51,002 bases of DNA from Candidatus Nanopelagicales bacterium (lineage in GTDB: Bacteria > Actinomycetota > Actinomycetes > S36-B12 > GCA-2699445), in contig JAUYJT010000084.1 in assembly GCA_030700225.1 (NCBI GenBank), positions 1-51,002 on the forward strand. Direction: 5' to 3'. The number at the start of each line of letters is the position of its first letter. The stretch's first letter is position 1. The notes beneath the pieces are model-generated. The model was not told the DNA's origin. It was given only the letters and a program-made list of their open reading frames with translations, and ran no database searches. The translations under genes and the position numbers were made by a program. This document shows positions 1 through 51,002 of the stretch, piece after piece.

Positions 1-504
1 CAGATCACTCCCGTGATCGCTGAGCCTCGCGAACCAGTGGATCCACGCTCGTTGTTGAACCGTTTCGGTTTGACTCAACTACAGCCTGTGGCGGTGGGGC
101 GTTCGGTACGTCTTGCGACCCCAGCGCAGCGCAGGGCCTTAGCTGTGCGAGACGGGGGGTGTGTGATCCCGGGCTGTGATGTGGGACCTGAACACACCCA
201 GCCGCATCACGTCACCGCGTGGTCCCTGGGAGGCGCGACCGACCTGGATTCGTTGGCCAGCGTTTGTTGGCCGCATCATCGTCAACTCGACCTCGGCCGG
301 TGGGAACTGACACGCGACACCGATCCAGGCCAACCCGAGGCGGGCCAACCCGAGGCGGGCCAACCCGAGGCGGGCCAACCCGAGGCGGGCCAACCCGAGG
401 CGGGCCAACCCGAGGTCGGGGAACCCTCTGCGGGCGATCCATCCCAGCCGTGGTGGACCGTCACCCCAACACCGCGACACCGATGGCGAAGACCCCCGCC
501 CTAG
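1..504 (+). CDS. HNH endonuclease, 13E12/DUF222 type (5' truncated by window edge)
   Basis: This is the C-terminal part of a 13E12-family HNH protein. The frame is open to base 1, so the true start lies outside the window. Counting from the GTG at 13, the HNH module is visible: C50 and C55, catalytic-type H65-H66, W70, GG at 73-74, and a C-x2-HH element at 85-89. These are the zinc-ribbon and beta-beta-alpha metal residues expected of an HNH nuclease. The family is abundant in actinobacteria, often multicopy and mobile-like; its cellular role is not settled. After the HNH domain comes a stretch of GQPEA pentapeptide repeats, then a short basic tail. It converges on the MFS gene with a 71-nt gap. 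Confidence 0.85.
   Translation, partial: QITPVIAEPREPVDPRSLLNRFGLTQLQPVAVGRSVRLATPAQRRALAVRDGGCVIPGCDVGPEHTQPHHVTAWSLGGATDLDSLASVCWPHHRQLDLGRWELTRDTDPGQPEAGQPEAGQPEAGQPEAGQPEAGQPEVGEPSAGDPSQPWWTVTPTPRHRWRRPPP
328..447 (+). repeat. 15-bp in-frame tandem repeat (GQPEA pentapeptide)
   Basis: Five identical 15-bp units encode GQPEA at 328-402. They are followed by GQPEV at 403-417 and two decayed units, GEPSA and GDPSQ, to 447. The period is a multiple of three, so copy-number change would lengthen or shorten the protein without a frameshift. The nucleotide identity of the copies points to recent expansion by slippage or recombination. The peptide is acidic and Pro/Gly-rich and probably unstructured. 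Confidence 0.95.
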
Positions 505-575
505 CCGCGCGCGGGCGCGACCCCCGCGGGAACCGGGCACGACCGCGATTCCCTCCGTCGGCCTGACGGCGCTGG

Positions 576-1799
576 TCAGGGGACCGCTGAGGAGGGACTG
601 GCGCCGGACAGGCGCTTGCGCAGTGCCACGACGACTGGCATACCGAACGCCAACGCGATCACGGCCATCAACAAGAACGCCGAAGCGGGTGACTCCACCA
701 ACGTTCCGACCAGCGCCGAGACCGCGACCCCGCCGGCGTTACCGGCCAGCCACACCAGGGCTGTGGCTGTAGCGGCCGCCTTGCCCGCACGTTTCTCGAC
801 CAGATCCAGCACGATTGGCAGCATCGCGAGCAGGAGGAACCCGATGAGTGCCGAGACCGTGAATCCCGCCCAGACCGTGGGTGAAATGGCCAGCGCGAGG
901 CAGGCCAGCACGACCACGGTGATTGCCAGGAGCATCCACGTTGTCTGATTGCCGCGCTTCGCGGCCATGGGGGGCAGAACAACAGCGCCGACCACTCCCG
1001 CCGTCACCATGATGGCCAGCATCAGGTCTGCGGAACTCGCCGCGACTCCGGCCGGGCTGAGCAGCGGCTGAACCCACGTAGTCAGCGCCACGAAGACCCC
1101 GTTGCCGACGGCGATCAGCAGCACCAGCAGCCGGATGACCGGATCGGCCCAAGCTGTGCGCAGCGGACGCCCGGCCGCCGACTCGATGCTTCCGATGTCA
1201 CTAGAGTCGAGTTCCGCAGCGAAACGACCAGGGCGCGACAGCGCGACGACCATGACCGCGACCGCCACTACGGCGAAGGCGGCCTGTATCCCGAGCAGCA
1301 GCGGGATGTCGGTTCCCCAAACCGCTCCGCACACGAAAGCGAGCAGCATGCCGACGAAGAGCGCAGCCGAACCCACCGCTATACCAGTCGCGCGCTGCCG
1401 ACGGGGCAGGTAGCTGATGCTGAGTTTGGCAACCGCGTTCAGCACCAGCGGTTGTCCGAGCGAAACGGCCACTTGGCCCAACATGGCGAACGCGAAACTT
1501 CGAGTGTCCAGAACGCGGATCAACCCACCACCCGCCGTGAGTAAGCCGCCCGCGATTAGGGCGGGCCGAAGCCATCGATCCAGCAGCAGCCCGGATGGGA
1601 TCGCGACTACCACGTACACCAGCGGGAAGATGATCGACAAGAACCCCACGGCGTCTGTGCTTACCCCGTAGAAACTCGCCGACTGAGTTGTCACGGGCGC
1701 GAAGGACAGCCACAGCATCTGGGTCGACGCGGCAACCATCGCGTAGCCACCGATGGCGAACCAGTCGCCACGAGCAGTCAGCCCTGCCCTGGGCGTCAC
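576..1799 (-). CDS. MFS transporter (FLVCR-like)
   Basis: A 407-residue integral membrane protein with about 12 hydrophobic segments in two halves around a charged central loop near residues 195-215. This is the usual size and plan of a major facilitator carrier. The N-terminal part (a W...FAPVT pattern, a FYGVS segment, a PSGLLLDRW loop between the second and third helices and a later MLGQ...GQPL segment) resembles the FLVCR branch. The substrate cannot be read from sequence, so a heme or other porphyrin role would be guesswork. The start is GTG with a G-rich stretch just upstream. It lies downstream of meaB on the same strand with a 63-nt gap, so it may be a distal member of the mutase operon. 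Confidence 0.85.
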   Translation of the reverse strand: MTPRAGLTARGDWFAIGGYAMVAASTQMLWLSFAPVTTQSASFYGVSTDAVGFLSIIFPLVYVVVAIPSGLLLDRWLRPALIAGGLLTAGGGLIRVLDTRSFAFAMLGQVAVSLGQPLVLNAVAKLSISYLPRRQRATGIAVGSAALFVGMLLAFVCGAVWGTDIPLLLGIQAAFAVVAVAVMVVALSRPGRFAAELDSSDIGSIESAAGRPLRTAWADPVIRLLVLLIAVGNGVFVALTTWVQPLLSPAGVAASSADLMLAIMVTAGVVGAVVLPPMAAKRGNQTTWMLLAITVVVLACLALAISPTVWAGFTVSALIGFLLLAMLPIVLDLVEKRAGKAAATATALVWLAGNAGGVAVSALVGTLVESPASAFLLMAVIALAFGMPVVVALRKRLSGASPSSAVP

Positions 1800-1862
1800 A
1801 GCGCCCCCGTCGCGTTCATGGTCGCTCAGGATAGCCGCAGGAGGTGCGCCAAAGGCGGTTCT

Positions 1863-2882
1863 CTAGGGCCTGCCCCCATCTGGACGAAAAGCTCGCATCA
1901 GCAACTCGGCGCCGCGCCCCGGAGCAACCGCCCCAGACGCGACTTGAGCCTCCACGTCGCCGAGCAAGCCCCGGACAGCTGGATCGGCGTGGAAGTCGCT
2001 GTCCAGTCGGTCGCGGATCGTCGCCCACATCCACGACACGGCCTGCTCGCGGCGCTTGATATCCAGGAGGCCTTCGGCCTGCATGTAGCTTCGATGCTCC
2101 AGGACGGCCTGCCAGACTTCCGCGAGCCCGCGCTCCTTGAGGGCACTGCATGTCAGGACCGGGATCCGCCATCCACTCCCCGGGCCTCCCAGAATGCGTA
2201 GCGCACCGGAAAGTTCGCCCGCGGCGTGCCGGGCTTCGGCCTCATGAGCGCCGTCGGCCTTGTTGACCGCGATGACATCGGCCAACTCGATGATCCCGCG
2301 CTTGATCCCCTGGAGCTGATCACCCATGCGTGACATTGCCAGCAGCAGGAACGTGTCGACCATCCGCGACACAGCGACCTCGGACTGGCCCACTCCAACC
2401 GTCTCAACAAGAACCACATCGAAACCGGCCGCCTCCAGCACAACAATCGACTCTCTCGTCGCTCTGGCAACTCCCCCGAGGGTCCCAGCGCTGGGTGACG
2501 GCCGGATGAAGGCGCCCGGGTCAGCGGCTAACCGATCCATCCGCGTCTTGTCACCGAGCACGCTGCCGAATGTCCGAGCGCTGGACGGATCCACGGCCAG
2601 CACGCCCACCCGCTGGCCCTCCGCGGTCAACAACACGCCCATCGCGTCGATGAACGTCGACTTGCCAACTCCTGGCACTCCCGAAATGCCCACTCGGATC
2701 GCGCTACCGGACGAAGGCAGCAGGGCCGCGAGCAGCTCCTGACCGGCCAACTTGTCATCGCGCTGGGTCGATTCGAGAAGAGTGATCGAGCGTGCGATGC
2801 AATTGCGGTCGCCGCCACGCACGCCCGCGACCAACTCGTCGAGCGGCGGCCGCTCACGCGCACCCGAAGGACTGCCGGTCAC
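1863..2882 (-). CDS. meaB: Methylmalonyl-CoA mutase-associated GTPase MeaB
   Basis: This G3E-family P-loop GTPase guards and reloads adenosylcobalamin in methylmalonyl-CoA mutase. The Walker A sequence GVPGVGKST sits at residues 68-76. The later segments [20 protein letters not shown] and the NKAD guanine-specificity motif are all present. Length (339 aa) is normal for MeaB/ArgK. The GTG start overlaps the mutB stop by 4 nt (GTGA), which implies translational coupling and supports a working partnership with the upstream MutA/MutB subunits. The C-terminal arm used for dimerisation appears intact. Confidence 0.95.
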
Positions 2883-5056
2883 TCGGGGGCCCGGCTATCC
2901 AAGTCTGAGAGCAGTTCCTCGGCCGCCTTCGGAACGACGGTCCCAGGAGGGAAGATCGCGGCCGCACCCGCCTCCTTCAGCGCCTCGAAGTCGCCCGCCG
3001 GAATCACTCCCCCGACGACGATCAAGATGTCGGGCCTGCCCAGCTCCTTCAGCGCATCTCGCAGTTCGGGAACCAAGGTCAGGTGGCCAGCCGCCAATGA
3101 TGAGACGCCTACCACGTGGACGTCAGCTTCGATGGCCTGGCGGGCGACCTCGGCTGGCGTCGCGAACAACGGCCCGACATCGACATCGAAGCCTAGGTCG
3201 GCGAACGCGGCTGCGATGACCTTCTGCCCCCTGTCATGGCCGTCCTGCCCGATCTTCGCGACCAGGATCCGTGGCTGGCGCCCTTCCCTCTCAGCGAATT
3301 CGGCCACTTCATCACGCACACGCTCGATGTCAGCCGTGCGGCCAGCCTCTTCTCGGTACACGCCCGTGATAGTACGGATGCTGGCGCGGTGACGACCAAA
3401 CACACGCTCGAGCGCGTCGGACATTTCCCCCACAGTCGCACCGCCGCGTGCGGCCACGACCGACAATGCCAGCAGATTCTGGTCGAGCCCAGACCCTCTA
3501 GTGCCGTCCTTGACGGCCTGCGCCCCGGCCGTGAGCGCGTCGAGCGACACCGCCAGCCCCGCCTGGTCCCGATCCGATCGCAACCGCTCCAGCTTAGCCA
3601 GCTGCTCCGCCCGGACCGCGGTGTTGTCGACCTTCAGAACCTCCACTGGACGGTCATGCTCAGAGCGGTAAAGATTCACGCCGATGACCGGCTGCTTCCC
3701 GGAGTCGATCCGGGCTTGAGTCCTGGCCGCGGCTTCCTCGATACGCAACTTCGGCGTACCCTCGGCGATCGCCTTGGCCATACCGCCGACCGCCTCAACT
3801 TCCTCGATGTGGTGTAGTGCCCGCACCGCCAGGTCGTACGTGAGCCGCTCCACGCAGTACGACCCCGCCCATGGGTCGATCACCCGCGTCGTGCCCGACT
3901 CCTCCTGGAGTAGCAGCTGGGTGTTCCTGGCGATCCGCGCCGAGAAGTCCGTAGGCAGAGCCAGCGCTTCGTCCAGCGCATTGGTATGCAAAGACTGTGT
4001 CAGCCCCTGCGTGGCGGCCATAGCTTCGATCGTCGTGCGCCCGATGTTGTTGAACACGTCCTGAGCCGTGAGCGACCATCCCGAGGTCTGGCAGTGCGTA
4101 CGCAGCGACAACGACCGGGGGTCCTTCGGCTCGAAACCCCGCATGAGCCTTGCCCACAGCATCCGCGCGGCACGCAGCTTGGCAACCTCCATGAAGAAGT
4201 TCATCCCGACACCCCAGAAGAACGAGAGCCGAGGGGCGAACTTGTCGATCGGAAGTCCGGCAGCCAGGCCGGCCCTGACGTACTCAACCCCGTCGGCCAG
4301 CGTGTACGCCAGCTCGAGATCAGCGGTAGCACCAGCTTCCTGAATGTGATAGCCCGAGATCGATATGGAGTTGAAGCGCGGCATCTTCGCCGAGGCGTAC
4401 GCGAAGATGTCGGAGATGATCCTCATGCTGGGGTCAGGCGGATAGATGTAGGTGTTCCGGACCATGAACTCCTTGAGGATGTCGTTCTGGATCGTGCCGG
4501 CCAGCTGCTCCGGCTTCACCCCCTGCTCCTCGGCCGCGACGATGTACAGCGCCATGATGGGAAGGACCGCGCCGTTCATCGTCATCGACACGCTCATCTT
4601 GTCCAGTGGGATCGCTTCGAACAGCTGCCTCATGTCCAGGATCGAGTCGATGGCGACCCCTGCCATGCCAACGTCACCGGCAACCCGTGGGTGATCGCTG
4701 TCGTATCCCCGGTGCGTCGGCAGATCGAACGCAACCGACAGCCCCTTCTGCCCCGCGGCCAGGTTGCGGCGGTAGAAGGCGTTGGATTCCTCAGCCGTGG
4801 AGAAGCCCGAGTACTGTCGAATCGTCCACGGGCGCGTGACGTACATGGTCGGATACGGACCGCGCAAGAACGGGGGCAGCCCCGGATAGGTGTCTAGGAA
4901 GTCCAAGCCTTCAACGTCCTGCGGGCCGTATTCGGACTTGACATCGATCCTCTCGGGCGTCTGCCACACTGCGCGCGAGTCGCCAGAGGCATCGGTTCGG
5001 CTTCCGGAATCTGTCCACAGCGGGACATTCGAAAACGATGGGATCGTGGCCATCAC
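2879..5056 (-). CDS. mutB: Methylmalonyl-CoA mutase large (alpha) subunit
   Basis: This is the catalytic, B12-binding subunit that interconverts succinyl-CoA and (R)-methylmalonyl-CoA. At 725 aa it has the TIM-barrel domain with the [11 protein letters not shown] substrate-binding segment, the [12 protein letters not shown] segment and the RNTQ stretch. The Rossmann-like cobalamin domain follows from about residue 595. The DxHxxG motif is DGHDRG at 605-610, with His607 as the expected lower cobalt ligand. The start is GTG at 5056 (GTGA overlap with mutA) or ATG at 5053 (TGATG overlap); either couples it to mutA. With mutA and meaB it forms a propionyl-CoA/methylmalonyl-CoA operon. No epimerase gene is in the window. 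Confidence 0.97.
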
Positions 5057-6867
5057 CGCACCCCCAGCGCTGACATCGCACGTCGCAGAGTCGCGACGCC
5101 GTCACAGTGCGCGAACACGTAGGCGTCGATACCCGCAGCGCCGTCCACTTCCACCCGGTCTCCGGGTTGACCGGTCAACCAAACCAGCCTTGCCCCAGCC
5201 TCCCGGCAAGCCAGCGCCGCCGCCGTGACCTGTTCCTGATAGACGGTGTCGGACCCGCACAAGCACGCGACGACAGGAGAACGCCGGGGGAATCCCAGCC
5301 GTCTGCCGGGTGCGAAGGGGACTACTACGCACTCGATCCCGCCCGCGACGAATAGGTTCGCGGCGAACGACTGCCGGGCCTTGTGAGAGGCTCGCGACCC
5401 GAGCGTGACTAGGTGGACCTTCGGCCGAGAGCCTCGCGCGGCAGCCGCGTCGCTGCGGTCCCTCAACTCTTCCCACTCCTGCGAATACCGAGTCTGCGGC
5501 AGCCCACCCGATGGGCGCCTCAAAGCTGGGCCTGGTGACTTCGGCACAAGATCATCGCCAGGAAACTCGCTCACGCCGGTGATAGGTGACCGACGCTGCG
5601 CGACCCGATCGGCGCGCAACCCTCTAGTCCTGGAGATCCGCGAAGCGACAAGACCAGACTCGATGGCGGCGCGCAGCCCGCCGACTCCTTCGACGTCCTG
5701 CAAGATCGCCCAGGCGGCTTCAGCCATCTGCCTCGTGCGGCTCTCCACGTACCAGGAGCCAGCGGCGGGATCCGAGACGAACCCGACTCGGGATTCGCAG
5801 AGCAGAAGATGTTGAGTGTTCCTGGCAACGCGCCGTGCGAACTCGTCAGGCCTGCCCACCGCTGTGGTGTGGGGCAGCACCGTCACCGCGTCGGCGTTTC
5901 CGACGCCCGCGGCGAAGGCGGCTACGCAATTCCGAACCACGTTCACCCATGGATCCCGCTTCGTCAGCATCGCCCACGACGTCACAGCGTGGAGACGCAG
6001 TCTTGAGCTGCCCCCCGCCCCAAGGACCTGCAGGACCCGATTCCAAATCAAGCGCGCGGCGCGCAGCTTGGCGATCGTGGCGAACTGGTCGTCGGTGGCG
6101 GCTACTCGAAATTCCAGGAGCTTGGCCGCATCGTCAACCTTGAGCCCGGAGGCCAGCATGAGTCGCATAGCCTCCAGACCCGCCGCACACGTTAGGCCCA
6201 ACTCGTCCCCAAACGACGCACCCGCGTCGTGGTAGACGGTGCCGTCGATCGAGAACGCCAGGATCCCGCGAGCTTCCGCCTCTCGCGCGAGATCCGCCAC
6301 CCTATCGAGGTCGCCCGTCCGTCCGGTCCCCGCCAGCAGACCATAGGGATCGAGCCCCAGTGACGTGCCGTCAGCGAAGTCACCGCCTGCCGGAACCGCG
6401 CCTAGCAACTGGCGGGCCGCCTGCTCCCCACGGTCGAACCCCTCCAGAGTCACGGCCGTCCGGCTCAAGTCAATCTCACGCAGGATCTTGCGGAGTCTTC
6501 GCGGAGTCGGCCCGGCGCCTGACAAGGTCAGCCAGATCTGCTGCACACCGTTGGACAAGTCGTCAGCGACCGCTTCCGCCACTTCCGAGCTGCCCCAGTG
6601 ACGCTGCCTGATAGTCCAGCGCGATCGGCCGGACGACAGCCGCTGCGGGGGTGGAGCGGGTCGGAGGGTCAAGGGCGCGAGGTCAGCGGCGGTGTAGAGA
6701 GCTTGGACGACGTAGCCGTCATCAGTGGGCGTCATCATTAGGCGCTCGACTTCGTCGGCGTCGACCGGGCCACCGTCCCCGCTCAGCGTGGCCGCAGCCA
6801 ACTCCCGCCAGTCAGCTCTGCCGAACCTCGGGAACCCCGCCAGCAGCGGGATTCGGTCCGATGTCAT
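5053..6867 (-). CDS. mutA: Methylmalonyl-CoA mutase small (beta) subunit
   Basis: This is the non-catalytic partner of MutB, with the same barrel plus Rossmann plan but no cobalamin ligand. Where MutB has DGHDRG, this protein reads [11 protein letters not shown], so it cannot bind B12 in the usual way, as expected for MutA. The barrel shows SVDGT-like and RNTQHLL segments shared with MutB. I place the start at the ATG at 6867 rather than the GTG two codons upstream, because a TAGAGT -10 box ends exactly six bases before this ATG. It is the first gene of mutA-mutB-meaB and is divergent from sdhC. Length is 604 aa. Confidence 0.93.
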
Positions 6868-6873
6868 ACCCAC

Positions 6874-6879
6874 ACTCTA
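6874..6879 (-). promoter_or_regulatory. -10 box for leaderless mutA transcript
   Basis: On the minus strand TAGAGT (TANNNT class) is followed by six bases and then the mutA ATG. In actinobacteria this spacing places the transcription start at or next to the start codon. No Shine-Dalgarno and no good -35 are visible. Confidence 0.5.
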
Positions 6880-6980
6880 GAACCGCGACCCGGCGCGGAG
6901 CATCACGGATCAGACCCTGCCCCAAGCGGTGCGAAGAACATCGCGCCATGCCGTTGACGGGAATGCGACCGGCACGTGGC

Positions 6981-6986
6981 TACGAT
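6981..6986 (+). promoter_or_regulatory. Candidate -10 box of the sdh operon promoter
   Basis: TACGAT, preceded by GGC, lies 40 nt upstream of the sdhC GTG. A TTGACG sequence sits at 6954-6959, but the 21-nt spacer is too long for a standard -35/-10 pair, so the -35 assignment is uncertain. The whole gap between divergent mutA and sdhC is about 160 nt and contains no other evident signal. Confidence 0.4.
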
Positions 6987-7026
6987 GGCGGCGATACTTC
7001 TAGTCATTTCGCGAGTGGAGGCGCCC

Positions 7027-7422
7027 GTGGCATTCGCCAATTCCGGCACGTTATATAGGGGCGGACCTGGCATGTGGTCGTGGGTCGCCCACCGCATCAC
7101 GGGCGTCGCAGTCTTCCTGTTCCTTCTGGTTCACGTGCTTGACGCGGCGCTGCTGCGTGTGTCTGCGAACTCCTACGACGATGTAATCGCCACATACAAG
7201 ACGCCCATCGTCAACCTCCTGGAAGTCGGGCTAGTGGCGGCCGTGCTGTTCCACGCGCTCAACGGCCTGAGGATCATCACGATTGACTTCTGGTCAAAGG
7301 GCCCCCGATATCAACGTCCAATGCTGTGGTCGATCGTGACGATCTGGGTTTTGGTCATGGCGCCCGCCGCGTACTTCATGCTCCGGCACACCGTTGAGAC
7401 TTTGTTCGGGAGTGTTTCATGA
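7027..7422 (+). CDS. sdhC: Succinate dehydrogenase cytochrome b subunit SdhC
   Basis: This small membrane anchor of complex II has three hydrophobic helices. The conserved actinobacterial N-terminal block GTLYRGGPGMWSW is followed by AHRITG and LVHVLD, which carry candidate heme and quinone-site residues. HALNGLR follows in helix 2-3. I choose GTG at 7027 because GGAG at 7017-7020 lies six bases upstream and family members begin close to this block; the longer reading from 6976 has no support. The stop overlaps the sdhD start by 4 nt. First gene of sdhCDAB. Confidence 0.93.
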   Translation: MAFANSGTLYRGGPGMWSWVAHRITGVAVFLFLLVHVLDAALLRVSANSYDDVIATYKTPIVNLLEVGLVAAVLFHALNGLRIITIDFWSKGPRYQRPMLWSIVTIWVLVMAPAAYFMLRHTVETLFGSVS

Positions 7423-7802
7423 GCGTCCAAGCTGCTTCAGGGCTTTCAAAGAGCAACCGCGAGATGACCTCCTGGGTCTTCATGAGGATCTCGGGGATCG
7501 TCCTGGTGTTCCTCGTGCTGGGACACCTGCTGATCATGAACGTCCTCGACGGAGGGGTTCAAAGAATCAACTTCGCTTTCGTGGCGGGGCGCTGGTCCAA
7601 CCCGTTCTGGCAAATGTGGGATGTGACGATGCTCTGGCTCGCCATGCTCCACGGCAGCAACGGAATGCGAGTCATCATCAATGACTACGCCACCAGCGGC
7701 AGGGTCCGCTTCTGGCTACGAACCGTGCTGTACGTCGCCGCGATCGCGACAGTCGCGCTCGGGACGCTTGTGATCTTCACTTTCGACCCGAACCTGGCCT
7801 GA
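7419..7802 (+). CDS. sdhD: Succinate dehydrogenase membrane anchor SdhD
   Basis: The second membrane anchor of succinate:quinone oxidoreductase, 127 aa with three predicted helices. The SWVFMRISG segment and the HLL...N block in helix 1, and [14 protein letters not shown] after helix 2, are typical of this subunit and supply the second heme/quinone-side His residues. The ATGA junction couples it to sdhC. Its stop is 10 nt before the sdhA start. Confidence 0.93.
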
Positions 7803-7812
7803 GGGAGCTCGC

Positions 7813-9555
7813 ATGCAGATCCACAAGTATGACGTTGTCATCGTCGGCGCCGGCGGCGCCGGGATGCGCGCGGCCCTTGAGTCATCACAGCGCACTCGCA
7901 CCGCGGTACTAACGAAGCTGTACCCGACCCGGTCGCACACTGGTGCGGCCCAGGGAGGGATGTGCGCGGCGCTGGCCAATGTCGAGGAGGACAACTGGGA
8001 GTGGCACACCTTCGACACGGTCAAAGGCGGTGACTACCTAGTAGACCAGGACGCCGCCGAGACGATGTGCCGAGAGGCGATCGACGCGGTACTCGACCTG
8101 GAGAAGATGGGCCTTCCCTTCAACCGCACCCCGGAGGGACGCATCGATCAGCGCCGGTTTGGCGGCCACACCCGCGGACACGGAGAGGCCGCCGTGCGCC
8201 GGGCCTGCTACGCGGCAGACCGGACGGGTCACATGATCCTGCAGACCTTGTTCCAGAACTGCGTCAAGCAGGGAGTCAAGTTCTTCGACGAGTATTACGT
8301 GCTGGATCTGTTGCTCTCAGAGGGGCGTTGCGCCGGTGTCGTCGCCTATGAACTGGCCACAGGCGAGCTGCACGTCTTCCAGGCCAAGAGCGTCATCTTC
8401 GCCACAGGCGGATTCGGCAAGGTCTACAACGTCACGTCCAACGCGCACACGCTCACCGGAGATGGAATGGCCATCGTCTACCGGCGCGGGCTTCCACTGG
8501 AAGACATGGAGTTCTTCCAGTTCCACCCAACGGGCTTGGCCGGGCTCGGAGTCCTGCTGACCGAAGGCGCGCGCGGCGAAGGCGGCATCCTTCGTAACTC
8601 AACCGGTGAACGGTTCATGGAGCGCTACGCGCCGACGATCAAGGACCTGGCCCCAAGGGACATGGTTTCCAGGGCGATGGTGCAGGAACTGCGCGCGGGA
8701 CGCGGTGCCGGCCCGCACAAGAACTACGTGTTCCTGGATCTGACGCACCTGGACAAGGACCTGATCGAGGAGAAACTGCCCGACATCACCGAGTTCGCCC
8801 GGACATACCTGGGCGTTGACCCTGTGACCGAGCTCGTGCCGGTGTGCCCAACCGCTCACTACGCCATGGGCGGTATCCCAACCAACGTCGAGGCGCAGAT
8901 CCTCAGCGACAACACCAGCGTTGTTCCCGGGCTCTTCGCCGCCGGGGAGTGCGCGTGCGTCTCGGTACACGGCGCCAACCGCCTTGGCACCAACTCGCTG
9001 CTCGATATCAACGTCTTCGGCCGCAGGGCCGGGATCGCCGCGGCAGAGCATGCCCTGGCGAGCGACTGGGTTGCTCTGCCTGACGACCCCGCGTCAGCGG
9101 TTGAATCGATGCTGGATCATCTTCTGAACGGTGGCGGCTCCGAACGCGTCGGCGAGCTGCGCCACGCGATGCAGACAACGATGGACCTCAACGCCGCGGT
9201 CTACAGAACCGAGGAAACCCTGCGACTTGCCCTCGCGGAGATCGATGAGATCAAGAGCAGGTACCGCAACGCCACGGTGGACGACAAGGGCAAGCGCTAC
9301 AACACGGACCTACTGGAGGCTGTCGAGCTCGGCTTCCTGCTCGACCTGGCCCAGGTGCTGGTCACCGGGGCGCTGGCCCGGAAGGAGAGCCGCGGCGGTC
9401 ACGCCCGCGAGGACTACCGGTCACGCGATGATGTGAACTTCATGCGGCACACCATGGCCTACCGGGATACCTCGGAAGGCGAGGCGGCATGTGTTCGCCT
9501 GGACTACAAGCCCGTGACCGTGACCCGCTACCAGCCGATGGAGCGTAAGTACTGA
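7813..9555 (+). CDS. sdhA: Succinate dehydrogenase flavoprotein subunit SdhA
   Basis: This FAD-bearing catalytic subunit oxidises succinate to fumarate. Seen in the 580 aa: the dinucleotide-binding GAGGAGM at 12-18; the flavinylation motif with His42 ([10 protein letters not shown]) for covalent FAD; the active-site region with HPTG and EGARGEGG; and the [11 protein letters not shown] and RRAG elements near the C-terminal half. Length is normal. A strong GAGGGAG Shine-Dalgarno stands six bases before the ATG. The stop overlaps the sdhB start by one base (TGATG). Confidence 0.97.
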
Positions 9556-10340
9556 TGACAACACAAACACCCGCACCAGCCGAGGAAGCCGAAGAGGCCC
9601 AGAGCCTGCACGAGACAAACATTCCGGACCAGGTCGCCTACGACGTGCGATTCCGGATCCGCAGGTTCGACCCAGACGTGTCGGACAGTCACTTCTGGCA
9701 GGACTTCACAGTTTCGGTCTTCCCGACGGACCGGATCCTCGACGCACTGAACAAGATCAAGTGGGAGCAGGACGGCACGCTCACGTTCCGCAGATCATGT
9801 GCCCATGGGATCTGCGGATCCGACGCGATCCGAATCAACGGCCGCAACCGCCTGGCGTGTAAGACGCTCGTGAAGGACCTCAACACGGGCAAGCCAATCA
9901 AGATCGAGGCAATCAAGGGCCTGACTGTCCTGAAGGACTTGATCGTTGACATGGAGCCGTTCCTGGCCGCCTACCGTTCCGTGAAGCCCTTCCTGATCAC
10001 GACTGGGGAAGAGCCGACTATGGAACGCCTGCAGTCGGTGGAGCAGCGCGCTGTCTTTGACGACACGACCAAGTGCATCTTGTGTGCGGCGTGCACCACG
10101 TCCTGCCCCGTCTATTGGCTCGACGATCAGTACTTCGGTCCCGCCGCCATCGTCAACGCCCACCGCTTCATATTCGACAGCCGCGATGAGGCTGGCGCCG
10201 AACGCCTGCGGATTCTCAACAGCTCCGAAGGCGCCTGGCGCTGCCGGACTACCTTCAACTGCACAGACGCGTGCCCCCGTGGCATCGAAGTCACCACAGC
10301 GATCCAACAGGTCAAACGCGCCCTGATGTTCAGCGATTAG
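9555..10340 (+). CDS. sdhB: Succinate dehydrogenase iron-sulfur subunit SdhB
   Basis: This subunit carries electrons from SdhA to the quinone site. The [2Fe-2S] ligands are C82, C87, D90 and C102; an Asp in the third position is also seen in E. coli SdhB. The [4Fe-4S] and [3Fe-4S] motifs are CILCAACTTSCP and the CRTTFNC...CP block near the C terminus. At 261 aa it has a short acidic N-terminal extension rich in Ala and Glu. It ends the sdhCDAB operon and converges on trpS with a 9-nt gap. Confidence 0.97.
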   Translation: MTTQTPAPAEEAEEAQSLHETNIPDQVAYDVRFRIRRFDPDVSDSHFWQDFTVSVFPTDRILDALNKIKWEQDGTLTFRRSCAHGICGSDAIRINGRNRLACKTLVKDLNTGKPIKIEAIKGLTVLKDLIVDMEPFLAAYRSVKPFLITTGEEPTMERLQSVEQRAVFDDTTKCILCAACTTSCPVYWLDDQYFGPAAIVNAHRFIFDSRDEAGAERLRILNSSEGAWRCRTTFNCTDACPRGIEVTTAIQQVKRALMFSD

Positions 10341-10349
10341 CCACTGGGA

Positions 10350-11381
10350 CTACTCGGCCGGTGGAAGAAGTCCAATCCTGACGTAGGCCTGCCGAACTGT
10401 CGGTCCGGCCACGGTCCGTGCCCGGCTGGCGCCTCGCAGCATCATCCGATCAAGCTCGGCCGGATCCTCTAGGTATCCGGCAACGCGCTGCGCGAACGGC
10501 TCCGCGAACCCGATCACGGCTTCAGCCGCGGCTCGTTTGAGCTGGCCATAGCCCAAGTCCGCGTACTCAGCCGCCACCGCGGCGACCGTACGACCCGAGA
10601 ACGCCGCAAGTATGGTCAGCAAGTTGGCCACGCCAGGCTGATTGACAGGGTCGAGGTTCACCACGCCAACGGAATCGGTCACAGCGCGCTTGATCTTCTT
10701 CTCAATCGTCCCTGGCGGATCGAGTAAGAACAGGCACCCAGAAGGCAATGACTTGCTCATCTTCGATGTCGGATCTTGCAGGTCCAGGATGCGAGCGGCG
10801 TGCTTGGCGATGTGTGGCTTCGGCACCACGAACAGCTCGCCGTACCTGGAGTTAAACCGCTGCGCGAGGGTTCTGGTCAACTCCAGGTGCTGCCGCTGGT
10901 CCTCGCCCACGGGGACGTACTGGGCCTTGTAGGCGAGGATGTCAGCCGCTTGAAGGATCGGGTAGGTGAAAAGGCCGACTGTGGCCCGGTCCAGACCGCC
11001 CCTGCGCGACTTGTCCTTGAACTGGGTCATCCGCGCCGCTTCGCCATGCCCCGTCAGGCATTGCAGCACCCAGCTCAATTCCGTGTGCTCGGGCACCTGG
11101 CTCTGCGCGAAAACAGTCGAGACGCCCGGATCCAGTCCCAGAGCCAACAGCTGCGCATAGGCACCACGTGTGCGACGACGTAGGACATCGGGCTCATGCG
11201 GCATCGTTATCGCGTGCAGGTCAACCACGCAGTAGAAGGCCTCATGGTCGTCCTGCATGCTGACCCAGTTAGCCAGCGCCCCAAGGTAGTTGCCGACGTG
11301 GAACGAGTCAGCGGTCGGTTGAATCCCTGACAGCACGCGTGCTCGCTCCCCTGCCGCTGGCGGAGGCGGACCGGGGCTCAT
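10350..11381 (-). CDS. trpS: Tryptophanyl-tRNA synthetase
   Basis: A class I aminoacyl-tRNA synthetase that charges tRNA-Trp. The HIGH-like signature appears as FHVGN within the GIQPTADSFHVGNYLG block, and the KMSKS loop is intact (SKMSKSLPSG). Other TrpS segments include CVVDLHAIT, QSQVPEH and the VPVGEDQRQHLELTR block. I take the ATG at 11381 because it makes the 4-nt ATGA overlap with the upstream corC-like stop. A GTG/ATG three codons earlier (to 11390) is also possible. Neither has a clear Shine-Dalgarno. Confidence 0.95.
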   Translation of the reverse strand: MSPGPPPPAAGERARVLSGIQPTADSFHVGNYLGALANWVSMQDDHEAFYCVVDLHAITMPHEPDVLRRRTRGAYAQLLALGLDPGVSTVFAQSQVPEHTELSWVLQCLTGHGEAARMTQFKDKSRRGGLDRATVGLFTYPILQAADILAYKAQYVPVGEDQRQHLELTRTLAQRFNSRYGELFVVPKPHIAKHAARILDLQDPTSKMSKSLPSGCLFLLDPPGTIEKKIKRAVTDSVGVVNLDPVNQPGVANLLTILAAFSGRTVAAVAAEYADLGYGQLKRAAAEAVIGFAEPFAQRVAGYLEDPAELDRMMLRGASRARTVAGPTVRQAYVRIGLLPPAE

Positions 11382-12718
11382 GACGGCCATTCTGCCGAAC
11401 CGCCGCCTGGGTCAGGTTCGGGCCCTTCCAGGTCATCGGACTCGACCGGCTCCACGAGCACCAAGTCCACTCGGCGGCCGTCAAGACTCTCGACAGTGAA
11501 CTTGTGGCCAAGCTCCTGGACCGAATCACCCACCTGGGGCACGTGCCCAAGGCGAGCGACCAGGAAGCCCGCCAGCGTCTCGAAGGGTCCTTCGAGAAGC
11601 TCGATGCCTGAGGCTTCTTCGAACTCGTCCAGGTTCATCAGTCCATCGAACTGCCGCGCGCCCCCTGCTTGACTCGGCGCCGAGTATGCGGCTTCGTCGT
11701 ACTCGTCGTGGATCTCCCCGACAAGTTCCTCTACAAGGTCCTCCAGAGTGACGATTCCGTCTGTGCCCCCGTATTCGTCTACGACGATGGCCATGTGGTG
11801 TCCGGCGGTGCGCATTTCGTTGAGAGCCGGGATCACACGCTTGCTGGAGGGGAACCTCATGACCTCTCGGACCAACCCGCCAATGCGCTTCGACTGTGTC
11901 GTCAAGGCGGGATCCAACAGGTCCCTGACGTGAATGAACCCGACGATGTCGTCCGCGGATCCCCGGATGATCGGGTAACGAGAATGCGGCATGCGCGCGG
12001 CCATCTTCGCCGCCTCGCCGATCAGCGTTGTCTCGGGCAGGAACGTGGCCTCCGTCCTTGGGACCATCACTTCCCTGAGCTCACGATCACCCGCCGCGAA
12101 GACGTCGTCGATGAGCTCGCGCTCCTGGTCAGTCAGATCAGTGTGCGCGGCCACCAACCCGCGCAGTTCCTCTTCTGTTATCAGCGCTTTGCTGGCCTTG
12201 GGATCGCCCCCCGCCAGTCGGACCAAGCCATCCGTTGACACCGACACCAGCCAAATGAACGGCCGCGCGATCCGGGCCACCCAGTCGATAGCGCCGGCTA
12301 CTCGCAGGGCGACCCGTTCAGCGTTCTGAAGGGCGATCCTCTTAGGCACGAGCTCGCCCAGGACCATCGACAAGTACACGATCAGGATCGTCACAGCGAC
12401 GAAGGCGACCGTGCGAGCCACCGTGTCAGCCATTCCGAGGTTCTCAAGGACCGGACTGATAGCGGGCGAGATCTGAGATGCTCCGAACCCCGCCGACAGG
12501 AAGCCCGCCATCGTTACGCCGACTTGAACGGCTGCCAGGAACCTGTTGGGATCATGCACGAGACGCTGAAGGCGCGCACCCCGGCGCGGGTCCTTTTCAG
12601 CGAGTCTGGGGATCTGCCCCTCGCGCAGTGACACCAGCGCCATTTCCGACATGGCGAAGAAACCGCCGACCAGGACGAAGACCATGACGACAGCGATATC
12701 GCCCAGAACGTCAGACAT
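11378..12718 (-). CDS. CNNM/CBS-domain membrane protein (HlyC/CorC family)
   Basis: This 446-aa protein has an N-terminal CNNM (DUF21) membrane domain of three to four helices, with FFAMSEMALVS and a VLGELVPKRIAL block. A pair of CBS domains follows from about residue 200 (MVPRTEATFLP, SRYPIIRGSADDIVGFIHVRDLL, VVDEYGGTDGIVTLEDLVEELVGEI). The C-terminal CorC_HlyC domain is present from about residue 355. The family is linked to Mg2+/Co2+ transport or efflux and to Na+-coupled Mg2+ export in some members; haemolysis is a historical name. It is translationally coupled to trpS, with no obvious functional link. Confidence 0.92.
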   Translation of the reverse strand: MSDVLGDIAVVMVFVLVGGFFAMSEMALVSLREGQIPRLAEKDPRRGARLQRLVHDPNRFLAAVQVGVTMAGFLSAGFGASQISPAISPVLENLGMADTVARTVAFVAVTILIVYLSMVLGELVPKRIALQNAERVALRVAGAIDWVARIARPFIWLVSVSTDGLVRLAGGDPKASKALITEEELRGLVAAHTDLTDQERELIDDVFAAGDRELREVMVPRTEATFLPETTLIGEAAKMAARMPHSRYPIIRGSADDIVGFIHVRDLLDPALTTQSKRIGGLVREVMRFPSSKRVIPALNEMRTAGHHMAIVVDEYGGTDGIVTLEDLVEELVGEIHDEYDEAAYSAPSQAGGARQFDGLMNLDEFEEASGIELLEGPFETLAGFLVARLGHVPQVGDSVQELGHKFTVESLDGRRVDLVLVEPVESDDLEGPEPDPGGGSAEWPS

Positions 12719-12791
12719 CGCCCGCAGCGCCTCTCATGAGTCCGACCCTAGTGCGGCGGGCGCGTGCAGTGGCTGCGATCCGCGCGTCCGA

Positions 12792-14012
12792 CTACGTCCG
12801 TGCCATAGCCTTCCGCAAGTTGGAGTCGATGGAGGCCAGGAACTCCTGCGTAGTCTGGTAGGGCTGATCGGGGCCGATCAACAGGGCCAGGTCCTTGGTC
12901 ATCTTCCCGCTCTCCACGGTTTCCACGCAGACCCGCTCGAGTGTCTCCGCGAACGCCGTGACCTCCGGGGTACCGTCCATGCGGCCCCTGTGGGCCAGGC
13001 CCCGGGTCCAGGCGAAGATCGACGCGATGGGGTTAGTCGATGTCGGGTTCCCGAGCTGGTGCTGCCGGTAGTGGCGGGTAACCGTGCCGTGAGCGGCCTC
13101 GGCCTCAACAGTCTTGCCGTCTGGAGTCATGAGAACACTGGTCATCAGCCCGAGGGAACCGAATCCCTGCGCGATGGTGTCAGACTGCACGTCTCCGTCG
13201 TAGTTCTTGCACGCCCAGACGTAGCCCCCTTCCCACTTCATCGCGGCAGCCACCATGTCGTCGATCAACCGGTGCTCGTACGTGAGTCCAGCGGCACCGA
13301 ACTCTTCCTTGAATTCCGTGTCGAACACCTCGGCGAAGATGTCCTTGAACCGTCCGTCGTACGCCTTGAGGATCGTGTTCTTGGTGGACATGTACACCGG
13401 GTAACCCCGGGTCAGCCCGTAACGCATGGACGCTCGCGCGAAATCCCGGATCGAGTCATCCAAGTTGTACATGCCCATGGCTACTCCAGAACTGGGGTAG
13501 TCGAACACGTCGAACACCATCGGCTCGGACTCATCCGCCGGCGTGAATGTCATCGTCAACTTGCCAGCCGAAGGAACCCTGAAATCCGTCGCCTTGTACT
13601 GGTCACCGAACGCGTGACGGCCGACAACGATCGGCTTTGTCCACCCTGGAACGAGCCGCGGAATGTTGCTGATCAGAATCGGCTCACGGAAGATCACGCC
13701 GCCCAGGATGTTCCGGACGGTGCCGTTTGGTGAACGCCACATCTTCTTCAGTCCGAACTCGGCCACTCGTGCTTCGTCAGGAGTAATGGTCGCGCACTTG
13801 ACGCCGACCCCGTACTCCTTGATGGCGTTGGCGGCGTCGACGGTGACTTGGTCTTCCGTGGCGTCGCGACTCTGAATCGACAGGTCGTAGTACTTCAGGT
13901 CGATGTCCAGGTACGGGAGCACGAGTTGCTCCTTGATGAACGACCAGATGATTCGAGTCATCTCGTCCCCGTCCAGTTCAACGACTGGGTTGGCGACCCT
14001 TATCTTCTCCAC
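12792..14012 (-). CDS. icd: NADP-dependent isocitrate dehydrogenase (homodimeric, eukaryotic-like type)
   Basis: Oxidatively decarboxylates isocitrate to 2-oxoglutarate with NADP. The 406 aa match the homodimeric subfamily rather than the E. coli type: [13 protein letters not shown] near the N terminus, [12 protein letters not shown], the substrate-binding [19 protein letters not shown] block, and [13 protein letters not shown]. The metal-binding region has YDGDVQSD, and [12 protein letters not shown] lies in the NADP site. The start is GTG. It follows mdh by 16 nt on the same strand, so mdh-icd is a likely TCA-cycle operon. Confidence 0.96.
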
Positions 14013-14028
14013 GAACCTACTCAGCTCC

Positions 14029-14985
14029 CTACAGATCTTTCACATCGGCTTGCTTGGCGCGAACGGCCTCGGCCGCGGCTAGTAACCCAGCGCGCTCCGA
14101 GTCCGTCAACTCCGTTTCAACGACGCTTCGGACCCCCACCCGACCGATCTCGGCCTGCACTCCCAGGTACACCCCGGAAATCCCGTATTCGCCATCCACC
14201 CACGCGCACGCGGGCATCACATCCCCTGAGTCTTCGATAACGGCGCGCGCCATGCGGGCAGCCGCCGCGGACGGCGCGTAGAACGCCGACCCGCTCTTAA
14301 GTAGCGCGACAACTTCGGCGCCGCCATTGCGGGTCCGAACCACGATGTCCTCAATCTCGTCGGCGCTGAGGCATTCGCTCAGCGGGCGACCATCTACCGA
14401 GCACGCCGAGGGCACTGGCACCATTGTGTCTCCGTGCGACCCGAGGGTAAGAGTACGAACCGCGGCGACAGGAACACCCAGCCTCTCGGCCACGAAGTTC
14501 GAGAACCGGGCCGTGTCGAGCATGCCCGCCTGGCCCATGATCCGGTTCTTTTCGAAGCCTGTGACCATCTGAGCCAGCGCGGTCATCTCATCGAGCGGGT
14601 TGGCCACGTTGACCACAACGGCGTCCGGAGCGTGGGCCGCGACGTTTTCCGCGACACTTCGCATGATGCGCGCGTTGGTTTCGATCAAGTCCATGCGGCT
14701 CATGCCCGGCTTGCGGGGCAGCCCCGCCGTGATCACGACGATGTCGGAGCCCTCAATGGCCTCATATCCCTCGCCGTTCGGCCCGGTGCTGGCGCCGATG
14801 ACCCTCGTCTCGAAGCCCTCGATCGGCCGCGATTGGTTCATGTCGAGCGCTAGGCCCTGCGGCCGACCCTCAATGATGTCCGTGAGCACGACTTCCTCGA
14901 ATATGTCGTACTCCGCGAGTCGTTGGGCCGTCGTGGACCCGTAGAACCCAGCTCCAACAACAGTGACCTTGCCCTGTCGGGACAT
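14029..14985 (-). CDS. mdh: Malate dehydrogenase (LDH-like type)
   Basis: Interconverts malate and oxaloacetate with NAD. The N-terminal Rossmann motif is VGAGFYGS. The mobile loop [13 protein letters not shown] carries the two Arg residues that distinguish malate from lactate dehydrogenases, and the catalytic His lies in [10 protein letters not shown]. Length from the chosen start is 318 aa, typical of the Chloroflexus/Bacillus-type MDH. The start is ATG at 14985, because a strong GGAGGTG Shine-Dalgarno lies a few bases upstream of it. The frame is open ten codons further, but that extension is not family-like. First gene of mdh-icd. Confidence 0.95.
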
Positions 14986-15060
14986 CCGCTCACCTCCGGT
15001 TCGGCAACGGCCCAACCTTACCGAGGTGCCCGAGCCCGCACGCCGATGGGGATGCGGTCG

Positions 15061-15381
15061 CTAGGGCGCGGGAACGATCACAGCCAGCACCAGCAGTGAA
15101 CCAGCGAGCACCGCGAGAATGACGAGATCAACTCTGGAGGATCGGACCACGAGCAGCCCAGCATCGGAGTCGGACATCACCATGCGCAAGATGAACGCGA
15201 CCAACACGGATGCGGCAAGCCCCACTACGCCAAGCCGGAAGTCCACGAGCAGTAGGCCCAAACTCACGGCGGCTCCGGCCACGACTAGCGTCAGCGGCAG
15301 GTACTTGGGCACGACACGCTTGCGCCGGAAGTCCACGAGTGTGGGCTCAGAGGCCTGTCCTGACCGCGCGGACGAGCTCAC
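15061..15381 (-). CDS. DUF3017-family small membrane protein
   Basis: A 106-aa protein with a charged N terminus (DFRRKRVVP) and three hydrophobic segments at about residues 28-46, 50-66 and 85-104. The layout and the position directly after folD match the actinobacterial DUF3017 family, whose function is unknown. Its ATG overlaps the folD stop by 4 nt, so it is translationally coupled to folD. Confidence 0.8.
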
Positions 15382-16229
15382 GGCAACCGCAGCTCAGCGG
15401 ACTCGACGACGTTCCGCAGAAGCATCGCCCGTGTCATCGGCCCGATACCACCCGGCATGGGCGCGATCCACCCAGCGGCCTCCCTCACGTCGGGACTGAC
15501 GTCGCCGACCAGGCCAGCGTCGGTACGCGTTATCCCAACATCCAGGACGACCGCACCTGGGCGCACCAGATCCCGAGTGATCAGCCCGGGAACCCCCGCA
15601 GCCGACACGACGATGTCAGCGTCGCGGACGTGTCTGCCCAGATCGCGAGTACCTGTGTGGCACAGGGTCACGGTCGCACTCTCCGAACGCCTCGTCAGCA
15701 GCAGCCCCAGGGGACGCCCCACCGTGACTCCCCGCCCAACGATGCACACTTCCGCCCCACGGATCTCGATGTCATGCCTGCGCAAGATCTCCACGATTCC
15801 GTTGGGCGTGCACGGCAGGGGGCCCGCTATCCCAAGGACGAGACGACCTAGGTTCACCGGATGCAACCCGTCCGCGTCCTTCGCCGGACTCATGCGCTCC
15901 AACGCCCTCCCCTCATCGAGGTGACTCGGAAGCGGAAGCTGGACGATGTACCCGGTACAGGCAGGATCGCCGTTCAAAGCGTCGAGCTTGGACTCGAGCT
16001 GGTCCTGCGTCGTGTCGCCGGGCAGATCAACTCGAATCGACCTGATACCGACCTCCGCGCAGTCGCGGTGCTTGCCTGCCACGTAGGCGGAACTGCCGGG
16101 ATCGTCGCCAACCAGAACGGTCGCCAGACCGGGCGTGATTCCCAATGCCGCGAGCTTGGCCACGCGTTCCCGGATCTCACCTTTGATCGCAGCCGCGGTC
16201 GCCTTGCCGTCGAGGATCTTGGCCGTCAC
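15378..16229 (-). CDS. folD: Bifunctional methylenetetrahydrofolate dehydrogenase/cyclohydrolase
   Basis: Interconverts 5,10-methylene-, methenyl- and 10-formyl-tetrahydrofolate with NADP. The substrate-binding block with the catalytic YxxxK pair is YVAGKHRDC near residues 49-57. The second signature, here [14 protein letters not shown], follows. The C-terminal NADP domain has [15 protein letters not shown] and [13 protein letters not shown]. The 283 aa are full length. It is followed by the coupled DUF3017 gene and lies 54 nt downstream of guaA on the same strand; one-carbon units from folate feed purine synthesis, which fits that neighbour. Confidence 0.96.
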
Positions 16230-16283
16230 AGCCGGATTGTGTCACGCCCGCTCACCGGCGCGGAAGACTCCCGCGAGACTCGG

Positions 16284-17858
16284 CTACTCCCACTCGATTG
16301 TCGCCGGCGGCTTGCTCGTCAGATCCAGGACCACACGGTTGACTTCCGATATCTCGTTCGTGATCCTGCCCGAGATCTTCGCCAGCACATCGTTTGGCAA
16401 GCGCGCCCAGTCGGCCGTCATCGCGTCGCTTCCCGCCACGGGGCGCAGGACTATCGGATGCCCGTAGGAACGCCCATCGCCTTGGACGCCGACCGAGCGC
16501 ACGTCCGCGAGCAGCACAACTGGGAACTGCCAGATCGCGCGGTCCAGCCCAGCCTGAGTGATTTCCGCCCTAACGATCGCGTCGGCCGCTCTGAGTATCC
16601 GCAGGCGGTCTGGGTCGACTGTACCGACTATACGGATCGCGAGCCCTGGGCCGGGGAATGGATGCCGCCACACGATGTCACTCGGCAAGCCCATGCTCTC
16701 GCCGATGCTGCGGACCTCATCCTTGAAGAGTCGCCTCAGAGGCTCGATGAGGGTGAACGCCAGATCCTCGGGCAGTCCCCCGACGTTGTGATGACTCTTG
16801 ATGGTCGCCGCTCCAGCACCGCCCCCGGATTCCACGACGTCTGGGTACAACGTTCCCTGCACTAGGAACTGGATCGGAGCCTCGCCTTCACCCGACGCGG
16901 CCACGAGGTCCCGCTCGGCGGCCTCGAAGACGCGGATGAACTCGCGGCCGACTATCTTCCGCTTCTTCTCCGGATCGCTGACCCCGGCCAACGCGGCCAG
17001 GAACTGCTCGGCGGCGTCCACTACGACCAGCCGGACGCCCGTCGCGGCTACGTAATCCTGGACGACCTGCTCGCGCTCTCCCTCGCGCAGAAGACCGTGG
17101 TCCACGAAGACGCAAGTGAGCTGGGAGCCGATCGCGCGCTGGACCAAGGCCGCGGCCACAGCGGAGTCCACACCACCTGACAATCCGCAGATAGCCCGGG
17201 CGCCGCCGACCTGGTCGACGATCGCAGCCACTTGTTCCTCAACGAATCCGACAGTGGTCCAGTTCTGCTCCAGGCCCGCGACTTTGAATAGGAAGCGCTC
17301 CAGCATCTCCTGGCCGTACCGCGTGTGGCCCACCTCTGGGTGGAACTGGACTCCAGCGATCCGGCGCTTTGGATCTTCAAACGCGGCCACGGGCGAACCA
17401 TCCGAATGAGCCGTTACCACGACCCCGTCGGGAGCACGCGTGACCGCGTCGCCATGGGACATCCATACCGTTTGCTGGTCGGGCAGTCCCCGCAGGAGCA
17501 CCGAGTCGGCTTCGGTGACGAACAACAACGTGGCACCGTACTCACGCCCGCCCGTCTTCCCCACCTCGCCGCCGAGGGATCTTGCCATTAGCTGGAATCC
17601 GTAACAGATCCCCAGCACGGGCACGCCCATGTCCAAGATGGTGGGATCGAAGTCGGGTGCCCCAGGCTCGTAGATGCTGGCGGGGCCGCCGGACAGGACG
17701 AGCGCCAACGGATCCAGCTCTGCCAGGTCCCTCGCCGACATCGTCCCGGGCACGATCTCGGAGTAGATGCCCGCCTCCCGCACGCGCCGGGCGATGAGTT
17801 GCGCGTATTGGGCGCCAAAGTCCAGCACGAGGACAGGACGCGGGTCGAGTCGGGTCAT
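16284..17858 (-). CDS. guaA: GMP synthase (glutamine-hydrolysing)
   Basis: Aminates XMP to GMP with ATP and glutamine. The N-terminal class I glutamine amidotransferase domain shows the nucleophile Cys in GICYGFQLM and the His-Glu pair in [11 protein letters not shown]. The ATP pyrophosphatase P-loop is [14 protein letters not shown] at about residue 225. The C-terminal dimerisation domain ends in the conserved PPATIEWE. Length 524 aa is normal. An AGGGA Shine-Dalgarno lies five bases before the ATG. Confidence 0.97.
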
Positions 17859-17945
17859 TTGGTTCCCTGCGGCTATGTAACTCCGAGGCTATCCAACCGC
17901 CATGTCCGTCCGCTAGGACGCACGACACGGAGGCTTCATGGAGAT

Positions 17946-17977
17946 CGGCTCAGTGTCAGCACGGCTCAGTGTCAGCA
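17946..17977. repeat. Perfect 16-bp tandem duplication
   Basis: CGGCTCAGTGTCAGCA occurs twice head-to-tail at 17946-17961 and 17962-17977, about 90-120 bp upstream of the guaA start. It may be a slippage scar or a duplicated operator half-site; the sequence alone does not decide. Confidence 0.9.
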
Positions 17978-18133
17978 CAGTCCGACAGCGGGCAACCGCG
18001 CACCCGTCAGCCTTCGCCCATGGTCGCTACGAAGGCCTACTCATGGCGTCCGTGACTCGCACAGATAACGCAACCCGATGCCTGGCAGCGTCACGGCAAG
18101 CCGATCGGCGCCACATGCCCTCTCGGAAGAGAG

Positions 18134-18171
18134 CGGTGGGGGGGACCCCAGAAGTGGATCTCCCCCCGCCG
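18134..18171 (-). terminator. Putative terminator of the DUF5679 gene
   Basis: A G-run arm (18134-18144) pairs with a C-run arm (18161-18171) over about 11 bp with two G-U pairs, and the loop can close further with CCA/TGG. It starts 6 nt past the DUF5679 stop. There is no U-tract, so it would be an actinobacterial-type hairpin rather than a classical intrinsic terminator. Confidence 0.5.
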
Positions 18172-18176
18172 AGTCG

Positions 18177-18335
18177 TCAGGCCTTGCCGAGAATCCGGGC
18201 GATCGTAGTCCCGCATTCGGGGCACTTGCCCTTTGCCATGCGTGTGCCCTTGGCGTTGACCGATACCTCGCCAGTGAACGAACGCTTGTTCTTGCACTTG
18301 ACGCAGTACCCCTCGCCGCTGTACTCCTCCGCCAC
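18177..18335 (-). CDS. DUF5679 zinc-ribbon protein
   Basis: A 52-aa protein with two CxxC pairs (CVKC near residues 10-13 and CPEC near 41-44) that would bind one zinc, and a conserved end RILGKA. The pattern YCVKCKNKR...RMAKGKCPECGT is that of the actinobacterial DUF5679 family; function is unknown. The start is GTG at 18335: the sequence GGAGG lies five bases upstream, and family members begin two or three residues before the first tyrosine. A longer frame to 18437 is not supported. It is divergent from the cyclodehydratase-like gene across about 200 nt. Confidence 0.85.
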   Translation of the reverse strand: MAEEYSGEGYCVKCKNKRSFTGEVSVNAKGTRMAKGKCPECGTTIARILGKA

Positions 18336-18537
18336 GCGAACCTCCTCGATATGCCGCCGACTTCTCGCCGACTGCCTTGGCCCGCACAGCGTAGTTCCGA
18401 GATCCGAAGGCCCCGCAGGCGGGTCACCCCCTGTCACCTTCAGATCCGCCGCGACTGTCCTCGGCAGCTTGACGGCTTGGGCGCGGGCCTGTGGATACCC
18501 GACTTCACAAATCCGCGAAATCGGGCACGATCGCGGG

Positions 18538-19443
18538 ATGAGACCACGATTGCACCCCTGGATACCACTGTTGCGCCTTCACGACGGGGCAGTCCAGGTT
18601 GGTACCGACCCACAGCGCCGCGTGAGGCTCGCAAGTGAGGCCGCAGCCGCAGTCCTCGCCGCCGCTGCAGCCATGGACGGGCGACTCCTCCGTGAGGACC
18701 TTGACCAAGATCCGCTCGTCGCCAGGGGTCTAGCGCTGCTGTGCGAGTCTGGAGCGCTGATGGATGCCGATGAGCACCCGCGAGGATGGCAAGCGCTCCA
18801 TCACCGTACGCGCCAGGATCTGACGCGCGGTGCCCTTACGAGGGCCGTGAGCACCCAGGGCCGACTGTCCAGCGGGACTGTCACCGCACGAACCAGCGTC
18901 GAGGTCACCGTTTGGGGCCCGCGACCCCTGGCCGCGGCTGTCACGACCGCCCTAGCGTCCGCTGGCTTCAACAGGACCGTCTGCATCGACGCCGAGGCGG
19001 CTGCCATCGGCCAAACAGATCGCGTGATCCTGATCGGGCGCCCCAAGTGGGCAGTAGTTTCCGGCCTGATGCGGAACTCGATCCCGCACGTGGCACTGTC
19101 TCCCCGGGCCGCGTCCATCCGGATCGGCCCATTCGTCGAACCGGGTCGCTCGGCGTGCCTTAGGTGCCTGCATCTGGCTCGGGGGGACCGAGATCCTAAC
19201 TGGCCACTAATCAGCGAGCAACTCGACCGGCTCGTTGTTCCTGAGCCGGATCCAGCGCTGGTGACACTAGCCACTGGGCTCTTCGCGTTGTTGTTCACCG
19301 AGTGGGCGGACTCAGCGCCACCACGCGTGCTGAATCGTGTTGTGGAGGTCAGCGCTCCGCTGGGGCTGCGGGCTGAACGCGAGATCGCCGTTCATCCAGC
19401 CTGCGGATGCACTTGGCCGGAAGCGCTGCCAGACTCGGGTTGA
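18538..19443 (+). CDS. Cyclodehydratase-like/ThiF-fold (E1-like) protein, orphan
   Basis: A 301-aa protein. The N-terminal part RPRLHPWIPLLRLHDGAVQVGTDPQRR resembles the leader-recognition region of TOMM (azoline) cyclodehydratase/E1-like proteins. A central Rossmann-like block (VTVWGPRPLAAAV near residues 121-133) has no obvious ATP-binding glycine motif. Two Cys pairs near the C terminus (CLRC and HPACGC) form the structural zinc site typical of the family. No precursor peptide, YcaO or dehydrogenase gene is nearby, so a peptide-modifying role is doubtful. Members of this type are usually found near uvrD2 and AarF genes in actinobacteria. The start is ATG at 18538, six bases after a CACGAT -10-like box; the much longer frame from 17938 is not supported. 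Confidence 0.7.
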   Translation: MRPRLHPWIPLLRLHDGAVQVGTDPQRRVRLASEAAAAVLAAAAAMDGRLLREDLDQDPLVARGLALLCESGALMDADEHPRGWQALHHRTRQDLTRGALTRAVSTQGRLSSGTVTARTSVEVTVWGPRPLAAAVTTALASAGFNRTVCIDAEAAAIGQTDRVILIGRPKWAVVSGLMRNSIPHVALSPRAASIRIGPFVEPGRSACLRCLHLARGDRDPNWPLISEQLDRLVVPEPDPALVTLATGLFALLFTEWADSAPPRVLNRVVEVSAPLGLRAEREIAVHPACGCTWPEALPDSG

Positions 19444-19524
19444 TTCGATCCGGCTACTCCCAACGTCAGAAACCATATTCACTCTCCTGCCCGAATTCCC
19501 GCCAGTCACGCGCGACAATGAGAC

Positions 19525-20844
19525 ATGCCGGATCTGCCGTACCACGCCGCTTCCCGGGGAGCGCGACTCGCGACCCTCCCGCTCGGGCACGCCGGGCGGG
19601 CAGCGTGGGGACTGGGGAAGAGGTTGGGGGGAAAGCCCGCCGAGGCAGTGACACTGGAACTGCAGCAGCGCACCGCTGAGAGCTTGTTCAGGGTTCTTGG
19701 GGAACTCAAGGGCGGCGCCATGAAGGCTGGGCAGGCCATGAGTGTCTTCGAGGCGGCTCTGCCCGAGGACCTCGCCGGTCCATACCGGGCGACGCTGACG
19801 AAGTTGCAGGAGGCCGCTCCCCCGCTGCCCGCTCAGACCGTCCACGCCGTGCTTGAACAGGATCTCGGCGCCGATTGGCGAACCCGGTTCCGGTCCTTCG
19901 ACGATGTCCCGGCTGCCGCCGCGTCGATTGGACAAGTCCACCGCGCGGTCTCGGCGGACGGCCGAGTCGTCGCCGTGAAGATCCAGTACCCCGGAGCGGC
20001 CCATGCGCTGCGATCCGACCTAAATCAGATGGTGCGCATGGGACGACTGTTCGGTTCGTGGCTGCCGGGCCTGGACGTCAAGTCACTACTCAATGAACTT
20101 CGCGACCGGGTTATCGACGAACTCGACTATCTGGCTGAGTCGGATTCCCAGCGTAAGTTCGCCGCGGCCTACGAGGGCGACCCGGAGTTTCTCGTGCCGC
20201 ACGTTCTGGCCGCGTCGCCCCGCGTACTTGTCAGCGAGTGGGTGGATGGTACCCCTCTGTCTTCCATCATCGTGAACGGAAGCCCTGCTGAGCGGGACCG
20301 CGCGGGCCTGCTCTACCAAAGGTTCCTTCTGTCAGGGCCAGCGCGAGCGGGCCTGCTGCACGGAGACCCGCATCCGGGCAACTTCCGGATCACACCCGAC
20401 GGACGCCTGGCTGTCGTGGACTTTGGCGCGGTCGCGCATCTGCCGGACGGCATGCCCTCCGCCGTAGGGAGTCTGATGCGCATCGCCCTCGCCGGGGACG
20501 CCGAGACAGTAATGGAGGGCCTGGAGGCCGAGGGATTCATCAAGCCTCACATGACGCTCGACGCACAAAGGCTTCTGGACTACATGCTGCCGTTCATCGA
20601 ACCGGCGAGCGTGGAGCGATTCCACTACTCACGAGCGTGGATGCGCAGCCTGTTCATGCGCGTCAAAGACCCCCGCAGCCCCGACTTCACCATTGGCCTC
20701 AAGCTCAATCTCCCCCCGTCCTACGCGCTCATCCACCGCGTCTGGGTTGGCGCGATCGGAGTCACGTGCCAGCTGGACGCGACCGTTCCTATCAGGGCTG
20801 AGCTGATCCGCTGGATTCCGGGGTTCGCTGACGAAGCTGGGTGA
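19525..20844 (+). CDS. AarF/ABC1/UbiB-family atypical kinase
   Basis: A 439-aa ADCK/UbiB-type protein. Family hallmarks are visible: the KxGQ motif in GGAMKAGQAMS near residues 68-78, the Ala-rich nucleotide loop AAAASIGQVHRA, the VAVKIQYPG lysine, the catalytic LLHGDPHPGNF loop and the VVDFGAVAHLP metal-binding segment. Relatives support quinone biosynthesis and lipid homeostasis as unorthodox ATPases or kinases; in actinobacteria the exact role is unclear. The 3' end overlaps the 3' end of convergent uvrD2 by 53 nt. Confidence 0.9.
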   Translation: MPDLPYHAASRGARLATLPLGHAGRAAWGLGKRLGGKPAEAVTLELQQRTAESLFRVLGELKGGAMKAGQAMSVFEAALPEDLAGPYRATLTKLQEAAPPLPAQTVHAVLEQDLGADWRTRFRSFDDVPAAAASIGQVHRAVSADGRVVAVKIQYPGAAHALRSDLNQMVRMGRLFGSWLPGLDVKSLLNELRDRVIDELDYLAESDSQRKFAAAYEGDPEFLVPHVLAASPRVLVSEWVDGTPLSSIIVNGSPAERDRAGLLYQRFLLSGPARAGLLHGDPHPGNFRITPDGRLAVVDFGAVAHLPDGMPSAVGSLMRIALAGDAETVMEGLEAEGFIKPHMTLDAQRLLDYMLPFIEPASVERFHYSRAWMRSLFMRVKDPRSPDFTIGLKLNLPPSYALIHRVWVGAIGVTCQLDATVPIRAELIRWIPGFADEAG

Positions 20845-23041
20845 TCTCGGCTTCGCCGGCGAAAGGCTCATCCGGTCCGCTACTAGCTAGGACCCGCAGA
20901 AGGTCCGGGCCGAAGTCTTCGATCTTATGGCGGGCCATCCCGGGCAGGGCCTCCAGATCAACCAGAGTCGCGGGCATCGCTTCGGCGACACGCACGATGC
21001 TGGCGTTCGTCATCACGACATGCGGGGGCACACCACGAGACTCGGCGCAATCGTCACGCCACTGCGTCAGCCGGGCCAGGACTTCACCGTCCCCGTCACC
21101 AGGACAATCGCGACACCGACCCAGCACGCGCTCATGCCCGGTCACCAAGCCCTTTCGACAGACCCTGCAAGTCGCGAGCCCGCTTGAACGCTCAGCCTTG
21201 CGACGCTCCGGCTGCCCTGGACGCCATGCGGTCGGGGCCGGTTCGACGATCGGAGCACCAGCCCCGGAGAGATCCGCCAGGAAGCGCGACGGTGAACGCA
21301 CCTGGGAGTGCCTGCCGCCCGCTCCTGGGCGGCGGCGGGACCACGAGACGATCAGCCGGTCACTCGCCCGCGTCACTCCCACATAGAGCAGGCGCAGTTC
21401 GTCCAGCAGAGCCGCTTCGTCCGTCGCGTGCGAGATCGGCAACAACCCGTCCGCTGCTCCGATGATGAACACCGTTCCCCATTCGAGCCCCTTGGCCCCA
21501 TGCAGCGACGCGAGCATCACACCGGCCGGATCCGGGGGGACACGATCCGCGATCCGCGCGTCGAGGTCCGCGACGAGTTCTGAGGCATCCGTTGCGCCCG
21601 GATGCTGGGCGGCAAGCTCGCCCAGCGCCGCCAGCGATTCCCAACGGTCTCGGGCAGGCCCCAGGCCGCTCGGCGCATCTGGCGTGTGCCCCATAGCTGT
21701 CAGAACCGAGGCCATCGCTTCTGCGGCAGTCGACGCGGGATGTGCCCGAGCTTCACCCCGCAGTCGCGTCACAGCCTCCTTGACCTCGGGGCGGCTGAAG
21801 AAGCGATCGGTCCCACGCACCGAGAACACAACGCCTGCTTCGTCCAACGCCTCCTGCAGCGCGATCGATTGGGAGTTGGCCCGGTACAGGCAAGCGATGT
21901 CGCGCGGAGCGGTGCCAGCCGCCACCAAGCCGCTGATCTCCTCTGCCACACCTCGCGCTTCGCTGAGATCGTCCGGAAACTGCAGAATGCGCACCGCCGG
22001 CCGCCCGACCCCCGGACCTGGGTCCCGGGGTCGGAGCCCGCGGCGTGAGGCTTGAAGCCGCGGGGCCGACCCTGGGACCCGGGACCGGGTCACTAACGCC
22101 GCGGTGCGGGCGCTTGTCAGCCTGCGAGCCCCCGGTATCCCGACAGCCAAGCCGTTCGCCGCCGCGACGATGTGCTCCGCGCACCGGTAGGACCGAGTCA
22201 GCTCCACAGCGGTCGCACCCGGATACCGCTGCCTGAACCCGGTCAGCAGATCTTGATCGGCCCCGGCGAATCGGTAGATCGTCTGAGCAGGATCCCCGAC
22301 GACGCACAGGTCGTCACGGTCCCCGAGCCACAAATCCAACAACCTCTGCTGAAGCGGGGAAACATCCTGATACTCATCGACGGTGAACCATCTGTAGGCG
22401 CGACGCACCCGGTCCCGGATCTGCGGGCGTGTCTGAAGCATCCCGATCGTGACCAGAAGTACATCTTCGAAGTCCATGACCGCTCGGGAGGTCTTTGCTT
22501 CTTCGTAGGCGACCATGACCCTGGCGACTTCAGGCCTGTCCGCCCCTTCTATCGGCGAACGGCCCGCCTGTTCCGCGCGGCTGACGTACCCGTTCGGGTC
22601 CACTCCGACGGACTTGGCCCATTCGACTTCGGTCGCGATGTCGCGCACCAGCGAGTCAGCCGCGGCCAGTCCGCACTGCGCGAGGGCCTCCTTGACCAGC
22701 GGCGTCTTGCTCGCCTGAATGCGCGGCGGCCTCCCGTCCGCGACGTCCGGCCAGAAGTGGTGCAGCTGCCGCAGGGCCGCGGAGTGGAACGTCCGGGTCG
22801 CGACTCCCGGTGCGTCCAGAGCAGCTAGTCTTCGACCCAGCTCCCCGGCAGCCCGGTCGGTGAACGTCAGTGCCATCGTGCGGTGCGGTTGATACGTACC
22901 GGTTGCCACACCGTGGGCTATTCGGGCTGTGACGGTCTTTGTCTTGCCCGATCCAGCCCCGGCGAGAATCACGACCGGACCAAGCAAGCTCCGCGCGGCG
23001 GCGGCCTGCTGCTCATCCAGTGTCGACAGCGGATCGATCAT
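20792..23041 (-). CDS. uvrD2: UvrD2-type SF1 DNA helicase with four-Cys motif and HRDC domain
   Basis: A 3'-5' superfamily 1A helicase of 749 aa. Walker A is AGAGSGKTKT at about 27-36; motifs DEYQDVSPLQQRLLDLW (II), GDPAQTIYRFAGA (III), ELTRSYRC (IV) and LASLHGAKGLEW (V) follow. The C-terminal region has four cysteines (C625, C628, C643, C646) and an HRDC domain at about 654-718, the combination that defines mycobacterial UvrD2. Residues about 318-344, between motifs IV and V, are encoded by a 79-nt palindrome and look like an insertion. The ATGA overlap couples it to adnB. Confidence 0.95.
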   Translation of the reverse strand: MIDPLSTLDEQQAAAARSLLGPVVILAGAGSGKTKTVTARIAHGVATGTYQPHRTMALTFTDRAAGELGRRLAALDAPGVATRTFHSAALRQLHHFWPDVADGRPPRIQASKTPLVKEALAQCGLAAADSLVRDIATEVEWAKSVGVDPNGYVSRAEQAGRSPIEGADRPEVARVMVAYEEAKTSRAVMDFEDVLLVTIGMLQTRPQIRDRVRRAYRWFTVDEYQDVSPLQQRLLDLWLGDRDDLCVVGDPAQTIYRFAGADQDLLTGFRQRYPGATAVELTRSYRCAEHIVAAANGLAVGIPGARRLTSARTAALVTRSRVPGSAPRLQASRRGLRPRDPGPGVGRPAVRILQFPDDLSEARGVAEEISGLVAAGTAPRDIACLYRANSQSIALQEALDEAGVVFSVRGTDRFFSRPEVKEAVTRLRGEARAHPASTAAEAMASVLTAMGHTPDAPSGLGPARDRWESLAALGELAAQHPGATDASELVADLDARIADRVPPDPAGVMLASLHGAKGLEWGTVFIIGAADGLLPISHATDEAALLDELRLLYVGVTRASDRLIVSWSRRRPGAGGRHSQVRSPSRFLADLSGAGAPIVEPAPTAWRPGQPERRKAERSSGLATCRVCRKGLVTGHERVLGRCRDCPGDGDGEVLARLTQWRDDCAESRGVPPHVVMTNASIVRVAEAMPATLVDLEALPGMARHKIEDFGPDLLRVLASSGPDEPFAGEAEITQLRQRTPESSGSAQP
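22011..22089. repeat. Long imperfect palindrome inside the uvrD2 coding region
   Basis: Bases 22011-22044 pair with 22057-22089 almost throughout. The inner arms CCCGCGGC/GCCGCGGG (22037-22044 and 22057-22064) are perfect, and the next 15-base arms (22020-22034 and 22066-22080) match at 14 positions with one G-U pair. Short outer arms extend to 22011/22089. The loop is 12 nt. It lies in frame within uvrD2 and encodes an Arg/Pro/Gly-rich segment. Confidence 0.85.
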
Positions 23042-26000
23042 CGCTCGCGAGTCTCACACGCCCATGTCGGAATCTCCGACGCGGGTGCCCGTCCACCGGC
23101 CAGCTGCTCGATGATCTGCTCCGGTCCGGGAAGTCGCTCCGGCCTTTCGACCCTGCCGGCCGGGAGGAACACGAACGCCCCCGAGATTCTGTCCAGCGGC
23201 ACTTCCTTCGACAAGGACAACGCATACCGGTAGATGGCGAGCTGAAGCGGATCGGCATGCCGGGGGTCGCCGGTCTTCCAGTCGATGACCTCCCAGTCCA
23301 CATCCGCGCCGGAGCCGGGCGGTACCGGAAACACAGCGTCAATCCGTCCGACGACAACCAGATCGCCCAGCGGAACGGCGAAAGGCACCTCGACGCCCTC
23401 CGGTACCCGGTCGGCGAACTCCGTGGCCTCGAAGGCCTTTGCCAACGCTCTGACGTCATCCGGCAAGTCGGGAACCTCCGGCAGCTCACAGAGATCGAAG
23501 AGCGCCTGCTGTCCGAACCTTTTCTGGACCCACTCGTGGAACTCGGTACCCAACCGCGCGGACTGGGACGGGCGGCGCGGCATCGGCCGAACCAAGCGTC
23601 GGCGAAACTTCGGATCCCTGATGGAACCAACGACCTGGCTAGCGGACAGCAGCCCAGGGCCGTTCCCGACGTCTGTCCCAGCTGTCGCGTCCGCGATGAG
23701 TTCGGCGACTCTCATGCTCAGCGCTTGGACCGGGATCCCTTCGGCATGAGGCTCTGTCGGCTCTGACGCATTGCTCCTCAGGCTCGCCACGGCCTGTTCG
23801 ACGAGGAGCGCGGCAGCCCAGGCATCTGATTTGGCCAGTGGTGGCGGCCAGCAATCGTCAGCTCGCCCCTCCTCCGCTACCGGCTGGCCGTGCCCCGACG
23901 GTCCCCCCGGCGAGTCGGGCTCGGCAGCCCATTCCAGAATCTCCTCCGGCGCGCATTCGGCTCTGACTGCCAACAGGTACGGCGACGGTCCCCTCGGGCG
24001 CTTCTGAGTGGGTCCAAACCAGTGCCCACTCGCGATCAGGCGCTCCTTCGCACGAGTCACCGCCACGTAGGCGAGGCGGTCTTCGTCCCTGAGGTCCTCG
24101 GTCTTGCAGGCCTTCACATACTCGTCATGACGCTTGCGCGTCACCGGGTCATCGGGAAACTCCGCGTCGTGAGCGGGATCGGGTTCGTCAGCGCAGACGG
24201 GCGGCAACGCCAAGGAAGTCGTGGGCCACCGCTTGCGGCCCTGCGAGGACGGGAACACCCCGCCGGACAAGAACGGCAGAATGACAGTCGGAAACTCCAG
24301 TCCCTTCGAGCTATGGACCGTCATCGCGATTACCGCATCAGCGTCCATAGCCAGCGTCTGAGACTGGGGTTGAACGTCGAACCGGCGGCAGTCGTCCAGG
24401 TAGGTGATGAAAGCCGGCAGCCCCCGTCCGCCGGATAGATCCACGAAGTCACTGGCCAGGTCAAGCAGCCCGTCCAGCGACTGCCGCGCGGCCAGGCCCG
24501 AAGCGCCACCGGCTTCCCACTCCAGAGCTAAGGCCAGCCGATCTGCCACAGCTTGGATGACCTCGGCGACCGAGCGGTGACGCCAGGTCTTCAAGTCGTC
24601 GATGAGCTGCTTGAACTCCCAGAACCGGTCTTTGGCTTCCTGGGAGAACTTGTAGGACGCGGCATCACCGGGGTCACAAACCGCGTCCAGGAGGCTTATC
24701 TCGACCGGCGCGCTGCGCTGGTCGGGCTGAGCGGACCGGGCCAGGTCAGCGGCTCGACGACCCAAGATCGCCAGGTCCCTGGGCCCGATTCTCCACCGGG
24801 GGCCGACCAAGTGATACAACACGGCCGGGTTCGCCGTCGGATCGACAAGCAGACGCAGCAACGTTGTCACCTCGACGACTTCCGGCGAGTCCAGCAAGTT
24901 ACGTAACACGGGAAGCTGCACCGGTACGTCCAATCGACGCAAAGACTCCGCGATGGCCGAGACGTCGTCATTCGTGCGGCACAAGACGGCGAAGTCCGAC
25001 CATCGCTGAGCGCGGCCGGCCTCGGCGACCCGATCGGCTACCCAGGCCAGCTCGTCGTCGTAGGTGCGCAGAAGAGCGCAACTCAGACGCCCGGGACCCG
25101 CATCGCCACGCGGTCTAAGCGTCGGCACATCCCTGTGGAACGCGCGCAGATCCGTGGAGATCCTGTTGGCGAGGTTGACCACCGCATGGGATGAACGCCG
25201 GTTCACCGACAGCGGGTACACGTCCGCGCGGTCACCCTCCACCGCGGGGAACTGCTCAGCGAACTGGTCAATGTTCGTCACGCTCGCACCCCGCCAGCCG
25301 TAGATCGCCTGGCATGGATCCCCGACAGCGGTGACGGCATGTCCGCCCCCGAACAGCGCCTGCATCGTGCGGCGCTGCACCCGGGACGTGTCCTGGTACT
25401 CGTCCAGCAACACGACGCGGAAGCGGTTTCGCATGGAAGCCGGGACCGCTGGGACAGTCTGGGCGAGCTGGGCAGACAGGCGGACTTGGTCTGAGAAATC
25501 GATGACATCGCGCTTGGACTTGGCTTGCCGGAACTGGTCCACGATGTACGACAGGGCGATCCGTCCGGATGCCGCGCCGATCATCTTGTCGCTGGTGGCG
25601 TTGAGCCCCTGGTCCAGCGATGCCACAAGATCCCGATCCCAGTGGCGAAGTGCGTCGGTGGAGATGTCCAGATCAGCTAGGGCGTCGTCCATCTTGAGGA
25701 TCCGCTCTGCCAGGTTAGTGGGCAGTACGCGGACGTTCGGAACGTCGCGCTCAGGCACCTCCGGGCCGCAAGCGACCGAGTAGGCCAATCGGCTGCGGTG
25801 TGCGTCGCCAATCAGCCGCTCGCCGGAATCCAAGCCGAGCAACAAACCGTACTCAGACAGCAGTCGGCCCGCGAACGCGTTGTACGTCAGAACCGTCGGG
25901 TCCCCCGGTTCCGCGTCGTTCCCAGGGAATCGGCGAAGACCGAGTCTTACTCGTGAGCGCAGCTCAGAGGCGGCCTTGTTCGTGAACGTGAGCCCGAGCA

Positions 26001-26190
26001 CCTCATCAGGTCTGACCGAACCGGTCGCGACAAGCCAAACCACTCTGGCGGCCATGACTGTCGTCTTCCCCGATCCAGCCCCAGCGACTATGAGTTGGGG
26101 CCGAATCGGGGCCGTCGCGGCGGCGATCTGCTCGTCACTGAGAGGGATACCGACCAATCCGGGCAAGTCAGCGGGCCGCATGGCGCTCAT
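23038..26190 (-). CDS. adnB: AdnB: UvrD-like helicase with RecB-type nuclease domain
   Basis: One subunit of the heterodimeric AdnAB helicase-nuclease that resects double-strand breaks in actinobacteria. From the chosen ATG the protein has 1050 aa. Walker A is AGAGSGKTT at 36-44; LLDEYQDTSRVQ (motif II), GDPCQAIYGWRGA (III) and MTVHSSKGLEFPTVI (V) are intact. The C-terminal PD-(D/E)xK nuclease shows the GTEFHEWVQ entry, the catalytic DWEVIDWKTG segment and the QLAIYRYAL motif, so the nuclease looks active. The start at 26190 gives the same 4-nt ATGA overlap with adnA seen elsewhere in this operon; 18 further codons upstream are open but less likely. Confidence 0.92.
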   Translation of the reverse strand: MSAMRPADLPGLVGIPLSDEQIAAATAPIRPQLIVAGAGSGKTTVMAARVVWLVATGSVRPDEVLGLTFTNKAASELRSRVRLGLRRFPGNDAEPGDPTVLTYNAFAGRLLSEYGLLLGLDSGERLIGDAHRSRLAYSVACGPEVPERDVPNVRVLPTNLAERILKMDDALADLDISTDALRHWDRDLVASLDQGLNATSDKMIGAASGRIALSYIVDQFRQAKSKRDVIDFSDQVRLSAQLAQTVPAVPASMRNRFRVVLLDEYQDTSRVQRRTMQALFGGGHAVTAVGDPCQAIYGWRGASVTNIDQFAEQFPAVEGDRADVYPLSVNRRSSHAVVNLANRISTDLRAFHRDVPTLRPRGDAGPGRLSCALLRTYDDELAWVADRVAEAGRAQRWSDFAVLCRTNDDVSAIAESLRRLDVPVQLPVLRNLLDSPEVVEVTTLLRLLVDPTANPAVLYHLVGPRWRIGPRDLAILGRRAADLARSAQPDQRSAPVEISLLDAVCDPGDAASYKFSQEAKDRFWEFKQLIDDLKTWRHRSVAEVIQAVADRLALALEWEAGGASGLAARQSLDGLLDLASDFVDLSGGRGLPAFITYLDDCRRFDVQPQSQTLAMDADAVIAMTVHSSKGLEFPTVILPFLSGGVFPSSQGRKRWPTTSLALPPVCADEPDPAHDAEFPDDPVTRKRHDEYVKACKTEDLRDEDRLAYVAVTRAKERLIASGHWFGPTQKRPRGPSPYLLAVRAECAPEEILEWAAEPDSPGGPSGHGQPVAEEGRADDCWPPPLAKSDAWAAALLVEQAVASLRSNASEPTEPHAEGIPVQALSMRVAELIADATAGTDVGNGPGLLSASQVVGSIRDPKFRRRLVRPMPRRPSQSARLGTEFHEWVQKRFGQQALFDLCELPEVPDLPDDVRALAKAFEATEFADRVPEGVEVPFAVPLGDLVVVGRIDAVFPVPPGSGADVDWEVIDWKTGDPRHADPLQLAIYRYALSLSKEVPLDRISGAFVFLPAGRVERPERLPGPEQIIEQLAGGRAPASEIPTWACETRER

Positions 26191-29100
26191 CTGGCGCCGC
26201 CGGACTGCTTCGGACACGCGCTGACGAAATCGCAGTACCGGCACCAGGAGCCAAGGCGAGCATCAAACCGCTCCTCGCGCACGACCGCTGCGACTTCGCC
26301 GAGCATCTTCCGCGCCCACGAACCGCCGTCGGACTCCCCAAGACTCGGTTGCACGCGAACCGCCGCGCGGTCATCCTTGGTTCCGGTGGCAACGCACAAG
26401 TGGACCAGTCCGGCTCCGCCGCAACGCTCGGCTCCAAACTCGGCCGCAGCGCCACTTTGGATCGCGATCTGGTAGACAGCAAGCTGAGCGTGCGATTCAG
26501 CTTCCGCGGTTGAAGTCTTGGAGCGCTTGGTCTTGAAGTCCCAGACCAGGGCACAGCCCTGATCATCCACCTCAACGGCGTCGAACGACCCTCGAAGTCG
26601 GACTCGCTCCGCCTGTGAGCCGCCGACCCCGGCCGGGGAGCCTTCGAGAGGAACCTCCACCTCGAACTTCAGCTCAGAAGTGACGCCGCCGCCGCGCTCG
26701 GACAGCCAGGCCTCCGCCCGGCCGAGTGCCTCCCGCGCGAGCCCGCGTTCTGATGCCGCGCGCCAGGCCGCCTCGTGCCCTCCGTCTATCCATTTGCGCG
26801 ACAGGAGTTCATCGAGGTCCGTGCGTTTCCCCGCTTGGGAATCGGTGATCATCTCCGCCACAGCTTCATGCACGATGAGACCAAACTCCAACGCCTCTCC
26901 CCCCGGCGGAGCCCCTTTCGCTTCCTTTCCCAGGAACCAGCGGAAGGGGCATTCAACTACCGCGGCCACCGCGGACGCAGACAGAGCCAGCGGCTCGTCC
27001 GTGGGCCTCATCGGCGCTTCCGCAACCGTCCAATCACGTACCCCAACCCAGTTACGTGGATCCGCTGCCGCGAACACCGCGCGTCCCGCCGGATCGGTCA
27101 CCTCACGCAGAATCGCTAGCTTGCGCGCGGCCCATGCGCCAGCTTCGGGATCGGTGGCCGCTTCCCGCAGCGCTACAACCACGGACTCCACGGCCGGGCC
27201 CTGCTCCGGGTACCCGCGAACCGAGCGGACTTCCATGGGGATGTTGTCGATGAACCTTGATCTGTCGCTGCCATCGGCGCGGTACGCGCACAGAATCGCC
27301 CGCCGAGACGCACGCGTCAGCGCCAGGTACAGCAGACGCCGCTCCTCGGCCGCGCCGACGGATGACACGGGCCCGTCCGCGAGGCCGCTGCCCGTGAGGC
27401 GTTCCAGCCCGATCAACCCCGAACCCGGCCGTCCCGCGGGCCAGTTGCCCTCTACCAAGCCACACACGACTACAACCGGCCACTGCAGCCCCCGCGACCT
27501 AAATACCGACATGACGCGCACGGTGTCCTGGTAACTGGTCGTCTGTACGTCAGGTTCCGCCGGGATCTCCTGGGCGCGCAAGTCGGCGACGAAGCTCCTC
27601 AGATCGGCGCCAGTTCCGGTTCGTTCGTCAGCCCGATCCGCCAGCCTGAACAGGCTGACAAGGGAATCCAGGTCGCGGTTGGCGACGGCGCCGAGTGTGC
27701 CCGCGCGCTCCGCCTGGCGCTCGAGCCGGTCTGGCCATGAGCCACCGAGCTGGCTGCGTTGTGCCTGCCCGAACCACAAATGCCACAACAGGTCAGACGC
27801 GGGACGGCGGTCGGCCACCATCGACAAGGCCCGAGTCAGTGTCTGTCCAACCGCCGCGACCTGCCGAGCCACTTCGCGCAGGTCTCCCGGAACGTCGGCC
27901 AGAGCCTGCGGATCGCGCAGCACCTCGCCCCAACACACTGTGGCACCCGGTTCTGCCGACTGCCGATGTGCCAACCAGCGACCCAACCTGCTCAGGTCGG
28001 TCTCTAAGACTCCTCCAACTGGGGAAACCAGGATCTGTCGAGCGGCTTCTGAGCCAAGGACCGCGGATTCGGAATCAGCGATCAGCTGGGCAGCGCTAAG
28101 AAGCGCGTCGACGGCTGGCTGCTGCGACAACGGCACGTCGTTCGCGGGCACGTTGACCGGTATCCCCGCGCGCGTCAAGTGGCGTACGAGCACAGGGATC
28201 TCTCGTGCCGGAGAACGGACCAGCACAACCATGTCTGACCATGCGGCACCGTCGCGCCGCTCCTGCCGCAGCAACGCGGCCACATGCGCTGCCTGGCAGT
28301 TCTCATCATCGAATTCAGCCACATCGACACGGCCATCGCCAACCACTGTCGCCGGGACGCGCAACCGCGGGCACGGCGGAATACCGGGGTACCAGCGACC
28401 TCCCATCAGCGCTTCGGCAGACCTGCGCACTTCCGCCGGACACCTGTACGTGACGGGCAGGACAAGAGGCGGAACCGCTCCAGCGAGCTCCGCGAACCGA
28501 CTGAGCACGCTCATGTCCGCCCCACGGAAACCGAACACCGACTGGTCTGGATCAGCCGTGGCTATCAAGAGGCCGCCCTCGGCCACCGCCCCCGCGAACA
28601 ACCTCAACTGCAGCGGATCAGAGTCGTGCAGATCGTCGACAAGCACCGCGTTCAGACCAGGACCCCCCGCGCCCGCAGCACCCGCCATGACCGCGCCCGG
28701 ACCGGACGACTCAACGATGGCCACTGCCTTATTGAGCGCCTCGGTGTAGTCCAAGCAGCCTTCCCAGTCCAGAACTCGCAGGTACTCGCCGACGAACTGG
28801 CCCACGGCCCGCCAGCCTTGGTCGCCGACCCGGTTGGCTTCCGCGACGATCTCGTCGGGGTGCCACCCCATGCCGCGGACCCTGGCTGCGGCCCTGCGCA
28901 GTTGCAGCGCGAAGCCGCGCGTTGTCAGCGCGGGCAGCCACTCCCGTGGCCAATCAACACTTCGAGCTCCGAGTGAGCCGTGGAGCATCTGACGGATGCG
29001 AGACTCCTGCTCCGGTGCCGTCAGCAGCCGCGGAGCACCGTGCGGCCCCGGGTGCCGGTCGAGGACCCTCCAGGCCAATCCGTGAGCGGTAGTCACTGGC

Positions 29101-29342
29101 GGCGCGGCTCCGCCCAACAATCTGGCTGCCGAAGCCTGCCATGACCGAGCCGCCATGCGACCCGTCGTGACACCGAGGACACCGTCGGTCCCCATCCGCC
29201 GCGTCAGCCGCACGCTCGCATGAATCAGGCACGCGGTCTTGCCCGTCCCCGGTGCACCCAACGCCAGCAGCGGACCCGAGCTGTGGTCCACGAGCTTGAG
29301 CTGAACGGGGTCGAGGAGCTCAAGTGACGCGATCTCGACCAT
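26187..29342 (-). CDS. adnA: AdnA: helicase-nuclease subunit with Fe-S-type nuclease Cys motif
   Basis: The partner of AdnB, 1051 aa. Walker A is GAPGTGKTA at 29-37, with the rest of the SF1 motor (VDDLHDSDPLQLRLF, DPDQSVFGFRGAD, VMSVFRSRGLQWPVV). The C-terminal RecB-type nuclease retains IVHEAV, the catalytic VWDFKTKRSK and QLAVYQIAI. A cysteine in VECPFRW precedes the nuclease and a C-x2-C-x5-C cluster (CRYCDFVSAC) closes it, the arrangement of [4Fe-4S] nucleases such as AddB. The motor motif II is looser than in AdnB. It leads the adnA-adnB-uvrD2 operon. Its ATG shares two bases with an ATG on the opposite strand. Confidence 0.92.
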   Translation of the reverse strand: MVEIASLELLDPVQLKLVDHSSGPLLALGAPGTGKTACLIHASVRLTRRMGTDGVLGVTTGRMAARSWQASAARLLGGAAPPVTTAHGLAWRVLDRHPGPHGAPRLLTAPEQESRIRQMLHGSLGARSVDWPREWLPALTTRGFALQLRRAAARVRGMGWHPDEIVAEANRVGDQGWRAVGQFVGEYLRVLDWEGCLDYTEALNKAVAIVESSGPGAVMAGAAGAGGPGLNAVLVDDLHDSDPLQLRLFAGAVAEGGLLIATADPDQSVFGFRGADMSVLSRFAELAGAVPPLVLPVTYRCPAEVRRSAEALMGGRWYPGIPPCPRLRVPATVVGDGRVDVAEFDDENCQAAHVAALLRQERRDGAAWSDMVVLVRSPAREIPVLVRHLTRAGIPVNVPANDVPLSQQPAVDALLSAAQLIADSESAVLGSEAARQILVSPVGGVLETDLSRLGRWLAHRQSAEPGATVCWGEVLRDPQALADVPGDLREVARQVAAVGQTLTRALSMVADRRPASDLLWHLWFGQAQRSQLGGSWPDRLERQAERAGTLGAVANRDLDSLVSLFRLADRADERTGTGADLRSFVADLRAQEIPAEPDVQTTSYQDTVRVMSVFRSRGLQWPVVVVCGLVEGNWPAGRPGSGLIGLERLTGSGLADGPVSSVGAAEERRLLYLALTRASRRAILCAYRADGSDRSRFIDNIPMEVRSVRGYPEQGPAVESVVVALREAATDPEAGAWAARKLAILREVTDPAGRAVFAAADPRNWVGVRDWTVAEAPMRPTDEPLALSASAVAAVVECPFRWFLGKEAKGAPPGGEALEFGLIVHEAVAEMITDSQAGKRTDLDELLSRKWIDGGHEAAWRAASERGLAREALGRAEAWLSERGGGVTSELKFEVEVPLEGSPAGVGGSQAERVRLRGSFDAVEVDDQGCALVWDFKTKRSKTSTAEAESHAQLAVYQIAIQSGAAAEFGAERCGGAGLVHLCVATGTKDDRAAVRVQPSLGESDGGSWARKMLGEVAAVVREERFDARLGSWCRYCDFVSACPKQSGGAR

Positions 29343-29412
29343 GGGAACATGGAATCACGGCCCTCCGACACAGAACGCGGCGTCCAGGCCCGGGTCGTGG
29401 GACGATCACCAT

Positions 29413-31857
29413 GTGGCAGATCCCGATGACGCGAGCCGACACCATGAGTCCGGCTCCAGCAGGGAAATCATCTCGCTGAAGTCGGAGGTGGACCAGCAGA
29501 CCGTCGTGATTGAGGGCGGAGTAGTCAAGAAGCGCTTACGGCGGCCCCTTGACCTGCTTCGACTCGTTGTCGCCCTGGGATTGATCGTTGTCTTTGGCGG
29601 TGCCGCCTACTTCGCCACTGGCACAGCCATAGGAATCGGCGAAGACATAACCGAGGCGTCGCGCAAACTGCCGGACATGATCGTGGCGGTACTCAACGGA
29701 GTTGGTGGCCTCGGACTTCTCACGCTGCCCGTCGCGGCCGCGGTCGACTTGCTGATCAGGCACCGGGGTCGGCAGCTACTGGACGCGGTCGTGGCCCTGA
29801 TCGCCGCGATCGCGGTGCTGACAGCGGTGAAACTGATCCTCGAAGACCAAGCCGGGCAGATGTTGTTGGCGCTGTCGGGTGGCAAGAGCCCACCTGGCAC
29901 GCCCTTACTGCCGCTACTGGGAGGGCTGGTCGCCTTCATCACGGTCGCCAGGTTGATGGGCAGATCCCGCTGGAACATCGCCGCGGGTGCCGTCGTGATT
30001 TCCCTCGTCGTCTTCACGATTATCACTGGCGGCATCGCTATCGCCGGAATCGCCGAGTCGCTCTTGGTCGGCTGGGCGACCGGTCTTGCCATGAGGTATG
30101 TCTTCGGCACACCGACTACGCGACCAAGCGGCCTGGAAGTGGCCGCGGCGTTGGCGAAGGCTGGTCATCCGATCAGCCTGCTCCGGGCGCAAGAGATCAC
30201 TGAGGTGGGTCGCAGGTACTCCGGAGTGGAACCGGACGGCACTGAGCTCGAAGTGTTCGTCTTGGACCGCGATCTTGAGGGGGCGGGGGCAGCGCAGGCC
30301 GCATGGCGCTCGCTGCGACTCAGGGACGACGTGACTCGGGGCGCCGTCAACATGCGTCACACACTGGAACACCGAGCCCTGCTGGCCTATGCCGCTGAGG
30401 TCGCTCACGCGCCCTCCGCGAAGCTCGTCGCCGCCCGGGAGATCGGACCGGACTCCAGTCTGCTCGCCTATGAGCGGGTCCTGGGTAAGCGCTTCTCCGC
30501 CCTGGCGGTCGAGGAAATCACCGATGACATCTTGGACGACACCTGGCGCGTACTGCTGGCCCTCAGAAACGCTGGCATCACTCACCGCCGACTGACTGCC
30601 TCCAACCTGGTGCTGACCCCAACCGGCCAGGTTCGGTTGCTCGGGATCGGCAGCGGCTCGGTGGCTTCCAGCGACGTCGCGCTGCGCATCGACCTGGCGG
30701 AGATGATGTGCACTCTGGGACTGCTCGTCGGCCCGGACCGCTCGGTTGCCTCCGGTCGGCGCGTGCTGGGAAGCGACACGATGGCCACTGCCCTGCCCGT
30801 GCTGCAACCTGTCGCGTTGAGCCCGCAAACCAAGAAGGCGATCCGCAAGAACAAGGACGTGATGATCAGCTTGCGGGACGCCATCGTCGAGATCCGACCA
30901 GACGCCGACGCCGAGCACATCGAGCTCGAACGCATCAAGCCTCGCGTGCTCATCATGATCATCCTGGGGTCGATCGCCGCCTACGCCCTGCTGTCCCAGC
31001 TCGGGCAGGTGGATCTGGTCACGCTGCTGACCAACGCCAATTGGGAATGGATGATCGTCGCCGTCATCGCCTCGCTCATGACCTACCCCGGAGCAGCGTG
31101 GTCACTGACCGGGTTCGTCCCGGAGAGGCTGAAGTTCCATCGCACGATCGCAGCGCAACTCTCCGCCGATTTCGCGACCCTCGTCGCGCCGCCGACGCTT
31201 GGCACTGTCGCGATCAACCTGCGGTATCTGCAGCGCTCGGGCGTGCACCCGGCCCTGGCGACAGCCTCGATCGGGGTGTCTCAGGTGGGAGCGTTCTTGG
31301 TCCACCTCATACTGCTGACGGGCTTCGGTATCGCCGCCGGATCGCAGCAGGATTTCAAGCTTCTCGATGAGGCCCCGCCAGGGCTGCTCCTGGCCGGGGC
31401 CGCGGCGATCGCCATAGTCGGCGGACTCCTGCTGCTGCCACCGATCCGCCACAGGATCAAGTCCAGGTTCGGGCCGATGCTCAAACAGGTAGGTCCCAGA
31501 CTCATCACAGTCGCGCAACGACCGGGCAAGTTGGCCGAAGGGATCGGCGGGATGCTGCTTCTAAACCTCGGCTATATCGTGTGCCTCGCGGCTTGCGTCA
31601 AGGCGTTCGGCGGCGAGATCGGGTTCTCGGCTGTGGCCGTTGTGTATCTGACCGGTTCCGTGGTGGGTCAAGCAGCCCCGACGCCCGGTGGGCTGGGCGC
31701 GGTGGAGGCGGCCATGGCGGCGGGACTCACGGCTGCGGGACTCAGCGGCGGCCTCGCGGTCTCAGCGGTCCTGTTGTACCGGCTGATCACCTTCTGGGCA
31801 CCTACAGTCCCCGGGTGGTTCACGTTCAACTGGCTGCAGAGGTCCGGCTACCTATGA
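29413..31857 (+). CDS. Flippase-like (YbhN/LPG-synthase TM) protein with N-terminal membrane and degenerate kinase domains
   Basis: An 814-aa membrane protein in three parts. Residues about 40-230 hold six hydrophobic helices. Residues about 235-490 look like a kinase-type fold whose catalytic loop reads HRRLTASN (H391) instead of HRDxxxxN and whose metal motif reads LGIGSG instead of DFG, so it is probably inactive. Residues about 515-810 form the UPF0104/YbhN-type membrane domain found in MprF-like flippases (APPTLGTVAINLRYLQ, TPGGLGAVEA). No aminoacyl-transferase domain is present, so lipid transport is likelier than lysyl-lipid synthesis. The start is probably GTG at 29413, six bases after GACGAT; the ATG at 29341 is an alternative. 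It overlaps the next gene's 3' end by 6 nt. Confidence 0.8.
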   Translation: MADPDDASRHHESGSSREIISLKSEVDQQTVVIEGGVVKKRLRRPLDLLRLVVALGLIVVFGGAAYFATGTAIGIGEDITEASRKLPDMIVAVLNGVGGLGLLTLPVAAAVDLLIRHRGRQLLDAVVALIAAIAVLTAVKLILEDQAGQMLLALSGGKSPPGTPLLPLLGGLVAFITVARLMGRSRWNIAAGAVVISLVVFTIITGGIAIAGIAESLLVGWATGLAMRYVFGTPTTRPSGLEVAAALAKAGHPISLLRAQEITEVGRRYSGVEPDGTELEVFVLDRDLEGAGAAQAAWRSLRLRDDVTRGAVNMRHTLEHRALLAYAAEVAHAPSAKLVAAREIGPDSSLLAYERVLGKRFSALAVEEITDDILDDTWRVLLALRNAGITHRRLTASNLVLTPTGQVRLLGIGSGSVASSDVALRIDLAEMMCTLGLLVGPDRSVASGRRVLGSDTMATALPVLQPVALSPQTKKAIRKNKDVMISLRDAIVEIRPDADAEHIELERIKPRVLIMIILGSIAAYALLSQLGQVDLVTLLTNANWEWMIVAVIASLMTYPGAAWSLTGFVPERLKFHRTIAAQLSADFATLVAPPTLGTVAINLRYLQRSGVHPALATASIGVSQVGAFLVHLILLTGFGIAAGSQQDFKLLDEAPPGLLLAGAAAIAIVGGLLLLPPIRHRIKSRFGPMLKQVGPRLITVAQRPGKLAEGIGGMLLLNLGYIVCLAACVKAFGGEIGFSAVAVVYLTGSVVGQAAPTPGGLGAVEAAMAAGLTAAGLSGGLAVSAVLLYRLITFWAPTVPGWFTFNWLQRSGYL

Positions 31858-33375
31858 CCGGAGGCGGTCGGCCGAGCTCGCGCGGACGTACAAGATCACG
31901 TCAGCATGACGATCGCTCCACGTCCACTCCGGCACGAAGCCCGCTTCGGCGAGTGCGGCGCGAGTTCGACTTGGCCCGTCCTCGCCGAGGACCTTGTACT
32001 CAAGAAGCCAGACCCGATCGACTCCGGCCAGGCGGTCGGGCAGTTCTCCGAGCGGGTACTGGACGCCGGTCAAGGTGTCGGACTCCTGCGGCGTGGCCTC
32101 CAGGAGCACGTCGTTGAGCCCGGCGAAGCCTTCCGCGTAGGCGGCCTCCATCCGGCGCCTCGCAGGTGGCCGGAAGATGATCGCGTCACCTGCCTGCTTG
32201 TTGTCGCTGATGATGGATGCGACCACTCTCAAATCGTCCTTCGCCTCCATCTGCCGATCGGCCACCAGGATCGGAAGCACCAGCAGCGCCAGAGCCACAA
32301 GGGCCGTCGCCACGTATGCGCGCCGGGGAAGCAGCGACAGCGAGAAGCCGACCAGGATCGCTAGAGCCGGCATGCTGTAGAACACGTAGCGGGACGCGTA
32401 CATGGGCTGAATCAGCGCCGACGCGTTGACCAGCGTTACCGCTGGCAGGAAAAGCCAGGGCAGCGTCAGCGAAACGAGACCAACCGAGCCCGGGCTCCGG
32501 ACCGGGGAGTCCGCGGCACGCGTGCCACGAAGCCATCGGGCGACCGCGTAGGCCACGGCTGACCACAGCAGAACCGCTATTGCCACGACAAGCACGGTGA
32601 ACAGATTCTGCGGGTCGAACAACCGCGGCGTGATCCAGACGAACGGCGCTAACCACGGCGCTGTCGGTAGCGTTCTGGCCAGATACGACACCTGACTCGC
32701 CTGACCATGCGCGATCACGACTAGGGGGGCCAGGGCTAGCGCCACAGCGGCCATCGACGTGACGAATCTGAGCACCGGGCGCCGCGACTGTCCCGAAACG
32801 AGCAAAGTCACCGCGTGCGCGGCCGGGATCAACAGGCTGTAGATGAAGACCACGCCCGCGACGAAGACCAGGGCGCCGTAGAGCACCCAAAGCCACCAGG
32901 AGTCGTCATGCTCGTCGTTGTCCACGGCCCTGATGAACACGTAGGTAGCCCAGGTCGTCAAGGCACACACGAAGGCATAGGAGCGTGCCTCCATCCCGAA
33001 GTGACTCGCCACAGGAAGCAGCGCGAAGACTAGGCCCGCGCCGACCCCCGCCGTGAGACCGAGAAGGCGATTGGCGATTACGGTGACGCCGAGCGCGGCC
33101 GCGGCGATCGCGACGGCGCTGGGCAGGCGGATCGAGAACTCCGAAGCCCCGAACAGCCACACCCAGGGATGAAGAAGCAGGTAATAGGCCCCGTGAACGG
33201 AGTCAACATTGCCCAGCAGAGCGAGGAGTTTCGGCAACGGGCGAACTACCGCGGAGACAGTCGCGGCCTCGTCATGCCAGAACGACGGCACCCACGATGC
33301 GGTTATCGACAGCGCGAACGCTACGACCGCTGGAAGTGCCATGATCCCGCGCCGGCTACGCGGGCTGTCCGACAT
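31852..33375 (-). CDS. GT39-like polytopic membrane glycosyltransferase
   Basis: A 507-aa protein with roughly 11-12 hydrophobic helices. The first extracytoplasmic loop carries WHDEAATV at residues 33-40, whose Asp35-Glu36 pair is the catalytic-type acidic motif of GT-C enzymes using polyprenyl-phosphate sugars. The HGAYYLLLHPWVWLFG and ARSYAF segments are common in actinobacterial mannosyltransferase-like proteins. A short soluble C-terminal region of about 100 residues follows. Sugar and acceptor cannot be read. AGGAG six bases before the ATG supports the start. It lies 32 nt downstream of moeZ on the same strand, so it could share its transcript. Confidence 0.85.
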   Translation of the reverse strand: MSDSPRSRRGIMALPAVVAFALSITASWVPSFWHDEAATVSAVVRPLPKLLALLGNVDSVHGAYYLLLHPWVWLFGASEFSIRLPSAVAIAAAALGVTVIANRLLGLTAGVGAGLVFALLPVASHFGMEARSYAFVCALTTWATYVFIRAVDNDEHDDSWWLWVLYGALVFVAGVVFIYSLLIPAAHAVTLLVSGQSRRPVLRFVTSMAAVALALAPLVVIAHGQASQVSYLARTLPTAPWLAPFVWITPRLFDPQNLFTVLVVAIAVLLWSAVAYAVARWLRGTRAADSPVRSPGSVGLVSLTLPWLFLPAVTLVNASALIQPMYASRYVFYSMPALAILVGFSLSLLPRRAYVATALVALALLVLPILVADRQMEAKDDLRVVASIISDNKQAGDAIIFRPPARRRMEAAYAEGFAGLNDVLLEATPQESDTLTGVQYPLGELPDRLAGVDRVWLLEYKVLGEDGPSRTRAALAEAGFVPEWTWSDRHADVILYVRASSADRLRS

Positions 33376-33407
33376 CTGCCGCTCCTATGCTCAGCGCCTG
33401 CGCACCG

Positions 33408-34598
33408 TCAGTAGAGCGGCTTGTGCGGCTCCACTTCCTTCACCCACGCCAGCACGCCTCCGCCCACATGTACCGCGTCCGCGAAACCTGCCGACTTCAC
33501 GACGGCCAGGACTTCCGCCGAGCGGCTGCCGACCTTGCAGTGCAGCACGATCTGACGGTCCTGGGGCAAGAGTGCCAGAGCCGCCCCCGTCAGGAAGTCC
33601 CCCTTCGGAATCAGCTCCGCACCGGGAATGCTGACTATCTCAGCCTCCCCGGGCTCGCGGACGTCAATCAGGACGAAGTCCCTTGAGCCGCGTTCGCGCT
33701 CGCCCAGCATCTCGCTGAGCTGTCCCACGGTAATCGTGGAGTCCTTGGCCGCCTCCGCGGCGTCGTCCGAGATCGCACCGCAGAACGCGTCGTAGTCGAT
33801 CAGTTCGGTGATCGACGGGGTCGCGCCGCAGAGGGGACAGTCTGGGTCCTTGCGAACCCGCAGGGTCCGGTACTCCATGTCGAGTCCGTCGTACAGCATG
33901 AGTCGCCCGATCAACGGGTTGCCGATTCCGGTGAGCAGCTTGATGGCCTCGGTCACCTGGATGCTGCCTATGGAAGCGCACAAGACTCCCAGCACGCCAC
34001 CTTCGGCGCACGACGGAACCATCCCGGGCGGCGGGGGCTCTGGGTACAAACACCTGTAGCACGGGCCCTGATCCGCCCAGAACACCGTCGCCTGGCCCTC
34101 GAACCGAAAGATTGAACCCCACACGTACGGCTTGCCCAGCAGGACGCAAGCGTCGTTGACCAGATACCTGGTCGCGAAGTTGTCCGCGCCGTCGACGATC
34201 AGGTCATATCGGCTGAAGATGTCGAACGCGTTGTCAGAGTCCAAGCGCTCGTTGTGGATCACAACGTTGACGAACGGGTTGATCTGCGCGATCCGGTCTC
34301 TGGCGGATTCGGCCTTGGGGCGTCCCACGTCAGACTGCCCGTGGATGATCTGGCGCTGAAGGTTGGACTCGTCCACGACGTCGAACTCGACAATGCCCAA
34401 CGTCCCCACGCCAGCGGCCGCCAGGTACATCAACGCGGGGCTGCCCAAACCGCCAGCGCCAACGCAGAGCACCTTGGCGTTCTTCAGCCGCTTCTGTCCA
34501 GCCATCCCGACGTCGGGGATTATCAGATGCCTGCTGTATCTGCGCACCTCATCTGCGGATAGCTCCCGTGCGGGCTCCACAAGCGGCGGATAGGCCAC
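33408..34598 (-). CDS. moeZ: MoeZ/MoeB-type adenylyltransferase with C-terminal rhodanese domain
   Basis: Activates the C-terminal glycine of sulfur-carrier proteins (MoaD, ThiS, CysO types) by adenylation and then loads sulfur on it. Residues 1-270 form the ThiF-like E1 domain with GAGGLGS at 47-53, the DxxNLQRQ block, VDGADNF, and two zinc CxxC motifs (CYRC, CPLC). A rhodanese domain follows from about residue 295, with active-site Cys354 in HCKVGSRS. The 396 aa are full length. The start is GTG at 34598, fixed by GAGGAG five bases upstream. Confidence 0.95.
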   Translation of the reverse strand: MAYPPLVEPARELSADEVRRYSRHLIIPDVGMAGQKRLKNAKVLCVGAGGLGSPALMYLAAAGVGTLGIVEFDVVDESNLQRQIIHGQSDVGRPKAESARDRIAQINPFVNVVIHNERLDSDNAFDIFSRYDLIVDGADNFATRYLVNDACVLLGKPYVWGSIFRFEGQATVFWADQGPCYRCLYPEPPPPGMVPSCAEGGVLGVLCASIGSIQVTEAIKLLTGIGNPLIGRLMLYDGLDMEYRTLRVRKDPDCPLCGATPSITELIDYDAFCGAISDDAAEAAKDSTITVGQLSEMLGERERGSRDFVLIDVREPGEAEIVSIPGAELIPKGDFLTGAALALLPQDRQIVLHCKVGSRSAEVLAVVKSAGFADAVHVGGGVLAWVKEVEPHKPLY

Positions 34599-34667
34599 GA
34601 GTTCTCCTCATCCCTGGACCTTCGACACGCGAGCGGTGCCAGAGACGGTCGATCGTTGGGCCGCCGA

Positions 34668-35135
34668 CTACAGCTGCGCTGCGACCCGGCCCCTGAGCCG
34701 ATCGGCCACTATCTCAGCAACCGTTCGTAACGAGTGTCGCTGCTTGTCGGTCAGTGGGTCAAACAGGACCTCGCGGACGCACTCGGCGTGCCCGGGCGTA
34801 GCGCTCTCCAATACGTCCCGGCCGACCGTCGTGAGTGCCGCGTACCAGCAGCGCGCGTCTTCTTCGCACCTGGTCCGCGCGACCCATCCGCGGTCCTGAA
34901 GCCGGTTGACGGCGTGGGACAGTCTGCTCTGCGAACCATCCAGCGCCTCCGCCAGGGCGGTCATGCGCAGTCCGCGGTCCGGCGCTTCAGACAGCGCGCG
35001 AAGAATCGCGTAGTAGGCGACTGGCATCCCCGAATCCCTCTGCAACTGACGGTCAGCCTCCCGGCACACCAGCCTCATCATGTCCGTGAGTGCGCACCAA
35101 GTCCTCTGCTCGTCAGCTGTCAGCCCCCCTGTCAC
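34668..35135 (-). CDS. MarR-family transcriptional regulator
   Basis: A 155-aa winged-helix regulator. The recognition region reads MTALAEALDGSQSRLSHAVNRLQDRGWV near residues 58-85, followed by the wing RTRCEEDARCWYAALT. Two cysteines in the wing could make it redox-responsive, but this is inference. The ligand and targets are unknown; the moeZ gene is 69 nt downstream on the same strand. The start is GTG at 35135, seven bases after a TACACT box, so it is probably leaderless. Confidence 0.9.
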   Translation of the reverse strand: MTGGLTADEQRTWCALTDMMRLVCREADRQLQRDSGMPVAYYAILRALSEAPDRGLRMTALAEALDGSQSRLSHAVNRLQDRGWVARTRCEEDARCWYAALTTVGRDVLESATPGHAECVREVLFDPLTDKQRHSLRTVAEIVADRLRGRVAAQL

Positions 35136-35142
35136 ACCTATG

Positions 35143-35148
35143 AGTGTA
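35143..35148 (-). promoter_or_regulatory. -10 box for leaderless MarR-family gene
   Basis: TACACT on the minus strand, seven bases before the GTG. No Shine-Dalgarno is visible and no convincing -35 was found. Confidence 0.45.
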
Positions 35149-35205
35149 AGTCGGGACTCGAGCCTGGCCTAACCCTTGACCATTCATGTAACTCGTCGCG
35201 CCGCT

Positions 35206-36360
35206 CTAGCCACGCCTCGCCAGATTCCGGCCGCCCCCCCGTCGCATAGCCTCCGCCGTCGGCGATCGACCCGTAATGGTTGCTTCCCGGCCCGGAATCG
35301 CATTCTTAACAACCAAAGCGGGCAGATCCGCCACCCCAGCTCCAGCTCCCCTCTCAGACGCGGCTTGCGCAAGGGCGACTCGGAGTCGGTTGATTACAAG
35401 CATCGGCCGCCTGCGGATCTCGGAACCTGTCCACCTGACCACCGTCCAGCCAGCTCGCCGCAAGTCGTCTTCACGCAGCTTCTCTTGGATCAACACGCCC
35501 GGCTGGTCGTACTTGATCAGGCCATCAACCTCGGCGATCACTCCAAGATCGGACCACACGAGATCTCCGTAGTAGCGCACGCCGCTAGCGCCAAGGACCG
35601 CCAGTCCCACACCCGGAAGCGGCAACCCCGCCGCGATGATCCAACCTCTGGAAACAGACTCGGCCGGTGACTCGGCTGCGGGATCAGCAAGCGCCGCCAG
35701 CAGCTTCGCTTTCGGTGGGACGTGCTGCCACTTCACCCGCCCGAGGGCCTCGGCAAACTGCTGGCGCACACACTCCCTGTTGGCGGTCCTCAGCAGTCCG
35801 TCCCTACTCTGGTCCGGCGACAGGAAGCGAGCGGCTGCGTCGGCACAAACCATCGCCTGTGGGAGCGCGAGCGTTCGACCTAGGTCGACGGCTGTGCGCG
35901 CCAGGTTCGTAGCCCGCCCCCATGGCGTCTGAATGAGGTCTATGCCGTCCAGGGGCTGTCGGAAAGTTCGGACACCGTGTCGCAGTCGCGTGACTCCATC
36001 CGGCTCGGTGAGGACTACCGACAAGGACGTCCACCTGGCCGCCCACGGGTGGGGCAATCCCAACGCTGCGGCTGCCGATTCGTGGGAAGCAACTCCACCC
36101 GCGCGGCGGGCGAGGGCAGCAGCTACGCGTAGCAGGTAGTCGGCGCGCAGCCCGTCGGACTCAGCAGGGGGAACGGCGTACCCTCCGCGGGCGACGCGCA
36201 CGACCAGGCCTCGGTCAACGGCCGCGCGCAATCGGCCCAGGGACACCCCGACGGCAGCGGCTTGATCACGCCGAAACACGCTGGCGCCGAAGGCAGCGGC
36301 GATCATTCGGGCGGTCTCAGAAGGTGAGCTGGTCCGTGGCATCCGACGATGCTGCCTCAC
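35206..36360 (-). CDS. AbiEi-like antitoxin-domain protein with C-terminal DUF559/Vsr-like fold
   Basis: A 384-aa protein. The N-terminal winged-helix region (FRRDQAAAVGVSLGRLRAAVDRGLVVRVARGGYAVP) matches the AbiEi antitoxin DNA-binding domain. The central part resembles AbiEi C-terminal regions. From about residue 245 there is a DUF559/Vsr-like nuclease fold: YGDLVWSDLGVIAEVDGLIKYD, then EKLREDDLRRAGWTVVRWTGSEI. No AbiEii-type toxin gene adjoins it, so it is a solitary member of a family common in actinobacteria. The last 45 or so residues are an unusual tail encoded within a repeat (35262-35329). The start is unsure: GTG at 36360, or ATG at 36342 or 36306; none has a clear ribosome site. 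Confidence 0.75.
   Translation of the reverse strand: MRQHRRMPRTSSPSETARMIAAAFGASVFRRDQAAAVGVSLGRLRAAVDRGLVVRVARGGYAVPPAESDGLRADYLLRVAAALARRAGGVASHESAAAALGLPHPWAARWTSLSVVLTEPDGVTRLRHGVRTFRQPLDGIDLIQTPWGRATNLARTAVDLGRTLALPQAMVCADAAARFLSPDQSRDGLLRTANRECVRQQFAEALGRVKWQHVPPKAKLLAALADPAAESPAESVSRGWIIAAGLPLPGVGLAVLGASGVRYYGDLVWSDLGVIAEVDGLIKYDQPGVLIQEKLREDDLRRAGWTVVRWTGSEIRRRPMLVINRLRVALAQAASERGAGAGVADLPALVVKNAIPGREATITGRSPTAEAMRRGGGRNLARRG
35262..35329. repeat. Diverged direct repeat, copy A
   Basis: Shares the segments GCGATCGACCCG, a CCCGG...CCGG(A/G)ATC block, TTCTTAACAAC and GGGCAGAT, in the same order, with copy B at 36434-36521. It lies within the 3' end of the AbiEi/DUF559 gene. Confidence 0.75.
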
Positions 36361-36433
36361 TTCGCACAGTCCCCGCTCACGCTATCCACAGGCCTGAGCG
36401 GGGGGGCTCAGCGCGCGGAGCCCCTACAAGTGC

Positions 36434-36521
36434 GCGATCGACCCGAAATGGGGGTACCCCCTCTGGGGGAGTCGCTACCCGGCCGGGATCCGCGTTCTTA
36501 ACAACACAATCGGGCAGATTC
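36434..36521. repeat. Diverged direct repeat, copy B, with extra hairpin sequence
   Basis: Same ordered blocks as copy A, plus about 20 extra bases that include the perfect palindrome GGGGGTACCCCC (36450-36461). Together with copy A it brackets the AbiEi/DUF559 gene. The surrounding 36361-36574 interval has no supported gene. Confidence 0.75.
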
Positions 36522-36574
36522 GGCCTCGAACCCAGACATTTCGGACATGCGCAGCGAGCCGGAGCACACCAGGG

Positions 36575-37480
36575 TCAACCCTGCTCGGCGGCCGGGTGCG
36601 GCGATCCGATGAGGTCGCGCCAAGTCCGGGCAACGAGCTCAGGGTGCTCCATCTGTGCCACATGGCCCGCATGGGGAATGACCACTACACGGGCGTCGGG
36701 GAATCTGGCGGCGATCCTATGAGCACTGCCGGGGTCAACCAGACGGTCCCGGCGCCCATACACAAGCAACACCGGGCACTCGATTCGTCCGGCAAGTTCC
36801 AACAGCCTGTCCGGCCCGGTGTCAACCATCGAGCGCATCAGACCGCGAAGGGATCCTAGGAACGCATCCCCGACATACGGCAGACCATCGCGGCGCTCAA
36901 CCTCCGCGACCGCCTCGGCGATCCGCTGAGGGCTGAGCTGATCGGGGTCAGCGAAGCAGGCCTCCATCGTTGTCTTCACGCGGAAGTCCGCGGTTGCGCG
37001 CGCGTATCGCGCCAGCACCCGCTCCCCTACCCCGGACACAGCGATCACGGGAAGGTGAGCGTTCATCCGCGTTGGACGCGAGCCCGGCAGCGCCGGCGAT
37101 ATCAGGGTCAAGCTCCGAACGATCTCCGGGCGCTGCGCCGCGAGCAAGACGCTGACGGCTCCGCCCATCGAGTTGCCGAATAGGTGGACCCTGCGCCCGA
37201 TCTTCTCGTCAATCAAGGCGGCCACCGCGTCGGCATGTCCGGCCAGAGAGTAGTCACCGTCGGCTGGAGGCGGCGAAACACCGAAGCCGGGCAGGTCCAC
37301 TGCCCAGGAGGACAGCCGCCCGGCCATCTCGTACGCCAGGTCAGTCCAGTTCAACGACGAACCGCCCAGCCCGTGGATGAACACCGCAGGAGTGCCGACC
37401 TGATCCACGCGCCGCACACCAAGCAGGCGCCCGGTCAGCACCATCTCCTCGATGTGGGGCGCCGTCCGCTCATCCAACAT
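36575..37480 (-). CDS. Alpha/beta hydrolase
   Basis: A 301-aa serine hydrolase of the alpha/beta fold. The oxyanion segment is HGLGGSSLNW; the nucleophile Ser104 lies in GNSMGGA; the acid is probably Asp in YGRRDRLVD; the base is His in IPHAGHVAQME. The cap region spans roughly residues 130-215. The substrate is unknown. The start is ATG at 37480, seven bases after a TACGTT box; the frame is open twelve codons further but without support. The reading frame continues in a Cys-rich stretch beyond its TGA (see findings). Confidence 0.88.
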   Translation of the reverse strand: MLDERTAPHIEEMVLTGRLLGVRRVDQVGTPAVFIHGLGGSSLNWTDLAYEMAGRLSSWAVDLPGFGVSPPPADGDYSLAGHADAVAALIDEKIGRRVHLFGNSMGGAVSVLLAAQRPEIVRSLTLISPALPGSRPTRMNAHLPVIAVSGVGERVLARYARATADFRVKTTMEACFADPDQLSPQRIAEAVAEVERRDGLPYVGDAFLGSLRGLMRSMVDTGPDRLLELAGRIECPVLLVYGRRDRLVDPGSAHRIAARFPDARVVVIPHAGHVAQMEHPELVARTWRDLIGSPHPAAEQG

Positions 37481-37487
37481 GCCCTCT

Positions 37488-37493
37488 AACGTA
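37488..37493 (-). promoter_or_regulatory. -10 box for leaderless alpha/beta hydrolase gene
   Basis: TACGTT on the minus strand, seven bases before the ATG at 37480. Confidence 0.4.
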
Positions 37494-37601
37494 CCGACCC
37501 GAAGCCCCGCGAGCATCTCCGCGCGATCGGACTCCGCCCCCCAACTGAGTTACCTTGAAATCAGGCCCGCAAACCCAGCGGTCTGGAACCGAGGAGATAC
37601 C

Positions 37602-37781
37602 GTGGCCAGTCAACCGGGCGAGCACGAGGACTTCGAAGCTCCTAGCGCCGACGTCAAGGAGCAGTCCCAGGACGTAGTCGACGAGCACGACGCCGAGGCG
37701 TCGGCGGACTGGGAAGCCAACCCAGCCGACACCAAGGAGCAGTCGCGCGCGGTGCCAATGGCGGACGACGAATACCGCTGA
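37602..37781 (+). CDS. Small acidic protein with duplicated ADxKEQS motif
   Basis: A 59-aa, strongly acidic protein, probably disordered. The motif SADVKEQSQDV recurs about 28 residues later as PADTKEQSRAV. Short acidic proteins with repeated EADxxEQ-like motifs are known in actinobacteria; no function is assigned. The start is GTG at 37602, fixed by GAGGAG five bases upstream; the open frame before it is not coding-like. It lies 47 nt upstream of the TetR gene on the same strand and could share regulation, though TetR has its own -10 box. Confidence 0.7.
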   Translation: MASQPGEHEDFEAPSADVKEQSQDVVDEHDAEASADWEANPADTKEQSRAVPMADDEYR

Positions 37782-37816
37782 ACGCCCACATCGACGCGAC
37801 TCTTGTTACTCGCCGG

Positions 37817-37822
37817 TAAGAT
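37817..37822 (+). promoter_or_regulatory. -10 box for leaderless TetR gene
   Basis: TAAGAT followed by exactly six bases and the GTG at 37829. No Shine-Dalgarno and no good -35 are visible. Confidence 0.5.
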
Positions 37823-37828
37823 GCATGC

Positions 37829-38485
37829 GTGGCTTCGGAACTCACGCGCGCGGTTCGGCTGCCTCGGAAGCAGCGGCGCCTGCAACTGCTTGAGGCCGCC
37901 AGGAGCGTCTTCGTCGCCATGGGCTTCCACTCAGCATCAATGGACGACATCGCGGCTCGCGCCGGAGTAACCAAACCAGTCCTGTACCAGCACTTCGGGT
38001 CCAAGCGGGACCTTTACCTGGCGGTGCTCGACTGCGAAGCGACATCGTTTCTGAAGTTCATGAGTTCTGCGTTGCAGTCCACGAAGGACAACCGCGCGCG
38101 CGTCGCAACAGCGGTGGACTGCTACCTGACCTTCATCAGCCATGACGACGCCGCCTATCGACTGTTCTTCGAGTCTGACTTGGTTGCCGCGCCGGATGTG
38201 CGCGAAAGGGTCGAGAGAGTCGACGACGAATGCGCCGGCATGGTTTCGCAGGTGATCGCACAGGACACTGGCCTGTCGGACGCGGAGGCGACGCTGCTGG
38301 CCAATGGGCTACTCGGCATGGCGCAGTCCGCGGCCCGGCGCTGGCTGCGGGACCGAGAAGGCATAGACAAGCCGACGGCTGTGCATCTGCTGACCGCGCT
38401 GGCCTGGAGGGGGATATCCGGATTCCCCAGGAGTCACCCGCCAACTGGGCCGGGGGGCGAGGACCAACCAGCGCCCCGGCAGTAG
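37829..38485 (+). CDS. TetR/AcrR-family regulator
   Basis: A 218-aa regulator. The N-terminal helix-turn-helix domain (residues about 15-60) reads LLEAARSVFVAMGFHSASMDDIAARAGVTKPVLYQHFGSKRDLYLAV, a near-consensus TetR domain. The ligand domain is all-helical and the last 20 residues are Pro/Gly-rich. In actinobacteria a TetR gene of this type commonly precedes DUF3107, as here, 28 nt apart. Start GTG at 37829, probably leaderless. Confidence 0.92.
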   Translation: MASELTRAVRLPRKQRRLQLLEAARSVFVAMGFHSASMDDIAARAGVTKPVLYQHFGSKRDLYLAVLDCEATSFLKFMSSALQSTKDNRARVATAVDCYLTFISHDDAAYRLFFESDLVAAPDVRERVERVDDECAGMVSQVIAQDTGLSDAEATLLANGLLGMAQSAARRWLRDREGIDKPTAVHLLTALAWRGISGFPRSHPPTGPGGEDQPAPRQ

Positions 38486-38513
38486 GGTGAATCCGCGCAA
38501 CCAGGGAGGCTAC

Positions 38514-38738
38514 ATGGAGGTCAGGATAGGGGTCCAGGACATCTCGCACGACATCGTGTTCGAGAGCGACTCGGAACCACAGGATCTCGCGGAAGTGATA
38601 TCGACCTCCTGGGCCAACGAGGAGATGATCACACTCCACGACTCAAAGGGGCGACGTATTCTCGTGCCCAGCGACAAGATCGGCTTCATTGAGCTTGGAC
38701 CCCCAACCCGCGAGCAAGTCGGATTCGGCGTCGGCTGA
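38514..38738 (+). CDS. DUF3107 protein
   Basis: A 74-aa protein beginning MEVRIGVQDISHDI, with the conserved ATP-synthase-epsilon-like first strand, a central helix and the end DKIGFIELGPP. This is the actinobacterial DUF3107 family (TB9.4-like), function unknown. ATG at 38514 is chosen because AGGGAGG lies four bases upstream; nine earlier codons are open but not family-like. It converges on the ferritin-like gene with a 27-nt gap that holds the 12-bp palindrome TGGGCTAGCCCA (38742-38753). Confidence 0.88.
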   Translation: MEVRIGVQDISHDIVFESDSEPQDLAEVISTSWANEEMITLHDSKGRRILVPSDKIGFIELGPPTREQVGFGVG

Positions 38739-38765
38739 TCCTGGGCTAGCCCAAACCGCCGGGCT

Positions 38766-39452
38766 TCACGAAGCCAGGCCGAGCTTCTTCATTCGCGCAG
38801 TGTGCGCGTCCGTCATCCTGGCTAACATCCGCGCGAACTCGGCCAAGTCTCCACGCCCGGGCTGATCTGGAGTCCCAACGAGCAAGACTGACAGCTCCTC
38901 CCTATCGGCTGTGAGTCGCTGCGTCTGGGCAAGCGCCTCCCCGATCAGCCTGCGCCCCCAAAGCGCCAACCTGCCCTCCAGTCCTGGATTCTTCGACAGC
39001 GCCTTTCTGACGAACGGCACGACGAACTCCGCCTGACCGGTCTCCTCTAGCAGCTCGGCGACGAACTCGCGCGTACCGGGATCCGCGTAGTTGGACAGCT
39101 CCCGACCGAAATCGCTCGTGATGCCATCCCCCACATACGCCTTGACGAGCCCCTCATACAGATCCCGCGGAGCAGTGTGCCGGTGGAATTCAGTCATGGT
39201 AGGGACGTAGGCACCGATGGCCGCGTCTGGATCGGCACCCATCGCTCTCAACCGGTCGGCGACCTTCTCGAAATTGCGGAACTCCCGGCACGCCCGACTA
39301 CCCAGCGCGGCCTTGATCTCCAAGATGCTCGTGCGTGTCGCGTCCGCTGCCAAGGTTTCGAACGCGAACAGCTCTCCGCAGCCCACGAGTCCGAGCAGCT
39401 CGCACGCGATGGGCGAAGCCTCCAGCGGCTCCGCAGCTTCCTCATACGGCAC
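38766..39452 (-). CDS. Ferritin-like (MiaE-like) helical protein
   Basis: A 228-aa all-helical protein. Segments such as ELLGLVGCGELFAFETLA, DLYEGLVKAYVGDGI and LALWGRRLIGEALAQTQR match the actinobacterial ferritin-like fold family related to MiaE-type tRNA hydroxylases, usually next to DUF3107 and a DEAD-box helicase gene, as here. I see no ExxH di-iron motif: the first candidate reads EFRN and the second EETGQAEF, so metal binding may be lost. The start is GTG at 39452, six bases after TACGCT; the longer frame to 39596 has no family-like sequence and would overlap the divergent lipoprotein gene. Confidence 0.8.
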   Translation of the reverse strand: MPYEEAAEPLEASPIACELLGLVGCGELFAFETLAADATRTSILEIKAALGSRACREFRNFEKVADRLRAMGADPDAAIGAYVPTMTEFHRHTAPRDLYEGLVKAYVGDGITSDFGRELSNYADPGTREFVAELLEETGQAEFVVPFVRKALSKNPGLEGRLALWGRRLIGEALAQTQRLTADREELSVLLVGTPDQPGRGDLAEFARMLARMTDAHTARMKKLGLAS

Positions 39453-39458
39453 TAGGGC

Positions 39459-39464
39459 AGCGTA
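39459..39464 (-). promoter_or_regulatory. -10 box for leaderless ferritin-like gene
   Basis: TACGCT on the minus strand, six bases before the GTG at 39452. The divergent lipoprotein gene has the identical hexamer at 39573-39578. Confidence 0.5.
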
Positions 39465-39572
39465 GCGGCGAGCGGCGGGACTGTGGAGTTGGGAGCACAG
39501 CTGTATGAGTCCCAGCGCCCATCTGCGCTCGTGACAATCCGCGAATACACTCAGCGATAGCTGTCCGCGAGA

Positions 39573-39578
39573 TACGCT
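39573..39578 (+). promoter_or_regulatory. -10 box for leaderless HAD lipoprotein gene
   Basis: TACGCT followed by six bases (GCGCGG) and the ATG at 39585. Confidence 0.5.
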
Positions 39579-39584
39579 GCGCGG

Positions 39585-40856
39585 ATGGTGCCGCACACCC
39601 CATCAGTGGGTCTCAGAAGTATCGCGGCTGTAGTCGCGGTCCTCCTGGTCGCGGTCGGTTGTTCCAGCGATCCAGACGGTGCGGGCTCCCCCAGCCCAAG
39701 CGCTCCGTCCAGCGCTCTGCCGACACTGAGCACCGACGGCTGGGCGCCAGAAACATACCAGCGTTTGACAACGCTGATCGAAGCCAATGCGAACCAGAAC
39801 AAGGTGATCACGTTCGACTGGGACAACACCATCCAGGCTCGCGACGTGAGTGAGGCGACACTCGCTCAGTCGGAGGCGAATGGCACGTTGACACCCGGGG
39901 ACGTGCCCAAAGCGCTAGCACCGACGTTTGTCGCGGATGGGAAGACGCACTCGATCAAGAATGGGATCGTCGACTACTACGAAGCGTTGACGAAGGTCAC
40001 GAAAGGCGACCAGGGCGCGTATCCATCCTTGGCTTGGGCGGTGCAAGCATACGCGGGATGGACCATCGAGCAGCTCGTGGACCAGACAGCCAACACGTAT
40101 GCCCGCGGGTCCGGGGCGACGGACCTCGCTACTGGCAAGACGACCTTGATCGGCAAGTCGGATCAGGCGCGCCCCTTCGTGTACCCGCAGATGGCCGATC
40201 TCCTCGGCTACCTGGAATCCCGGGGGTACGACGTGTGGGTCGTTTCGGCCGGAAGCGCCTGGGCGGTCCGCTGGATGGTGATCAACGCGCTCAACCCGGC
40301 CATACGTGAGAAATACGGTGACTCCGCCATCCACGATCCCGAGAAGGTCGTGGGAGTTTCGGACTTGACGCAGGACACACGCACGCTGGAAATGCGTAGC
40401 GATCAATCGATGCGTTTGACGGGGAACGCGCGCTACTTCAACCTCGATCCAGCCATCACTTCCAAGCTGAAGATCACTCAGATCGTGGACAGAACGGTCT
40501 CCTGGTCCGGAGGCAAGGTCAGCGCCATCCTGGAAACCATCGGCAGAAATGACCTGTTCATGGCGGCAGGTGACAGCGACGGGGATCTCTACATGCTGCG
40601 GTTCGCTGACAATCAGCTACTCATCGGCCGCCTCGACAAGCCGGATCTCGAGCAAGTTCTCGCGGAAGGGCTGAGTGGCGGCCAAGACACAGTAATGGTC
40701 CAACCAACCTTCTCTCGCGATCACGTCGGGTTCCTGCCGAACAGCTGCGAAGTGAGGAACCGTACTCAGTCGGATCCGGAATTGGCTACGAAAGCCGAGG
40801 CGTCGATCAACACCCTCAACTCCAAGGGCTGGCTGCCTGGCTTCAGCTCCTGCTAG
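39585..40856 (+). CDS. Secreted lipoprotein, HAD-superfamily phosphatase
   Basis: A 423-aa protein exported as a lipoprotein: a hydrophobic signal at residues 11-24 and a lipobox VAVGC with lipidated Cys26. A Ser/Pro linker follows. The HAD motif I is FDWDNT (nucleophile Asp78, acid Asp80). Motif II is probably VSAGS in YDVWVVSAGSAW. Motif IV is AGDSDGDLYML. The plan recalls secreted phosphoserine/phosphorylcholine phosphatase-like enzymes; the substrate is inferred only. It would act on the outer face of the membrane. Start ATG at 39585. Confidence 0.85.
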   Translation: MVPHTPSVGLRSIAAVVAVLLVAVGCSSDPDGAGSPSPSAPSSALPTLSTDGWAPETYQRLTTLIEANANQNKVITFDWDNTIQARDVSEATLAQSEANGTLTPGDVPKALAPTFVADGKTHSIKNGIVDYYEALTKVTKGDQGAYPSLAWAVQAYAGWTIEQLVDQTANTYARGSGATDLATGKTTLIGKSDQARPFVYPQMADLLGYLESRGYDVWVVSAGSAWAVRWMVINALNPAIREKYGDSAIHDPEKVVGVSDLTQDTRTLEMRSDQSMRLTGNARYFNLDPAITSKLKITQIVDRTVSWSGGKVSAILETIGRNDLFMAAGDSDGDLYMLRFADNQLLIGRLDKPDLEQVLAEGLSGGQDTVMVQPTFSRDHVGFLPNSCEVRNRTQSDPELATKAEASINTLNSKGWLPGFSSC

Positions 40857-40900
40857 CGGGCTGGCTCCGCGGCGTGTGGGCCGATCCGGGCTTGGCAGCG

Positions 40901-40906
40901 TACAAT
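40901..40906 (+). promoter_or_regulatory. -10 box upstream of DEAD-box helicase gene
   Basis: TACAAT lies 28 nt before the ATG, leaving a short leader with CGGAG at 40919-40923 as a distant ribosome site. No clear -35 was found. Confidence 0.4.
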
Positions 40907-40934
40907 CGAATCGAGCATCGGAGCCCAATAGCTT

Positions 40935-42440
40935 ATGACAGAGTCCCCCAGCACAACTTCAGATACGAAGATTCAGCCGACATTTCGTGAGCTGGGAGTT
41001 CTGGAACAGACCGCCCGCGCCCTCGCTGACGATGGCATTGAGCGGACCTTCCCGATCCAATCGATGGCACTGCCGCTGGCCCTAGCTGGCGGCGACATCA
41101 TCGGCCAAGCCAAGACCGGAACCGGTAAAACACTGGGCTTCGGGGTGCCGCTGCTGCAGCGGATCGCGGCGCCCGGCGAGGAGGGATCCACAGGGGTACC
41201 TCAAGCGCTTGTGGTCGTGCCAACGCGCGAGTTGGCGATACAGGTCGGCAAGGACATCGAGCGAGCCGGACGCTACCGCAGGGTTCGCGTCATAACCATC
41301 TACGGCGGCAGAGCCTACGAGCCGCAGATCGAGGCACTGGTCAAGGGGATCGAGGTCGTCGTTGGCACTCCGGGCCGACTGATCGACCTCGTGGGGCAGG
41401 GCCATCTGAACTTGCGAGAGGTTCGGGTACTGGTGCTGGATGAAGCCGACGAGATGCTGGACATGGGCTTCCTGCCCGATGTCGAGAAGATCGTGGCCGA
41501 GATCCCGGAAGCTCGCCAGACGATGCTCTTCTCCGCGACGATGCCTGGGAAGATCGTCGCCCTGGCCAAGAGCTACATGGAGCGGCCCACTCACATGCGC
41601 TCGCACGAAGACGGGGACTCCGCGACCGTCGACGCGACCGAACAGCATGTGTGGCGCGCCCATCCGATGGACAAGATGGAGATCATCGCCCGTGTGCTTC
41701 AGGCCGATGACCGTGGTCTGACCCTGATCTTCAGCCGCACCAAGCGCAGGGTCCAACGCATAGCCGACGATCTTGTGGACCGCGGGTTCGCGGCAGCCGC
41801 GATCCACGGCGACCTCGGCCAGGGCGCACGCGAGCAAGCAATGCGGGCGTTCCGCCATGGCAAGATCGACGTTCTGGCCGCCACGGACGTCGCCGCGCGC
41901 GGCATCGACGTCGAAGGCATCACACACGTCATTAACTACGAGTGCCCCGATGATGAGAAGACGTACATCCACCGCATCGGGCGCACTGGCAGGGCGGGCT
42001 CGTCGGGGGTCGCTGTGACCATGGTCGATTGGGCCGACGTCGCTCGCTGGCAGATGATCGACCGCGCCCTGAAACTGCCATTCGCCGAGCCGCTGGAAAC
42101 CTACTCGAGCTCAGACCACATCTACGCCGGACTGGGCATCCCCCGCAGCGCCGTCGGAACCTTGCCCAGGTCGGCACGTGTCAGGAAGGGTCTGGCAGCC
42201 GAGGAACTTGAGGACATCGGCGAGACCGGAGTCGCGGGCGGCCGAGCCAGGAAGGGCAGCCGCCCCCCACGCGGCCGAAACAACTCACGGCCGCCAGCGA
42301 AGGGTGGTGCGCGGGACGGCGGCGGTGGTTCGCGTGAACCGGCCGCATCCGCCGAAGGGGGTCAAGCAGGGAAGCGCCGTCGGCCTAGGCGCCGACGCCG
42401 CGTCGGCTCAGGCGAGCCGACCCGACAGGTCAACAGCTAA
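40935..42440 (+). CDS. DEAD-box RNA helicase (RhlE-like)
   Basis: A 501-aa ATP-dependent RNA helicase. Q motif around FPIQ (residues 39-42); motif I AKTGTGKT at 59-66; PTRELA (Ia); TPGRL (Ib); LDEADEML (II); SAT (III); then IFSRTKR (IV), DVAARGID (V) and HRIGRTGRAG (VI). The last 80 or so residues are basic, Gly/Arg-rich and probably disordered, as in cold-shock and ribosome-assembly helicases. The 3' end overlaps the convergent zinc-ribbon gene by 11 nt. Confidence 0.95.
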   Translation: MTESPSTTSDTKIQPTFRELGVLEQTARALADDGIERTFPIQSMALPLALAGGDIIGQAKTGTGKTLGFGVPLLQRIAAPGEEGSTGVPQALVVVPTRELAIQVGKDIERAGRYRRVRVITIYGGRAYEPQIEALVKGIEVVVGTPGRLIDLVGQGHLNLREVRVLVLDEADEMLDMGFLPDVEKIVAEIPEARQTMLFSATMPGKIVALAKSYMERPTHMRSHEDGDSATVDATEQHVWRAHPMDKMEIIARVLQADDRGLTLIFSRTKRRVQRIADDLVDRGFAAAAIHGDLGQGAREQAMRAFRHGKIDVLAATDVAARGIDVEGITHVINYECPDDEKTYIHRIGRTGRAGSSGVAVTMVDWADVARWQMIDRALKLPFAEPLETYSSSDHIYAGLGIPRSAVGTLPRSARVRKGLAAEELEDIGETGVAGGRARKGSRPPRGRNNSRPPAKGGARDGGGGSREPAASAEGGQAGKRRRPRRRRRVGSGEPTRQVNS

Positions 42441-42753
42441 CGTCCACCCAAGTCCGGTCGCGGCAGGCCGGGCAGCGCATCCATACCCGAACTCCCGTCC
42501 CAGGGATAAGCGCGGGAATCCCGGGTAAAGCCAAACGGATCGCCTTCGTCCAAGAAACCACGGACCTCGAGTCGCACTTGGTACAGGTGAGCGCGACCGA
42601 GCCGAAGGTCGGAGGGGCTGACGACGAAGAGAACAGCGCGCGCTTGCCCTCGCTGTCCGGAATCCTCAGTTCGCCGTCAACGAATACGATCTGGTCTTCC
42701 TGCTCGGAACTTCGGGGACGAACTCGGTCGAAGGACTGCCTACGAGTCGTCAT
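42430..42753 (-). CDS. Zinc-ribbon-type hypothetical protein coupled to parA
   Basis: A 107-aa protein with an Arg-rich N terminus and two CxxC pairs (CTKC near residues 57-60 and CPAC near 94-97) that would bind zinc. No catalytic motif is visible and I do not recognise a named family, although the position beside a ParA gene and a DEAD-box helicase appears conserved in actinobacteria. The coordinate overlap with parA is 4 nt (ATGA), so it is translated directly after ParA and probably works with it or shares its regulation. Confidence 0.7.
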   Translation of the reverse strand: MTTRRQSFDRVRPRSSEQEDQIVFVDGELRIPDSEGKRALFSSSSAPPTFGSVALTCTKCDSRSVVSWTKAIRLALPGIPALIPGTGVRVWMRCPACRDRTWVDVSC

Positions 42754-43517
42754 GCGACCAGCTCCCCTTCGTGGATGCGGCGGGCCAGATCCCGGTAGCT
42801 GTCGGCCCCGCGAACCTTTCGGGCCGTCGCCAGGATCGACCGTCCAGCGGCCGGAGCCTCAGCGAACCGGATCGACTTCGCGATCGGCGGTTCTAGCACG
42901 GGCAAGGAGTACCGCTTCCCGATGTCAGCGAGGACCGCGCGGGCATGGGTCGTGCGGCCGTCGTACAACGTTGGCAACACACCGAGCACGCGGAGGCGTG
43001 GGTTCGTCAGGCGCTGAACATCCCGCACGGTGTCGAGTAGGTGGCCGACGCCGCGGTGGGACAACGTCTCACACTGCAGCGGGATAAGCACTTCGTCGGC
43101 TGCCGTCAGCGCGTTGATCGTCAGCACCCCAAGAGACGGCGAGCAGTCGAACAGGACGTAGCCATAGTCGGTGGCGACATCCTCTAGAGCCAACCTCAGC
43201 GCGTGCTCGCGACCTGTCTTGGTCAGCAAGTGCGCCTCGGTCCCCGCTAGGTCGATGGTCGCTGGCAACAAGTCCATGCCATCATCGGTCGGCCGGATCA
43301 CCATGCCCGCTGGTACGCGTTCGAGCAGCACGTCATGCAGGCTCATGTCCAGCGTCTCGGGATCGAGTCCGAGCGAGAATGTCAGGCACGCCTGCGGGTC
43401 AAGATCGACCACGAGAACCTTCTGGCCGAGCTCAGCCAGAGCGGCTCCGATGGAAGCCACGGTGGTGGTCTTGGCGACGCCACCCTTCTGGTTGGCAACC
43501 GCAATGATTCGCGCCAC
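42750..43517 (-). CDS. Solitary ParA/Soj-family ATPase
   Basis: A 255-aa ParA-type ATPase. The deviant Walker A KGGVAKTTT sits near residues 11-19, with LVVDLDPQA (A'), FDCSPSLGVLTINAL (B) and a normal C-terminal helix set. No ParB gene is adjacent, so it is an orphan ParA rather than the chromosome partition locus. The start is GTG at 43517, with G-rich GTGGGGG five bases upstream. The frame is open a further 85 codons, but that region is antisense to the next gene and not ParA-like. Confidence 0.9.
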   Translation of the reverse strand: MARIIAVANQKGGVAKTTTVASIGAALAELGQKVLVVDLDPQACLTFSLGLDPETLDMSLHDVLLERVPAGMVIRPTDDGMDLLPATIDLAGTEAHLLTKTGREHALRLALEDVATDYGYVLFDCSPSLGVLTINALTAADEVLIPLQCETLSHRGVGHLLDTVRDVQRLTNPRLRVLGVLPTLYDGRTTHARAVLADIGKRYSLPVLEPPIAKSIRFAEAPAAGRSILATARKVRGADSYRDLARRIHEGELVA

Positions 43518-43560
43518 GTGAACCCCCACTGTCCTTCGTTCGCTGTCTCCACGCACATCA

Positions 43561-43566
43561 TAGAGT
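43561..43566 (+). promoter_or_regulatory. -10 box for leaderless alpha/beta hydrolase gene
   Basis: TAGAGT followed by six bases and the GTG at 43573. It supports GTG 43573 over the in-frame TTG one codon upstream. Confidence 0.45.
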
Positions 43567-43572
43567 GCTTTG

Positions 43573-44433
43573 GTGAGCACGCCTCCATTCGTCCGCCTGC
43601 CTGTCGGCGTCGAACGTGTCGAGATCGCGACCAGACGCGGCAAGCTTGCCGGCTTGCGCGCTGAGACGGACGGCCCGTCAGTCATCCTCGTTCCCGGCTT
43701 CACCGGTAGCAAGGAGGATTTCATCGCCGTGCTGGAGCCGCTGCGGGATCTTGGCTGGTCGGTTCTGGCCATCGATCAACTCGGGCAATTCGAAAGTACC
43801 GGGCCAGATGACGAGAGCGCCTACAGCTTGGACGCCCTGAGCGAGGATCTTGCCGCGGTAGCCGAGCGTCTCGACGGCCCTGTGCACTTGGTCGGCCATT
43901 CGCTTGGAGGCGCTGTGTGCCGACAGGCCACGATCGCCAGGCCGGAGCTGTTCGCGAGCCTGACGTTCCTCGGCACTGGACCCGGACCGCTGCCGACCAG
44001 CAATCACCACATGCTCAATGCTCTGCTCGGCACTATCCCCCGGCTGTCACTGGAGCGGATCTGGCAGATCAAGCTCAAGCAAGACGTGGCAGCGGGCATC
44101 CCCCAGCCACCCCCGGCCATCCTCGACTTCCTCCACGAACGCTGGATCCGAACGAACGGCTGGGCCCTGTCCGCGACGGCACGACTACTGATGGAACTGC
44201 CGGACCGCACCGCCGAGCTGCTGCACGCGGCTCGGACCGCGGATGTGCGCATCATGGTCGCGTTCGGGTCCGGGGATACCGACGCGTGGCCAGTGCACGA
44301 GCAGAGCGAAATGGCCGTGCGGCTGGACGCGACCTGTGTGGAGATCCCGGAAGCCGAGCACAGTCCAGCGGCGGAGAACCCGGCAGATACCGCTGCGGTG
44401 CTGGATAGGTTCTGGCGGAACCACCCCCAGTGA
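43573..44433 (+). CDS. Alpha/beta hydrolase
   Basis: A 286-aa hydrolase of the alpha/beta fold. Oxyanion segment VPGFTGSKEDF; nucleophile Ser in GHSLGGAV; likely acid in the GSGDTDAWP segment; base His in PEAEHSPAAENP. The strand-turn-helix around VLAIDQLGQFESTGP is typical. Substrate unknown; it shares little with the other hydrolase in this window beyond the fold. Divergent from parA across about 55 nt and coupled by a 4-nt overlap (GTGA) to the anti-sigma-type ATPase downstream. Confidence 0.88.
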   Translation: MSTPPFVRLPVGVERVEIATRRGKLAGLRAETDGPSVILVPGFTGSKEDFIAVLEPLRDLGWSVLAIDQLGQFESTGPDDESAYSLDALSEDLAAVAERLDGPVHLVGHSLGGAVCRQATIARPELFASLTFLGTGPGPLPTSNHHMLNALLGTIPRLSLERIWQIKLKQDVAAGIPQPPPAILDFLHERWIRTNGWALSATARLLMELPDRTAELLHAARTADVRIMVAFGSGDTDAWPVHEQSEMAVRLDATCVEIPEAEHSPAAENPADTAAVLDRFWRNHPQ

Positions 44434-44888
44434 GGGATGCCAAGCCAGCCTGCGTGAGGAAGTCAACTCGGCGCCGAATGTGTGAAGCGACCGGCGCGGG
44501 GTATCCAGGGCGCGTGGACTTCCTTCTGCCTTTGGAGAGCGACCCGCAAGCAGCGGGGCATGCGAGGCAAGCCGTCAAGCACAAGCTGACGGAATGGGGT
44601 CACACCAAATGTCTCGATGACGCGCTGCTTGTCGTATCCGAACTCGTGGCGAACGCCATCCGGCACGGGGGAAGTCCTGTAGCTCTGCACCTGATGGTGC
44701 GCACGCCAGTGGTGTTGATCGGCGTGCAGGACGGAAGCCCGACGACGCCCCCAACGCCTCGCGCCCTAACCGACACACACACTGGCGGGCGGGGCATGCA
44801 CCTGATATCCGCTGTGTGCAAGCGCTGGTGGTGGTACCAGTGCGAGAAAACCAAGATCGTCTGGGCCGAGATCCCCCTAGCGGCGTGA
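44430..44888 (+). CDS. GHKL ATP-binding protein, anti-sigma-factor (RsbW/SpoIIAB) type
   Basis: A small HATPase of up to 152 aa. The N box is SELVANAIRHG, the G1 box VQDGSP and the G2 box TGGRGMHL. The stand-alone size and the VVSELVANA pattern are those of actinobacterial serine-kinase/anti-sigma regulators. No sigma or anti-anti-sigma gene is adjacent. The start is uncertain: GTG at 44430 makes a GTGA overlap with the hydrolase, while ATG at 44478 or GTG at 44514 would give a more family-like N terminus. Confidence 0.8.
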   Translation: MRDAKPACVRKSTRRRMCEATGAGYPGRVDFLLPLESDPQAAGHARQAVKHKLTEWGHTKCLDDALLVVSELVANAIRHGGSPVALHLMVRTPVVLIGVQDGSPTTPPTPRALTDTHTGGRGMHLISAVCKRWWWYQCEKTKIVWAEIPLAA

Positions 44889-44922
44889 CCTCGGCGGCGT
44901 GACCTCGGCGGCGTGACTCAGG
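44881..44922. repeat. 14-bp tandem repeat across two convergent 3' ends
   Basis: CGGCGTGACCTCGG occurs at 44881-44894 and 44895-44908, with a diverged third unit at 44909-44922. The first unit contains the stop codon of the ATPase gene and the third contains the otsB stop on the other strand. Confidence 0.9.
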
Positions 44923-45685
44923 CTGCCCTGTCTCTGGCGAGCTGTTCCAGCATCGCCAGCACGTCCCGCGGGTCCGCCAGCCGGTAGGTCGCCTTCGACT
45001 CACCAGGGCCGACCTTGATCCCGACATCGCCATCGCGCAGCCGGGCGAACCCCTTCTCGTCGGTGACGTCATCCCCTATGAACATGACGCGACTCGCGGC
45101 GAAGGACTCCCGCAGGATGTCCAGGGCCCGCCCCTTGTCCGTGTCGATCACCGCGAGCTCAATCACTTCCTTGCCGGGAGTCGCCTGGACCCCCGGAAGT
45201 GAAGCGGGCCCGGCCGTCACGTTCGAAATCACCCGGCTGGCGTCGGGCCGCGAGCACCGGCGCACATGCACCGCGACGCTGGCTGGCTTGGCTTCGACGG
45301 ACGCGCCTGGCACACCCGCCGCAATCTCAGTGACCTCCGCGACGAGACGCCGCAGCAGCTGTCGTTGAGCACCCGTGACATCGAACGAGTCATCGAGCTC
45401 GCTTCCGTGGCTACCCACCAGAACAATCGGGTCGGCGAAGCCTGACAACGCCGTTAGGTCGGCCCTGGATCGTCCCGACACGACAGCAACGGTTGTCCCG
45501 GCGGTAGCGGCCAACCGCGCCAAGACCGCGGCGGCATCGGGTAGAGGGACCGCCTGAGACGGATCGTCAACTATCGGGGCGAGAGTGCCGTCGTAGTCAA
45601 CGCACACCAGCAGGCCTTTCTCGGCGGCGACCTTGTGGACTGCGGCGCCCAAGCCCGCGGAATCCCCATCGTCGGCGATCGTCAC
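44918..45685 (-). CDS. otsB: Trehalose-6-phosphate phosphatase
   Basis: Dephosphorylates trehalose-6-phosphate. A 255-aa HAD phosphatase with motif I VDYDGTLAP (Asp30, Asp32), VVSGRS (II), the GSHGSEL loop, and motif IV FIGDDVTDEKGF. The conserved KGRALDIL segment sits before motif IV. The start is GTG at 45685, which overlaps the otsA stop by 4 nt; a longer frame to 45799 would read antisense-like sequence and is rejected. It completes a two-gene trehalose pathway with otsA. Confidence 0.93.
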   Translation of the reverse strand: MTIADDGDSAGLGAAVHKVAAEKGLLVCVDYDGTLAPIVDDPSQAVPLPDAAAVLARLAATAGTTVAVVSGRSRADLTALSGFADPIVLVGSHGSELDDSFDVTGAQRQLLRRLVAEVTEIAAGVPGASVEAKPASVAVHVRRCSRPDASRVISNVTAGPASLPGVQATPGKEVIELAVIDTDKGRALDILRESFAASRVMFIGDDVTDEKGFARLRDGDVGIKVGPGESKATYRLADPRDVLAMLEQLARDRAA

Positions 45686-47139
45686 CGATCGCCCTCGAGT
45701 CGACGTAGGAACTCCGCGGCCCATCGCGCGACGTCGTATTCGAACACCGAGTGACGCAGGGCGCTCATCCGCCGACCAGACTCTTCCGCCGGCGAACAAG
45801 CGGCATCCACGATGCTGGTCTTCAGGCCAGCGATGTCATACGGGTTGACCAGCCATGCCTCCGGCATCTGCTGCGCCGCACCGGTGAACTCGCTCAGTAC
45901 CAGGGCTCCATCGTCACCCTCGCGGCAAGCCACGTACTCCTTCGCGACCAGGTTCATGCCGTCCCTGAGCGGCGTCACGAGCATCACGTCCGCTGCGACA
46001 TACATCGCCACGAGCTCGTCGCGTGGCATCTGCTGATGAAGGTAGTGAATGGGAGTGACGCCGAGTTTGCCGATGTCACCGTTGGCGCGGCTGACGAGCG
46101 ACTCGATCCCGTCGCGCATCCGCCGGTACTCCTCCACGCCCTCGCGGCTCGGAGTGGCGACCTGCAGAAAGACCGTCTTCTCCGGGTCGAGGTCGCCGTC
46201 CAGCAACAGCTCGGTGACTGCTTGGATCCGTACGTCGATGCCCTTGGTGTAGTCCAAGCGGTCAATGCCAAGCAGCAGCAGTTCCGGTTCGCCGAGGTCG
46301 ATCCGGATCTGCCGGGCACGCTCGATCACGTCCGGGTCGGCAGCCAGGTCCGCGTAATCCTGTACTCGGATTCCGATCGGGAAGTCGTCGACCCGCACAA
46401 TCCTCGTGCCGGACAACTCATCGACCACAACCCGGTCGCCGCCGGTCTTGAGCGCCAGGAACTTGCGGACCAGACGCATGAAGTTCAACGCGCCCTCATT
46501 GGTCTGGAAACCGATCAGGTCAGCGCCGAGGAGCCCCTCCAGGATCGTGCGCCGCCATGGGAGCTGGCTGAACAACTCCGGCGGCGGGAACGGGATGTGA
46601 AGGAAGAAGCCGATCTTCAGGTCCGGGCGAAGGAGCCTGAGCATCATCGGGACCAGCTGCAGCTGGTAGTCATGGACCCACACCACCGCCCCGCGCGGCG
46701 CCACCTGGGCGGCCCTGCGCGCGAACTTCTCGTTGACCCTGCGATACGCCTCGAACTGCTTGCGGTGGTAGGCCGGAGTGGCGATGACGTCGTGGTACAG
46801 CGGCCAAATCGCCCCGTTGGAGAAGCCCTCGTAGTAGGCACTGAATTCGGACGGGGTCAACAGCAACTCGTCAAGCGCCATATCCCCGGCACCTTCGGGC
46901 GGCGGCGGCGTTTCCTGGGTCCTGCGGTCCTCGAAGCGGCCACTCCACCCGATCCAAGTCGACACCCGATCCCGCAGGACAGATTCCATCGCCGTGACCA
47001 GGCCACCGGGAGCCTTGCGCCAGCCCGTATCCTCATCGTATTCCAGCGGAAGGCGGTTGGCCACGACGACCAGCGCCCGGCCGTTGTCCCGGTCAAGTCC
47101 AGGTCCAACGGCACGCTGCCAATCGAGATGCTCAGTCAT
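45682..47139 (-). CDS. otsA: Trehalose-6-phosphate synthase (GT20)
   Basis: Joins UDP- (or ADP-) glucose to glucose-6-phosphate. The 485 aa contain the N-terminal NRLPLEY segment and WIGWSG, the WVHDYQLQLVP block, the FFLHIPFPPPELF block, the R/K donor-site region LLGIDRLDYTKGID, and the acceptor/donor loop VTPLRDGMNLVAKEYVA. All catalytic-site segments are intact and length is normal. The upstream membrane-protein gene is 12 nt away on the same strand. Trehalose serves as a stress protectant and cell-envelope sugar source. Confidence 0.94.
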   Translation of the reverse strand: MTEHLDWQRAVGPGLDRDNGRALVVVANRLPLEYDEDTGWRKAPGGLVTAMESVLRDRVSTWIGWSGRFEDRRTQETPPPPEGAGDMALDELLLTPSEFSAYYEGFSNGAIWPLYHDVIATPAYHRKQFEAYRRVNEKFARRAAQVAPRGAVVWVHDYQLQLVPMMLRLLRPDLKIGFFLHIPFPPPELFSQLPWRRTILEGLLGADLIGFQTNEGALNFMRLVRKFLALKTGGDRVVVDELSGTRIVRVDDFPIGIRVQDYADLAADPDVIERARQIRIDLGEPELLLLGIDRLDYTKGIDVRIQAVTELLLDGDLDPEKTVFLQVATPSREGVEEYRRMRDGIESLVSRANGDIGKLGVTPIHYLHQQMPRDELVAMYVAADVMLVTPLRDGMNLVAKEYVACREGDDGALVLSEFTGAAQQMPEAWLVNPYDIAGLKTSIVDAACSPAEESGRRMSALRHSVFEYDVARWAAEFLRRLEGDR

Positions 47140-47151
47140 GCCAAGCCCCGC

Positions 47152-47703
47152 CTAGGCGCCTCCATTCGGGCGCTCACCGACAGGACCACTCCCTGGCACC
47201 GCACCGGATCCGGGCTGGGCCGCAGGAGGCCAGGCGCTGGCGAGACCGAGGATATCGCGGGCCTTCGGAAGCTGTTCGGTGTCACACAAGACGTCATAGC
47301 GGGCGGCTTGTAGAGCCTGGCGGCTGATGAAGTCGCGCTTCCCGTGCGTGAACGCGTATGACACTAGGCCGAACACGATGCCGAACCCGGCGCCGTACAG
47401 CAATCCGAGCAGCACTAGCTGGGTCGGCGCCATGTCCTGAGATGCGAAGAAGCTGACGAACAGGCCAACGAGTACCCCGAGCCAGGCGAACGTAGCCATG
47501 CCACCCACAGCGGCGCGGGCCCAGGACATGCGTCCGAGGACCGACTCCACTAGGCGCAGGTCAACGCCAACGATGGCGACATGCTGAACGGGAAAGTGGT
47601 TGTCGCTGAGGGTGTCCACTGCCTTCTGCGCGCCCGCGTACTCGTCAAACGACGCCAGGACAGGCCGTTTCGTGATCTCGGCACCGAAGTCAAGAGGCGG
47701 CAT
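47152..47703 (-). CDS. General-stress-protein-17M-like membrane protein
   Basis: A protein of about 183 aa. The N-terminal region ASFDEYAGAQKAVDTLSDNHFPVQHVAIVG resembles the GSP17M/YflT domain (alpha-beta strand repeat). Two membrane helices at about 70-93 and 102-125 follow, then a second cytoplasmic stretch (ALQAARYDVLCDT) and a Pro/Gly-rich tail. Actinobacterial members are often labelled magnesium transporters, but transport is not shown. ATG at 47703 is preferred to a GTG three codons upstream. It sits 12 nt before otsA, so it may belong to the trehalose operon as a stress gene. Confidence 0.75.
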   Translation of the reverse strand: MPPLDFGAEITKRPVLASFDEYAGAQKAVDTLSDNHFPVQHVAIVGVDLRLVESVLGRMSWARAAVGGMATFAWLGVLVGLFVSFFASQDMAPTQLVLLGLLYGAGFGIVFGLVSYAFTHGKRDFISRQALQAARYDVLCDTEQLPKARDILGLASAWPPAAQPGSGAVPGSGPVGERPNGGA

Positions 47704-47745
47704 GGCTGCCACCGTACACGGAATTCGGGCGCCGAGGCTCTTCGG

Positions 47746-48951
47746 TCACTGCCGCAGGCGGTACTCCTCGAGCAGTCGGCGACCAATGACCATGCGCTGG
47801 ATGTCGGCCGTTCCCTCACCAATGAGCAGCATGGGCGCGTCCCTATAGAGCCGCTCAATCTCGTACTCCTTGGAGTAGCCGTAGCCGCCGTGGATCCGGA
47901 AGGAGTCCTGGACGACCTCGTTGCAGTACTCCGCGGCCACCATCTTGGCCATGCCGGCCTCGACGTCGTTGCGCTCGCCCGAGTCCTTGGTGCGCGCGGC
48001 GCGGACCATCATCGTGTGGGCGGTCTCGACCTTGGTCGCCATCTCCGCGAGCCGGAACAAGATCGCCTGGTGCTCGGCGATCTGCTTGCCGAAGGTCTCG
48101 CGGGTCTGGGCGTAGGCGACGGCGAGCTCGAAGGCCCGGTTGGCGATCCCGCAGGCACGCGCGGCGACGTTGACGCGGCCCACCTCGACGCCGTCCATCA
48201 TCTGGTAGAAACCCCGGCCCGGTTCCCCACCAAGCAGCCGATCCGCGGGCAGGCGGAAGTTCTCCATGACCAACTCGGTCGTGTCCACGCCCTTGTAGCC
48301 CATTTTGTCGATCTTTCCGGGAATGGTCAGACCGGGCAGGACCTCCCCGAAGCCGGCCGGCTTCTCGATCAGGAAGGTCGACATCTTGCGGTAGATCGAC
48401 GTATCGGCCGAGGCTTCGGCGTCAGTCCGCATGAGCACAGCGCACAAAGTTGACGAGCCACCGTTCGTCAACCACATCTTCTGCCCGTTGAGCACGTAGT
48501 CGTCACCGTCGCGGACGGCGCGGGACGTGATCGCGGAAACGTCGGAGCCGCAATTGGGCTCGGACATGGAAAAAGAACCCCGCACTTCACCTGTGGCCAT
48601 CCGCGGCAGAAAGTGGGCCTTCTGCTCGTCGGTTCCGTGCTGTTTGAGCAGGTAGGCGACGATGAAATGCGTATTGATGATCCCCGAAACGCTCATCCAC
48701 CCGCGAGCGATCTCCTCGACGCACAGTGCGTAGGTCAGCAGACTCTCACCGAGCCCGCCGTACTCCTCCGGGATCATCAGGCCGAAGATCCCCATCTCTT
48801 TGAGACCCTCGACGATCTGCGTCGGGTACTCGTCGGCGTGCTCCAGTTCCTGCGCGACGGGGATGATTTCGTTGTCGACGAACTCCCGCACCGCACCCAG
48901 GATTTCCTGCTGAATGTCGGTCAGTCCGTCTGTTTGCGTGAGTCGTGCCAT
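47746..48951 (-). CDS. Acyl-CoA dehydrogenase
   Basis: A 401-aa FAD-dependent acyl-CoA dehydrogenase. Signatures: FSMSEPNCGSDVS (flavin/substrate), MWLTNGG, VRVNVAARACGIA-type helix GVEVGRVNVAARA, RETFGKQIAEHQ, and IHGGYGYSKEYEIERLYRDA. The probable catalytic Glu lies in the IGEGTADIQRM segment. The acyl specificity is not readable. The start is ATG at 48951, matching family lengths; the frame is open 43 codons further, into sequence with no ACAD character. It follows two unrecognised genes and a CitE-type lyase gene on the same strand. Confidence 0.92.
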   Translation of the reverse strand: MARLTQTDGLTDIQQEILGAVREFVDNEIIPVAQELEHADEYPTQIVEGLKEMGIFGLMIPEEYGGLGESLLTYALCVEEIARGWMSVSGIINTHFIVAYLLKQHGTDEQKAHFLPRMATGEVRGSFSMSEPNCGSDVSAITSRAVRDGDDYVLNGQKMWLTNGGSSTLCAVLMRTDAEASADTSIYRKMSTFLIEKPAGFGEVLPGLTIPGKIDKMGYKGVDTTELVMENFRLPADRLLGGEPGRGFYQMMDGVEVGRVNVAARACGIANRAFELAVAYAQTRETFGKQIAEHQAILFRLAEMATKVETAHTMMVRAARTKDSGERNDVEAGMAKMVAAEYCNEVVQDSFRIHGGYGYSKEYEIERLYRDAPMLLIGEGTADIQRMVIGRRLLEEYRLRQ

Positions 48952-49022
48952 GCGGCCGATAGTCCAATCCGAGTCAGGGCCATCGGGCGCCGGCGCGACG
49001 GCAAGTTGGTCGTTGGCGGTGA

Positions 49023-49553
49023 CTACTTCTTGAGTGGACGAAGTCGCTCGCGCAGATTGTCCGTCTGAGCAGTGACCCACTCCACGAGTTGCGAGGCATT
49101 GACTGTGGATCCGCGAACGTAGTCGTCCAAGTCCAGCAGATAGTACGTCCGCGCGTTCACCGTGTTGAGCTGATGGTTGACCCGCACCTCGCCGGCGACC
49201 GGCATCTTGAATAGGTTCGCGAGATCAGTACGCCACATCGTGGCCAGGTCATCGGGGTCGGTGATTTTGTGGCGCATTTCGGCGGTCAGCCCGATGACGG
49301 TCTTGCTGCCAAGGGACTGCGAGATCGCGCCGGAGCCAGTCTTGCGGTCGACCGTCACGAAGACCGACGAGAGAACCGGGTCACCCGGCATCTTGAACCC
49401 GATCGTCTGTCGGCCGGAGTTCGCCGTGATGCGGAAGCACCGCCATCCCCGATGAGACAAGCCGCGAATCAACTCCCCGCAAACAATCTCGTCCTTCGAT
49501 TCGCGCAATTCCGACTTGTGCGCGTAATTGGTCATCGCATTGAACAAGCCCAT
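49023..49553 (-). CDS. Uncharacterised protein, partner of the GYF_2-domain gene
   Basis: A 176-aa soluble protein that I do not recognise. It is predicted as alternating strands and helices: GWRCFRITA, RQTIGFKMPG and SSVFVTVD look like consecutive strands; the end YYLLDLDDYV is a strand followed by a long helix ending in RLRPLKK. The loose layout recalls T3SS-chaperone/YbjN-like folds, at low confidence. A GAGGGG ribosome site five bases upstream supports the start. It lies 9 nt downstream of the GYF_2 gene, which it resembles in its C-terminal half. Confidence 0.65.
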   Translation of the reverse strand: MGLFNAMTNYAHKSELRESKDEIVCGELIRGLSHRGWRCFRITANSGRQTIGFKMPGDPVLSSVFVTVDRKTGSGAISQSLGSKTVIGLTAEMRHKITDPDDLATMWRTDLANLFKMPVAGEVRVNHQLNTVNARTYYLLDLDDYVRGSTVNASQLVEWVTAQTDNLRERLRPLKK

Positions 49554-49562
49554 GGTCGCCCC

Positions 49563-50423
49563 TCAGCTTCCGAACCGTGATTGGACGAATGTCTGCATCG
49601 TGTAGACCACGGAGGCCAGATGCCGTCTCAGCAAGTCGTTGTCGACGGCAAAATGCTCATCGACATACCGCCCCAAGTCGAGCAACAGATCTACCTGCGC
49701 GTACACGTACCCCGAGGACAGGTCGGCATCGAACGTCACCGTCCCGGGCTCAGGGGAAACGATGAACGAACTCTGGACCTCCTGCCGAAGCGCCTGGCCG
49801 ACCCGAGTGAAGTTGGGTACCCGTTGGCCGTATCCGATCACCACCTCCGCCCGATGACCAATCATCTTGGCGACGGCCGGATCGGGGGTCAGGTGCTTCA
49901 GGGTCAGCGTTACCCGCGAATGGGTCTGCGGCTCCTCGAAGCGCAACTCATGGCAGTTCGGGATGACGGGAGCTGCGCCGGCTCCAGTGGTGGTGGTTGT
50001 GGTCGCCGCCGGTGTCCCGGCCGTGCCCAGGTCAATCAGGGCGAACCCGCAGTCAACCAACGCCGTCACCACTCCACCGAGCATGACTTCATCGATCGAG
50101 GTGGCGAATTCGGTCTCCTTGTACATCACCCAGCTACGGTCGATCAAGTCGATGAACTGGTCGTCGAGCTCCTGATCCGTCAACCCGCTCATCAAGGCCG
50201 CCGACGCCGCGGTCGGGGCAACGGCAGCCGACGCACTTGCGGTCGACGTGAGTTGGGCAACCGAACTCAAGGGGGTCCAGCCACTAGCCCCTTCCCACCA
50301 GATGACAGTGGTGGCTGGAATCTGCCCCGCGTTGGCGCGCTGGACGACTGTTTCCAGTGGCTCGGGTCCGACTTGATTGCCCTGTTGGTCAACCCAACGG
50401 ACCTGCTCGGTCAAATCCGGCAT
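49563..50423 (-). CDS. GYF_2 (DUF4339)-domain protein of unknown function
   Basis: A 286-aa protein. Residues about 8-58 are a GYF_2/DUF4339 domain: WVDQQGNQVGP, then the IPATTVIWWEGASGW block. These domains are thought to bind peptides or act as adaptors. An Ala-rich linker (60-78) and a helix pair (DQELDDQFIDLIDRSWVMY) follow. A Thr-rich linker then leads to a C-terminal domain with strands (HRAEVVIGYGQ, GYVYAQVDLLLDLGRYV) and a final helix. AGGAG seven bases before the ATG supports the start. It is 66 nt downstream of citE. No transmembrane segment or signal peptide. Confidence 0.7.
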   Translation of the reverse strand: MPDLTEQVRWVDQQGNQVGPEPLETVVQRANAGQIPATTVIWWEGASGWTPLSSVAQLTSTASASAAVAPTAASAALMSGLTDQELDDQFIDLIDRSWVMYKETEFATSIDEVMLGGVVTALVDCGFALIDLGTAGTPAATTTTTTGAGAAPVIPNCHELRFEEPQTHSRVTLTLKHLTPDPAVAKMIGHRAEVVIGYGQRVPNFTRVGQALRQEVQSSFIVSPEPGTVTFDADLSSGYVYAQVDLLLDLGRYVDEHFAVDNDLLRRHLASVVYTMQTFVQSRFGS

Positions 50424-50489
50424 TCCATGTCTCCTGCCCTTGGCGCTCCGTACATGTGCTGGCTATTCGGCATCTACTTGCTGTCTTGT

Positions 50490-51002
50490 CTACTCGGCGG
50501 GTGGCTCGAACTTCGAAGTCCGTTGCATCCCCGCCGCCCGACCCTTGGCCGCAATGACCAGCGCCATCTTGCGCGAGGCCTCGTCGATCATCTCGTCACC
50601 CAGCATGACCGCACCTCGGGCACCGCCCTCGGCAGACGTGAAGTATGCGTAAGCATCGAGGATCAACTCGGAATGGTCGTAGTCGTCCTGGCGCGGGGAG
50701 TAGACCTCGTTCGCCGCCTCGACCTGACCGGGGTGAAGAACCCACTTGCCGTCAAATCCCAGGGCCGCCGAACGCTCGGCCACCCGGCGGTAGCCGTCGA
50801 CATCGCGAATCTGCAGGTACGGGCCGTCAATGGCTTGTTTGCCGTACGCCCGGGCCGCCATCAGGATCCGCATGAGGATGTAGTGGTAGGCGTCACCCTC
50901 CGTGTAACCGGGGGGCTGCTCCCCCACGACCAGCGACTTCATATTGATGCTGGCCATGAAATCCGCCGGGCCGAAGATGATCGTCTCCACCCGATCGGAG
51001 GC
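50490..51002 (-). CDS. HpcH/HpaI-CitE-type CoA-ester lyase (5' truncated by window edge)
   Basis: The C-terminal half of a CitE-like lyase; the frame is open to base 51002, so the start is outside. Visible family segments are FGPADFMASI (metal-binding Asp), a KQAIDGPYLQIRD block, and FDGKWVLHPGQVEAANEVYSP. Members cleave malyl-, methylmalyl- or citramalyl-CoA to a keto acid and an acyl-CoA. The neighbouring acyl-CoA dehydrogenase and the mutase operon of this window fit acyl-CoA metabolism, but which CoA ester is used cannot be read. Confidence 0.85.
   Translation of the reverse strand, partial: ASDRVETIIFGPADFMASINMKSLVVGEQPPGYTEGDAYHYILMRILMAARAYGKQAIDGPYLQIRDVDGYRRVAERSAALGFDGKWVLHPGQVEAANEVYSPRQDDYDHSELILDAYAYFTSAEGGARGAVMLGDEMIDEASRKMALVIAAKGRAAGMQRTSKFEPPAE

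Follow-up and report, generated by a model that had tools for sequence, protein, structure and literature searches.

The window, by which we mean the whole stretch of 51,002 nucleotides analysed here, is an entire contig (G000:C84) from the 2.6 Mb, 85-contig assembly of a Candidatus Nanopelagicales bacterium. Near one end it carries two adjacent genes, which we call A and B, lying between a citE-like lyase gene that is truncated by the contig end and an acyl-CoA dehydrogenase gene (Table 1). The stop codon of A occupies positions 49563-49565 and B starts at 49553, which leaves a gap of 9 nt. The pair is separated from its flanking genes by 66 and 71 nt, all on the same strand. A preliminary description of this DNA, made from the letters alone, had reported both open reading frames, their 9-nt spacing and a ribosome site for each, and the sequence bears this out. 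The window genome has one copy of A and one of B, and both are under purifying selection (dN 0.04-0.28 versus dS 0.35-1.9 in 20 pairwise comparisons, the larger dS values being near saturation). A scan for promoters and terminators returned no promoters and two terminator-like sites, both on the plus strand and near chance. At the opposite end of the window (576-6873) there are genes that read, from their sequences, as methylmalonyl-CoA mutase subunits and a MeaB-like GTPase.

Table 1. Features of the A-B locus and its flanks, in window coordinates.
Feature	Positions	Strand	Basis
Gene A: GYF_2, Ala-rich linker and putative TY-chaperone-like domain, 286 aa	49563-50423	minus	ORF, Pfam, model
GYF_2 domain of A, residues 13-58	50250-50387	minus	Pfam PF14237; model matches GYF structures (1wh2, Z 7.6)
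C-terminal domain of A, residues ~111-286, predicted type III secretion chaperone/YbjN fold	49566-50093	minus	VIA-align
Gene B: paralogue of the A C-terminal domain, without GYF_2, 176 aa	49023-49553	minus	hhalign
Ribosome-binding site of A, AGGAG	50431-50435	minus	Read from sequence; 7 nt before ATG
Ribosome-binding site of B, GAGGGG	49559-49564	minus	Read from sequence; 5 nt before ATG; overlaps A stop codon
citE/HpcH-HpaI lyase gene, 3' part only (flank, outside the module)	50490-51002	minus	PF03328, E 8e-11
Acyl-CoA dehydrogenase gene (flank, outside the module)	47746-48951	minus	Pfam; start set by comparison with relatives

One domain of the pair belongs to a known family. A matches the Pfam GYF_2 family (PF14237) with an E-value of 4e-9 and 36.6 bits against a gathering cut-off of 25.8; the A genes of genomes G523, G661 and G713 score 20.6, 23.4 and 19.4 bits, all under this cut-off. 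The nearest solved sequence to the GYF part is the GYF domain of GltJ (7z3c, E 0.0012), and the NCBIfam GltJ model gives a weak match over the same part (22.8 bits against a full-length cut-off of 450). Beyond GYF_2, A reaches no curated Pfam or NCBIfam family, B has no match in either collection and a PHROG match only at E 0.29, and neither collection reveals a catalytic family or effector domain in A or B. The preliminary description, which had recognised GYF_2 and nothing else in the two proteins, was right on both counts. Of the 9 GYF-bearing A members, 7 have Glu directly after the GP of the GYF core, G523 has Ala and G713 has Val; in more distant GYF_2 relatives this residue is Tyr, Trp, Leu or Phe. 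The prevalence of Glu here makes canonical proline-rich binding by the A domain doubtful, and its ligand may be something other than a standard proline-rich peptide.

Profile-profile comparison points to a common origin for B and the C-terminal half of A. With seven rows in each profile, hhalign aligned residues 103-267 of A collinearly with residues 13-158 of B (probability 50, E 1.6e-4). With eleven rows each, the alignment was again collinear, over 155 columns, and reached a probability of 91.9, an E-value of 7e-7 and a score of 48.2; as controls, the best of 100 column-shuffled profiles scored 29.1 (the mean being 14.7) and a reversed profile scored 16.6. An HMM built solely from B proteins also picks up A from G699 (E 2e-4) and from G713 (E 4e-4). 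The likeness of the two C-terminal halves had first been proposed on the basis of three pairs of motifs (G-F/W..I, F..P....TV and LLDL..YV), each of which is aligned to its counterpart in the A-B profile alignment. The further proposal that A and B are paralogues is supported by a score that beats every shuffle, and we regard them as sister proteins from one gene duplication.

The pair is sparsely distributed. In the bacterium's own order an A-type gene was found in 5 of 60 genomes (G000, G005, G029, G045 and G049), and a search with B found it in 4 of 166 (G000, G005, G045 and G049). In a second order, that of G520 and G521, reached through the LaPlata bins L012 and L013 that correspond to these two genomes, strong A matches occur in 6 of 298 genomes and B occurs in the same six among 296. 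These counts exclude, as chance matches, three weak A matches in the own order and the B matches in G069 and G555; after inspection of the reading frames, the matches L007, L008, L009, L019, L028-L031, L076, L081, L067 and L068 were likewise dropped. A sample of 394 genomes of the same class returned the window alone, besides weak chance matches. A sample of 376 genomes of the phylum returned the window, two chance matches and G1157, which by its coordinates is G523 and which, being listed under the same phylum, belongs to another class. Searches of plasmids and viral contigs with A, and of phages with B, gave no relatives.

Where A occurs, B almost always accompanies it. In 10 of the 11 genomes with an A-type gene, spanning two classes, B lies directly downstream on the same strand, with gaps of 9, 10, 11, 2, 2, 1, 2, 7, 75 and 12 nt; in one of these (G049) B runs off its contig and the remaining part opens another. 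In the eleventh genome, G029, the contig ends inside A. Whether the two genes stay together across genomes was a check proposed at the outset, and the answer is that they do.

The surroundings of the pair change from genome to genome. They include molybdopterin (MoCF/MoaE) and lysine-decarboxylase-like genes in G045, a convergent amino-acid permease gene in G049, zwf and a DUF2252 gene in G661, hydrolase and TetR genes in G005, an EAL protein gene in G699, and in G713 a DUF2157 gene together with an ABC transporter gene that follows the pair on the same strand. A shared context was seen only in G520 and G521, where the neighbour is a pyridine-nucleotide oxidoreductase gene (in G521 by sequence likeness); the neighbours in G523 are not resolved by Pfam. 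Among the neighbours that could be identified, neither citE nor an acyl-CoA dehydrogenase gene adjoins any other A-B pair, no secretion genes were recognised and no client is encoded. Genes around the pair and its relatives were called with a simple script based on GC content by codon position, and details may err; for example, the dehydrogenase of G008 falls in two overlapping frames. In a separate observation, convergent genes for EAL-domain (c-di-GMP phosphodiesterase-like) proteins adjoin the A gene L055 (Pfam EAL) and the relatives L056 and L057 (sequence likeness).

A convenient comparison is offered by G008, a genome of the same order in which 21 nt separate the end of the citE orthologue (84.5% identity across 168 aa) from the dehydrogenase orthologue, with no module between them. 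Taken with the differing flanks, this indicates that the acyl-CoA setting in the window is very probably accidental, and the simplest account is that the pair was inserted into an existing citE-dehydrogenase arrangement, a loss in G008 being formally conceivable as the alternative. A separate insertion had been raised in the preliminary description as one of two possibilities, and it is the better reading. In G029 the same gap is filled by a glycosyl hydrolase 39-like gene (L096:3362-4693) and the A gene lies on another contig, such that this junction may have taken inserts at least twice. In five other genomes (G001, G002, G003, G006 and G045) no citE precedes the dehydrogenase within the stretch fetched.

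Sequence identities fit an insertion of this kind. The window's A and B proteins share 66-76% identity with those of G520 and G521, which belong to another order, and come about equally close, at 69% and 77%, to those of G045, a genome of the same order. The best matches of the window dehydrogenase are 38% in G520 and 51% in G661, whereas of ten genomes searched closer to home six match it at 80-85%. This is the pattern expected of horizontal transfer, although the class of G520 is shown only through G523 of the same order. No repeats frame the module; those seen are short and chance-like.

A and B were modelled with AlphaFold2, from inputs of 4 rows for A and 6 for B. The A model has a mean pLDDT of 52.5 (75-82 in the GYF part and about 50-60 in the C-terminal part). 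The B model reaches a mean of 40.2, and its structural comparison gave no class I chaperone or YbjN rows, which is uninformative at this confidence. The A model was re-aligned with VIA-align to 999 PDB chains. Its best matches are DR_1245 (4h5b; Z 9.2, rmsd 3.4, 128 residues), AvrPphF ORF1 (Z 9.1, rmsd 3.6, 127 residues), VecA (Z 8.7, rmsd 4.1, 123 residues), a SycN-YscB chain (1xkp; Z 8.2, rmsd 4.1, 115 residues) and YbjN (6vu7; Z 8.2, rmsd 4.1, 121 residues), followed at Z 7.8-7.9 by VepA-VecA, AmyR (5fr7, Z 7.8), 3cxj and a second AmyR row. The top nine rows are therefore all of one fold class, with Z values of 7.8-9.2 over 115-134 residues, and 3cxj is tabulated beside DR_1245 and chaperone-fold structures in an excerpt of PMC3575483. 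Lower rows include PA14_16140/BacA, Spa15, SycH, SpcU and SpcS. Values of 7-8 are common for models without a clear match, and a Z of 8-9 stands only moderately over this background.

The order of the structural elements also agrees. The A model has helices at residues 110-124, 205-218 and 262-284, and strands at 128-132, 157-163, 170-176, 191-201, 227-234 and 239-249, which fits the alpha-beta(3)-alpha-beta(2)-alpha topology given for the fold in the excerpt of PMC3575483, with one strand added. Sequence profiles and Foldseek do not reach this fold: Foldseek gave no match for the A model at E below 0.001 (the one clearly chaperone-named row in the top 50 is Spa15, at E 0.63), searching the PDB with the A and B profiles brought up neither chaperone nor YbjN chains, and neither 23 A-type and more distant domains nor 7 B rows matched the YbjN or CesT families of Pfam. 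In assigning the fold we give more weight to the consistency of the listed matches and to the element order than to the Z values. On this modelling we think it probable, with a good deal of assurance, that the C-terminal domain of A adopts the fold of type III secretion chaperones and YbjN, and that B does so through its homology to A.

What might such a pair do? The near-invariant residues of B fall mostly on the predicted helix 2 and the strands that follow (D99-N113 and P118-A134). In AmyR, helix 2 and the loop behind it make up the dimer interface and are better conserved than any other region, according to an excerpt of PMC5398634. Proteins with the chaperone fold are described as dimeric and as binding segments of their partner proteins; DR1245 binds DdrB and may serve as its chaperone (PMC3575483, in part). 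Two coupled, always paired paralogues of this fold suggest a heterodimer, as in SycN-YscB. We propose that A and B would be co-produced from a two-gene unit, in which the ribosome site of B overlaps the stop codon of A, and that A, carrying its N-terminal GYF_2 domain on a flexible linker ahead of a small chaperone-fold domain, would pair with B. The chaperone-fold surfaces of the complex might then hold a segment of a client, the GYF_2 domain would dock the complex on a proline-containing partner, and the unit as a block would move between lineages. The heterodimer, the client binding and the docking are all inferred, and the fold within this account comes from a model of low confidence. We give an about even chance to the account as a whole, that A-B is a heterodimeric, peptide-binding, chaperone-like complex with a GYF_2 docking adaptor and without a functional link to its flanks.

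A wider family bears on both the history and the function of the pair. The A profile recovers ten proteins in the order of G520 (L058-L066 and L069) that have a GYF_2-like N-terminus, a long linker that is rich in Pro and Ala or acidic, and a related C-terminal domain. Aligned with hhalign against this sister set together with L056 and L057, A gave a probability of 99.4, an E-value of 1.6e-21 and a score of 136.1 (shuffle maximum 20.1); L056 and L057 were placed with the distant set for these profiles, even though in the tree they are the nearest to A and group with it (100/99). GYF_2 scores above the Pfam cut-off in five of the six wider-set proteins scanned (L057, L058, L063, L065 and L069); the sixth, L056, has no match, but a contig end has cut off the start of its gene. 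In the tree the two A proteins that have no GYF_2 domain, from G005 and G699, group with each other, next to all the other A proteins (85/77). Trees were midpoint-rooted and built without the partial G029 protein and, for B, without the two pieces from G049.

Distant relatives already join GYF_2 to this domain, so by parsimony, on a midpoint-rooted tree, the combination is probably older than the A-B pair. The preliminary description had the larger gene gaining GYF_2; this is not favoured, given those relatives and the A genes of G005 and G699, and the sequences make it more likely that the domain was lost by B and by these two A genes. The sister family is also without the stretch that forms helix 2 in the A model, where the alignment has a gap; A and B keep it.

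At nine of their ten loci the sister genes immediately precede ion-transport genes encoded on the same strand; L060 has none. A ligand-gated-type K+ channel gene and then a cation P-type ATPase gene follow L059, L061, L063 and L064, a cation P-type ATPase gene alone follows L058 and L065, and a TrkA-domain K+ channel gene follows L062, L066 and L069. The transport genes are confirmed by Pfam at L058, L062, L063, L065 and L069 and assigned by sequence likeness at the other loci. It is possible that the transporter-linked GYF_2 genes are an accessory family for channels or pumps. Long Pro-Ala repeats in the linkers of L059, L061, L063 and L064 could be GYF ligands, as could a proline-rich N-terminus in the ATPase adjoining L065. 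Three of the sister genes (L062, L066 and L069) lie divergently beside acyl-CoA dehydrogenase genes (Pfam for L062), an arrangement that may be coincidental where genomes carry many of these genes.

These loci raise the question of whether A and B are themselves accessory proteins for membrane cation transport, assisting the assembly or regulation of a channel or pump that is encoded elsewhere. The sister proteins are true relatives of A, as the hhalign score above shows, and the ABC transporter gene behind the pair in G713 would fit as well. However, no ion channel or pump is found among the other identified neighbours of A-B, the absence of the helix-2 stretch from the sister family means that function may have changed, and the nine transporter-linked loci fall in few clades and are not independent. 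We regard this explanation as unlikely.

The sparse occurrence of the pair suggests another explanation, that A-B is a selfish or defensive two-gene cassette, either toxin-antitoxin-like or a conflict module with a chaperone partner. Coupled genes that are highly identical across classes, sit at varied insertion sites and, for B, occur in 4 of 166 own-order and 6 of 296 other-order genomes would suit such a cassette, and conflict systems centred on ADP-ribose are reported to contain TY-chaperone families (PMC9503650, in part). However, A, B, the B of G523 and one transporter-linked relative had no PADLOC match at E up to 1, the module has neither a recognised effector domain nor framing repeats, and nothing was found in phages with B or in viral contigs with A. 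We consider this improbable.

Conservation raises a third alternative. The near-invariant polar residues of B are unusually many (E15, R17, E18, S19, D21, E22, D69, R70, D99, D101, D102, T109, D110, N113, H127 and N130), and the E...S.DE part of this set is also present in A. This might be expected if B were an enzyme or ligand-binding protein built on the chaperone fold and A its targeting partner. Since no catalytic family was recognised and excerpts of PMC5398634 and PMC3575483 portray the known proteins of this fold as binding other proteins, we think the chances of this are small.

Finally, the idea put forward in the preliminary description, that A and B regulate or assemble with the flanking citE and acyl-CoA dehydrogenase enzymes, draws on the shared strand and close spacing in the window and on the dehydrogenase genes beside 3 of the 10 sister genes, and it is highly improbable and rejected on the neighbourhood evidence, since the flanks differ almost everywhere, no other A-B pair has either gene among its identified neighbours, G008 keeps the two genes together without the module, and G029 holds another gene in the gap and its A gene elsewhere.

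How does the heterodimeric chaperone-like complex that we favour compare with known systems? The best structural match of the A C-terminal domain is to DR1245 of Deinococcus radiodurans and the YbjN family (AmyR, YbjN), which need no secretion system and are thought to act through protein partners (excerpts of PMC3575483 and PMC5398634). Unlike A-B, these proteins have neither a GYF_2 domain nor a coupled paralogue in the excerpted accounts, and they share no sequence match with the pair. Class I type III secretion chaperones, in particular SycN-YscB, resemble the A model in fold, and their two-subunit heterodimer is the arrangement that we propose for A-B; A-B differs in having no recognised secretion genes alongside and an added GYF_2 domain. 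The TY-chaperone superfamily (TY-Chap1-3) is of the same fold class and places chaperone domains in small bacterial gene modules. These sit, unlike A-B, in ADP-ribose-centred systems, and GYF goes unmentioned in the excerpt of PMC9503650. GltJ of Myxococcus xanthus shares the GYF_2 domain with A, but is a gliding-motility protein of another architecture. In planctomycete conflict systems, as an excerpt of PMC7159879 describes them, paired GYF domains have trypsin or membrane regions as their fusion partners rather than a chaperone-like domain. A search of the open-access literature found no description of a GYF_2 plus chaperone-like-domain architecture or of the sister family, and A-B apparently consists of known domains in an undescribed fusion and pair.

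In summary, for two orphan genes we can now offer a fold and a quaternary arrangement that are both likely, as well as an account of how the genes evolved, and the striking place of A-B between two acyl-CoA genes is revealed as very probably accidental. The analysis also exposes a sister family, in which a GYF_2 adaptor and a chaperone-like domain are encoded directly upstream of K+ channel and cation-pump genes, a link that is easily tested. More tentatively, these genes might together make up an undescribed actinobacterial family of GYF_2 adaptors joined to a type III-chaperone-like domain, with one branch serving adjacent K+ channels or cation pumps and the other being the mobile heterodimeric chaperone A-B. 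If this is true, bacteria would use GYF domains to guide the chaperoning or the gating of ion channels, a regulatory principle that would be new for them, with A-B as its freely moving form.
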